In this document: piece after piece, positions 1-41,010 of the stretch
Numbering within the stretch: position 1 is the stretch's first letter
Layout: the number at the start of each line of letters is the position of its first letter
Origin: Alphaproteobacteria bacterium
GTDB taxonomy: Bacteria > Pseudomonadota > Alphaproteobacteria > Puniceispirillales > Puniceispirillaceae
NCBI GenBank assembly: GCA_009920665.1
Contig: RFZL01000018.1
Location: forward strand, 1 to 41,010
Reading direction: 5' to 3'
DNA length: 41,010 nucleotides
The notes under the pieces: generated by a model
Seen by the model: the letters and a program-made list of their open reading frames with translations, nothing else
Told to the model about the DNA's origin: nothing
The model's database searches: none
Program-made: the position numbers and the translations under genes

Positions 1-1333
1 GGTGCCGAAATTGGCCCAGTCGGCGACCAGCGGTTCATAGAATGCGGTCTGGTAGCGCGCCATCGTGTGGGCGGCGGCGAAGAAATGACCGCCCGGCGCC
101 ACCTCGGCAAGGGCGCCGAGACTGACCTGCGGGCTGTCGGGTGCGGTGTCGGCGCACAGCTCGGCGACCATTTGCAGCACTTCCATGTCGGTGATCAGCT
201 TTTCATAGGACACGGTCAGCCCGCCTTCCAGCCAGCCGGCGGCGTGGATCACCACTGTCGCCCCGGCCATCAGGCATCCCCACAGCGCGAACTGGGTTTC
301 GTTCGCCGCCTGTGCATCATTGATGTTGGCGGCCGAACCGCTGGCGCAGCGCCAGGGCAGATCGACAAGCCGCGCCAGCTGGCCGGCGACAAGCGAGGCG
401 CGGAAATGTTCCGGCGTGCCAAAGGCCGGCGCCCCCGATTTCATATCGACATTCGAGGTAAAGGTGCCATAGCAGACCGGTGCGCCGGGCCGCGCCAGCT
501 GCGTCAGCGTGATCGCCGCCAGCGCCTCGGCATGGCTCAGCGTCATCGCCGCCTCGACGGTGATTGGCGCCATCGCCCCCATCAGCGTGAAGGGGGTGAT
601 GATCGACAGCTGCCCGTGGCGGGCGAAATCGATCAGCCCCTGCGCCATCGGAATGTCGATCTGGCGCGGTATCATCACAGCCACGGAAATCACGCAGCAT
701 TTCGAAGCTTTCCATCACCTGCGGTGTGCCGCGGCTGAAGATGAAGGGAAGCTTGTCCGACAGGGTCAGCTGCGATTCCATGGTGAAATAGTGCCGCAGA
801 TTCATCGGCACATCCTGCGGCTCGACCAGTGGCGGCACCATCTGCAACACGTCGAAATGCTGCGTCAGCTTGATCAGCTCGCGGAAGTCCGACCCCGTTC
901 CCGGCCGGCGCCCGCGCTCCAGGTCGGTGGCGTGCGGCGCGCCGGCCCCCGGCTGGAAGACCAGCATGCCGGGCTCCAGCAGCACATCGCGGTCCGGCCG
1001 TGCGGCGCGGCACAGCACCGATCGCGGCGCGCTGTCCAGCGCCGCCGTCACCATCTCGCGCCCGATCCGGACCATCTCGCCTGTCTGATCGACCTGCGCC
1101 CCGCCTGCCGCGAAAATGCGACGCGCCTCGGGAAGCAGGATTTTCATCCCAAGCGTCTCGAGCATCGTCAGCGCGGCCTCATGGATGGCCGCGATCTGGT
1201 CATCGGAATAGAGCTTCATCTGCGGGAAGGGGTTGCGAAGCCGTCGATAATCGGTCTTGCGGGCCGGTGCGGCCCCGGCCGTGCGATCCCGACGTCCTCG
1301 CCGGCCGCCACGCGATGGTGCCGGTTCATTCAT
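1..1333 (-). pseudogene. MttB-family (trimethylamine methyltransferase-like) gene, frameshifted, C-terminus beyond window
   Basis: The start at 1333 opens a frame for about 215 residues that matches the N-terminal half of non-pyrrolysine MttB-family methyltransferases, which move a methyl group from a quaternary or tertiary amine to a corrinoid protein. After the segment ESFEMLRD (near 690-720) the frame loses similarity. From about 690 down to base 1 a second minus-strand frame carries the rest, including RQIDIPMAQGLIDFAR, SNVDMKSGAPAFGTPEH and HAAGWLEGGL. About 15-20 residues usually found between these blocks are missing, so a small deletion not divisible by three fits better than a one-base slip. 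No in-frame TAG that could encode pyrrolysine was seen. The gene is either inactivated or the assembly is wrong here. Family assignment is firm; pseudogene status is less so. Confidence 0.72.
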
Positions 1334-1411
1334 CTCGCCGGCCTCCCCGCCGCGTCACTCACCATCGCGCCACGCTAGCAGACGCGGCGACGCGGTCAAT
1401 TCGCTTTCCGT

Positions 1412-2020
1412 CTATTCAATGGGCAGAGGCACCGACACGGCCTCGCCGGTGCGGCTGTTATAGACAACCATGCCGCCGCTCTGGGGGGCAATGCCGGTGA
1501 TGGCGCTGATCACCACCTGATGCGTGACCAGCAATTCCAGCCTGTCCGGCCCGATTGTGTCCAAATGCGCGCGCAACGCCGCCAGCGTCCGGCCGCGATC
1601 GACATGCCCGTCGAAAAAGGAATTCAGCCCGTCATGGGTGAAAAAGGGGCCGATCGCCATGTCGCGCGCCGTATCCTGACACCGGCACCACTGGCTGCTG
1701 AGAACAATGTCCGGAGTGATATCATGGCGCGTCATATAGGCGCCGATGGCACGCGCCTGATCGCGCCCGACATCGTTCAGATTGCGCTGTGTGGCGCAAT
1801 CATCAATGTCGAATTGCGGGGGATCACCGAACCCCGGTGCCAGCGCATGACGAAGGAACAGCACATTGCCGTCAATCCTGTCGATAGCCTCGGCCAACGG
1901 CTCGGCCTGCGCGGCGGGTGCAGACAGCAAGGCCGGCATCGCCAGCAGGGTAGCCACCAAGAAGGCGCGAAAGCGGATCAGCGTGCGGAATTGTAAGTGA
2001 ATGAAATACTGCCGTGCCAT
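1412..2020 (-). CDS. Exported histidine phosphatase (phosphoglycerate mutase-like)
   Basis: This 202-residue protein starts with a basic stretch and a hydrophobic segment ending in AAQA near residue 39, a good Sec signal peptide, so it should act in the periplasm. The mature part has the histidine-phosphatase pattern: LFLRHA near its start (the family's RHG, here RHA, with the phospho-accepting His), LSSQWCRCQDTA in the middle (an Arg in the phosphate pocket) and LLVTHQVV near the end (second catalytic His). The natural substrate cannot be read from the sequence. An upstream extension of the frame to 2176 exists, but it would bury the signal peptide and overlap the preceding gene, so the ATG at 2020 is preferred. 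It lies about 50 bases downstream of the PHP-domain gene and may share its transcript. Confidence 0.78.
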   Translation of the reverse strand: MARQYFIHLQFRTLIRFRAFLVATLLAMPALLSAPAAQAEPLAEAIDRIDGNVLFLRHALAPGFGDPPQFDIDDCATQRNLNDVGRDQARAIGAYMTRHDITPDIVLSSQWCRCQDTARDMAIGPFFTHDGLNSFFDGHVDRGRTLAALRAHLDTIGPDRLELLVTHQVVISAITGIAPQSGGMVVYNSRTGEAVSVPLPIE

Positions 2021-2072
2021 GCGGGGGATATGGGGATTTGACGGTGCGGTCACAACCGCGCGCGGTGGAGCC

Positions 2073-2999
2073 TCAGCCAAGATCATCCATCCAATAGGGG
2101 TTTGACCAGGCACATTGTCCTCTGGCGTCGATCGCGACAACGCGGAAGAAGGCACTGTTGAAATCCGCCAGATCAAAACGCGCCGTTGTCAGGCCGTCGC
2201 CTGCAACAAATTCGGCGCGGTGCCTGTCGCCAGCGAGGATGATCCGGTCCACCGGCGAGGTGCCGACATCAAGATTTGCGCCATCGATGGATATGTCGAT
2301 GAAGTCGGGACCTGACGAAGCATAGTAATTACCGGCTTTCAATGAAGCGATGATGTCGCCGGCGGTCAGGCTGTCCGCCGCCACCATCACCCATCCGCCA
2401 AAGGCGTCTCCGGGAACATGATGCGAATCATCGGTTGCCGTCAGATGAACCCGGTCCCCTTCATTCAGCAGCAGGTCGAGCGTCGCGATGCCGCCGCCAC
2501 GTCCCGCCTCGATGGCCGAGGAATGGTTGTAGATTTCCACCCCATGCGCGCCAGCCGCGGCCAGGCTGCGCGCCTCGTCATCGGTCAGGCTGTACCATTC
2601 GGGATGCGCGATGGTGACATAGGCCCCCGCCGCCACGGCGCGGGCGACAAGTTCAGGCCCGGTCTCGCTGCTGTCTGCCACCGGAAAATCCGCTGGCAGA
2701 CCGTTGGCGACGATGTGCCAGAGGCCGTCCCTGTCATGCGCCTTTCCGGGGCAGTGAAGTTCGGCCGAGATGATGGTGATGAAATCCGCACTGTCGAAAG
2801 CTGTGGCATCGATGATGGTTGGCGCGCTGAAGCGCGGGTCGGTCCATAGATGTTCGGACAGGCAGGTGAAATCATAGCCGGCCTCGCGGTGCAGACGGAC
2901 GACATCGGCCGGGCTGTTCTGTCCGTCGGAATGTGTCGAGTGACCATGCAGATTGCCGCGAAAGACACCGGCGGCCGAGGTGAAAAGCGTCGTTGCCAT
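2073..2999 (-). CDS. PHP-domain metal-dependent phosphoesterase
   Basis: A 308-residue protein with the polymerase-and-histidinol-phosphatase (PHP) fold. Seen near the N-terminus is NLHGHSTHSDG, the first HxH metal-binding motif. LSEHL follows, then AHPEWY in the middle and TATDDSHH later, which supply further His/Asp ligands of a multinuclear metal site. The family hydrolyses phosphoester bonds of small molecules or nucleotides; the substrate here is not evident. No signal peptide is present, so it is cytoplasmic. The ATG at 2999 is chosen over an upstream one at 3044 because an AAGGGG ribosome site precedes it and the homologous region begins just after. It precedes the histidine phosphatase gene on the same strand. 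Confidence 0.8.
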   Translation of the reverse strand: MATTLFTSAAGVFRGNLHGHSTHSDGQNSPADVVRLHREAGYDFTCLSEHLWTDPRFSAPTIIDATAFDSADFITIISAELHCPGKAHDRDGLWHIVANGLPADFPVADSSETGPELVARAVAAGAYVTIAHPEWYSLTDDEARSLAAAGAHGVEIYNHSSAIEAGRGGGIATLDLLLNEGDRVHLTATDDSHHVPGDAFGGWVMVAADSLTAGDIIASLKAGNYYASSGPDFIDISIDGANLDVGTSPVDRIILAGDRHRAEFVAGDGLTTARFDLADFNSAFFRVVAIDARGQCAWSNPYWMDDLG

Positions 3000-3080
3000 T
3001 GGAGCGCCCCTTCGGATTTGACATGGCGGTATCATCTGCGCCAATTGTCACGGCTTCGTGAAGTCCGGACGGAGTTTGCG

Positions 3081-4052
3081 TCAATTCACGCTGGCGGTCA
3101 TCCCTGGTGGTGGTGACGAGACGGTGCCCTGACGACTGGCAAGAGCGGAGCCTGCCACAGCTGCGTTCGGAAAGAAAAGCTGGCTGCCATGTTTCTGGAA
3201 CGCGGCGATGGCGGACTGCCCGTCGGCAGAGACAAGCCAGTCACGAAAATCCAGCGCGGCCTGATGTTTGATCATCGGGCATCGCGCGGGTGACACCGGG
3301 ATGACGCCATACTGGTTGAACAGGTTCGGGTCGCCCTCGAACAGGATTTCATGGCCGGCCTTGTTGCCGAAGGCAAGCCAGGTGGCGCGGTCGCTAATTG
3401 TATAGGCCTCTGCCTGCACGGCGAAATTCAGCGTCGCGCCCATCCCCATGCCGGTCTCAAGGTACCAGCCGCTGTCGCCGGCATCCGGTATGTGGCCGCC
3501 GGCTTTCCACAGCCGGCGCTCGGCGCGGTTGGTGCCGCTGTTGTCGCCGCGCGAGGCGAAGTTCGCACCATGTGCGCGGATGGCCTGCATGGCCTCGCCA
3601 ACCGTCTTCGCGGTGGCGATGCCGGCCGGGTCCTGCTGCGGGCCAAGAATGACGAAATCATTATACATCAGATCATGCCGCTCTGTGCCATAGCCGGCGG
3701 ATACGAAATCCAGCTCCAGCTCGCGCGCATGCGCGATAACAATGTCGCCGTCGCAATTGCGCGCATTTTCCAGCGCCTGGCCGGTTCCCACCGCGACAAC
3801 CTTCACCTCGATGCCGCTGATTGCCGCATAATGCGGCAGCAGATAGTCATACAGCCCTGAATTGTCGGTCGAGGTTGTCGATTGCAGAATCAGGGACGTG
3901 CCAGCCTGCGCCGGGGCGACAAGAAAACAGGCCACCAGAAGGGCGGCAAGGCCGGTCGTTCGATTGCGGCGACGCCTCAGCGCGTCATGTCCAAACCGAA
4001 CGAGGTGATAACAGACACATGATACCATCGGTCCACTCACATCGTTGCGCAC
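3081..4052 (-). CDS. tupA: TupA-like tungstate-binding protein of an ABC transporter
   Basis: The 323-residue product has a hydrophobic export signal ending in APAQA around residue 50. The mature sequence carries features of the TupA family: ILQSTTSTDNSGLYDYLLP at its start, VVAVGTGQALENARN, a YNDFVILGP strand and a SRGDNSGTNRAE loop. TupA binds tungstate in the periplasm and delivers it to TupBC. No TupB permease or TupC ATPase gene lies nearby, so the protein is an orphan here. It sits beside a formate dehydrogenase island, and many enzymes of that family use tungsten or molybdenum, which gives it a plausible role. The start is uncertain: ATG at 4052 and 4028 are both possible and neither has a clear ribosome site. 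Confidence 0.82.
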   Translation of the reverse strand: MRNDVSGPMVSCVCYHLVRFGHDALRRRRNRTTGLAALLVACFLVAPAQAGTSLILQSTTSTDNSGLYDYLLPHYAAISGIEVKVVAVGTGQALENARNCDGDIVIAHARELELDFVSAGYGTERHDLMYNDFVILGPQQDPAGIATAKTVGEAMQAIRAHGANFASRGDNSGTNRAERRLWKAGGHIPDAGDSGWYLETGMGMGATLNFAVQAEAYTISDRATWLAFGNKAGHEILFEGDPNLFNQYGVIPVSPARCPMIKHQAALDFRDWLVSADGQSAIAAFQKHGSQLFFPNAAVAGSALASRQGTVSSPPPGMTASVN

Positions 4053-4160
4053 AGCAAAAGGTTTGCAGCGCCCAAGCTAGCGCACCGCATTTTATTGCAA
4101 AAGGTACAGATTGACGCGCCCCCATGATGAGCCCCCGAGACGCATCCCGGTGGCGCGGCG

Positions 4161-4212
4161 CCGGTGCGCGGTTGCGACACCTTGTGCCGGTGCGCGGTTG
4201 CGACACCTTGTC
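4161..4212. repeat. 26-bp direct tandem repeat, two copies
   Basis: Positions 4161-4186 and 4187-4212 are identical except for the last base. The unit contains GGTTGCGACACCTTGT. It lies in the 224-base region between the divergent tungstate-binding gene and the plus-strand formate dehydrogenase accessory operon, roughly 65-115 bases before the ATG at 4277. It could be a pair of regulator sites or a replication-slippage product. Confidence 0.85.
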
Positions 4213-4276
4213 ATTTGCCTGCCCGGCTGGTTTGCTCTTGTCTTGGCATCTATGCGCAGGCACGGGGGAGACCGTC

Positions 4277-4579
4277 ATGACTTATCCAAACTGGCATCAG
4301 CGACCGGAACGGTTCGATCCCGAGACTGCTGTTCCCGGTCGGCTTGACGGTGAAGCCTTTGTGCGGGTTGCCGACCAGTTCATTTCGCTCGCCAATCAGC
4401 GCAACCGCAAGATCGACGCGACCGAGTTGCAGATGGTGATGCTGTTTGCGGCCGCGCGCTATGCGGCGCATGTCGGCAAGAATGTCATCGAGATGTCCGA
4501 CCAGGAAGAGTTCATCAAACATATGACAGCGCAATATGCCGACATGTTGCGCGGTCATCTTGCCGACCCCAACGTCTGA
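4277..4579 (+). CDS. Small DUF3144-like protein, first gene of the FDH accessory operon
   Basis: A 100-residue soluble protein. The central part, VADQFISLANQRNRK followed by a short spacer and LFAAARYAAHV, resembles DUF3144, a small bacterial family without a known function. The frame is open further upstream, but the ATG at 4277 is preceded by GGGGGAG at a suitable distance, whereas the earlier start would run through the tandem repeat. It is the first plus-strand gene after the divergent TupA-like gene and is followed after nine bases by a cytochrome c gene. Its constant closeness to a formate dehydrogenase set suggests an accessory role, but this is inference. The domain name is from memory and moderately certain. 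Confidence 0.68.
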   Translation: MTYPNWHQRPERFDPETAVPGRLDGEAFVRVADQFISLANQRNRKIDATELQMVMLFAAARYAAHVGKNVIEMSDQEEFIKHMTAQYADMLRGHLADPNV

Positions 4580-4609
4580 GGCCCGGCAATGCAAGGCCCG
4601 GCAATGCAA
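4580..4609. repeat. 15-bp tandem duplication at the cytochrome c start
   Basis: The unit GGCCCGGCAATGCAA occurs at 4580-4594 and again at 4595-4609. Each copy includes an ATG, so the cytochrome gene has two in-frame start codons five codons apart (4589 and 4604). The duplication also covers the likely ribosome-binding region, and the true start cannot be decided from the sequence. Confidence 0.85.
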
Positions 4610-5032
4610 GGGACGACAGATGTCATTCAAAAGGCGCAGGCTGCGCGGCGCGGCTGGCGCACGGTTGGCGCGGTGGCATGCTGGGTGATGATTATGACGG
4701 CGGCGGCATTGCCGGCCGGCGCCGATGTCGAACGCGGGCGCGAGGTGGCGGCGACGCATTGCACGCGCTGCCATGTCGTTGGCGACATAAATCCCTATGG
4801 CGGGATCGAATCGACCCCGTCCTTTATCGGCATGAAATATCTTGCCGACTGGGAACGCCGGTTCGAGGAATTCTATGTGCTGCCGCCACATCCGGCGTTG
4901 GTGCGGATCAGCGAGGTGAGTGCCGACCGGTCAAAGGAACGGCCGGCCTTTGTTCATGAAATCGTGCTGACGCTTGAGGATGTCGACGCCATCCTCGATT
5001 TTGTCAGGACATTGCCATCACCGGCCCGCTAG
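4589..5032 (+). CDS. Monohaem c-type cytochrome, periplasmic
   Basis: The 147-residue product has a basic N-terminus, a hydrophobic segment (about residues 27-44) ending in LPAGADVERG, and one CTRCH haem-attachment motif (Cys58, Cys61, His62). The rest is short and does not match a standard class I cytochrome closely. PSFIGM (Met82) and PPHPAL (His101) are the candidate second haem ligands. It should sit in the periplasm, anchored or free. Its place between small unknown genes of a formate dehydrogenase island suggests that it accepts or relays electrons from formate oxidation, which is inference. The start is ambiguous because of a 15-bp duplication that provides ATG codons at 4589 and 4604. 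Confidence 0.8.
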   Translation: MQGPAMQGTTDVIQKAQAARRGWRTVGAVACWVMIMTAAALPAGADVERGREVAATHCTRCHVVGDINPYGGIESTPSFIGMKYLADWERRFEEFYVLPPHPALVRISEVSADRSKERPAFVHEIVLTLEDVDAILDFVRTLPSPAR

Positions 5033-5064
5033 GGTGGCTTGCCGGTATCAGAGAGGACAGAAAG

Positions 5065-5301
5065 ATGGGAACAGACAGGCGTGACGAGATGAGCGAGGAC
5101 GAGATCGCCATGCGCAAATTCCTGAAGCAGCTTGGCGTGACAGCGCATCAGGAGCTTGAGGCGGCGCTGAAGGCGGCGGTTGCCGATGGCAAGATGGCCG
5201 CCGGCGCCGAGGTTGCGGTGAATGCCGAGGTGACGATTGCCGCCCTTGGTTTCACGCATCGCGTCGAGGGGACCCTCCTGACCCCGGATGACAATGGTTG
5301 A
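5065..5301 (+). CDS. Small DUF6494-like protein
   Basis: A 78-residue soluble acidic protein. The segment MRKFLKQLGVTAHQELEAAL and the C-terminal strand pattern ending in HRVEGTLL resemble DUF6494, a short alphaproteobacterial family of unknown function often found beside Mrp ATPase genes in formate dehydrogenase clusters. A GAGAGG ribosome site precedes the ATG at 5065; a second ATG at 5089 would give a shorter form. Its end overlaps the next gene, the Mrp-type ATPase, by 14 bases, which points to coupled translation and a linked function in Fe-S handling. Function unknown; the family name is from memory. Confidence 0.68.
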   Translation: MGTDRRDEMSEDEIAMRKFLKQLGVTAHQELEAALKAAVADGKMAAGAEVAVNAEVTIAALGFTHRVEGTLLTPDDNG

Positions 5302-6376
5302 GATTGCCGAAGATGACGTGATCGCGGCGCTGCGGGAGGTGATTGACCCGTCGCAGGGACGGTCCGTCGTTGATCTCGGCATGGTCAGCGCGGTGCATGT
5401 CAAACAGACGAATATCAGCTTCGCGCTCGAGGTGCCGGCGCATCGCGGCCCGGCCATGGAGCCGGTGCGCCAGGCAGCAGAAAAGGCGGCCCGCGCGATC
5501 CCCGGCGTGACCAGCGCCACGGTCGTCGTGACGGCGCATTCCGGCACCGCTTCGACGGCAGATGCGGTGCCCGATGAAACCGTCGAGAAGGTTCATGAAA
5601 TCAAGGTCAGGCGCTTTGTCGCTGTGGCATCGGGCAAGGGCGGTGTCGGCAAATCGACCACGGCGGTGAATCTGGCGATCGCCCTGCGGCTCGAAGGGTT
5701 GCGGGTCGGGCTGCTGGATGCCGATGTCTACGGGCCGTCGCTGCCCCGCATGCTGGGCGTCAGCGGCCGTCCCGCCGCGGCCGGCGGCGACATGGTGCGC
5801 CCGCTGGAAAATTATGGTGTGCATCTGATGTCGATGGGGCTTCTTGTTCCCGATGACACGGCGATGATCTGGCGCGGGCCGATGGTGCAGTCGGCGCTGA
5901 CACAGATGCTGGACTCCGTCGCCTGGGGAACGCTTGACGTCATCGTGATCGACCTGCCGCCGGGAACCGGCGATATCCAGATTTCGCTGGCGCAGCAGGT
6001 CAGTCTTGCCGGCGCGGTCGTCGTCTCTACACCGCAGGACATCGCGCTTCTTGACGTGGTGAAGGCGATCACCATGTTTGACAAGGCCGAGGTGCCGGTG
6101 CTTGGCATGATCCAGAACATGGCCTACTGGTCCTGTCCTGATTGTGGGCGCACCGATCATATCTTCGGCAATGACGGGGTGACCGGCGAGGCATCGCGCC
6201 GCGGCATCGAGATGCTTGGCGAGATTCCGCTGTCGCTGGAGGTGCGGACCGGAGGAGATTCCGGCACGCCGGTGGTGGTCGCCAATCCGCGTTCGGTGCA
6301 GGCGAAAACCTACCGCCAGATCGCACGGCGCCTTATGGAGGTCGCCGATCTGCGGCGCGAGGAGGAAGAGGCATGA
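5288..6376 (+). CDS. mrp: Mrp/ApbC-type Fe-S cluster carrier ATPase
   Basis: This 362-residue protein has the standard two-part Mrp layout. Residues 1-85 form a DUF59/MIP18-like domain. From residue 108 a P-loop ATPase starts with SGKGGVGKST (residues 115-123), the deviant Walker A with two lysines. DADVYGPSLPRMLG and VIDLPPGTGD follow, and a CPDCG pair around residue 285 bridges an Fe-S cluster in the dimer. Such proteins hold and transfer [4Fe-4S] clusters to apo-enzymes in the cytoplasm. A housekeeping role is possible, but its place inside the operon suggests a dedicated supplier for the Fe-S-rich FDH subunits and ferredoxin protein. It overlaps the genes on both sides (14 bases upstream, ATGA downstream). 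A second ATG at 5294 is possible. Confidence 0.9.
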   Translation: MTMVEIAEDDVIAALREVIDPSQGRSVVDLGMVSAVHVKQTNISFALEVPAHRGPAMEPVRQAAEKAARAIPGVTSATVVVTAHSGTASTADAVPDETVEKVHEIKVRRFVAVASGKGGVGKSTTAVNLAIALRLEGLRVGLLDADVYGPSLPRMLGVSGRPAAAGGDMVRPLENYGVHLMSMGLLVPDDTAMIWRGPMVQSALTQMLDSVAWGTLDVIVIDLPPGTGDIQISLAQQVSLAGAVVVSTPQDIALLDVVKAITMFDKAEVPVLGMIQNMAYWSCPDCGRTDHIFGNDGVTGEASRRGIEMLGEIPLSLEVRTGGDSGTPVVVANPRSVQAKTYRQIARRLMEVADLRREEEEA

Positions 6377-7164
6377 GCCTGTATTACGAGGAATTTCCGG
6401 CCGAGGATGGTGATGCGCCGCAACTGCCGCCGCTGCTGACCGCCATGCCGGTGCCGGTTGGCCAGGATGTTGCGGCAAAGGCGCTTGCCGCCGTCGCCAC
6501 GGCCGAAATTGGCACTGTTCTGTATTCCGAGGAAACGAAACTCGTCGACATGGCAGTCATTCTTGGCCCGGAAGTACCGCTTCGTCGGGCCGGCCAGATG
6601 CTGTATGCGCTGATGATCGGCGCCGGTGATGCGATTGGCGCGCTGGCACCTCCCGAGGTTGTCGTGTCCTATCAGCTGCCGGGCTATATATTGCTCAATC
6701 GCGGTCGCGCCGGACGGGTGTGGGTGACTGCCGATCCGGCCGCCGGCCGCGAAGATGTCCCTGGCTGGATGGTCGCCGGGATGACCCTGGATTTGTCTGT
6801 GCGGACCGGCTCGGAAGATGTGTGGCATGACGATGGCGGGCTGGAATATACCTCGCTTGCCGAGGAAGGCGGCGGGTTCATTTCGCGCACGAGGCTGGTG
6901 GAATCCGTGTGCCGGCATTTCATGGCCTGGGTCAATCGCTGGGAGGATGACGGGTTCCGGCCGCTTCACGATCTGTGGGTACAACGCCTCCAGGAAGGCG
7001 CCGAGATGGTGCTTGCCGATGGCAGCATGGCTGACTGGGTCGGGCTGGATGAAGACGGGGCGGCGCTGATCAGGATCGACGGCCGCCCGGTTGGTCTTAT
7101 CCCGACCGAGTTCGAGAGTGTGTGCGGGCCGGCCGAACTGTCCTCGGTGAGGGATATAACGTGA
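6373..7164 (+). CDS. Biotin/lipoate protein ligase-like protein (DUF4444 type)
   Basis: A 263-residue soluble protein. From memory it belongs to a family described as biotin/lipoate A/B protein ligase-like with a C-terminal DUF4444 domain (roughly residues 205-255, containing DWVGLDEDGAALIRIDG). The N-terminal half contains DVAAKALAAVATAEIGTVLY and ILGPEVPLRRAGQMLYA, consistent with the ligase fold. The usual glycine-rich biotin-AMP loop of BirA is not obvious, so catalysis as a true ligase is uncertain. The start overlaps the Mrp stop as ATGA. Its repeated association with FDH3 genes suggests a maturation step, yet no lipoyl or biotinyl acceptor is encoded in the island. Acceptor and reaction are unknown. 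Confidence 0.66.
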   Translation: MSLYYEEFPAEDGDAPQLPPLLTAMPVPVGQDVAAKALAAVATAEIGTVLYSEETKLVDMAVILGPEVPLRRAGQMLYALMIGAGDAIGALAPPEVVVSYQLPGYILLNRGRAGRVWVTADPAAGREDVPGWMVAGMTLDLSVRTGSEDVWHDDGGLEYTSLAEEGGGFISRTRLVESVCRHFMAWVNRWEDDGFRPLHDLWVQRLQEGAEMVLADGSMADWVGLDEDGAALIRIDGRPVGLIPTEFESVCGPAELSSVRDIT

Positions 7165-7191
7165 AGGACATATCGTGAAGGGCATTTTGTT

Positions 7192-7689
7192 GTGAAGCTG
7201 GCGCGCACCATCAGGTTTGATCCCTCCGATCTCAATGTCTTCCCGGCTGCCGCCGAGGAAGGTGAATGGGCGCTTGTTGGCACCTTCTGTTTCGCCGATA
7301 TCGCGCCCGAGGCGCTGACCGGCAAGGTGAAGCAGGCCTTCAGCAACGGGTTTCTGGGAACCGGCTCGTTCGGGTTTTCGACATTGGTCAGTATTGTCAA
7401 TGCCAGCGCGGATGATGTGGCGCGCCTGACCGACGAGGTGGCAAGCGCCTTTGTCGAACGGCTTGGCGCGCCCGACCTCGAGGTGGCGCGCGCCGCTGCC
7501 AGCGAGGAAATCGCCTTCATGGCCGAGCTGTGCGGGCAGCACAAAACCGGCACATTGCTGACAATTCAGCGCCAGTTCGGCGATGATGGCATTACCGAGA
7601 GTTTCCGCAGCCTGTCAAAGGCCGATTCATGCGCCGAGCAGAAAATCTGGACGATGGTTGCGGATGATGAATCCGCCAATACCGGATAA
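7192..7689 (+). CDS. DUF6505-like protein of the FDH3 island
   Basis: A 165-residue soluble protein with no signal peptide, membrane segment or metal motif. I recognise it as DUF6505-like from its length, from the start MKLARTIRFDPSDLNVFP, and from its place between the ligase-like gene and the DUF6352-like gene. The start codon is GTG (7192). Upstream, the string GTGAAG occurs three times (7161, 7175, 7192), but only the last opens this frame, and no strong ribosome site is seen. The function is unknown. The mixed alpha/beta pattern and gene order argue for a cytosolic accessory protein acting with its neighbours. Confidence 0.68.
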   Translation: MKLARTIRFDPSDLNVFPAAAEEGEWALVGTFCFADIAPEALTGKVKQAFSNGFLGTGSFGFSTLVSIVNASADDVARLTDEVASAFVERLGAPDLEVARAAASEEIAFMAELCGQHKTGTLLTIQRQFGDDGITESFRSLSKADSCAEQKIWTMVADDESANTG

Positions 7690-7719
7690 GGCCCGGCATC
7701 GCAAACCGAGGGAATGGAC

Positions 7720-8706
7720 ATGACACAGGATTTCTGGCTGACCTCGGGTTGGCATCTTCTTGACCGCGATACCGAGGGACGGCTTGTTCCCAGCGCCGAT
7801 TTCATGCTGGCCTATTACGCCCGTGACGAGATCGCGCCGCAGGAGGAATCCTGCGCCGCCGAGCGCGCCCTGCATGCGCGGCTCAGCGAGGACCCGTTCG
7901 CCGAGGTGACGGAGGCGGATTTCGAGCCGATCATCGATCGTGATGTGGTCCATAATTACCGCGCGGTGCTGGCCTTTCGCGGCTTTCTGGCGCAATACCC
8001 GACATTGGAGGCTGCCTATATGGCGGTTGTTCGCGGTGTCAGGATCGACTTTCCGCCGCTGTTTCTTGAACAGCTGACGCAGATCATCCTTCGTAACATC
8101 CTTGACGGGGACACCGACACGCTGAAGATCCGGGCAGCGGAATGCCTGTTCCGCCAACAGACCGTGACACTGGATGATGGCCGCATCATGGTGGCCGACC
8201 ATGCGACGGTGCAGCTCCAGGCCGGCATGGCGCGGATGCTCCAGGAAGGGCCGGCCCCTGACGAGGTCAGCATCGACATTCTCGCCACCGAGACGGCGGA
8301 TGAATACTGGGCGCGTTCCGACATGTTCAACACCTCGGTCGATCTTGCCTTCACGCAGCCGGCTCTTGACGGGCTGTGCCGCGTGATGGAGGCCTGGATC
8401 GGCTATTTCCTCGGCGTGACGACCCGTATCCAGCCGATGCACGGGATCGAGGATGAAAGCTGGTCATGGCATGTCGGGCTCGACAGCGTCTCGAACGACC
8501 TGTTCAACGATCTCTATAGCGGGGCGGATGTCGGCGAGGACCGGTTGCGCGCGATCCTGTGCCTGTTCAAGCTTGAGGCGGAAGACGGTTTCATTTCCGA
8601 AATGGCCGGGCGGCCGGTCTATCTTGGCCTCGCCATGGATCAGGCTGGCAGCGTTCGCATGAAGCCACAGAACCTGCTTGCCAATTTGCCGCTGGCGACC
8701 AGCTGA
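7720..8706 (+). CDS. DUF6352-like protein of the FDH3 island
   Basis: A soluble protein of 328 residues, assigned to DUF6352 by its start (TQDFWLTSGWHLLDRD), its size and its gene order. No cysteine cluster or nucleotide-binding loop is visible. The segment ESWSWHVGLDSVSNDLFNDL in the second half is rich in Trp and acidic residues and is probably conserved. A CGAGGGA ribosome site ends at 7713, so the ATG at 7720 fits better than the one at 7714, which touches the site. The gene converges with the ferredoxin gene, leaving only 15 bases between stop codons. Function unknown; a role in FDH maturation is inferred from context only. Confidence 0.7.
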   Translation: MTQDFWLTSGWHLLDRDTEGRLVPSADFMLAYYARDEIAPQEESCAAERALHARLSEDPFAEVTEADFEPIIDRDVVHNYRAVLAFRGFLAQYPTLEAAYMAVVRGVRIDFPPLFLEQLTQIILRNILDGDTDTLKIRAAECLFRQQTVTLDDGRIMVADHATVQLQAGMARMLQEGPAPDEVSIDILATETADEYWARSDMFNTSVDLAFTQPALDGLCRVMEAWIGYFLGVTTRIQPMHGIEDESWSWHVGLDSVSNDLFNDLYSGADVGEDRLRAILCLFKLEAEDGFISEMAGRPVYLGLAMDQAGSVRMKPQNLLANLPLATS

Positions 8707-8721
8707 ACCGGGGCAGAGACC

Positions 8722-10746
8722 CTAGTTCATGTAGTCATCTGTTGTCCGTGGCTTGCGACGTTCGCCGACATCCATCAGCCTGTCATCCTTGTCGAACATC
8801 GCCTCGACCCGGCAATCCTCGCACATCTTCAGCATGTCGATCTGCCGCTCGCCACTGAACATGCTGTGGCCTGACAGCTTGTCGATCACGCGCTCGATCG
8901 AACGCGAGCTGCCAAAGGGCTTGCCGCATCCGGTGCAGTGGAAGGGTGTATCCTCGATCACCAGCTCGGCATTCATCGCGCTGTCGGCGAGGTTGAACTG
9001 CGGGACCAGCGAGATCACCTTTTCCGGGCAGGTGGCGACGCAGATGCCGCATTGCAGGCAGGCATCCTCGCGGAACAGCAGCTGCGGCGCATCGGGATTG
9101 TCCTGCAGCGCACCGGCCGGACAGGCGCCGACACAGGACAGGCAGATGGTGCAGTTGTCGGTATCGATCTCGACCCGGCCATAGGGCGCGCCCTCGGGGA
9201 GCGGGATCGCCGCCGGCGCGGTCTTCTGCGCGCTGGCAAGGCCACGCATCGCGAGGCGGGTGATGCCGCGCGGGCTGCCAAGCGGGCTGAACGGGGCCGG
9301 CTTGACCTTGCCTTTCGGGCGGGTGCCGCGCAGCCGCGTGGCCACCATGTCGGGATCGATATCATCGATCAGCACGAAGCGCGCCTCGTCATCCGCCCCG
9401 ACTCCGGCCATCAAAGCGCGCGCCAGTTCGATCTGGCGGGCGATCTGCGGGGTTTCGTCCGGCTTGTTCGGATTGGCGAGAATGATCACCTGCTCATAGC
9501 CTTGCGCGATCGCCGTGACCAACAGGTCGTGACCGACCCGGCCGGTGCTGTGCATGGTCATCGGCAGCAGGTCCGCCGGCAGGCCTGGCCCGAATCGCGC
9601 GATCATGTCGATCATGCCGGCGCCGTGGCCACCATCGGCGAGGAGCAGGCGCGGTGTCTTGCCGCCAGCCTCCAGATAATGGTCGACGAGGTTTGTCATC
9701 TGCTGGCCGAACGCATCGGCCGCCGGAAGGTTGGTCTGTGCCGCGCCCGACGGGCAGACAGCGCCGCAAAAACCGCAGCCGCCACAGATGGCGGGGTCGA
9801 TTTCGACCGTGTCGCCGGCGCTGATGATGGCGCCTGCCGGGCACACATCCAGGCAGCGCGAACAGCCATTCAGGCTGTTGCGCGAATGCGCGCAGAGATC
9901 CGGGTTGTAATCGATATAGATGGGCTTCTCGAAGGCGCCGATCATCTCGGACGCCTCGGCCGTCACCGTGGCCAGCCGCACCGGATCATCCGGGCTGACC
10001 CGGAAATAGCCGTCCCGCTTCTCCCATCCGGTAAACAGCGCCGGCGCACCGGTCATGTCGATGATCACGTCGCAGCCGGTCTCGATGCCGTCCTGGGGAT
10101 CCTCGAACCGGAGCGCCGCGCGGCTGCTTGGCAGGGCTGAGCCAAAGCCGTCAATGACAAGTTCGAAGGCGGTGAAATGACCCCTGGCGCTGCGGATGGT
10201 GCCGCGCGTGACAAGGCCGGACATGCCGCTTGCCATGATGTCGTCTGTCGGCGCGGTGATCATGACCGTGACGCCAAGCGAGTCTTTCAGCCTTTCGGCC
10301 ATTGCCAGCGCCGCATCGACGCCATTGCCGCGTGCGCCATCGGCATAGATCAGGCAGCGTCCGGTGGAAGTCAGTGTCAGGCTACGTGCCGCGGGTGCCA
10401 TGTCGGTGGCGGCATGCAGAAGGGCGGCGATCTTGGGCAGCGCGGCGGCGCCGTCCTCACTCCACCCGGCGGCCTCGCGGATATTGATGAATTCGGGAGC
10501 GGGTTTGTCGGCCTCTTCGGCGATCTGTTCGAAAACCGCGCTTTCCTGCGTGCAGGCGACGATCAGCGGCTGGTCGCCGGACGCCTCGAGGGCGGTCTCG
10601 AAAGTCGCGATTCCGGATCGGCACAGTTCGGTCGCCACCGCGCAGCCGGCGGCCGCACCGCATGCCTTGCCGAGTTTGGCACCGTCAATATCCATGGTGC
10701 CACCGCAATCGCAGACAAGAATGTCACGCTCGGCGAGCTTCATCAT
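8722..10746 (-). CDS. Multi-cluster 4Fe-4S ferredoxin protein of the FDH3 island
   Basis: The 674-residue protein is the only minus-strand gene within the island. It carries four ferredoxin-type CxxCxxCxxxCP patterns in two pairs. The first pair is near residues 295-335 (CSRCLDVCPAG and CGGCGFCGAVCPSG), the second near residues 530-580 (CTICLSCVGACPAG and CLQCGICVATCPEK). CTGCG and CEDC pairs near the end could bind zinc or another cluster. A region rich in Gly and acidic residues between the pairs may bind a nucleotide or flavin. No signal peptide is present, so it should carry electrons in the cytoplasm. GGGAGG at 10752-10757 supports ATG 10746 (or 10743) over the TTG at 10773. Partner and direction of electron flow are unknown. 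Confidence 0.85.
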   Translation of the reverse strand: MMKLAERDILVCDCGGTMDIDGAKLGKACGAAAGCAVATELCRSGIATFETALEASGDQPLIVACTQESAVFEQIAEEADKPAPEFINIREAAGWSEDGAAALPKIAALLHAATDMAPAARSLTLTSTGRCLIYADGARGNGVDAALAMAERLKDSLGVTVMITAPTDDIMASGMSGLVTRGTIRSARGHFTAFELVIDGFGSALPSSRAALRFEDPQDGIETGCDVIIDMTGAPALFTGWEKRDGYFRVSPDDPVRLATVTAEASEMIGAFEKPIYIDYNPDLCAHSRNSLNGCSRCLDVCPAGAIISAGDTVEIDPAICGGCGFCGAVCPSGAAQTNLPAADAFGQQMTNLVDHYLEAGGKTPRLLLADGGHGAGMIDMIARFGPGLPADLLPMTMHSTGRVGHDLLVTAIAQGYEQVIILANPNKPDETPQIARQIELARALMAGVGADDEARFVLIDDIDPDMVATRLRGTRPKGKVKPAPFSPLGSPRGITRLAMRGLASAQKTAPAAIPLPEGAPYGRVEIDTDNCTICLSCVGACPAGALQDNPDAPQLLFREDACLQCGICVATCPEKVISLVPQFNLADSAMNAELVIEDTPFHCTGCGKPFGSSRSIERVIDKLSGHSMFSGERQIDMLKMCEDCRVEAMFDKDDRLMDVGERRKPRTTDDYMN

Positions 10747-10770
10747 CAGGGCCTCCCGGTCGAACAGTCG

Positions 10771-10809
10771 CAATCTGTTGGCGCAATCTGTTGGCGCAAT
10801 CTGTTGGCG
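10771..10809. repeat. Three perfect 13-bp tandem repeats upstream of the ferredoxin gene
   Basis: CAATCTGTTGGCG occurs at 10771-10783, 10784-10796 and 10797-10809 without a mismatch. The array starts 24 bases upstream of the ferredoxin ATG and lies in the divergent region shared with the DUF3305-like gene. An arm TTGGCGCG in its last copy (10804-10811) is mirrored by CGCGCCAA at 10877-10884. It may be an operator array for the divergent promoters or a slippage product. Confidence 0.88.
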
Positions 10810-10948
10810 CGATGTTTTGGCATGTTCCCATTAATCGCGAATGGTGGCTACAGTAACGGAAATCTGAAAATTCTCACGCGCCAAATGATCCGGCGCGGGT
10901 GGGTTAAAAGGTCACGGGGCGTTCTGTCGGCGCTTCAACGGGGGAAAT

Positions 10949-11563
10949 ATGGCGAACGAGACAACACCGCAGACAAAGCATGTGCTGTATGGCGTCAGGG
11001 TGATTGTTGAAAGGCAACCGCTTGACAATGTGTGGCAGCCGTTCCGCTGGGTGATCAGCGACCTGCTGCCATTGCGGCCAGAGGCCGGCGGAGGGGCGCC
11101 GCCGATCAATAATACGCGCCTGCAGCGGCTTCGTGGTCAGGGTGGTGGTGCGGTGGCCGATGATCTGTTCTTCGCCGATGCCTTTCTCGACCTGCATCAT
11201 GCCGAGGCCGAGGCCTATGCCGAAAATCTGGCCTCCAGCGATCCGGCCATATATCTCGTCCTTCGTTCCGGTGAGGATGAGGAGGAGGATGATCGGCCGG
11301 GGGATGATCTGCCGGGGGATGATGACGCGCCGGATATGCATGTCGCCGAACTCAGCCTGTCGCCCTACAACATCCAGGATTATGAGGATTGCGGCGAGGA
11401 CCTGATCGAGAAATTGCCGCTGGCCGGCCCGATCCGCCAGTTTGTGGCGGCCTTTGTGGATGCGCATTACCACCCGGAACCCTTCAAGAAGCGCGTCCGT
11501 GACCGGGCCAATCTCGACGCGCGGGTTGGCGGTCGTGCCGATCCGCGGTTGCGGCGACAATAG
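10949..11563 (+). CDS. DUF3305-like protein of the FDH3 island
   Basis: A 204-residue acidic soluble protein. The N-terminal YGVRVIVERQPLDNVWQPFR and later AELSLSPYNIQDYEDCGED, together with its position directly before a DUF3306-like gene, identify DUF3305, a family of unknown function known from formate dehydrogenase clusters. A low-complexity acidic stretch of Glu, Asp, Gly and Pro sits at about residues 108-127. Near the end, VAAFVDAHYHPEPFKKRVRD has a conserved look. GGGGGAAAT just before the ATG at 10949 is the ribosome site. It likely forms a pair with the next gene, eleven bases on, and acts in the cytoplasm on FDH assembly, which is inferred from context. Confidence 0.75.
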   Translation: MANETTPQTKHVLYGVRVIVERQPLDNVWQPFRWVISDLLPLRPEAGGGAPPINNTRLQRLRGQGGGAVADDLFFADAFLDLHHAEAEAYAENLASSDPAIYLVLRSGEDEEEDDRPGDDLPGDDDAPDMHVAELSLSPYNIQDYEDCGEDLIEKLPLAGPIRQFVAAFVDAHYHPEPFKKRVRDRANLDARVGGRADPRLRRQ

Positions 11564-11574
11564 CGGGGGGCGGC

Positions 11575-12309
11575 ATGGCGGATGAAGATGACAGCCCGAC
11601 CGGCCTGAGGCGATCGCTCTCGGCACGGTTGCGGCGCAAGGAACAGGTGGCGCGTGGCGAGGCCGTTCCCGACATGCCGGAAGATATGCAGCCACCCGGC
11701 GCGGCCGACCAGGAGGCCGAAGCGGACGAGGAGGCGGCGCTGTCGGATGAGGAGCTGCTGGCGAAATACGGGGTCGATGACCCGGAAGCGATCGAGGATG
11801 AGGAGAAGCTCGATTCGCTGCTGCAGGGGCAATTCCCCGACCGCATACGTCAGATGGCGCTGCGCCGGATGTGGCGTCTGAACCCGTTGTTCAGATTCGC
11901 CGATGAAATGGTCGAGTATGGCGAGAACTACACCGATGCGGCGACGGTGATCGACGGCATGCAGACCGCCTATCAGGTCGGCAAGGGCTATCTGCAGAAG
12001 GCCTTTGATGCCGCCGAGGATGATGCCGCCGAGGATGATGCCGCCGAGGATGATGCCGTCGAGGGTGATGCCGTCGAGGGTGATGGCGCCGAGGGTGATG
12101 GCGAAGGCATGGCGGGCGCGGAAGCTGAGGCCCCCGAAGCGGCCAGCAAACCGGCCGACTCCGCGACGGATGAGCATCGGGATGCCGCAAAGGCCCCGAC
12201 CGGTGCGAATGATGCCGGCCAGACAGGCGACCCGGTCCCCATCGAGGGTGAATCCGAACCCGCACCGCCACCGCGGCCGAGTCGCATGACCTTTCGAAAG
12301 CCGGCGTGA
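11575..12309 (+). CDS. DUF3306-like protein with acidic repeat tail
   Basis: A 244-residue, very acidic protein. The first 125 residues match DUF3306: RSLSARLRRKEQVARGE near the start, then LSDEELLAKYGVDDPE, and LRRMWRLNPLFRFADEM near residue 105. The rest is low complexity. Residues 145-174 are six copies of a five-residue unit of the type DAAED, changing to DAVEG and DGAEG, encoded by six 15-bp tandem repeats at 12007-12096. A further disordered Ala/Glu/Pro tail follows. DUF3306 is uncharacterised but is paired with DUF3305 beside formate dehydrogenases. The folded part could act as an assembly factor and the tail as a flexible, possibly metal-attracting, segment; both are guesses. Confidence 0.75.
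   Translation: MADEDDSPTGLRRSLSARLRRKEQVARGEAVPDMPEDMQPPGAADQEAEADEEAALSDEELLAKYGVDDPEAIEDEEKLDSLLQGQFPDRIRQMALRRMWRLNPLFRFADEMVEYGENYTDAATVIDGMQTAYQVGKGYLQKAFDAAEDDAAEDDAAEDDAVEGDAVEGDGAEGDGEGMAGAEAEAPEAASKPADSATDEHRDAAKAPTGANDAGQTGDPVPIEGESEPAPPPRPSRMTFRKPA
12007..12096. repeat. Six 15-bp in-frame tandem repeats in the DUF3306-like gene
   Basis: Three identical units GATGCCGCCGAGGAT (12007-12051) are followed by two GATGCCGTCGAGGGT units (12052-12081) and one GATGGCGCCGAGGGT unit (12082-12096). They encode pentapeptides rich in Asp, Ala and Glu. The graded divergence from first to last unit points to repeated duplication, with the identical copies being the newest. Confidence 0.92.
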
Positions 12310-12418
12310 TGCACACCCTCAATGCCAGCGGCGGTCATGCACAGATCATCGGCTGAGGCGCCATGCGTCAGAAAGCCACAGAATATCTTTAGCGAAAAAC
12401 AGGCCGATACGCGGTGGA

Positions 12419-12446
12419 TTAAGCTTAACCATCTGGTTTGTATAGT
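12419..12446 (+). promoter_or_regulatory. Candidate promoter of the core FDH operon
   Basis: In the AT-rich 237-base gap before the TorD-like gene, TTAAGC (12419-12424) and TATAGT (12441-12446) are spaced by 16 bases, a fair sigma-70 pair. The -10 element lies between the arms CATCTGG (12430-12436) and CCAGATG (12457-12463), a 7-bp dyad that could be an operator. Assigned by eye only. Confidence 0.45.
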
Positions 12447-12467
12447 ATTTTTTAACCCAGATGTAAT

Positions 12468-12482
12468 TGATAATGATTATCA
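12468..12482. promoter_or_regulatory. Perfect 7-1-7 Fur-type palindrome before the FDH operon
   Basis: TGATAAT, one base (G), then ATTATCA form an exact 7-1-7 inverted repeat. This equals the classical minimal Fur recognition pattern TGATAATNATTATCA. It lies about 20 bases downstream of the candidate -10 element and about 65 bases before the ATG of the TorD-like gene, a position suited to repression. Iron control of an Fe-S-rich FDH operon would make sense. Alphaproteobacterial Fur homologues may prefer other sites, so the regulator is inferred. Confidence 0.6.
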
Positions 12483-12546
12483 CTCGCACTCAAAGATTTT
12501 GCCTTTCCGGCAACACTCTTGATAGTCTTAACATGTGGGAGGGTGA

Positions 12547-13179
12547 ATGTTGGTCAACTCAGCATTGCAAATTGATGGTACATCTTCAGCAGGGCTTCTG
12601 CCCGAGGATTCCTTGCGCGCCGACATGTATGAATTTCTGGCGTCGCTGCTTCGCGGTGAGCCGGGCGATGATCTGATCGGTCATGTCGCGGCATTGCAGG
12701 GCGACAGTTCGGCTATCGGATCTGCCAGTTCCGTGCTGGCGACACTCGCCACCAAAATCGCCAATGACGAAATACGCGACGAATATATGCGTCTGTTCAT
12801 TGGCGTCGGCCGTGGCGAGATCCTGCCCTACGCCTCCTATTATCTGACCGGCTTCCTGAACGACAAGCCGCTTGCCAAGCTTCGCAACGAGATGCAGGCC
12901 ATGGGGATCGAGCGTGCCGAGGGCGTGAAGGACCCGGAAGACCATATTGCCAGCCTGTTCGACATCATGGCCGGCCTTATTCGCGGCAGTTTTGGCGCGC
13001 CGAACGATCTGGCAGCGCAGGCGGCCTTCTTCAAGACACATATTGATCCCTGGGCGCCGCTGTTGATGCAGGACATCGAGGCGGCGAAGTCAGCTGTATT
13101 CTACGCGCCGGTCGGCACCATCGGCCGCGCGTTTCTGGAGATTGAAAGCGAAGCTTTCGACATGGATGAGGCGGGGTAG
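12547..13179 (+). CDS. TorD/DmsD-type redox enzyme maturation chaperone
   Basis: A 210-residue helical soluble protein of the TorD family, which binds the Tat signal of molybdo- or tungsto-enzymes and holds the apoprotein until the cofactor is inserted. Visible family marks are DEYMRLFIGVGRGEILPYAS (residues 78-97) and the motif DPEDHIA (residues 129-135), matching the family's E-x-x-DH signature. GGGAGGG just before the ATG at 12547 is a strong ribosome site. It is the first gene after the Fur-type palindrome and precedes the small Tat-signal protein and FDH alpha, so it is the obvious dedicated chaperone of this enzyme. Confidence 0.88.
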   Translation: MLVNSALQIDGTSSAGLLPEDSLRADMYEFLASLLRGEPGDDLIGHVAALQGDSSAIGSASSVLATLATKIANDEIRDEYMRLFIGVGRGEILPYASYYLTGFLNDKPLAKLRNEMQAMGIERAEGVKDPEDHIASLFDIMAGLIRGSFGAPNDLAAQAAFFKTHIDPWAPLLMQDIEAAKSAVFYAPVGTIGRAFLEIESEAFDMDEAG

Positions 13180-13243
13180 CGAGACGCCCCCGCAGCATGG
13201 CAGGCCGCGGCCTTATGCGGCGTCATTTTTGGAGGTAAAGAAA

Positions 13244-13441
13244 ATGACAGACAACAAGGAGAAGACAGGCGTCGAGGATCGGCGTGACTTTCTCAAGAAA
13301 GCTGCCTTGTCGGTTGCAGCTGCCGGTACGGCAGCGGTTGCCAGCAAGACGGCATCTGCTGATGACGCATTGGAGGTGACCGGTTCTGGCTATCGCGAGA
13401 CCGATCACGTCAAGGCCTTCTACAAGTCGGCCCGATTCTAA
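13244..13441 (+). CDS. Formate dehydrogenase region Tat-signal small protein
   Basis: Only 65 residues, mostly a Tat signal: RRDFLKKAALSVAAAGTAA at residues 13-31, with the twin arginines, then a short tail ending SGYRETDHVKAFYKSARF. This matches the small family named formate dehydrogenase region TAT target, found between the chaperone and the FDH alpha gene. The mature part (about 25-30 residues) is too short for a cofactor. GGAGG at 13231-13235 supports the ATG at 13244; the frame is open further upstream but overlaps the chaperone gene. The Arg/Tyr-rich tail may bind FDH alpha and help its export or assembly, which is speculation. Confidence 0.88.
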   Translation: MTDNKEKTGVEDRRDFLKKAALSVAAAGTAAVASKTASADDALEVTGSGYRETDHVKAFYKSARF

Positions 13442-13468
13442 TCAGCTTTTCAACTGGAGGAGACAACA

Positions 13469-16360
13469 ATGCTTAAGAAGAAGAGGTCAGGGGTAGCGAA
13501 TAGCCCCCAGTCATCGTCTTTTTTCGGCAAGGTTGCGGAAAAGGTTGTTGACCGTCGTGCATTCCTGCGCGGCTCCGGTCTCGCGATTGGTGGCGTCGCC
13601 ACCGCGGTCGCGGTATCGGGCAGCAACGTTCGTCCGGCACAGGCATCTGTCGCCGGCGCAGCAGCTGAAATCAAGAAGACCGTCTGCACCCACTGTTCTG
13701 TCGGTTGTACCGTCATGGCAGAGGTTCAGAACGGTGTCTGGACAGGCCAGGAGCCCGGCTGGGACAGCCCGATCAACCTCGGTGCCCATTGTGCCAAGGG
13801 TGCCTCGGTTCGCGAAACCGCCAGCGGCGAACGCCGCCTGAAATATCCGCTGAAACTTGTCGGTGGCAAATGGACCCGCATGAGCTGGGACGAGGCCATC
13901 AACGAGATCGGCGACAAGATGCTGGAGATCCGCGAGCAGTCCGGACCGGATTCGGTCTATTGGCTGGGATCGGCAAAGAGCAATAACGAGCAGGCCTATC
14001 TGTTCCGCAAGCTCTACGCCTACTGGGGTTCCAACAATGGTGACCACCAGGCGCGTATCTGTCACTCGACCACGGTTGCCGGTGTTGCCAACACCTGGGG
14101 CTATGGCGCGATGACGAACTCGTACAATGACATTCACAATTCACGTGCGATATTCGTCATTGGTGGCAACCCGGCCGAGGCGCATCCTGTGTCTCTGCTT
14201 CACTTGCTAAAGGCCAAAGAGCAGAACAACGCGCCACTGATCGTCTGTGACCCGCGCTTCACGCGCACGGCAGCGCATGCCGATGAATATGTCCGCTTCC
14301 GCCCGGGTGCCGACGTCGCCCTGATCTGGGGCATCATGTGGCACATCTTCGAAAACGGCTGGGAGGACAAGGAGTTCATCCGTCAGCGCGTTTACGGGAT
14401 GGAAGATGTTCAGGCCGAGGTTGCGAAATGGACCCCGGAAGAGACCGAGCGTGTGACTGGTGTTCCCGGCTCGCAGCTGCGCCGCGTGGCCCAGCTGATG
14501 GCCAACAACCGCCCCGGCACCTTCATCTGGTGCATGGGTGGCACGCAGCACACCAACGGTAACAACAACACCCGTGCCTACTGCGCGTTGCAGCTGGCTC
14601 TCGGAAACATGGGCGTTGCCGGTGGTGGCGCAAACATCTTCCGTGGCCACGACAACGTTCAGGGCGCCACCGACTTCTGCGTTCTGTCGCACTCTCTGCC
14701 AGGCTATTACGGCCTGTCGGCAGGTGCCTGGAAGCACTGGTCGCGCGTCTGGGGTGAGGATTACGAGTGGATCAAGGCCCGCTTCGACTCCATCACCGGC
14801 AAGGACGGCAAGGCAAAGAGCCTGATGAACCTGAAGGGCATTCCGGTGTCTCGCTGGATCGACGGTGTTCTTGAAGACAAGGACAACATGGATCAGCCTG
14901 ACAATGTCCGGGCCATGGTCTTCTGGGGTCACGCGCCGAACTCGCAGACTCGCATGAAGGAAATGAAGACGGCGATGGAAAAGCTCGACCTGATGGTCGT
15001 GGTCGATCCATATCCGACCGTTTCCGCTGTCATGTCCGACCGTACAGATGGCGTCTATCTGCTGCCGGCAACGACACAGTTCGAGACCTACGGGTCAGTG
15101 ACTGCGTCGAACCGCTCGCTGCAGTGGCGTGAAAAGGTCATCGAGCCGTCCTTCGACTCGCTGCCTGATCACACCATCATCTACAAGTTCGCCAAGAAGC
15201 TGGGATTTGCCGACCGCATGTTCCGGAACATCTCGGTGAATGATGATGAGCCGCTGATCGAGGACGTGACCCGCGAGTTCAACAAGGGCATGTGGACAAT
15301 CGGCTACACCGGCCAGTCGCCTGAGCGCATGAAGGCGCATATGGCGAATCAGCACGTCTTCGACAGGACGACGTTGCAGGCTGTCGGTGGCGAGCTTGAC
15401 GGTGAATATTACGGCCTTCCGTGGCCGTGTTGGGGTACCGCCGAAATGGGTCACCCGGGCACGCCGCTGCTGTATGACACAAACAAGCCGGTTGCCGAGG
15501 GTGGTCTTTGTTTCCGCGCCCGTTTCGGGGTCGAGCATGAAGGCAACAACCTGCTTGCCGAAGGCTCCTACCCGGTCGGATCTGAAATCAAGGACGGCTA
15601 TCCCGAGTTCACCATGGGTATGCTGAAGAAGCTTGGCTGGGACGGCGATCTTACCGCTGAAGAGCGCGGCGTGATCGACGGCATTGCCGGTGACAAGACG
15701 AACTGGAAGGTCGACCTCTCGGGCGGCATCCAGCGTGTTGCCATCAAGCATGGCTGTGCACCGTTCGGCAACGCCAAGGCACGGGTCAAGGTCTGGACGT
15801 TCCCGGATCCGATCCCGCTTCACCGCGAGCCGCTCTACACGTCGCGCCGTGATCTGGTTGCGGACTATCCGACCTATTCGGACCGCAAGCTGTATCGTCT
15901 GCCGACACTGTACAAGTCGATCCAGGATGTCGATCACTCCGGCAACTATCCGATCATTCTGACCTCCGGTCGTCTGGTCGAATATGAAGGTGGTGGTGAC
16001 GAGACCCGGTCGAACCCGTGGCTGGCCGAACTGCAACAGGACATGTTCGTCGAGATCAACCCGTTCGATGCGAACGGCAAGTCGATCCGCAATGGCGACA
16101 TGGTCTGGGTGAGCACGCCGGAAGGCGCGCGCATCAAGGTGATGGCCATGGTGACGGAGCGTGTCGCACGCGGTGTTGCCTTCCTGCCATTCCACTTCGG
16201 TGGTCACATGGAAGGTAAGGACCTGCGGTCGAAATACCCGGAAGGGGCAGACCCGTATGTCCTTGGTGAAGCCGCTAACACGGCGATGACCTACGGTTAT
16301 GACTCGGTAACCCTCATGCAGGAGACGAAATGTTCTCTCTGCGAAATTGAACGTGCGTAA
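13469..16360 (+). CDS. fdh3A: Formate dehydrogenase FDH3 alpha (catalytic, Mo/W-bis-MGD) subunit
   Basis: The 963-residue catalytic subunit oxidises formate to CO2. A Tat signal begins VDRRAFLRGSGLAIGG (Arg29-Arg30), so the folded enzyme goes to the periplasmic side. A [4Fe-4S] motif follows: CTHCSVGC (Cys73, 76, 80) with Cys108 in GAHCAKG. The active site reads ARICHS with Cys198-His199, so a cysteine replaces the selenocysteine found in some homologues; the codon is TGT. MGGTQHTNGNNNTRA belongs to the bis-MGD binding core, and the C-terminal domain (from about residue 800) begins LTSGRLVEYEGGG. GGAGGAGAC precedes the ATG. Codons here favour GGT and CGT more than in neighbouring genes, suggesting high expression. 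Tungsten rather than molybdenum is possible given the TupA-like neighbour. Confidence 0.95.
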   Translation: MLKKKRSGVANSPQSSSFFGKVAEKVVDRRAFLRGSGLAIGGVATAVAVSGSNVRPAQASVAGAAAEIKKTVCTHCSVGCTVMAEVQNGVWTGQEPGWDSPINLGAHCAKGASVRETASGERRLKYPLKLVGGKWTRMSWDEAINEIGDKMLEIREQSGPDSVYWLGSAKSNNEQAYLFRKLYAYWGSNNGDHQARICHSTTVAGVANTWGYGAMTNSYNDIHNSRAIFVIGGNPAEAHPVSLLHLLKAKEQNNAPLIVCDPRFTRTAAHADEYVRFRPGADVALIWGIMWHIFENGWEDKEFIRQRVYGMEDVQAEVAKWTPEETERVTGVPGSQLRRVAQLMANNRPGTFIWCMGGTQHTNGNNNTRAYCALQLALGNMGVAGGGANIFRGHDNVQGATDFCVLSHSLPGYYGLSAGAWKHWSRVWGEDYEWIKARFDSITGKDGKAKSLMNLKGIPVSRWIDGVLEDKDNMDQPDNVRAMVFWGHAPNSQTRMKEMKTAMEKLDLMVVVDPYPTVSAVMSDRTDGVYLLPATTQFETYGSVTASNRSLQWREKVIEPSFDSLPDHTIIYKFAKKLGFADRMFRNISVNDDEPLIEDVTREFNKGMWTIGYTGQSPERMKAHMANQHVFDRTTLQAVGGELDGEYYGLPWPCWGTAEMGHPGTPLLYDTNKPVAEGGLCFRARFGVEHEGNNLLAEGSYPVGSEIKDGYPEFTMGMLKKLGWDGDLTAEERGVIDGIAGDKTNWKVDLSGGIQRVAIKHGCAPFGNAKARVKVWTFPDPIPLHREPLYTSRRDLVADYPTYSDRKLYRLPTLYKSIQDVDHSGNYPIILTSGRLVEYEGGGDETRSNPWLAELQQDMFVEINPFDANGKSIRNGDMVWVSTPEGARIKVMAMVTERVARGVAFLPFHFGGHMEGKDLRSKYPEGADPYVLGEAANTAMTYGYDSVTLMQETKCSLCEIERA

Positions 16361-16371
16361 GGGAGGCACTG

Positions 16372-16962
16372 ATGGCAAGAATGAAGTTTCTTTGTGACGC
16401 AGAGCGCTGCATCGAATGTAATGCCTGTGTCACCGCCTGTAAGAACGAGCACGAGGTGCCGTGGGGTGTGAACCGCCGTCGCGTGGTGACCATCCAGGAC
16501 GGCAAGCCTGGTGAACGTTCGATCTCGGTTGCCTGCATGCACTGTTCGGACGCGCCTTGCATGGCCGTCTGTCCTGTCGATTGCTTCTACCAGACCGACC
16601 AGGGTGTGGTTCTGCATTCGAAGGACCTGTGCATTGGCTGTGGTTACTGCTTCTACGCGTGCCCGTTTGGCGCGCCGCAGTACCCGCAGGCTGGCAACTA
16701 TGGATCGCGTGGCAAGATGGACAAATGTACCTTCTGCGCCGGTGGTCCGGAGGATGACATGAGTCAGTCCGAGTTCCAGAAGTACGGCCGTAACCGTCTG
16801 GCCGAGGGCAAGCTTCCGATCTGTGCGGAAATGTGCTCGACCAAGGCGCTTCTGGCCGGCGATGGCGACCAGGTCTCGAACATCTTCCGCGAGCGTGTTG
16901 TCGCCCGCGGGTTCGGATCCGGCGCCTGGGGCTGGGGCACGGCCTACTCGATCAAGAGCTGA
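16372..16962 (+). CDS. fdh3B: Formate dehydrogenase FDH3 beta subunit, four [4Fe-4S] clusters
   Basis: A 196-residue iron-sulfur protein that passes electrons from the alpha to the gamma subunit. All 16 cysteines for four [4Fe-4S] clusters are present: Cys13/16/19/23, Cys55/58/63/67, Cys87/90/93/97 and the split set Cys119/122/151/155. It has no signal peptide, as expected for a subunit exported by hitch-hiking on the Tat signal of alpha. Unlike E. coli FdnH, no C-terminal membrane helix is visible, so attachment depends on gamma. It follows alpha by 11 bases with GGGAGG as ribosome site, and a strong hairpin lies directly after its stop. Codon use is similar to alpha. Confidence 0.95.
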   Translation: MARMKFLCDAERCIECNACVTACKNEHEVPWGVNRRRVVTIQDGKPGERSISVACMHCSDAPCMAVCPVDCFYQTDQGVVLHSKDLCIGCGYCFYACPFGAPQYPQAGNYGSRGKMDKCTFCAGGPEDDMSQSEFQKYGRNRLAEGKLPICAEMCSTKALLAGDGDQVSNIFRERVVARGFGSGAWGWGTAYSIKS

Positions 16963-16979
16963 CAGGCTGTCACAAAATC

Positions 16980-17010
16980 AGGCTCCCCCGCATGCGCGGG
17001 GGAGCCTTTC
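16980..17010 (+). terminator. Strong hairpin after fdh3B
   Basis: AGGCTCCCCCGC (16980-16991) pairs perfectly with GCGGGGGAGCCT (16996-17007) around a four-base loop, followed by only a short TTTC. It starts 18 bases after the beta-subunit stop. With such a short T run it may terminate only part of the transcripts or protect the 3' end of the alpha-beta message, giving more alpha/beta than gamma and downstream products. Confidence 0.75.
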
Positions 17011-17074
17011 AACCAGAGATTCAACGGACTATCGTGCTGCGCCGTGAACCGGCGGGCCGGAGGAGCTGGACGTC

Positions 17075-17269
17075 ATGACCGGTCAAAAACTTGCTGGCAT
17101 GCTCGCGCTGATCGCTGTTGCCGGATTTCTGCAGGCCTGCGAACAGGAAGAGCGTGGCCGGATCCTGCAATATGAGAAGGGGACCTATCTTGGTCCTGCT
17201 GATCAGTCGCTTTCGAATGAACAGCTTCGTGAAATCGAAGTCAGGACAAACCTTCAGGCCTGGTACTAG
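17075..17269 (+). CDS. Small lipoprotein between FDH beta and gamma
   Basis: A 64-residue protein with a hydrophobic N-terminus and LQAC at residues 19-22, a usable lipobox (Gln at -2 is less common), so it is probably a lipid-anchored periplasmic peptide of about 43 residues. The mature part, with RGRILQYEKGTYLG and the end REIEVRTNLQAWY, has no known domain that I can name. GGAGGA at 17058-17063 precedes the ATG. It lies after the hairpin that follows beta and 52 bases before gamma. Small proteins in this slot recur in FDH3-type clusters, by memory, so it may be a structural accessory of the membrane complex. Confidence 0.75.
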   Translation: MTGQKLAGMLALIAVAGFLQACEQEERGRILQYEKGTYLGPADQSLSNEQLREIEVRTNLQAWY

Positions 17270-17321
17270 GGGCCAACAGCCGGGGCGCCCTCGGGCTGCC
17301 GGTACCATAAGGGGTGATATC

Positions 17322-18377
17322 ATGATGCAAGCAAACGCATTCAGAATTCTCGCGCTGCTGGCCGTGCTGCTTTGCGGTGCCACAAGCCTGCCGACCGACG
17401 CCGCGGCGCAGCAGGCAGGTGCCGTGCCGGGCGACGCGCTGGGGTTGAACTCCGACACCGATCTGTGGCGGTTTGTGCGGACCGGCAATGCCGGCAGCAC
17501 GCAGATGAAGAACGAACTTGCCGCGGTGATGATCCAGTCGGAAGGTGACAATTATCGTGCAATCCGCAATGGTCCGATCTCTGCCTTCGGCGGAATCGGC
17601 CTTATCATCGTCATTTTCGTGCTTGGGCTGTTCTACATGGTTCGCGGCAGGATCAAGATCGACAGCGGGCCGTCCGGCGCCACCATTCTACGGTTTGCGA
17701 CCATCGACAGGTTCGCCCATTGGCTGATGGCGGGCTCGTTCATCATCCTCGGTATTACCGGTCTGAACATGCTTTATGGCCGTTATGTGCTGTTGCCGGT
17801 GATTGGCAAGGACGCCTTTGCGGCGCTGACCGCAGCTGGCAAATATGCGCATAATTTCCTGGCCTTTGCCTTCATGGCGGGCCTTGCGCTGTCCTTCCTC
17901 CTGTGGGTTCGCCACAACATCCCGAACAAGGTCGACTGGCAGTGGATCAAGATGGGTGGCGGCATCGTCAAGAAAGGTGTTCACCCTCCGGCCAGGAAGT
18001 TCAATGCCGGGCAGAAGATCATTTTCTGGGCGGTGATGATTGGCGGCCTGTCGGTCAGCATGTCGGGGATCGCGCTGATGTTCCCGTTCCAGACGACGAT
18101 GTTTGGCGACACATTCGCGCTTCTGAACGGGTTTGGCTTCAGCCTGCCAACCGATTTCACGCCGTTGCAGGAACAGCAGCTGAACCAGCTGTGGCACGGT
18201 TTTGTATCGCTGGTGCTGATCGTCATGATCATGGCCCATATCTATATCGGTTCGGTTGGCATGGAAGGCGCGCTTGATGCGATGAATTCCGGCCATGTCG
18301 ATCGCAACTGGGCCAAGGAGCACCACAGCCTCTGGGTCGAGGAAGAAGACCAGAAGGCTGCCAAGCCGGCGGAATAA
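17322..18377 (+). CDS. fdh3C: Formate dehydrogenase FDH3 gamma subunit (cytochrome b556 type)
   Basis: This 351-residue membrane protein anchors the enzyme and takes electrons from beta to quinone or a cytochrome. It starts with a cleavable signal (about residues 1-27), then a periplasmic segment of about 60 residues (DTDLWRFVRTG and others) typical of alphaproteobacterial gamma subunits and absent from E. coli FdnI. Hydrophobic segments lie near residues 90-110, 130-152, 172-194, 235-258 and 295-315. Histidines suited to bind two b haems occur in RFAHWL, KYAHNF, LWHGF and MAHIYIG. AAGGGG precedes two adjacent ATG codons (17322 and 17325). The last residues are charged and probably cytoplasmic. 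Confidence 0.92.
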   Translation: MMQANAFRILALLAVLLCGATSLPTDAAAQQAGAVPGDALGLNSDTDLWRFVRTGNAGSTQMKNELAAVMIQSEGDNYRAIRNGPISAFGGIGLIIVIFVLGLFYMVRGRIKIDSGPSGATILRFATIDRFAHWLMAGSFIILGITGLNMLYGRYVLLPVIGKDAFAALTAAGKYAHNFLAFAFMAGLALSFLLWVRHNIPNKVDWQWIKMGGGIVKKGVHPPARKFNAGQKIIFWAVMIGGLSVSMSGIALMFPFQTTMFGDTFALLNGFGFSLPTDFTPLQEQQLNQLWHGFVSLVLIVMIMAHIYIGSVGMEGALDAMNSGHVDRNWAKEHHSLWVEEEDQKAAKPAE

Positions 18378-18400
18378 ACCGACCGGCATCGGGTGACATT

Positions 18401-19789
18401 GTGGCACGCCATGCATGGCTGACATCATCAAGGCCGTCCGGAAGTCTCCGGGCGGCTTTGCTTGTGCTTGTTTTCTGGATCGCCGGTGTCAGCACGGTGC
18501 AGGCGTTCGACCGCTACACGGCGCATGGGGGTCCGGTTCGCGACCTGACGCTGTCGCCGGATGGCAGCACCCTCGTTTCGGCGAGTTTCGATTATTCGGC
18601 GGTCATCTGGCAGGCCCCCGACATTACCGAGCGGAACGTCCTCTTTGCGCATGAGGCGGCGGTGAACACTGCCAGATTTGCCCCGGATGGCAGCCTGCTG
18701 GCGACGGCCGGCGATGATGGCAGAATCTATCTCTGGCCGCAGAGCATCCTTGGTGAGGAAGACCCGCAACCGGTCATTCTGGCCGGCCATCGGGGCAAGA
18801 TTGTCAATCTGGCCTTCTCGGATGATGGCAGGCTGCTGGCTTCGGCCAGCTGGGACGGGTCGATCGGGATCTGGCCGCTCGATGGCGGGCTTGCCTCCGC
18901 TGCCGAGGGCAGCCGGTTCATCCGCGGTCATGACGGGCCGGTGAATGGCGTGCAGTTCTCGGCCGATGGCGAACATCTCTACAGCGCCGGCTATGATGGC
19001 CAGATTCGCAAATGGCGGCTGGCGAACGGTGAGTATCTGCGCAGTGTGGTGCGCAATGGCTGGAGCGTGTCGGTCTTCGCCATTGACGAGGCGAATGACA
19101 TCGTTGCCTACGGGTCATCCGACGGCACGATGAATGTTGAAAGACTGTCCGATGGCGCCGAGGTGATACGGCTTGGCGATGAACGGGTGCCGGTGCTGGC
19201 GATCCACGGCAGCCCGTCATACGAGATGCTTGCCTTCGGCAATGCCAAGGGGCGGGTCGTCGTGATTAACACCGCCGACTGGTCGATTGTCCGCGATTTC
19301 AATGCCGCCAACGGTCCGGTCTGGTCGGTGGTGATCATGCCTGACGGCAAGTCTCTGGTTGTCGCCGGGCTGGATGATTTCATCACGCGCTGGGAATTGT
19401 TCGAGTTTCCGCCGGAATTTCTGGAACGCCCGGGGCCGGCGCGCCGGTTCCACCCCGCCACCGCCATCAGCAATGGTGAAAAGCAGTTTGCCCGCAAATG
19501 CAGCGTCTGCCATACGCTGAGCCCCGACGGCAAGCGCCGTGCCGGGCCGACGCTTTTCGGTGTGTTCGGCCGGATGGCGGGCACGCTTGAAGGCTATCCC
19601 TATTCAAAGGCTTTGTTGGACTCCGACATTGTCTGGAACGAGGAGACCATCAACCGCCTGTTCGACGATGGCCCGGATGTGGTGACACCGGGAACGAAGA
19701 TGCCGATCCAGCGGATGAAGAACGCGCAGGACCGGATTGACCTTGTAACCTTCTTGAAAATGGCCACCAAAGAGACAATAGTTGAGTAA
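18401..19789 (+). CDS. Periplasmic WD40-repeat protein fused to a cytochrome c domain
   Basis: The 462-residue product starts at GTG (18401), with a signal anchor near residues 17-35 ending STVQAF. Residues 38-335 hold about seven WD40-type blades; examples are GGPVRDLTLSPDGSTLVSAS, GKIVNLAFSDDGRLLASAS and GPVNGVQFSADGEHLYSAG. Residues 355-460 form a class I cytochrome c domain with CSVCH (Cys367, Cys370, His371), a GPTLFGVFGR segment and Met434 in GTKMPIQ as likely sixth ligand. A propeller attached to a haem domain suggests a docking platform that takes electrons from formate oxidation into the respiratory chain; this is inference. It follows gamma by 23 bases in the same direction. No clear ribosome site is seen for the GTG. 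Confidence 0.85.
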   Translation: MARHAWLTSSRPSGSLRAALLVLVFWIAGVSTVQAFDRYTAHGGPVRDLTLSPDGSTLVSASFDYSAVIWQAPDITERNVLFAHEAAVNTARFAPDGSLLATAGDDGRIYLWPQSILGEEDPQPVILAGHRGKIVNLAFSDDGRLLASASWDGSIGIWPLDGGLASAAEGSRFIRGHDGPVNGVQFSADGEHLYSAGYDGQIRKWRLANGEYLRSVVRNGWSVSVFAIDEANDIVAYGSSDGTMNVERLSDGAEVIRLGDERVPVLAIHGSPSYEMLAFGNAKGRVVVINTADWSIVRDFNAANGPVWSVVIMPDGKSLVVAGLDDFITRWELFEFPPEFLERPGPARRFHPATAISNGEKQFARKCSVCHTLSPDGKRRAGPTLFGVFGRMAGTLEGYPYSKALLDSDIVWNEETINRLFDDGPDVVTPGTKMPIQRMKNAQDRIDLVTFLKMATKETIVE

Positions 19790-19827
19790 CGGGCGCGGTG
19801 TGGCCGATGCCCGTCAGGGAGACAGAG

Positions 19828-19950
19828 ATGAAAATGTTCCTTATCAGTTCCGGCGTTGCCGTCGTGATCGCGGTGGTCGCCTTTTACATGCTGCAGTCAA
19901 CCGGCATGGACACCGCATCGGTTCTGTCCGGACCGGATGTCCGGCTTTAG
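19828..19950 (+). CDS. 40-residue single-pass membrane peptide
   Basis: This frame begins MKMFLISSGVAVVIAVVAFY, contains one hydrophobic helix (about residues 3-22) and ends DVRL. CAGGGAGAC gives a ribosome site just before the ATG. It is short enough to be missed by automatic annotation. It lies between the WD40-cytochrome gene and the protease gene and overlaps the latter by 14 bases, which argues that it is translated. Function unknown; a small subunit or assembly peptide of the membrane-bound formate oxidation complex is possible. Confidence 0.6.
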   Translation: MKMFLISSGVAVVIAVVAFYMLQSTGMDTASVLSGPDVRL

Positions 19951-20716
19951 GCGATATCTGACAGACCGCTGCCGCCGCTTTGCCGTCGCCAGCCTGTTCT
20001 TCAGTCTGGTGTTCAGCCTGTGTTGCGGAATGCTGCCGGGACCGGCGTGGCAACCGGCACTGGCTGATCACGGGCCGGCCACCTGGCGCGCTGCCGTATC
20101 ATCGATCATTGTTGTGGAACCGACCTGGCCCGGTTATGGCCGTCCCGGATTCGGGGCGCCGCCGGGGACTGCGCCGGCCGGTACCGGAATCTATTTTGGT
20201 ACCGGCGCCGAGACGCGTTATATCCTCACCGCGGCGCACGTCATTGCGCGCGCGGTCAGGGTCGAGACGGTGGATTCCGATGGCCTGCGCCATGACGCCG
20301 AAATTATTGCCATTGATGGCGCCCGTGATCTCGCGGTGCTGAAAACCGGCCTGCCGGCACCGCCCATCGCGTTGCGCCGCACCGATCCCGAGGTGGGCGC
20401 GCATGTCTGCGCCATCGGCAACAGTTTCGGTCTTGGTCTGAGCTTCAGCTGCGGCGTCATTTCGGCGGTGCATCGCCGTAATGTCGGTTTCAACGCCGTT
20501 GAGGATTTCGTGCAGACCGACGCGGCGGTCAATCCGGGGGCGTCAGGCGGCGCACTTGTCGACCCGCAAGGCCGCCTTGTCGGGCTGATTGACGGGATTT
20601 TCACCAAGGAGGCCGATATCGACGCCGGGGTGAATTTCGCCGTGTCGGTTCCGATGATCCTCGAATCCCTGGGCTCGCTGCGGGAAATCCATCCCGACAT
20701 TCCGCTGATCGACTAG
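19937..20716 (+). CDS. Trypsin-like (HtrA/S1C-type) serine protease, exported
   Basis: A 259-residue protein with a long signal or anchor (about residues 14-44) and a chymotrypsin-fold domain. The catalytic triad is visible: His101 in YILTAAHV, Asp131 in ARDLAVL and Ser203 in NPGASGGAL. It ends soon after the protease domain, so unlike DegP it has no PDZ domain. It starts within the preceding small gene (14-base overlap), so the two should be co-translated. It is the last gene of the FDH island and could process or quality-check the secreted components, though a general periplasmic role cannot be excluded. Confidence 0.85.
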   Translation: MSGFRRYLTDRCRRFAVASLFFSLVFSLCCGMLPGPAWQPALADHGPATWRAAVSSIIVVEPTWPGYGRPGFGAPPGTAPAGTGIYFGTGAETRYILTAAHVIARAVRVETVDSDGLRHDAEIIAIDGARDLAVLKTGLPAPPIALRRTDPEVGAHVCAIGNSFGLGLSFSCGVISAVHRRNVGFNAVEDFVQTDAAVNPGASGGALVDPQGRLVGLIDGIFTKEADIDAGVNFAVSVPMILESLGSLREIHPDIPLID

Positions 20717-20733
20717 CCCGGTCGGGCCGCTAG
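20713..20733. terminator. Weak hairpin between convergent genes
   Basis: CTAGC (20713-20717) and GCTAG (20729-20733) are inverted around a GC-rich core. Both stop codons (TAG of the protease and TAG of the opposing oxygenase gene) lie in the arms. With no T run it is at best a weak bidirectional stop. Confidence 0.3.
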
Positions 20734-21377
20734 CGCGGGATATAGTCGGCCTTCCATTTCAGCACCACATTGAAGGACACCGAAATCCGCGGCACCTCGG
20801 CCATGTTCGGATGCACAAGATGGTGCAGGAAGGCCGGCCAGAGAAGCAGGTCACCGCCAACCGGCAGGATACGATGTTCCGGGTCGACCTGACCGTCACC
20901 GCGAATGGCGTTCATATTGGCCTGTGGGCGCGGGTCGAAAAAACTGATCGATGCCGGGTTCAGATCGGATCTGTAGGTTTCCGCATCGGTCTGGTCGGGG
21001 ACGTTCACGTAGTAGGTTCCCGACAGCCAGGAATGCGGGTGGTTGTGGAGATTGTGGTAGTCACCGCGGAAATTCACATTGCCCCAGCCCTGAAGCGTCC
21101 ATTCAAGCTGATAGTCGATTCCCGCCGCCGCGGCATAATCAAGCACGGCCCGGTCACAGCATTGCCGCAGCCACTGAACCGCCGGGTGGTCCATGGTGAA
21201 CAGGTTGTCGGCCGTGTAATCCACCGTCATGTCGTCGATTTCGGCGTTACGCTCCATGATCACCGCCGACAGCGCCGGATTGGCCATTTCGGCGCCGGGG
21301 AGGCGGACGCGCATGAACTGCGTCGGCCAGAGATTCAGGATTTGCGGTTGTCCCTCGGCGGGGGCTGTGTCGTCCAT
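20730..21377 (-). CDS. Putative 2-oxoglutarate/Fe(II) oxygenase (TIGR02466 type)
   Basis: A 215-residue cytoplasmic protein. NLHNHPHSWLSGTYYVN near residue 115 gives the metal-binding His region followed by the typical GTYYV strand. Near the end, LLLWPAFLHHLVHP supplies the distal His, and PRISVSFNV the Arg that would bind 2-oxoglutarate. This pattern matches the family annotated as TIGR02466, putative 2OG-Fe(II) oxygenases of unknown substrate. GAGGAG lies before the ATG at 21377. It converges with the protease gene of the FDH island and seems unrelated to it. Substrate unknown. Confidence 0.8.
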   Translation of the reverse strand: MDDTAPAEGQPQILNLWPTQFMRVRLPGAEMANPALSAVIMERNAEIDDMTVDYTADNLFTMDHPAVQWLRQCCDRAVLDYAAAAGIDYQLEWTLQGWGNVNFRGDYHNLHNHPHSWLSGTYYVNVPDQTDAETYRSDLNPASISFFDPRPQANMNAIRGDGQVDPEHRILPVGGDLLLWPAFLHHLVHPNMAEVPRISVSFNVVLKWKADYIPR

Positions 21378-21610
21378 GATGGAGGCTCCTCGGCATCAGA
21401 ATATGGCATCAGGATAGCCCCAAAGCGCGGCTGGCAACAGCGGGGCATTGCCGCAGGGACGGATCATCCGGCGGCCGGCTATGACGAATCCACTGGCAAG
21501 CTGTCTTGCCCAAGGCCCTGCGAAAATGCTTTGCTTGATGGTGGTGCTTGCCAGCGTGACGATCATCCGACATCACGCGGTGGGTAGGGACGGGTTGAGG
21601 ATGTGGTGAC

Positions 21611-21805
21611 ATGGCACAGACGGCAGGGCAGTCATACGTACCGCCAGAGGGTGATGGCGCGGCTGACCGTCAATCTGTCGATGGCGACACGCCGCTTACC
21701 GATGCCCTGCTGGACCAGTTCTCCGCCTATTATCTGGTGACCGTTCTCGCCATCAGGGCACTTGAGGAGGCGCGCCGCCAACATGCGCTTGCCGAGACCG
21801 GATAA
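21611..21805 (+). CDS. Small unknown protein
   Basis: A 64-residue frame with a disordered, Gly/Asp-rich first third and a helical second half (TDALLDQFSAYYLVTVLAIR), which could be an amphipathic or short membrane-touching helix. A GGTTGAGG-like ribosome site precedes the ATG. No family recognised. Third-position GC is similar to that of true genes nearby, but a chance frame cannot be excluded. It stands alone between a divergent oxygenase gene and a GMC dehydrogenase gene. Confidence 0.45.
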   Translation: MAQTAGQSYVPPEGDGAADRQSVDGDTPLTDALLDQFSAYYLVTVLAIRALEEARRQHALAETG

Positions 21806-21943
21806 AACCCTGCCACCTCCCTTTATTGTGACTGATAGGGGCTTGCGTTGCATAACCATGCGTGCGTCCCTCGATTGTATTGAATAAAGTGAAAAAGCCT
21901 CGAACAATATGGATGGAGACGGTCGATAGCAGAGGTTTTCAGG

Positions 21944-23557
21944 ATGGAATTCGACTTCATTATTGTCGGTGCCGGTTCGGCCGGCTGTGTGCTTGCGAAC
22001 CGGTTGTCGGAGGATGGACGGCATCAGGTTGCACTGTTCGAGGCCGGGGCGCGGGACACCAACCCCTGGATCCATATCCCGGTCGGATATTTCAGGACAA
22101 TGGGCAACCCGGCAACGGACTGGTGCTATCGGACCGAGGCTGATCCCGGGCTGAACGGGCGTGCCATCAACTGGCCCCGTGGGCGCGTTCTTGGCGGCAG
22201 CAGCTCCATCAACGGGCTTCTTTATGTTCGCGGCCAACCGCAGGATTTCGACCATTGGCGACAGCTTGGCAATGTCGGCTGGGCATGGGATGACGTGATG
22301 CCGCTGTTCCGCCGCTCCGAAAACTGGGAGGGGGCGAGAGCGGATGTGGAAACGGATTCGGATGTAAGGGGTCGGGGTGGTCCGCTGAATGTCTCGGCAA
22401 GCCGGGTGTCGCGTCCGGTCATCGATGCCTGGGTCGAGGCAGCGACCACGCTCGGTTATCCGCGCAATGACGACTATAATGGCGAGGATCAGGAGGGTGT
22501 CGGTCATTTCCAGATGACGATGCGCAATGGCCGGCGCTGCAGCAGCGCCGCCGCGTTCCTGAAGCCGGCCCGCAAGCGCCGCAATCTTCATATCTTCACC
22601 GGTGCGCAGACCGAGCGTGTGATCATCGAGGGCAAACGGGCATCCGGCATCCGGGTGCGTCGTGGCAACGATCTGGTCGAGGCGTGGGCCCGCCGCGAGG
22701 TTATCCTGTCGGCTGGCGCGCTTGGGTCCCCGCATCTCCTGATGTTGTCCGGCATCGGCGCTGGTGGTGAATTGCAGCAGCATGGCATCACAGTGCTGAA
22801 GGATTTGCCGGGCGTTGGCAAGAATCTGCAGGACCATCTTCAGGCCCGTCCGGTCTACAGGACCACCGCCAGCACGATCAACAGCGAGACTCGCCACCCG
22901 CTGCAATATCTCGGTATTGGGCTTGAATATGCATTGCGGCGCACCGGTCCGATGGCGATGGCGGCCAGCCTTGGCACGGCGTTCCTGAAGACACGGCCGG
23001 AGCTGGAAACCCCCGATATCCAGTTTCATGTCCAGCCCTTCAGCGCCGACCGGCCTGGCGAGGGAACACATGAATTTTCGGCCTTTACCGCCTCGGTGTT
23101 GCAACTCCGTCCGGAAAGCACCGGTCATCTGGCGCTGAAATCGGCCGCGCCTGATGACCATATCGCCATCAATCCGAATTATCTGGCGACGAAGACCGAC
23201 CGCGACACGCTGGTTGCCGGGATCAAGATCGCCCGCGCCGTCTGTGCCGCCGACCCTGTCGCCGCGATGATTACCGGCGAACATGCGCCCGGCCCGTCGG
23301 TGGCGGTGGATGATGACGCGGCGATTCTCGAATGGGCCCGCAACACGGCGACAACGATCTATCACCCGACCGGCACCTGCAAGATGGGCAGCGATCCGAT
23401 GGCGGTGGTCGATGCAAGGCTACGTGTTCATGGAGTCGAGGGCTTGCGTGTCGCCGATGCCTCGATCATGCCGGTGATCACCTCGGGCAATACGAATGCG
23501 CCGGCCATCATGATTGGTGAGAAGGCATCCGACATGGTGCTGGAGGATGCGATGTGA
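21944..23557 (+). CDS. GMC-family FAD-dependent alcohol/choline dehydrogenase
   Basis: The 537-residue flavoprotein is full length. The ADP-binding motif GAGSAGCVLANRLSE is near residue 9, and the GMC signature appears as GRVLGGSSSINGLLYVRG (about residues 79-97). At the end, YHPTGTCKMG carries the catalytic His and SGNTNAPAIMIGEKA the partner Asn. It resembles BetA, but many GMC enzymes of marine alphaproteobacteria oxidise other alcohols, so choline should not be assumed. No signal peptide is present. It shares four bases with the TerC-family gene that follows. A related but distinct copy lies at 39428-41010. Confidence 0.9.
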   Translation: MEFDFIIVGAGSAGCVLANRLSEDGRHQVALFEAGARDTNPWIHIPVGYFRTMGNPATDWCYRTEADPGLNGRAINWPRGRVLGGSSSINGLLYVRGQPQDFDHWRQLGNVGWAWDDVMPLFRRSENWEGARADVETDSDVRGRGGPLNVSASRVSRPVIDAWVEAATTLGYPRNDDYNGEDQEGVGHFQMTMRNGRRCSSAAAFLKPARKRRNLHIFTGAQTERVIIEGKRASGIRVRRGNDLVEAWARREVILSAGALGSPHLLMLSGIGAGGELQQHGITVLKDLPGVGKNLQDHLQARPVYRTTASTINSETRHPLQYLGIGLEYALRRTGPMAMAASLGTAFLKTRPELETPDIQFHVQPFSADRPGEGTHEFSAFTASVLQLRPESTGHLALKSAAPDDHIAINPNYLATKTDRDTLVAGIKIARAVCAADPVAAMITGEHAPGPSVAVDDDAAILEWARNTATTIYHPTGTCKMGSDPMAVVDARLRVHGVEGLRVADASIMPVITSGNTNAPAIMIGEKASDMVLEDAM

Positions 23558-24150
23558 GTTTCGAGACGGTCGCCAGCATCCTGCAGATCATTTTCGCCGA
23601 TATCATCCTGTCGGGTGACAACGCGCTGGTGATCGGTATGGCCGCCGCCGGCCTCGCGCCGGAATTTCGCCGCCGCGCCATCATGATGGGCATGATGATG
23701 GCGGCTGTGATGCGGATTGTCTTCGCTGTCATCGCCTCGTTCCTGATCTCGATCAAGGGAATCCTGCTGCTTGGCGGGCTGCTTCTGGCCTGGGTGTGCT
23801 GGCGCTTCTACAAGGATCTGAAGGACTTCAACGCTGGCGAGCTGGCAGGCCCGAAGGAAGGCGAGACGCCAAAGAAATTCGGTGCCGCGCTGGTGACCAT
23901 CATGCTGGCCGATATCTCGATGTCGCTGGACAATGTCGTCGCTGTCGCGGCGATCGCGCGCGAGGATACACGGCTTCTGGTCTTTGGACTGGCACTGGCC
24001 ATCTTCATCATGGCTGTGTTCGCCTCGCTGATCATGAAGGTGATGGTGAGCTATCGCTGGCTGTCCTGGGCGGGGCTGGCGTTCCTCGTCTATCTGACAG
24101 CTGTCATGCTGCATGACGGGGCACGGGATTTGGGCTGGCTTTCAGCATGA
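23554..24150 (+). CDS. TerC-family integral membrane protein (YjbE type)
   Basis: A 198-residue membrane protein with about six or seven helices and the two family motifs bearing conserved acids: FADIILSGDNALV near residue 14 and LADISMSLDNVVA near residue 125. TerC-family proteins are linked to metal ion efflux, notably manganese, in several bacteria. The start is GTG (23554) overlapping the GMC stop as GTGA, with GGAGG upstream, so translation is coupled. No obvious functional link to the dehydrogenase is visible. Confidence 0.87.
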   Translation: MSFETVASILQIIFADIILSGDNALVIGMAAAGLAPEFRRRAIMMGMMMAAVMRIVFAVIASFLISIKGILLLGGLLLAWVCWRFYKDLKDFNAGELAGPKEGETPKKFGAALVTIMLADISMSLDNVVAVAAIAREDTRLLVFGLALAIFIMAVFASLIMKVMVSYRWLSWAGLAFLVYLTAVMLHDGARDLGWLSA

Positions 24151-24329
24151 AGATGGCCATGGAAAAACTGGCTTTTGCGAAACGGCAGCCCGGGAAGATC
24201 TGGCCGGGACCAAAGAAAGGGCCGGGAGACCAAAGAAAGGAATGTGATTGAGGTAGGGGCGTCGCGGAGCCTTTGGCGACGTTGCAACATTTTCGTACCG
24301 CGAAGGCGATAGAGAGCAGGGAGGACAAA

Positions 24330-24557
24330 ATGTCTAAACTCTTGACCATTGTCGGCGCGCAGATCGCCGGCTTTGCTGCGGGCGCAATCATGATGACCAG
24401 TGCCATGGCGGCAACAACCTTGAAGATCCAGCTGGCTGTGCCGCTGAGTGCGGATGAAGCTGTCATGGTCAACAGCTTCGCCAGCGATGTCGAGGCCCTT
24501 ACCGAAGGCGAGGTGAAGTTTGAACTGCTGCCGGCGGGCGCCGTTGTCGGTGTCGGC
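24330..24557 (+). pseudogene. TRAP binding protein (DctP) N-terminal remnant
   Basis: From an ATG with a strong GGGAGGA ribosome site, the frame encodes about 72 recognisable residues. A signal peptide ends MTSAMAAT, followed by TLKIQLAVPLSADEAVMVN and a segment ending LLPAGAVVGV, typical of the start of TRAP solute-binding proteins of the mannitol/chloroaromatic group (about 360 residues when intact). Similarity stops at about 24550, and the following bases encode the end of a DctM permease in another frame. The rest of dctP, all of dctQ and most of dctM are therefore missing. Confidence 0.82.
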
Positions 24558-24711
24558 CTATTTCCTGAAGGGCGTCGTGCCGGACTGGGATCTGAAGGAT
24601 ATCTATCTTGGAATGATGCAGTTCATGGTCATCCAGCTGATCGGATTGACCCTTATCTTCATCTTCCCGCAGCTGGTGCTGTGGCTTCCCGCAATGATCT
24701 ATGGAGATTGA
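24549..24711 (+). pseudogene. TRAP large permease (DctM) C-terminal remnant
   Basis: From about 24553 a frame shifted by +1 relative to the DctP start encodes SAYFLKGVVPDW, GMMQFMVIQLIGLTLIF and VLWLPAMIYGD to a stop at 24709-24711. This is the last cytoplasmic loop and membrane helix of a DctM permease (normally over 430 residues). It has no start or ribosome site of its own. The join with the DctP remnant lies in GTCGGTGTCGG (24546-24556), a short repeat that could have guided the deletion. Confidence 0.8.
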
Positions 24712-24757
24712 GCCGGTCATGACCCGCAAGCTGCCCGAGGAACGGTCCGGCATAGCC

Positions 24758-24775
24758 ATGCCGGCGCGCCGGCAT
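24758..24775. terminator. 18-bp perfect palindrome between convergent transcripts
   Basis: ATGCCGGCGCGCCGGCAT reads the same on both strands. It sits between the TRAP remnant and the end of the comE gene, where transcripts converge. As RNA it can fold with a CGCG loop. No T run follows on either strand, so termination is only a possibility. Confidence 0.35.
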
Positions 24776-24833
24776 TGGTGACCGGCGCAACCGCATCTGC
24801 CTGGGTGCCTTGCGAGGCGCCGCAGACAGGTCG

Positions 24834-25388
24834 TCAGGCGCTGACGGCCTTCATGAAGCGATCACGAATGACAACCGGGTCCATTGTGATCACCGGCATC
24901 TTCGCGTTGCCGCTCTCACATTTGCAGACAATGATTGTCATCTCGCCGGAGTCCAGCGCCTCCTGAAGCACCCGTCCTGTATCTTCAGCGGCACATTCCA
25001 CCACAGTCTCGCAACCACAGGCTTCTGCCACTTTGGCAAGCGAGGTCTTGCGTCCGGCATAGGTCGGCTGATCGCCGGTCGAGCCGTAGGAGCCATTATC
25101 GATAATCAGCAGGATGAAGTTGCCAGCCGGGTTGTTCGCGATGGTTGGCAGTGTTCCCAGATTGGTCAGAACCGATCCGTCACCATCAATCGAAATGACC
25201 GGTTTTGGCTGCGAGAGCGCAAGTCCCAATCCAATTGAAGACGCCAGCCCCATGGTGCCAAGCATATAGAAATTGCTTGGCTGGTCATCGATGGCATGGA
25301 GTTCCTGGCTGGGAATGCCGATGTTGCAAACCACCAGCTGATCGCGAAGGATAGGCGCGATTTCCTTCAGTATCTCGGATCGAATCAT
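24834..25388 (-). CDS. comE: Sulfopyruvate decarboxylase beta subunit (ComE-like)
   Basis: A 184-residue thiamine-diphosphate-binding subunit. The TPP motif appears as ISIDGDGSVLTNLGTLPTIA followed by LIIDNGSYGSTGDQ, the GDG...N pattern that holds the diphosphate through Mg. With the alpha subunit it decarboxylates 3-sulfopyruvate to sulfoacetaldehyde in the cytoplasm. A GGGAGGA site precedes the ATG at 25388, which lies one base after the comD stop, so that start is preferred over the ATG at 25415 inside comD. It is the last gene of the sulfonate operon. A phosphonopyruvate decarboxylase is the main alternative, but that enzyme is usually one fused chain. Confidence 0.82.
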   Translation of the reverse strand: MIRSEILKEIAPILRDQLVVCNIGIPSQELHAIDDQPSNFYMLGTMGLASSIGLGLALSQPKPVISIDGDGSVLTNLGTLPTIANNPAGNFILLIIDNGSYGSTGDQPTYAGRKTSLAKVAEACGCETVVECAAEDTGRVLQEALDSGEMTIIVCKCESGNAKMPVITMDPVVIRDRFMKAVSA

Positions 25389-25389
25389 C

Positions 25390-25893
25390 TCAATATCCTC
25401 CCCAGAAGGATGCATCTGTCAGAATGGCAACCGGTTTGTTGCACATGAATGTGTATTTGATGATCTTGTCCAACTCCTCAACATCATCCCGGTGATGAAA
25501 GTGATAGGTCGGGATGTGAAGCTGCGCCAGCAAGGCCTTTGTGTGGACAGCCATCTCGACCTGACACGCAACAGGCTCGCCAAGTTCACCGCGATAGGAA
25601 ATCAGCATCGGCAGCGGCATCCGGTAATATTGTGTGAGCGTCGCCAGGGTGTTGATTGTCACGCCGATGGCTGTGTTCTGCATGATGATCGCGGGACGCT
25701 TGCCCCCCATGAACGCGCCGGCGCACAAACCCATACCCTCATCTTCCTTGTTGGACGGGATATGATGGATTTCCTCGCGCGCATCAATTTCGTCAATGAC
25801 CCCGGCCAATTGTTTGCACGGCACTGTTGTAACGAAGGATACATCATTCGCGACAAAGTCATCGACGATCCTCTTGTTGATATCCTCTTGCAT
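25390..25893 (-). CDS. comD: Sulfopyruvate decarboxylase alpha subunit (ComD-like)
   Basis: A 167-residue protein forming the pyrimidine-binding half of a split TPP enzyme. Near residue 43 is HIPSNKEDEGMGLCAGAFMG, holding the Glu that activates the cofactor. IMQNTAIGVTINTLATLTQY and PMLISYRGELGEP follow, typical of ComD and related phosphonopyruvate decarboxylases. The ATG at 25893 has a GAGAGA site; the frame extends upstream only to a TTG. It follows the alcohol dehydrogenase gene by 81 bases and precedes comE by one base. Its partnership with an HpsN-like enzyme supports sulfopyruvate as substrate. Confidence 0.82.
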   Translation of the reverse strand: MQEDINKRIVDDFVANDVSFVTTVPCKQLAGVIDEIDAREEIHHIPSNKEDEGMGLCAGAFMGGKRPAIIMQNTAIGVTINTLATLTQYYRMPLPMLISYRGELGEPVACQVEMAVHTKALLAQLHIPTYHFHHRDDVEELDKIIKYTFMCNKPVAILTDASFWGGY

Positions 25894-25974
25894 GTGTCTC
25901 TCTGTAACCTTTTCCGTGAGATGAAAACCGGAGTTCAATAGTCTGTGAATACTACCGCCAACCGGCGCTGGAGC

Positions 25975-26973
25975 CTATGGGGCCAGAATGATTTTTGGTG
26001 ATGCCACCCGATGGGCCCGGAGATCGGAAAAAGCTGCCGCACCATCCTTGAGGTCGCGCATTTCCATCCAGTCCAAGCTGCCGAGATCACCATTGAAGAT
26101 CGCCGCGGCGGTATTGCGGAAATCTTCGGATGTGTAGGTATAGGTGCCCATAAAGGTGATTTCCTGCAATGTCAGGCGCCGTGAATCGATGCCGCCACTT
26201 GCTTCCCCAAGGCCGATATGAACAATCACGCCGCCCGGGCGGGCATGTTTGCAGGCCATTGCGCGGCTCGCGGCATAACCGACGGCATCGACAACGATGT
26301 TGAACTGGCTGTCTGACTCCAGCCTGTCCGGTTCGATGGCCCGGTGCCCGCCTGCCTGTCCGATGCCTGCCTGTCCGATGATTGCGCGGCGATCGGCATT
26401 CGGTTCGAGGATTACAATGTCCTCCACTCCGAAATGGGCAAGACTGAGGGCGCTGCCAAGCCCGATGGCGCCGCCGCCAATCACCAGCGCCGAGGTGCCA
26501 CGCGGTGACACAAGGTTGATCGCAAGGCGTGAGGCATGCCATCCGCATGCAAGTGGTTCGGCGAGGGCTGCCTTTTCGAGCGGCACATGATCGGGAACGG
26601 TGATGACATTGACCTCCGGCATGGACAGCCATTGGGCAAAGGCGCCCTCACGGGGCGGCATGGAAATGATCTGGCGGCTGGCGCAAAGATTGTCGCGACC
26701 GGCGACACAGTCGGCGCAGGTCCCACATGTGACCAGCGGATTGACAGTCACACGCTCGCCGTCACGTGAGCCGCCGGAAATGGTGCCTGCCGCTTCATGC
26801 CCCAGAATAAGTGGTGCCGGCCGGCGCTCGTCATGTCCAAGATAGGCGTGCATATCCGACCCGCAGATGCCGCATGCATTGACGCGGATCAGGACCTCGC
26901 CATCCTGTAAGACCGGATCCGGCGCATCCCGAAACCCCATACTTTCGGGACCATCATAGATAAGAGCTTTCAT
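25975..26973 (-). CDS. Zinc-dependent alcohol dehydrogenase (MDR family)
   Basis: A 332-residue medium-chain dehydrogenase. Catalytic zinc ligands are visible in NACGICGSD (Cys37) and LGHEAAG (His59-Glu60), and the structural zinc lobe has Cys83, Cys86, Cys89 and Cys97. The NAD(P)-binding motif is VIGGGAIGLG. A 15-bp tandem duplication (26350-26379) repeats the pentapeptide IGQAG in the Rossmann domain. In the DHPS pathway, stereospecific DHPS-2-dehydrogenases (HpsO, HpsP) interconvert the two enantiomers, and this protein is a candidate for one of them or for oxidation of sulfolactate to sulfopyruvate. It overlaps the SDR gene by four bases (ATGA). Confidence 0.85.
   Translation of the reverse strand: MKALIYDGPESMGFRDAPDPVLQDGEVLIRVNACGICGSDMHAYLGHDERRPAPLILGHEAAGTISGGSRDGERVTVNPLVTCGTCADCVAGRDNLCASRQIISMPPREGAFAQWLSMPEVNVITVPDHVPLEKAALAEPLACGWHASRLAINLVSPRGTSALVIGGGAIGLGSALSLAHFGVEDIVILEPNADRRAIIGQAGIGQAGGHRAIEPDRLESDSQFNIVVDAVGYAASRAMACKHARPGGVIVHIGLGEASGGIDSRRLTLQEITFMGTYTYTSEDFRNTAAAIFNGDLGSLDWMEMRDLKDGAAAFSDLRAHRVASPKIILAP
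26350..26379. repeat. 15-bp tandem duplication inside the alcohol dehydrogenase gene
   Basis: GCCTGCCTGTCCGAT occurs at 26350-26364 and again at 26365-26379. On the coding strand it doubles Ile-Gly-Gln-Ala-Gly. It preserves the frame and falls after the Rossmann glycine motif, in a region where a surface loop is likely. Confidence 0.9.
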
Positions 26974-27731
26974 TTTGCCATGAATCCTCCGTCAACCATC
27001 AGCACCTGGCCAGTCACATAGCTGGAGGCATCGGAACACAGAAACAGAAGTGGCCCGTCCAGATCCCCCAGCTCGCCGTTTCTGTTCATACAGGTCTGCG
27101 CGGCGTTGCGTGCCGCCCGTTCGCCATCGGCGAACACCGGGGCCGTAAGTTCGGTGGGAAAGAATCCGGGGCCAATGGCGTTGGCGGTAATGCCGTGCCG
27201 TGACCAGGCCTCGGCCATGGCGCGGGTAAGCTGGGCGATGGCACCCTTGCTGGCGCCATAGGCAATGCCGCCGGGGAAGGCGCGAAATGTCTGTAGTGAG
27301 GCAAAATTCACAATTCGGCCCCACCCTCTGGCCTGCATTTGTGGCACCAGTGCCTGACTGAGAAAGAAGGGTGCCGATAAGTTCAGGGCAATGGTGGCGT
27401 CCCACCCTTCGTGTGTCACGTCATCGGCTGTCTGACGCAAATTGACCCCGGCAGCGTGGACAATGATGTCTGGCGCGCCAAAAGGAGCGCTGATGGACGC
27501 TTTCAGCCTGTCCAGATTGTCCCGGTCAGCAACATCCGCAACAACAAACGCTGCGTTCTCGCCGCTTGTGGCCTGCCATTGCGCCAGGCGTGACTCGCGC
27601 CGCGCTACGCCGACAACCTGCGCGCCAGCCGCCAGCAATGTCTCTGCGGCCCGCAATCCAAGGCCGGAACTGGCACCGGTGACGCATGCAATCTTGCCAG
27701 TCAGGTCAAAGAGGCTGATGGGATCAGTCAT
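26970..27731 (-). CDS. Short-chain dehydrogenase/reductase of the sulfonate operon
   Basis: A 253-residue classical SDR. TGASSGLG (residues 18-25) binds NAD(P), the NFAS region holds catalytic Ser145, and YGASK gives Tyr158 and Lys162. The end, SSYVTGQVLMVDGGFMAK, is typical of the family. The ATG at 27731 lies inside the stop region of the HpsN-like gene (8-base overlap) and ends in a 4-base overlap with the alcohol dehydrogenase, so the three are translated together. It probably oxidises or reduces a hydroxyl of a C3 sulfonate, as HpsO/HpsP do for DHPS, but the exact substrate cannot be read. Confidence 0.86.
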   Translation of the reverse strand: MTDPISLFDLTGKIACVTGASSGLGLRAAETLLAAGAQVVGVARRESRLAQWQATSGENAAFVVADVADRDNLDRLKASISAPFGAPDIIVHAAGVNLRQTADDVTHEGWDATIALNLSAPFFLSQALVPQMQARGWGRIVNFASLQTFRAFPGGIAYGASKGAIAQLTRAMAEAWSRHGITANAIGPGFFPTELTAPVFADGERAARNAAQTCMNRNGELGDLDGPLLFLCSDASSYVTGQVLMVDGGFMAK

Positions 27732-29031
27732 TTGCGGACAGATCAAAGGTTTCATCCGGAAAATATTTCGCCAGCCTGACATCGGCTGCACGGGCGTGGC
27801 CTTCCATACCTTCGAGACGTGAAATGCGCGCTGTCGCTTCGGCGATCTGTTTCGCGCCGTCACGTGTGGATTTCTGCCAGGTCACGATTTTCATGTATTT
27901 GTGGACCGACAATCCTCCGGTGTAGCGGGCCGCCCCGGATGTTGGCAGCACGTGGTTTGTGCCTGACGCCTTGTCACCATAGGAGACGGTTGTCTCTTCA
28001 CCGAGGAACAGCGAGCCATAACAGGTCAGGCGGCCAAGCCACCAATCGAGGTCCTCGGCCTGGACCGTCAAATGCTCCGGCGCGTATTCATCGGAAGTGG
28101 CCGCCATTTCCTCGCGGTCCTCGCAAAGGATCACCTCGGCATAGTCGCGCCATGCGGCTGCTGCATTGTCACGATTTGTCTCGGGAAGATCATCGATCAG
28201 GGCCGGCACCAGCTCCATGACCTTCTCCGCCAGCGGCTGGTCATCTGTCACCAGCCAGACCGGCGAGTTGTAGCCATGTTCGGCTTGCGATACCAGATCT
28301 GTGGCGACAATCAGGGGATCGGCCGTCGCATCGGCAAGGATCAGGCTGTCTGTCGGGCCGGCAATCATGTCGATACCGACGCGGCCGAAGAGAATCCGCT
28401 TTGCCTCGGCGACAAACTGGTTGCCGGGGCCGACAATGATATTCGCCCGCGGCAGGCCGAACAGCCCAAAGGTCATCGAGGCAACACCCTGGACGCCACC
28501 CATCGCCATGATTTTGTCGGCGCCGCAAATACGCGCCGCGAAAATGATCGCCGGGGCAATGCCGACGCCGGGCCGCGGCGGGGAACATGCGATGATGGAT
28601 TCGCAGCCGGCCACCTTGGCCGTGGTGACGGTCATCACCGCGCTGGCGATATGGCTGTAACGGCCGCCCGGGATATAACAGCCGGCGGCGTTCACCGGAA
28701 TGGCACGCTGGCCAGCCACAAGACCGGGCACGATTTCATACTCGAAATCGGCGATTGTTTTCTTCTGCTGCTCGGCAAATCGGCGGACATTGTCGTGCGC
28801 AAAGCGGATGTCGTCCTTCAATTTCTCGGGGACCAGATCACACGCAGCGTCGATTTCCTCGGGCGTCAGGATGATGTTGCCATCATATTTGTCGAATCTT
28901 GCCGCATATTCCAGCGCCACAGCGTCGCCACCAGCTTCGATATCGGCAAGAATTTTCTGAACAGTCGCCGTGACATCCGATGCGTCGGTTGTGGATGTGC
29001 GATGCGACTCTTTCAGATATGTGCGTGTCAT
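27724..29031 (-). CDS. hpsN: Sulfopropanediol 3-dehydrogenase (HpsN-like, histidinol dehydrogenase family)
   Basis: A 435-residue member of the histidinol dehydrogenase family, which oxidises an alcohol in two NAD+-dependent steps to a carboxylate. The gene is not with his genes, and the sequence strongly resembles HpsN, which converts (R)-DHPS to (R)-sulfolactate: AGCYIPGGRYSHIASAVMTV, FGRVGIDMIAGPTDSLI and GSLFLGEETTVSYGDKASGT. Zinc and catalytic residues appear in QAEHGYNSP, DEYAPEHL and GTNHVLPT. It follows the TRAP permease by 12 bases and overlaps the SDR gene. The nearby sulfopyruvate decarboxylase supports a C3 sulfonate substrate rather than histidinol. Confidence 0.88.
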   Translation of the reverse strand: MTRTYLKESHRTSTTDASDVTATVQKILADIEAGGDAVALEYAARFDKYDGNIILTPEEIDAACDLVPEKLKDDIRFAHDNVRRFAEQQKKTIADFEYEIVPGLVAGQRAIPVNAAGCYIPGGRYSHIASAVMTVTTAKVAGCESIIACSPPRPGVGIAPAIIFAARICGADKIMAMGGVQGVASMTFGLFGLPRANIIVGPGNQFVAEAKRILFGRVGIDMIAGPTDSLILADATADPLIVATDLVSQAEHGYNSPVWLVTDDQPLAEKVMELVPALIDDLPETNRDNAAAAWRDYAEVILCEDREEMAATSDEYAPEHLTVQAEDLDWWLGRLTCYGSLFLGEETTVSYGDKASGTNHVLPTSGAARYTGGLSVHKYMKIVTWQKSTRDGAKQIAEATARISRLEGMEGHARAADVRLAKYFPDETFDLSAND

Positions 29032-29043
29032 TGTCTGGAAACC

Positions 29044-30372
29044 CTATCGGTAAATTTCAGGCAGCAGGCTTGTCGAGATTGCCGGTACGAACGCGATCAG
29101 CAACACAACGACAAGCATGCAAAGAACGAATGGTACCGCGCGCGCGGCGATTTTCAGGATCGACTCGCCGGTAATGCCCGAAACCACAAACAGGTTCAGC
29201 CCCAATGGTGGTGTGATAAATCCAACACCAAGAGCCGTGATCATCATAACGCAAAACTGGATTTCATTCATGCCGATATTATCGGCAAGCGGCTTGAGAA
29301 TTGGCGCGAGAATGACGATGTTCGGCGTCGTTTCCATGACGCATCCAGCCGCGATCAGAATGCCGATCATCAACAGGATCAGCAGATACGGGTCATCTGT
29401 AAGCGATGTTGCGGCGCCGACAAAACCCTGTGGCACGCCCATGATGGCAAGTGCCTGTGCCAGCGGCAGCGAGAACGCGATAATCGGAAGGATGACGCCG
29501 TTCACCTTGGCCGAACTGACCAGCATTGCCGGAAAATCGGACAATTTCAGTGTTCCCAGGATGAAGCCGATGATGATGGTCACGATCACCGCTGTCGCGC
29601 CGGCCTCGGTAGGGGTCAGCCGTCCGGAAAAGATGCCGTAGAAGATGATTCCCGGAACGATGAAGGCGTACCATCCCGACTTCACCGAAGTGGCAAGTCT
29701 GTCAAACCATTCGGAAAAGGTGATCAGGCCGCCATGCTCATAGGCGTGAAGGCGGTTCATGATGATGTTCGTCACCAGGATCGCTGTCAGGATCGCAAGC
29801 CCCGGAATGACAGCTGCCAGAAACAGCGTCGACGCCGATATGCCAAGCACAAGGCCGATGACGATATAGGCAATCGATGGCGGGATCAGGATGCCGGTAC
29901 AGGCGCCCGCCGCAACCAGTGCGCAGGCATATGGGCGTGAATACCCTGACTCGACAAGTCTTGCGATTGTCATCCGCCCGACCGCAGCGGCCCCGGCCGC
30001 GTCAGAGCCTGAAATGGCGGAGAACATGCCGCACACCAGAACGGTTGCCGACCCGAAACCACCTTTGGCCCAACAGGTCAGTGCCTCCGCAACATCAAGG
30101 AATTTGCGTGACAGACCGGCGCGGACCAGAACATCGCCTGTCAGAATGAAAAGTGGCACGGCCGTCAGGGCGAAGGCATCAATGCCGTCGAACAGACTTT
30201 CGCCAACGAGGCTGAGCGGCAAGTCGCCGGACATCAGCAACATGGTGATCGCCGCTGCGCCAATGGCCGCCCAGACGGGAATCGCCAGCGCGATCAGGCC
30301 AACAAACAGGATGACTGGAAGATAGAAGTCCCAGCCAAGCTCCACTGTCTGATTAAGTGTGTTCCACAGCAT
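29044..30372 (-). CDS. dctM: TRAP transporter large permease (DctM)
   Basis: A 442-residue membrane protein with about a dozen hydrophobic segments. Family features include AIPVWAAIGAAA near the start, FSAISGSDAAGAAAVGRMTI in the first repeat, GRLTPTEAGATAVIVT in the middle and ITPPLGLNLFVVSG near the end. It couples sodium entry to solute uptake delivered by the binding protein. It lies 11 bases after dctQ and 12 bases before the HpsN-like gene, within one operon, so the cargo is probably the sulfonate degraded by the downstream enzymes. No clear ribosome site precedes its ATG, consistent with translational coupling. Confidence 0.92.
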   Translation of the reverse strand: MLWNTLNQTVELGWDFYLPVILFVGLIALAIPVWAAIGAAAITMLLMSGDLPLSLVGESLFDGIDAFALTAVPLFILTGDVLVRAGLSRKFLDVAEALTCWAKGGFGSATVLVCGMFSAISGSDAAGAAAVGRMTIARLVESGYSRPYACALVAAGACTGILIPPSIAYIVIGLVLGISASTLFLAAVIPGLAILTAILVTNIIMNRLHAYEHGGLITFSEWFDRLATSVKSGWYAFIVPGIIFYGIFSGRLTPTEAGATAVIVTIIIGFILGTLKLSDFPAMLVSSAKVNGVILPIIAFSLPLAQALAIMGVPQGFVGAATSLTDDPYLLILLMIGILIAAGCVMETTPNIVILAPILKPLADNIGMNEIQFCVMMITALGVGFITPPLGLNLFVVSGITGESILKIAARAVPFVLCMLVVVLLIAFVPAISTSLLPEIYR

Positions 30373-30383
30373 CGCCGGGTTGC

Positions 30384-30896
30384 TCAGTCAAAAAGTTTGT
30401 CGCCTTCATAAACGGGCGTGCCGTTGCGAAGGCTGTTGATGTCGTTGCGAAGCGACTGCAGGAGACGCCAGATCATAAGGGCAAAACCGATCGGCACGGC
30501 CATCAGAAACCACACCATGGACACCCTCAGCCCATGACTGACCGATCCGAATTTGGCTGAAACCAGAACGGTCTCGAATGACCAGTACAGGGCGATGACA
30601 GCCACGCCCATCATCATCAGATCACCAAGGATGTATGTCAGCGCCTTGCCGCGCGGTCCGAGGTAATTCAACAACACGTCAATCCGGATATGCGCGCGCT
30701 CCCTGACGGCGGCGGCAGCACCGATCCAGGCGAGATAGATAAAGGAATAGCGGACGATTTCCTCACCCCATATCGAGGAGTAGGCGAAGACCTCGCGCCG
30801 CAATACTTCTACCGCCATGGTTGCGACAAGCATGACGTAGAAGATCAACAGCAACCAGCGTTCCGCATTCCGGTCTATGAGGCGCAGCGCGTTCAT
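30384..30896 (-). CDS. dctQ: TRAP transporter small permease (DctQ)
   Basis: A 170-residue protein with four hydrophobic helices. Family marks are RREVFAYSSIWGEEIVRYSF with the conserved WGEE-like pattern, and RERAHIRIDVLL. It forms the membrane complex with DctM. The ATG at 30896 has an AAGGGA ribosome site, while an earlier ATG at 30938 lacks one. It is separated from dctP by 183 bases that contain a strong stem-loop. Confidence 0.9.
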   Translation of the reverse strand: MNALRLIDRNAERWLLLIFYVMLVATMAVEVLRREVFAYSSIWGEEIVRYSFIYLAWIGAAAAVRERAHIRIDVLLNYLGPRGKALTYILGDLMMMGVAVIALYWSFETVLVSAKFGSVSHGLRVSMVWFLMAVPIGFALMIWRLLQSLRNDINSLRNGTPVYEGDKLFD

Positions 30897-31027
30897 GGAT
30901 ATGTCCCTTTGCCGGTGCCTTGCCGCCTGTCTGGCCATGTTTGTGTCGAGTGGCGCTGGACGAGGATATCTGCCATGCCGGTTCGCATCAGGTGATCAAC
31001 CCGGTTTGGCAAAAGCTGCAAACGAAT

Positions 31028-31058
31028 TGGTGGGCACAAAATGACCCTGTGCCCACCA
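31028..31058 (-). promoter_or_regulatory. Intercistronic stem-loop after dctP
   Basis: TGGTGGGCACA (31028-31038) and TGTGCCCACCA (31048-31058) form a perfect 11-bp stem with a nine-base loop. It lies 22 bases after the dctP stop in transcription direction, without a T run. It probably protects the dctP message or stops part of the transcripts, giving more binding protein than permease. Confidence 0.65.
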
Positions 31059-31079
31059 TAGCTGTGCTCACTGCAGGTC

Positions 31080-32228
31080 CTAGGCGTCGTGTACGTAGAA
31101 TCTGCCCTGGGTGTTTGCGGCGTCTTCCAGTTTCCCAAAATTGGCCATTGAACCCGCAAGCTCCTTCTTGAAGCTGTCCCACTCGGAGCGCTGATAGCCG
31201 CCGGCAGCTTTCCACTCGGCAAGTTGATCATCGCTAAGAGAGTGGAATTGAACGCCTGACTTTGCAAGCTCGGACATCGCGTAGCCACGCGCGGCCGGCA
31301 CTTTTGCAAGGTTCATGTGGCCGGTCATCTCAGACCCCCACATGACGCCTTCCTGCACATCCGATGGCAGGCTGTTGAACCATTCAAGGTTACAGGAATA
31401 AACCTGGCTGTCCGGAACCGCCTGCGTGAATGTGACATGGCTCAGGATATCCTTGAAGCCGAACACATAGAGTGCGCCAACCGACGGATCCAGAGCGTCA
31501 GCAACGCCCTGCTTGATGGCGGAAGGTGTTTCACCCCAGGCCACAGGTGTCGGGTTGGCGCCAACCATCCGGTAATATTGCTGAAGCATCTTGGATCCGG
31601 GGACACGGAACTTCACACCGGCCAGATCGCCGGGCGTGATGACGGCGCCGGCACCGCCCTTGCGAACCGCCACAACGCGCGGGTCGATATTGACGTAGAA
31701 CAGCGCCTTGAAGCCGTTCTGCTCGACCTTCGGATGGACTTCCTTGTTCCAGAAATCGGAGTGCACCAGATTTGTGAAGCGCTGGTTCGAGCCACACAGA
31801 TAGGGCATGTTGATCAGATCGACCGTGGAAGCGAACGGCGCGAAATTTGACAGCGAATGCTGTGCAGCCTGGATGGTACCTGACTGGACCTTCTGCACGA
31901 GTGCGCCGCCGGCGCCAAGCTGGCCTCCGGGTGCAAGCTTCACATATACCTTGCCATTCGTAGCGTTCTGGATGTTTTCCTTGAGGTCCAGCTGCAGGAT
32001 CGGATAGCTGCGCGAGGCGCCAAGCACATAGGCTGTGGCGACCGTCATCACATGATCGGCTGCCTTTTCGCGCTCACGCTCCTCTGCGGCTGTCTGCGCT
32101 ACGGCTTCTTTCGACCACAGCATGCCATTGGCTCCAACAACCAGCGCTGCCGTGAAGCTGCCGCCAGCGGCAAGCTTCAAGAAGTTGCGCCGTTCTACGG
32201 ATTTCAGTTCTTGTATATCGTCGTTCAA
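31080..32228 (-). CDS. dctP: TRAP transporter substrate-binding protein (DctP) with Tat signal
   Basis: A 382-residue periplasmic binding protein. The signal contains ERRNFLKLAAGGSF (twin Arg at residues 13-14), so export by Tat is likely, followed by a helix and a cut near residue 44 (AVAQT). The mature part shows PGDLAGVKFRVPGSKMLQQY, the family strand with the Arg that binds the carboxylate or sulfonate group, and GVADALDPSVGAL. The start codon is TTG at 32228: GGGAGGA lies seven bases before it and no suitable ATG exists before the signal. Its place at the head of the sulfonate operon suggests DHPS or sulfolactate as ligand. Confidence 0.9.
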   Translation of the reverse strand: MNDDIQELKSVERRNFLKLAAGGSFTAALVVGANGMLWSKEAVAQTAAEEREREKAADHVMTVATAYVLGASRSYPILQLDLKENIQNATNGKVYVKLAPGGQLGAGGALVQKVQSGTIQAAQHSLSNFAPFASTVDLINMPYLCGSNQRFTNLVHSDFWNKEVHPKVEQNGFKALFYVNIDPRVVAVRKGGAGAVITPGDLAGVKFRVPGSKMLQQYYRMVGANPTPVAWGETPSAIKQGVADALDPSVGALYVFGFKDILSHVTFTQAVPDSQVYSCNLEWFNSLPSDVQEGVMWGSEMTGHMNLAKVPAARGYAMSELAKSGVQFHSLSDDQLAEWKAAGGYQRSEWDSFKKELAGSMANFGKLEDAANTQGRFYVHDA

Positions 32229-32250
32229 TTTCTTTCCTCCCGAAACGAGC

Positions 32251-32436
32251 CTAATCAGGTTGTCTTTCCTTGCTTTCGGCTTCTTTTTTCAATATCGCGG
32301 CAACAAACAGGATTGCTGCCGTGAGCAAGACCAGCATTTCAGAGACATCGTTCAAAAAAGGCGTACGGGTCACCGACCCGATCACCACGTTTGATGCGAA
32401 GACCCCGAATGCCAACATGGACGCCACTAGCAGCAT
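32251..32436 (-). CDS. 61-residue two-helix membrane protein, first gene of the sulfonate operon
   Basis: A small protein of two hydrophobic helices (about residues 1-20 and 33-50) joined by GSVTRTPFLNDVSE, ending in a charged tail KKEAESKERQPD. AGGAGG lies six bases before the ATG at 32436, one of the best ribosome sites in the window; a longer frame from 32529 would cover the operators. It sits between the LacI-type operators and dctP. No family recognised. It may be an extra subunit of the TRAP transporter or a regulator of it, judged from position only. Confidence 0.72.
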   Translation of the reverse strand: MLLVASMLAFGVFASNVVIGSVTRTPFLNDVSEMLVLLTAAILFVAAILKKEAESKERQPD

Positions 32437-32470
32437 GAATTGCCTCCTAGTCTGATGACATCCCGAAAAC

Positions 32471-32484
32471 TGTAAGCGCTTACA
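32471..32484. promoter_or_regulatory. LacI-family operator, perfect palindrome
   Basis: TGTAAGCGCTTACA is an exact palindrome with the central CG typical of LacI/GalR-family operators. It lies 34 bases before the start of the 61-residue gene, in the divergent region shared with the LacI-type regulator gene. Confidence 0.82.
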
Positions 32485-32506
32485 TCGGAATAATGCAAGG
32501 CCTAAG

Positions 32507-32520
32507 TGTAAGGGCTTACA
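32507..32520. promoter_or_regulatory. Second LacI-family operator, near-perfect copy
   Basis: TGTAAGGGCTTACA differs from the first operator at one central base. The two centres are 36 bp apart, between three and four helical turns. The sulfonate-operon promoter probably lies between or over them, so a dimer pair could block it. Confidence 0.8.
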
Positions 32521-32653
32521 TTGCGACATAATTTCGGTTTGTGTGAGTTGCTATTGGCGAAACCGGTATTTTAGGTTTTGATTGAAGTGATCCCGAATTG
32601 TGGATCCCCTTCGCACGGCCGGGTGAAACGCTGTGGGCCAGAGCAGGACGCGG

Positions 32654-33679
32654 ATGACCATTCGTTCGGTACCGACATTGGATGACGTTGCAAAGCGGGC
32701 AGCTGTGTCAACCGCGACTGTATCGCGATGTCTGAATTCGCCGGAGCAGGTCAGCGAGGCGACCCGTAATCGTGTCAATGAGGCCGTGAATGCGCTTGGC
32801 TATACGCCGAATTTTGGCGCAAGAGTGATGGCGGCCAAGCGGACCAATACCATCGGGGCCATCATCCCGACGATGGAGAATGCCATTTTTGCCCGCGGGC
32901 TACAGGCGTTCCAGGATGAACTGCGAACAAGGGGCTATACGCTTCTGGTTGCCAGTTCATCCTACAAATCCGATGTCGAGGAGGAGCAGGTGCGGGCCTT
33001 GATCTCGCGGGGGGCTGACGGGTTGCTGCTTATCGGCCATGATCGCAGCGCGACGATCATGAACTATCTTGCCGCACGGAATGTGCCGGCGCTTGTGGCC
33101 TGGGCACATGATCCGGGTGCGGTTCTGCCGTCAATCGGCTTTGACAATTTTGAGGCGATGTGTGCCCTTGCCAGACAGGTCATGTCCCTCGGACATCAGA
33201 GAATAGGTCTGATCTCGGCGGCAACCGAAACAAATGACCGGGCACGGGCGCGTGTGCTGGCTGTGCGGCATGTCATGCAGGAGGCGGGTATTTCGCCGGA
33301 CAATCTCCATATCATTGAAACCGAATATGGGATTGAAACAGGGGCGACGGCATTTCAATCCCTGATCGATGCTGGCCATGATCCCAGTGTCGTCTTCTGT
33401 GGCAATGACGTGCTGGCTGTTGGCGCGATGAAGCAGGCGCAAAAGATGGGGATCAATGTGCCATCCGACATTTCGATCACCGGCTTTGATGACATTGAAA
33501 TTGCGCGTGTGGTCGTGCCCGAACTGTGTACGGTTCATGTGCCGCATCGAAAAATGGGCGCCAGGGCGGCCGGCATATTGGTTGACATGGTGGAAGGCCG
33601 ACCATTCCCTCATACCACGCAACTGGATGCCACTCTGGAAATTCGCGGGTCCCTGTCTTCGGCGTCCGCGGTACGGTAG
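32654..33679 (+). CDS. LacI-family transcriptional regulator of the sulfonate operon
   Basis: A 341-residue regulator. The N-terminal helix-turn-helix reads PTLDDVAKRAAVSTATVSRC, followed by the hinge helix region ending LGYTPNFGARVMA. The rest is a periplasmic-binding-protein-like sensor domain (TIGAIIPTMENAIFARGL near its start; FCGNDVLAVGAMKQA and ITGFDDIEIARVVVPEL later). It is divergent from the sulfonate operon, with two LacI-type operators between, so it most likely represses that operon, and perhaps itself, until a pathway intermediate binds. The ATG at 32654 is taken; a GTG at 32633 in the same frame is possible. Confidence 0.9.
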   Translation: MTIRSVPTLDDVAKRAAVSTATVSRCLNSPEQVSEATRNRVNEAVNALGYTPNFGARVMAAKRTNTIGAIIPTMENAIFARGLQAFQDELRTRGYTLLVASSSYKSDVEEEQVRALISRGADGLLLIGHDRSATIMNYLAARNVPALVAWAHDPGAVLPSIGFDNFEAMCALARQVMSLGHQRIGLISAATETNDRARARVLAVRHVMQEAGISPDNLHIIETEYGIETGATAFQSLIDAGHDPSVVFCGNDVLAVGAMKQAQKMGINVPSDISITGFDDIEIARVVVPELCTVHVPHRKMGARAAGILVDMVEGRPFPHTTQLDATLEIRGSLSSASAVR

Positions 33680-33687
33680 ATGAAATT

Positions 33688-33769
33688 TAAACGACTGTTT
33701 ATAACTTTCTGATACATAACCTAAACGATCGTATACATTTTCAGCTGGCATAAAGTATACGATCGTTTA
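33688..33769. promoter_or_regulatory. Three operator-like palindromes before the TetR gene
   Basis: Three related 14-15 bp sites occur: TAAACGACTGTTTA (33688-33701), TAAACGATCGTATAC (33722-33736) and GTATACGATCGTTTA (33755-33769). The last two are exact reverse complements of each other, 18 bases apart. All fit a consensus near TAWACGATCGTTTA. The third ends 10 bases before the TetR start, which suggests autoregulation. Confidence 0.75.
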
Positions 33770-33779
33770 AAATGGGGTC

Positions 33780-34349
33780 ATGCAGAATGCTGTGACAGCC
33801 ATCTCAGAAAGAACAGCCGAGGCCATTCTGGTGGCGGCCCGCAAGCGGTTTTCCAGCCATGGTTATGATGGCACCGGACTTCGGGCCATCGCCGATCTGG
33901 CCGGTGTGAATGTGGCGCTGATCGGACGGTATTTCGGATCAAAGCAAGGTCTGTTTCTGGCTGCGCTGCCGCCGACTCTCGATATCAGCAGATTGATGGG
34001 CGGCCCCATGTCGGAGTTTGGCGCAAGAGCGGCCAACCTGATGGATATGAGATCGCCTCGCGGCTTTGACCCGATGCTGGCGCTCATCCGGGCTGCCGCA
34101 AGTCCGGTCTGCGCGCCGGCACTGAAGGCCGCCCTCGACCGACAGGTGATTGCGCCGCTGGCCATGCGCCTTGACGGGAGGGATACCCATGTGCGTGCCG
34201 GAATGATCCTGGCGACGATGGCGGGTTATGACCTCATGATGCGGGTCATCGGCATCGAGGGATTGCGGGGCGCCGCCGGCGCCCAACGTCGCAACAGCCT
34301 TGCGGCGGCATTACAGCATGTTGTCGACAGCGATGGTGGCCCAGGATGA
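33780..34349 (+). CDS. TetR-family transcriptional regulator
   Basis: A 189-residue regulator. The N-terminal DNA-binding domain has AILVAARKRFSSHGYDGTGL and the recognition helix region IADLAGVNVALIGRYFGSKQ (about residues 37-56). The ligand domain is shorter than average and gives no clue to the effector. The ATG at 33780 lies within GGGGTCATG directly after the third operator copy, so its own expression should be repressed by binding. The next genes, the photolyase-like pair, start 144 bases downstream and could be further targets, but they have no copy of the site of their own. Confidence 0.86.
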   Translation: MQNAVTAISERTAEAILVAARKRFSSHGYDGTGLRAIADLAGVNVALIGRYFGSKQGLFLAALPPTLDISRLMGGPMSEFGARAANLMDMRSPRGFDPMLALIRAAASPVCAPALKAALDRQVIAPLAMRLDGRDTHVRAGMILATMAGYDLMMRVIGIEGLRGAAGAQRRNSLAAALQHVVDSDGGPG

Positions 34350-34493
34350 TGATGCCAGACAGCGGCCTTGCCGTGTGAAGGGGGCTTGCTGTCATGGTCT
34401 TGTTGCGCCGGCGCCAGCCGCGATTGCCAGCGCCAGCGAAGATTGAGACTTGCTTATGGTTGACTTCACGCTGCCGACACCCATTTCGGCACT

Positions 34494-35309
34494 ATGACGA
34501 AATGCCTCCCGAAAACGCTTTCCGTTTCAGAAATGGCCGTTTCAGACATGATAGCCGCCCTTGTTGCCGCCCTGCCCGCGGACGTGGACGCGGCCGCACC
34601 GCGCCCGATGGCAGGGGGCCGCAAGGCCGCCGAGCGGGCGCTCGCCACCATCGACCCGGTGGCCTATGCTGCCAGCCGCAATCACCTTGACGGTGCGGTG
34701 ACGCGCCTGTCGCCCTATTTGCGGCACGGTATCCTCAGCCTCGATGAGGTCCGCAACCACGCGCTTGCCAAAGTGGCGGACCCGCGCCAGGCCGAAAAAT
34801 TCATCCAGGAGCTGGCCTGGCGGGATTACTGGCAGCGGATCTATCTCGCCCATCCGGACCGCATCTGGAATGATGTCGAGGTCTACAAGACCGGCTTTGA
34901 CGCATCCGAATACGACACCGAACTGCCAGCGGATGTGGTCGAGGCGCGGACCGGGGTGGCCTGTATAGACCAGTTCATTGCCATGCTCCATGAGACCGGC
35001 TATCTGCACAATCATGCCCGCATGTATCTGGCGGCCTATGTCGTGCATTGGCGGCGCGTGCGTTGGCAGGCCGGGGCCGCCTGGTTCCTTGAACATCTGA
35101 TCGATGCCGACCCGGCAAGCAACAATCTGTCCTGGCAATGGGTTGCCAGCACCTTCTCGAAAAAGCCCTATATCTTCAATCTCGACAATGTTGCGAAATA
35201 CACCGGCCATGACATCAACACCCGAATGTCGGACAACCGTGTTCTGGCCTGTTCCTATGAACAGCTGAGTGAATTGCTGTTCCCGAATCTGGAGCCGGCG
35301 CATGGCTGA
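34494..35309 (+). CDS. Stand-alone FAD-binding domain of photolyase/cryptochrome
   Basis: The 271-residue protein matches only the C-terminal helical FAD domain of DNA photolyases. Seen are RLSPYLRHGILSLDEV (residues 71-86), FIQELAWRDYWQRIY (103-117), VACIDQFIAMLHETGYLHNH and DPASNNLSWQWVASTF, the conserved FAD- and lesion-pocket segments. Classical enzymes are about 470 residues, with an N-terminal antenna-binding domain before this part; here that domain is missing and a related fragment is encoded by the next gene. It may repair UV photoproducts by light or act as a blue-light sensor. No ribosome site marks the start; ATGs at 34494, 34533 and 34548 are all possible. Confidence 0.82.
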   Translation: MTKCLPKTLSVSEMAVSDMIAALVAALPADVDAAAPRPMAGGRKAAERALATIDPVAYAASRNHLDGAVTRLSPYLRHGILSLDEVRNHALAKVADPRQAEKFIQELAWRDYWQRIYLAHPDRIWNDVEVYKTGFDASEYDTELPADVVEARTGVACIDQFIAMLHETGYLHNHARMYLAAYVVHWRRVRWQAGAAWFLEHLIDADPASNNLSWQWVASTFSKKPYIFNLDNVAKYTGHDINTRMSDNRVLACSYEQLSELLFPNLEPAHG

Positions 35310-35739
35310 TCTGATCTGGTTGCATGAAGGCGCGTTGCGGCGCACGCACCCTGTCTTTGCGATGGCCGCGCCGGGGACGCCGGCGATCTTTGTCTGGGAC
35401 CGTGCCAGGCTCGCGGCAGGCCATGTTGGCGTGCGGCGTCAGCTTTTCATCGCTGAAACTCTGGCCGAGCTCGAGCTTGAGATCCATGATGGCGATGCGA
35501 CTGTCCTGCTGCCGCAACTGGCCGTGGCTCATGGTGCGGACCGCCTTCTGGTGCCGGCAAGCCCCGACCCGGCGATCATCGGGCAGCTTGTCATGATCAG
35601 GCAGGCAGTGCCGGCGCTGACGGTTGAACAGGTTGCGGATACGGCCTTTGTGACCCTTTCACAGGAACCGGACCTCGCGCGCTTCTTCCGCTACTGGAAC
35701 AAGGCACGCAAGGCCGCCCTGCGTCCGCACGGTGTCTGA
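35302..35739 (+). CDS. Probable stand-alone photolyase N-terminal (alpha/beta) domain
   Basis: A 145-residue protein that overlaps the FAD-domain gene by eight bases. It begins MADLIWLHEGALRRTHPVF, then PAIFVWDRARL, and has alternating strands and helices similar to the Rossmann-like antenna domain of photolyases (which typically starts with a WFRxDLR strand). The similarity is weak and rests on the start, the size and the neighbouring gene. The order is reversed relative to normal photolyases, where this domain precedes the FAD domain in one chain. If real, the two products may assemble into a two-piece photolyase. Other alpha/beta folds cannot be excluded. Confidence 0.6.
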   Translation: MADLIWLHEGALRRTHPVFAMAAPGTPAIFVWDRARLAAGHVGVRRQLFIAETLAELELEIHDGDATVLLPQLAVAHGADRLLVPASPDPAIIGQLVMIRQAVPALTVEQVADTAFVTLSQEPDLARFFRYWNKARKAALRPHGV

Positions 35740-35844
35740 GACTTCCTGCCGTTGCCAGACCGGCGCTCCGGAAAGCAATTGATCCGGCCGTAACCTTTCC
35801 GATAAACTCCGCCTTCCGCATGACCGAATTTCCGGGATGATCAG

Positions 35845-37377
35845 ATGACTGATATTCTTGCCGAACTCGAGGCGAAGCGCGTCAAGGCCCGTCTCGGCGG
35901 AGGGCAGCACCGTATTGACACGCAGCATGGCAAGGGAAAGCTGACCGCGCGCGAGCGGATCACCCTGCTTCTCGATGACGCCTCATTCGAGGAATGGGAC
36001 ATGTTCGTCGAGCATCGCTGCCATGATTTCGGCATGGAGGAGATGAAGGTACCCGGCGACGGGGTTGTCACCGGCTACGGCACCATCGGCGGCCGGCCGG
36101 TGTTCGTCTATTCGCAGGACTTTACAGTCCTTGGCGGCTCGCTGTCAGAGACGCATGCCGCGAAGATCTGCAAGATCATGGATCAGGCGATCAAGACCGG
36201 CATCCCGCTGATCGGGTTGAATGATTCCGGCGGTGCGCGGATCCAGGAAGGCGTTGCCTCGCTTGGCGGCTATGCCGAGGTGTTCCAGCGCAATGTGCTG
36301 GCCTCAGGCGTGGTGCCGCAGATCTCGCTGATCATGGGTCCCTGTGCGGGCGGCGCTGTCTATTCACCGGCCATCACCGACTTCATTTTCATGGTCGAGG
36401 GGTCGAGCTACATGTTCGTCACCGGGCCCGATGTCGTGAAAACCGTCACGCATGAGGACCTGACAGCCGAGGAACTTGGCGGCGCGAAGATGCACAGCCG
36501 TGTCTCCGGCGTCGCGCATGGCGCGTTCGAGAATGACGTCGAGATGCTGATGCAGACGCGGGCGCTGATGTCCTTCCTGCCACTGTCGAACCGTGAAGGG
36601 GCGCCGGTGATCCCCTGTCATGACCCGATTGACCGCCCCTCGGCGGTGCTCGACCAGATCATCCCGGCGAATGCCAACATGCCTTATGACATGCGCCAGG
36701 TGGTTCTGCAGATCGTCGATAATGGTGAATTTTTCGAGATCCATACAAACTATGCCGCCAACATCATCGTCGGCTTCGGGCGGATTGACGGCCGGACCGT
36801 CGGCATTGTCGGCAATCAGCCGATGGTGCTTGCCGGCTGCCTTGATATCAATGCCTCGCGCAAGGCGGCGCGCTTTGTGCGGTTCTGCGATGCCTTCAAC
36901 ATTCCACTTGTGACGCTTGTTGATGTGCCGGGCTTCATGCCGGGGCTGGCGCAGGAAACCGGCGGCATCATCTCGAATGGCGCAAAGCTGCTGTTCGCCT
37001 ATGCCGAGGCGACGGTGCCGAAGGTCACGCTGATCACCCGCAAGGCCTATGGCGGCGCCTATGACGTGATGGCCTCGAAACATCTTCGCGGTGATGTGAA
37101 TTATGCCTGGCCAAGCGCCGAGATCGCGGTGATGGGGCCGGAGGGCGCGGCGCGAATCATTTTCCGCGAGGATGCAAAGGACCCGGACAAGCTTGCCGCG
37201 AAGACGGATGAATATCGCGAGAAATTCGCGAACCCCTTTGTCGCCGCTGGCCGTGGCTATCTTGACGATATCATCATGCCGCGCAATTCACGCCGCCGCA
37301 TCGCGCGGGCACTGGCCATGCTGGCCGACAAGCAGCTGGAAAACCCGGCCCGCAAGCATGACAACCTCCCACTCTGA
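35845..37377 (+). CDS. pccB: Propionyl-CoA carboxylase beta (carboxyltransferase) subunit
   Basis: A 510-residue carboxyltransferase that moves CO2 from carboxybiotin to propionyl-CoA, giving methylmalonyl-CoA. Marks include [14 protein letters not shown] near the start, [20 protein letters not shown] around residue 125, [12 protein letters not shown] and, in the C-terminal half, [13 protein letters not shown] and [11 protein letters not shown]. Full length for the family. It precedes the alpha subunit by 29 bases in the same direction. Acetyl-CoA or mixed acyl-CoA use is possible, but the sequence pattern fits PccB best. Confidence 0.93.
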
Positions 37378-37406
37378 TCCGCAGCATTCCGCCGGGGCCC
37401 GATACC

Positions 37407-39431
37407 ATGTTTGACAAGATTCTGATTGCCAATCGAGGCGAAATCGCCTGCCGGATCATGCGCACCGCCAAGCGCATGGGCATTGCCACTGTCGCCGTCT
37501 ATTCGGATGCCGATGCCGGCACCCCGCATGTCACCATGGCCGACGAGGCGGTTCATATCGGCGGTGCGGCCTCGGCCGACAGCTATCTTCGTGCCGATCG
37601 GATCATCGAGGCGGCGCAGCAGACCGGCGCCCAGGCCATTCATCCCGGGTTCGGTTTCCTGTCGGAGAATGCCGCCTTTGTGGCGGCGGTCGAGGCGGCC
37701 GGCATCGCCTTCATCGGTCCGGCGCAAAAGGCGATCGCGGTGATGGGCGACAAGATTGAATCAAAGGCACTGGCCGAATCCGCCGGCGTGTCGATCGTGC
37801 CGGGCACCCCGGGCGCGGTCGAGGATGTTGACACCGCCCTCACCGCGGCAGCCGAAATCGGCTACCCGGTGATGGTCAAGGCCTCGGCCGGTGGTGGCGG
37901 CAAGGGCATGCGTGTGATCGAAAATGCCGATGAGCTGCCGGATGGCATGCGTGCCGCGATGAGCGAGGCGCAGACAGCCTTTGGCGATTCCCGCGTCTTC
38001 ATCGAGAAATTCGTCGTACAGCCGCGGCATATCGAGATCCAGCTTCTGGCCGACCAGCATGGCAATGTGATCTATGTCGGTGAACGCGAATGTTCGATCC
38101 AGCGCCGCCACCAGAAGGTGATCGAGGAGGCACCAAGCCCGTTCATCTCGCCCGAAACCCGCGCCGCGATGGGCCAGCAGGCTGTTGATCTGGCGCGCGC
38201 CGTCGATTATCGCTCGGCCGGCACGGTCGAATTCATCGTCGGTGCCGACCAGGATTTCTATTTCCTCGAGATGAACACGCGGCTTCAGGTCGAACATCCG
38301 GTGACCGAGATGGTCTATGGGCTCGATCTTGTCGAACAGATGATCCGGGTCGCCGCCGGTGAAAAGCTGACAGTCACGCAGGATGACATCGTTGCCGATG
38401 GCTGGGCCATCGAGGCGCGTGTCTATGCCGAGGACCCGGCGCGCGGCTTTCTGCCGTCAATCGGCCAGCTGATCCGCTATCGCGAGCCGCAGGGTGACAG
38501 CGTCCGCGTTGATTCCGGCGTCGAGGAGGGCGGCGAGATTTCGATGTATTACGACCCGATGATCGCCAAGCTTGTGGCGCACGCGCCAACCCGTGAGGCG
38601 GCGATCACGCGGCTGCATCTGGCGCTGGATCACTATGAAATTGACGGCATCGCCAGCAACAGACAGTTCCTTGCCGCGGTGCTGGAGAATGACGCCTTCA
38701 GACGCGGTGATCTGACAACCGGTTTCATCGCTGCCGAGTTTGACGGTGATTTCATGGCTGGACCACCCGATGCTATGGCGGCATCCGGGCTGACGGCTCT
38801 TGGCGTTGCGATTGCCGCGTTGCAGGAGGAGGACCGCCATTTCGCCACGCCGGGGCACGAGTTCGTTGCCATCGACCAGACCGGCCGCAGGATGATGGTC
38901 GAAGTGGCAAAGCTCACCAATGTCGCCGCCAAGCTTGTTGTCGATGGCAAAACGATTGTCGTATCGGGGCGTATCCGCAGTCCGGTGCATCTGTTCGACG
39001 GGACCATCAATGAAGAGCCTGTCGCCGTGCAGATCCGGCAGTCGGGTCATCGCATTAGCCTGACGCGTGGCGCGGCCAGGCTGGCGCTGACGGTGCTGCC
39101 GGCGCGCTTCGCGCCGATGCTCGACCATATGCCGGCACCGGATGAGGGTGCCGGGGCCGACGAGATCACGGCCCCGATGCCGGGGCAGATCACCAGGCTG
39201 CTGGTGGCTGTTGGCGACGAGATCCGCAAGGGCCAGGATGTCGCCATCATCGAGGCGATGAAAATGGAGAATGTCCTGTCATCAGAGGCCGGTGGCACGG
39301 TCCGCTCGATCGAGGTCGCCATCGGCGACAATCTGAATGTCGACGATCTGATCATGTCGCTCGATCTTGCCGGTGAAGAGGGTGCCGGGGAAGAAGGTGC
39401 CGGTGAAGAAGGTGCCAGCGACAACGGCTAG
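37407..39431 (+). CDS. pccA: Propionyl-CoA carboxylase alpha subunit (biotin carboxylase plus BCCP)
   Basis: A 674-residue protein that carboxylates its own biotin with ATP and bicarbonate. The biotin carboxylase part (about 1-445) starts [20 protein letters not shown], has the ATP-grasp loop [14 protein letters not shown], and includes [18 protein letters not shown] and [19 protein letters not shown] linker (about 450-590) joins it to a biotinyl domain with the biotin site EAMKMENV (Lys619). After this the chain ends in a tail with three copies of GEEGA made by 15-bp repeats (39372-39416). The stop codon overlaps the opposing GMC gene by two to three bases. No methylmalonyl-CoA mutase or epimerase gene is in the window. 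Confidence 0.94.
39372..39416. repeat. Three 15-bp in-frame tandem repeats at the end of pccA
   Basis: Units at 39372-39386, 39387-39401 and 39402-39416 differ by one or two bases and each encode GEEGA. They extend the acidic C-terminus beyond the biotinyl domain and are unlikely to affect its fold. Confidence 0.9.
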
Positions 39432-41010
39432 GCGGCGCTGTCCTCGCGGATCATCTGCGCCGCTTTCTCGGCAATCATGATTGTCGGGGCGTTGGTGTTG
39501 CCGGAAACAAGCGTCGGCATGATCGAGGCATCGACGATGCGCAATCCGTCAACGCCATGAACGCGCAGGCGCGGATCGACAACATCGCCGCGTGCCGGAT
39601 CGGGACCCATCCGGCAGGTTGATACCGGGTGATAGAGGGTGACACCTGTGGCCCGCGCATAGGCCAGAAGATCGGCATCATCCGCCGCGCCCGGCCCCGG
39701 TTTCATCTCATGATCGACATGCGGGACCATCACATCGCTTGCCATGATCCGGCGGGCAATCCGCATGCCGGCAACATGCACGCGGCAATCCTCCTCGGTG
39801 GCCAGATAATTGGGCCGGATCAGCGGCGGTGCCAGCGGATCGGCGCTGGCGATATGGACGCTGCCGCGGCTTTCAGGACGCAACTGGCAGGGGCCAAAAG
39901 TCATGCCCGGAAAGCTGTCGAACTGGCGTTTTTCGGGATTGGCGAAGCTGGCATGGGCGATGTGGTACTGGATGTCCGGTCCGGCAAGCCCGTCGCGGCT
40001 CCGCACGAACCCGGCCAGCATGCCGGCCGGCATCGACAGCATGCCGCGGCGGGTCAGCCCGTATTTCGCGATCTCCAGCGCCAGGCCAGGCCCATGCGCG
40101 CGCCTGTTCAGCGAGATATCGCTTTTCAACCGCCAGGACAGACGCGAGATATAGTGATCCGTGAGGTTCGACCCGACCCCGGAAAGGGCATGACGGGTCC
40201 GGATGCCATGCGCGGCAAGACAATCAGGGTCGCCGATGCCTGACAGTTCGAGAATCTGCGGTGACTGGATCGCGCCGGCGCTGATGATCACCTCGCGCCC
40301 GGTCCTGATCGTTACATCGCGGCCAGCCTGCCGGAAATGGACAGCTGTTGCCCGCATTGCTGTGGCGTCATCATCGGCGAAGGCCAGCCCGGTCACATGC
40401 GCGCCGGTGATCACCCGCAGGTTCGGGCGACGCCGTGCCGGGTCCAGATAGGCTTTCTTGGCGGAGAATCGCAGCCCGTTCTTCTGCGTGACCTGATAAT
40501 AGCCGAAGCCGTCCTGGCTGGCGCCATTATAGTCTGGATTATGCGCATAGCCGCATGACTGCGCCGCTTCGATCAGCAGGTCGAGCGCCTCGTAACGGGT
40601 GCGCAGCGCGGCGACGTTCAGCGGTCCGCCCCGGGCGTGGAATTCATCCGTCTCGGTCGCGAATTCACAATGTTCAGCGAGGCGGAAGAAGGGCAGCACG
40701 TCGGCATAGCCCCACCCCGGATTGCCGCGTTGCGCCCAGCCATCATAATCGGCGGCCTGGCCGCGGACATAGAGCATGGCGTTGATCGCGGAGGACCCGC
40801 CAAGAACCTTGCCGCGCGGCTGCTTGATGCGGCGGCCATCGCATCCCGGTTCCGGCGCGGTCTCGAACATCCAGTTGATCGCCGGGTTGACCATTGTCTT
40901 GATATAGCCTGCCGGAATGTGGATCAGCGGGTTTCGGTCCTCGCCGCCAGCCTCGAGAAGCGCCACCGAGATCGATGGGTCCTCGCTCAGGCGCGCGGCC
41001 AGGACACAGC
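39428..41010 (-). CDS. GMC-family FAD-dependent dehydrogenase, 5' end beyond window
   Basis: The visible 526 residues begin [20 protein letters not shown], the end of the ADP-binding motif, so fewer than about 20 residues are missing beyond base 41010. The GMC signature appears as [18 protein letters not shown], and [12 protein letters not shown] and [15 protein letters not shown] carry the catalytic His and Asn near the end. It resembles BetA-type choline dehydrogenases and the GMC gene at 21944, but the two differ along their whole length and are old paralogues. The substrate is an alcohol that cannot be named. Its stop overlaps the pccA stop at a CTAG. Confidence 0.9.

Follow-up and report, generated by a model that had tools for sequence, protein, structure and literature searches.

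The combination of an HpsN-like dehydrogenase with the sulfopyruvate decarboxylase ComDE in one operon raises the question of which compound the operon serves and how the sulfolactate that HpsN would form is turned into the sulfopyruvate that ComDE would use. The operon is located in the window, i.e., the whole stretch of 41,010 nucleotides analyzed here, which is contig C80 of a SAR116-like metagenome-assembled genome (2.69 Mb in 214 contigs, 99.15% complete). Judged from its sequence, it is very probably an hps operon of the Xsc-pathway type, by which 2,3-dihydroxypropane-1-sulfonate (DHPS) would be taken up and oxidized. In the sea, DHPS serves as a major currency of algal carbon and sulfur.

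The genes are arranged on the minus strand in the order hpsK-hpsL-hpsM (TRAP transporter), hpsN, hpsO, hpsP, comD and comE. The TRAP, HpsN-like, short-chain dehydrogenase (SDR), zinc alcohol dehydrogenase and ComDE genes, which the preliminary description had placed together, are thus all present on this strand. hpsK (31080..32228) has a TTG start and encodes the TRAP substrate-binding protein DctP (PF03480, 150.9 bits), hpsL (30384..30896) the small permease DctQ (PF04290, 107.4 bits) and hpsM (29044..30372) the large permease DctM (TIGR00786, 305.9 bits, cut-off 268.45). HpsKLM would import DHPS. Between hpsK and hpsL a hairpin with 14 pairs and a loop of 3 is predicted on the minus strand (31028..31058). 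The gaps hpsN/hpsM and hpsM/hpsL measure 11-12 bases, hpsP and hpsO overlap by 4 and hpsO and hpsN by 8 bases, and the hps-com genes probably form one transcription unit. Scans for promoters and terminators gave values near chance (6 versus a mean of 4.2, and 12 versus 8.0, respectively). Divergent from the operon, and beyond the range of the preliminary description, lies hpsR on the plus strand (32633..33679; SPO0590 is hpsR in Ruegeria pomeroyi), which encodes a LacI-family protein (PF00356). HpsR would regulate the unit, which is presumably inducible.

The product of hpsN (27724..29031) is a predicted R-DHPS 3-dehydrogenase with the histidinol dehydrogenase fold. Its best solved relative in a PDB search is 8wwe, an "(R)-DHPS dehydrogenase" (754 bits), followed by CpHpsN (8v35, 545 bits), whereas the histidinol dehydrogenases in the PDB score only 232-261 bits. 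His126 of CpHpsN tells HpsN from HisD, and Glu318, His319 and Asp352 are catalytic (PMC11382572). The diagnostic residue corresponds to His127 in the window protein, which also keeps Glu319, His320, Asp353, Lys354, Gln249, His252 and His412 and is 82% identical to HpsN of R. pomeroyi SZCCDBG043. The second HisD-family match of the genome, on contig C156, carries Met at the diagnostic position. HpsN would convert R-DHPS to R-sulfolactate.

The two further dehydrogenases match HpsO and HpsP and are therefore predicted to be DHPS dehydrogenases. For the SDR, encoded by hpsO (26970..27731), the top PDB match is 6le3, named gluconate 5-dehydrogenase (405 bits), and the next is 8wwf, named "HpsO" (398 bits). 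Aligned to HpsO of R. pomeroyi SZCCDBG043 (72% identity), the equivalents of Ser145, Gln147, Tyr158 and Lys162 are all four conserved. The zinc-dependent MDR encoded by hpsP (25975..26973) has 8wwd as its sole PDB match at 1e-30 (432 bits), is 64% identical to HpsP of the same strain and carries His59, Glu60 and Glu139 of HpsP at identical positions. The residues were tested in HpsO and HpsP by PMC11131964, according to which HpsO acts on R-DHPS and HpsP on S-DHPS, both at C3; in PMC11382572 the enzymes are termed DHPS-2-dehydrogenases. Following PMC11131964, HpsO (R) and HpsP (S) would oxidize DHPS to sulfolactaldehyde. In neither published account do HpsO and HpsP bridge sulfolactate to sulfopyruvate, and the SDR and the zinc alcohol dehydrogenase are not expected to do so.

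The last two genes encode the alpha (comD, 25390..25893) and beta subunit (comE, 24834..25415, with ATG at 25415 or 25388 as start codon) of sulfopyruvate decarboxylase. ComE scores well above the NCBIfam equivalog cut-off (TIGR03846, 238.3 versus 221.5 bits) and ComD narrowly so (TIGR03845, 150.2 versus 147.95 bits), while the Pfam match of ComD is slightly under its cut-off (26.6 versus 26.8). ComDE would decarboxylate sulfopyruvate to sulfoacetaldehyde. Since the best PDB matches of HpsN and HpsP, and the second of HpsO, are studied DHPS enzymes whose reported residues are in place, we read the operon as one for DHPS. With the ComDE equivalog scores, this agrees with the earlier proposal that HpsN and ComDE belong to a DHPS operon. 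Enzymes of the HisD, SDR and MDR families form broad groups and SAR11 homologs are comparably active on DHPS and secondary substrates (PMC11131964), which would leave room for another polar C3 diol or hydroxyacid as substrate and for HpsN-like and ComDE-like enzymes that have drifted. However, the identities to the three R. pomeroyi proteins, the conserved residues and the fact that ComDE equivalogs and TRAP genes stay together with hpsNOP make such a substrate very improbable.

Gene order was compared across hpsN loci by tblastn on fetched DNA. The loci are the best 80 of 565 relatives from an HpsN scan seeded with the window protein; their flanks are at most 10 kb and many end at contig ends. 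Among these best 80 of 565, hpsO was found in 76, hpsP in 74, hpsR in 71 and each TRAP gene in 59 loci, comD in 52, comE in 51, slcD in 49, suyB in 5 and xsc in 0. In 36 of the 80, the set of nine genes including lacI is complete, so the hps-com order is not due to chance; it is standard in Rhodobacterales. In this sample of the best 80 of 565, comE lies downstream of hpsN on the same strand in all 51 comE loci, and the hpsR relative is divergent upstream of hpsN in all 71 loci having one. In many loci, hpsP and comD are separated by hpsQ, which encodes a Usp protein. slcD encodes an FMN_dh protein and was named after SPO0598 of R. pomeroyi (slcD in PMC4334477), whose place it takes in locus L061. 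It starts at most 200 nt after comE in 43 of the 51 comE loci among the best 80 of 565 relatives, and the remaining 8, L015 among them, have no slcD in the locus. When only those 59 of the best 80 of 565 loci are counted that have at least 3.5 kb past hpsP, 36 hold comDE and slcD, 8 comDE without slcD, 6 slcD alone, 4 suyB and 5 none of these. ComDE genes without adjacent slcD are therefore a minority form in Rhodobacterales too.

The absence of slcD is the only unusual feature of the window operon. The preliminary description had offered two solutions for the step between HpsN and ComDE, and the first, oxidation of sulfolactate to sulfopyruvate by the SDR or the zinc alcohol dehydrogenase within the operon, would suit an operon without slcD in a genome where a clear substitute was not found. 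However, both proteins match HpsO and HpsP with intact DHPS-binding residues, and HpsO and HpsP also occur in operons with slcD (the 36 of 59 loci above, from the best 80 of 565) and in operons with suyAB-like genes, so that we consider a bridge of this kind hardly credible. The second solution stands: no sulfolactate dehydrogenase was recognized in the operon and it must therefore lie elsewhere, and an enzyme encoded outside the operon would convert sulfolactate to sulfopyruvate.

In the genome-wide search SlcD was not found. Two full-length FMN_dh proteins share 40% and 34% identity with a roseobacter SlcD, and a third match is weak and partial. Both full-length proteins fall outside the 47-row Rhodobacterales SlcD clade, in a tree with long-branch warnings, and the members of this clade are at least 61% identical to the same reference. 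GlcD-type flavoenzymes are represented by six PF01565 matches; slcD itself proved to encode an FMN_dh protein. The Ldh_2 search gave 3 matches, of which two were typed and the third, L011, is partial. For the Ldh_2 protein on contig C149 the top NCBIfam model is sulfolac_dhydr, with 241 of the 500 bits needed. Among solved structures it is closest to malate/lactate dehydrogenases, with a sulfolactate dehydrogenase third, and it is 29-33% identical to three Ldh_2 proteins of R. pomeroyi. The gene adjoins glutamine-synthetase-like and aldehyde dehydrogenase genes, a neighborhood that is no help to a ComC reading, and the protein is a weak candidate for ComC. The Ldh_2 protein on contig C163 (L010) also has sulfolac_dhydr as top NCBIfam model (175 of 500 bits) and was set aside as a ComC candidate, as its best solved relative is of the piperideine-carboxylate/ureidoglycolate type (251 bits versus 142 bits for sulfolactate dehydrogenase). 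NCBIfam typing of the 4 strongest of 11 PF02826 matches gave one phosphoglycerate dehydrogenase above its cut-off and three glyoxylate/hydroxypyruvate-reductase-like proteins below theirs; the name SlcC was absent among these four.

Other SAR116 genomes encode FMN_dh relatives that are 43-50% identical to SlcD, among the best 19 rows. These were rejected as slcD: the five seen in context (L232-L236) all lie beside a TPP enzyme, and they fall outside the 47 SlcD rows in the tree with its long-branch warnings. One TPP protein from these five loci was typed as acetolactate-synthase-like. In two genomes with window-type HpsN, G001 and G005, slcD is likewise not adjacent to comE, and in a third, G002, the contig stops 455 bases past comE. 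G002, but not G000, encodes an FMN_dh protein 49% identical to SlcD beside a TPP enzyme. From these sequences it is possible, though not quite probable, that a Rhodobacterales-type DHPS operon arrived or survived in this SAR116 genus without slcD and that a recruited host enzyme other than SlcD oxidizes sulfolactate, e.g., the C149 Ldh_2 protein or one of the lactate-dehydrogenase-like FMN_dh flavoenzymes encoded on contig C171.

A desulfonating enzyme was not found on the window contig, where comE was the only match of the genome-wide TPP_enzyme_C, Ldh_2, GD_AH and SlcD searches; the preliminary description had likewise seen neither xsc nor another such gene at the locus. Its suggestion that sulfoacetaldehyde is used elsewhere gains support from the genome profile search, which detected a full-length xsc on contig C155 (941.6 bits, cut-off 676.4). 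This xsc adjoins a TauD-like gene and may serve taurine. xsc scores above the cut-off in 37 of 63 genomes of the order, a sample that includes the window genome, and in all four genomes with window-type HpsN (at least 92%; G000, G001, G002 and G005). An open frame of 758 aa on C149 encodes a PTA_PTB-family domain, and another such domain lies on C114. As reference for SuyB we used the SuyB-like protein encoded after hpsNOP in G062, with which the SuyB-like proteins of G067, G065 and five named loci share 78-95% identity. We take the name SuyB-like from the protein family and the place beside hps genes, as for SuyAB. SuyAB was rejected for the window genome, as its two GD_AH proteins are only 27% and 29% identical to this reference. 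The genome search that had been proposed for slcD, xsc and suyAB thus yielded xsc, but no slcD (best identity 40%) and no close SuyB.

With xsc in the genome and no close SuyB, the published Xsc pathway fits, and Xsc from the other contig would convert sulfoacetaldehyde to acetyl phosphate and sulfite. A different fate, in which sulfopyruvate or sulfoacetaldehyde goes to cysteate and CuyA or is excreted as a sulfonate such as isethionate, is unlikely. In its favor, the operon is without a desulfonating enzyme, xsc lies on another contig by the TauD-like gene, and a review credits SAR116 with sulfoacetaldehyde and cysteate degradation genes (PMC11293860). However, the predicted ComDE product is sulfoacetaldehyde, a full-length xsc above the equivalog cut-off is present, and desulfonating genes are frequently apart from hpsNOP (PMC11382572).

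The origin of the operon was addressed with a midpoint-rooted HpsN tree of 51 rows (48 different). Window-type HpsN (7 rows, 4 different sequences) is placed on the Rhodobacterales side, separated by a 100/100 split from the other SAR116 type (21 rows); its position within the Rhodobacterales rows is not resolved by the tree. HpsN of L015 is identical to that of G005, and HpsN of L014 to that of G002, both genomes being from the window's own genus. A second SAR116 group (G021, G064, G067, G073 and G080) also falls on the Rhodobacterales side, near L019, L038 and L086, without strong support (94/92). The simplest reading suggested by these sequences is lateral transfer of the hps operon between Rhodobacterales and SAR116. 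Its direction would follow from the wider spread in Rhodobacterales, as seen in the window-seeded scan and the midpoint-rooted tree.

The SAR116 hps operons suggest that the DHPS pathway moves as a block. Roseobacteraceae and SAR11 are named as primary DHPS degraders (PMC11131964), and SAR116 gains support as an additional DHPS user from its two hps operon types, one of which is near Rhodobacterales. SAR116 sulfonates are treated via ssuD and msmA in PMC12262181. DHPS use by SAR116 is not treated in the available text of PMC10675870, PMC4334477 and PMC12478193, and none of six sulfonate terms occurs as a word start in PMC8547437. The literature covered, mostly outside subscription journals, gave no account of the operon in SAR116. 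The host is nevertheless not fully new, because PMC11293860 already credits the group with sulfonate use. The missing slcD leaves one concrete enzyme to look for.

The pathway itself is known. The preliminary description had considered a variant DHPS route, yet hpsNOP with slcD, comDE and xsc is the published Xsc pathway, which accounts for 37 of 272 HpsN entries in PMC11382572. As hpsN and comDE are also reported in RCA roseobacters (PMC10675870), the combination of HpsN with ComDE is not new. In the window's own SAR116 genus, G004, G007 and G011 likewise group hpsN, hpsO, hpsP and comDE next to a TRAP transporter, but in the order hpsN-comDE-hpsO-hpsP, with a fused DctQM and an HpsN of a separate clade that is 59% identical. 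The Xsc-type clusters of Jannaschia sp. CCS1 and Ruegeria sp. ANG-S4 combine hpsNOP with comDE and have xsc in the genome, as here; they are described with slcD (PMC11382572), whereas the nearest FMN_dh protein of the window genome is only 40% identical to SlcD. The window operon carries comDE but lacks hpsQ and slcD, in contrast to hpsR-hpsKLM-hpsNOPQ-slcD of R. pomeroyi DSS-3 (SPO0590-0598), which has hpsQ (UspA) and slcD and for which the available text of PMC4334477 lists no comDE. The regulator, the TRAP genes, hpsN, hpsO and hpsP follow each other in the same order in both.

A hairpin of 14 pairs lies between hpsK, which encodes the TRAP substrate-binding protein, and hpsL (window 31028-31058, minus strand). 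When the 110 nt 3' of hpsK were folded at 54 other loci and each stretch was compared with 30 single-base shuffles per locus, the median z was -2.15, and z was below -2 in 29 of the 54. Perhaps the hairpin results in a higher mRNA level of the binding protein than of the permease.

Beside comE, the stretch at window 24273-24722 (plus strand) holds a TRAP gene remnant, in which the N-terminal part of a DctP is fused, in a different reading frame, to the C-terminus of a DctM; this is the scar of a second TRAP operon. In G001, a genome that also has HpsN of the window type, a DctP gene and DctQM pieces are located between comE and a GMC gene (L140:9253-12763, minus strand). Three genomes of the same genus as the window (G004, G007 and G011; stretches L142, L143 and L145) carry a second form of the DHPS cluster, consisting of a fused DctQM (typed in L142), hpsN, comDE, hpsO and hpsP. 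This cluster is adjoined by a DctP gene (typed) and a GMC oxidoreductase in L142 and by a GMC gene in L143.

In 12 SAR116 stretches (L146-L157) comDE is present (comE 69-81%) without a DHPS-type hpsN within the DNA read, and therefore ComDE may serve another source of sulfopyruvate there. One of them, L156, carries a 48% HisD-family paralog. HisD-family matches at 43-49% to HpsN were found in 41 of the 63 sampled genomes of the order. The window's own genome encodes such a paralog on contig C156 (46% to HpsN; L244:3564-4874), near an SDR, with Met in place of the diagnostic His of HpsN, a position examined in this one protein.

A possible sulfonate island is seen in two genomes, G032 and G037 (L237 and L238). 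In G032, hpsN and hpsP are followed by genes for Fe-S (Fer4) and DmsC-like proteins and for an aminotransferase, by xsc and by a member of the PTA family, all within about 15 kb; G037 is arranged similarly, as compared on hpsN, hpsP and xsc.

In L232-L236, SAR116 FMN_dh proteins with 45-48% identity to the roseobacter sulfolactate dehydrogenase SlcD are encoded immediately next to a TPP enzyme gene; the one TPP protein typed resembles acetolactate synthase/hydroxyacyl-CoA lyase, and the two neighbours may be a pair made up of a hydroxyacid dehydrogenase and a TPP enzyme.
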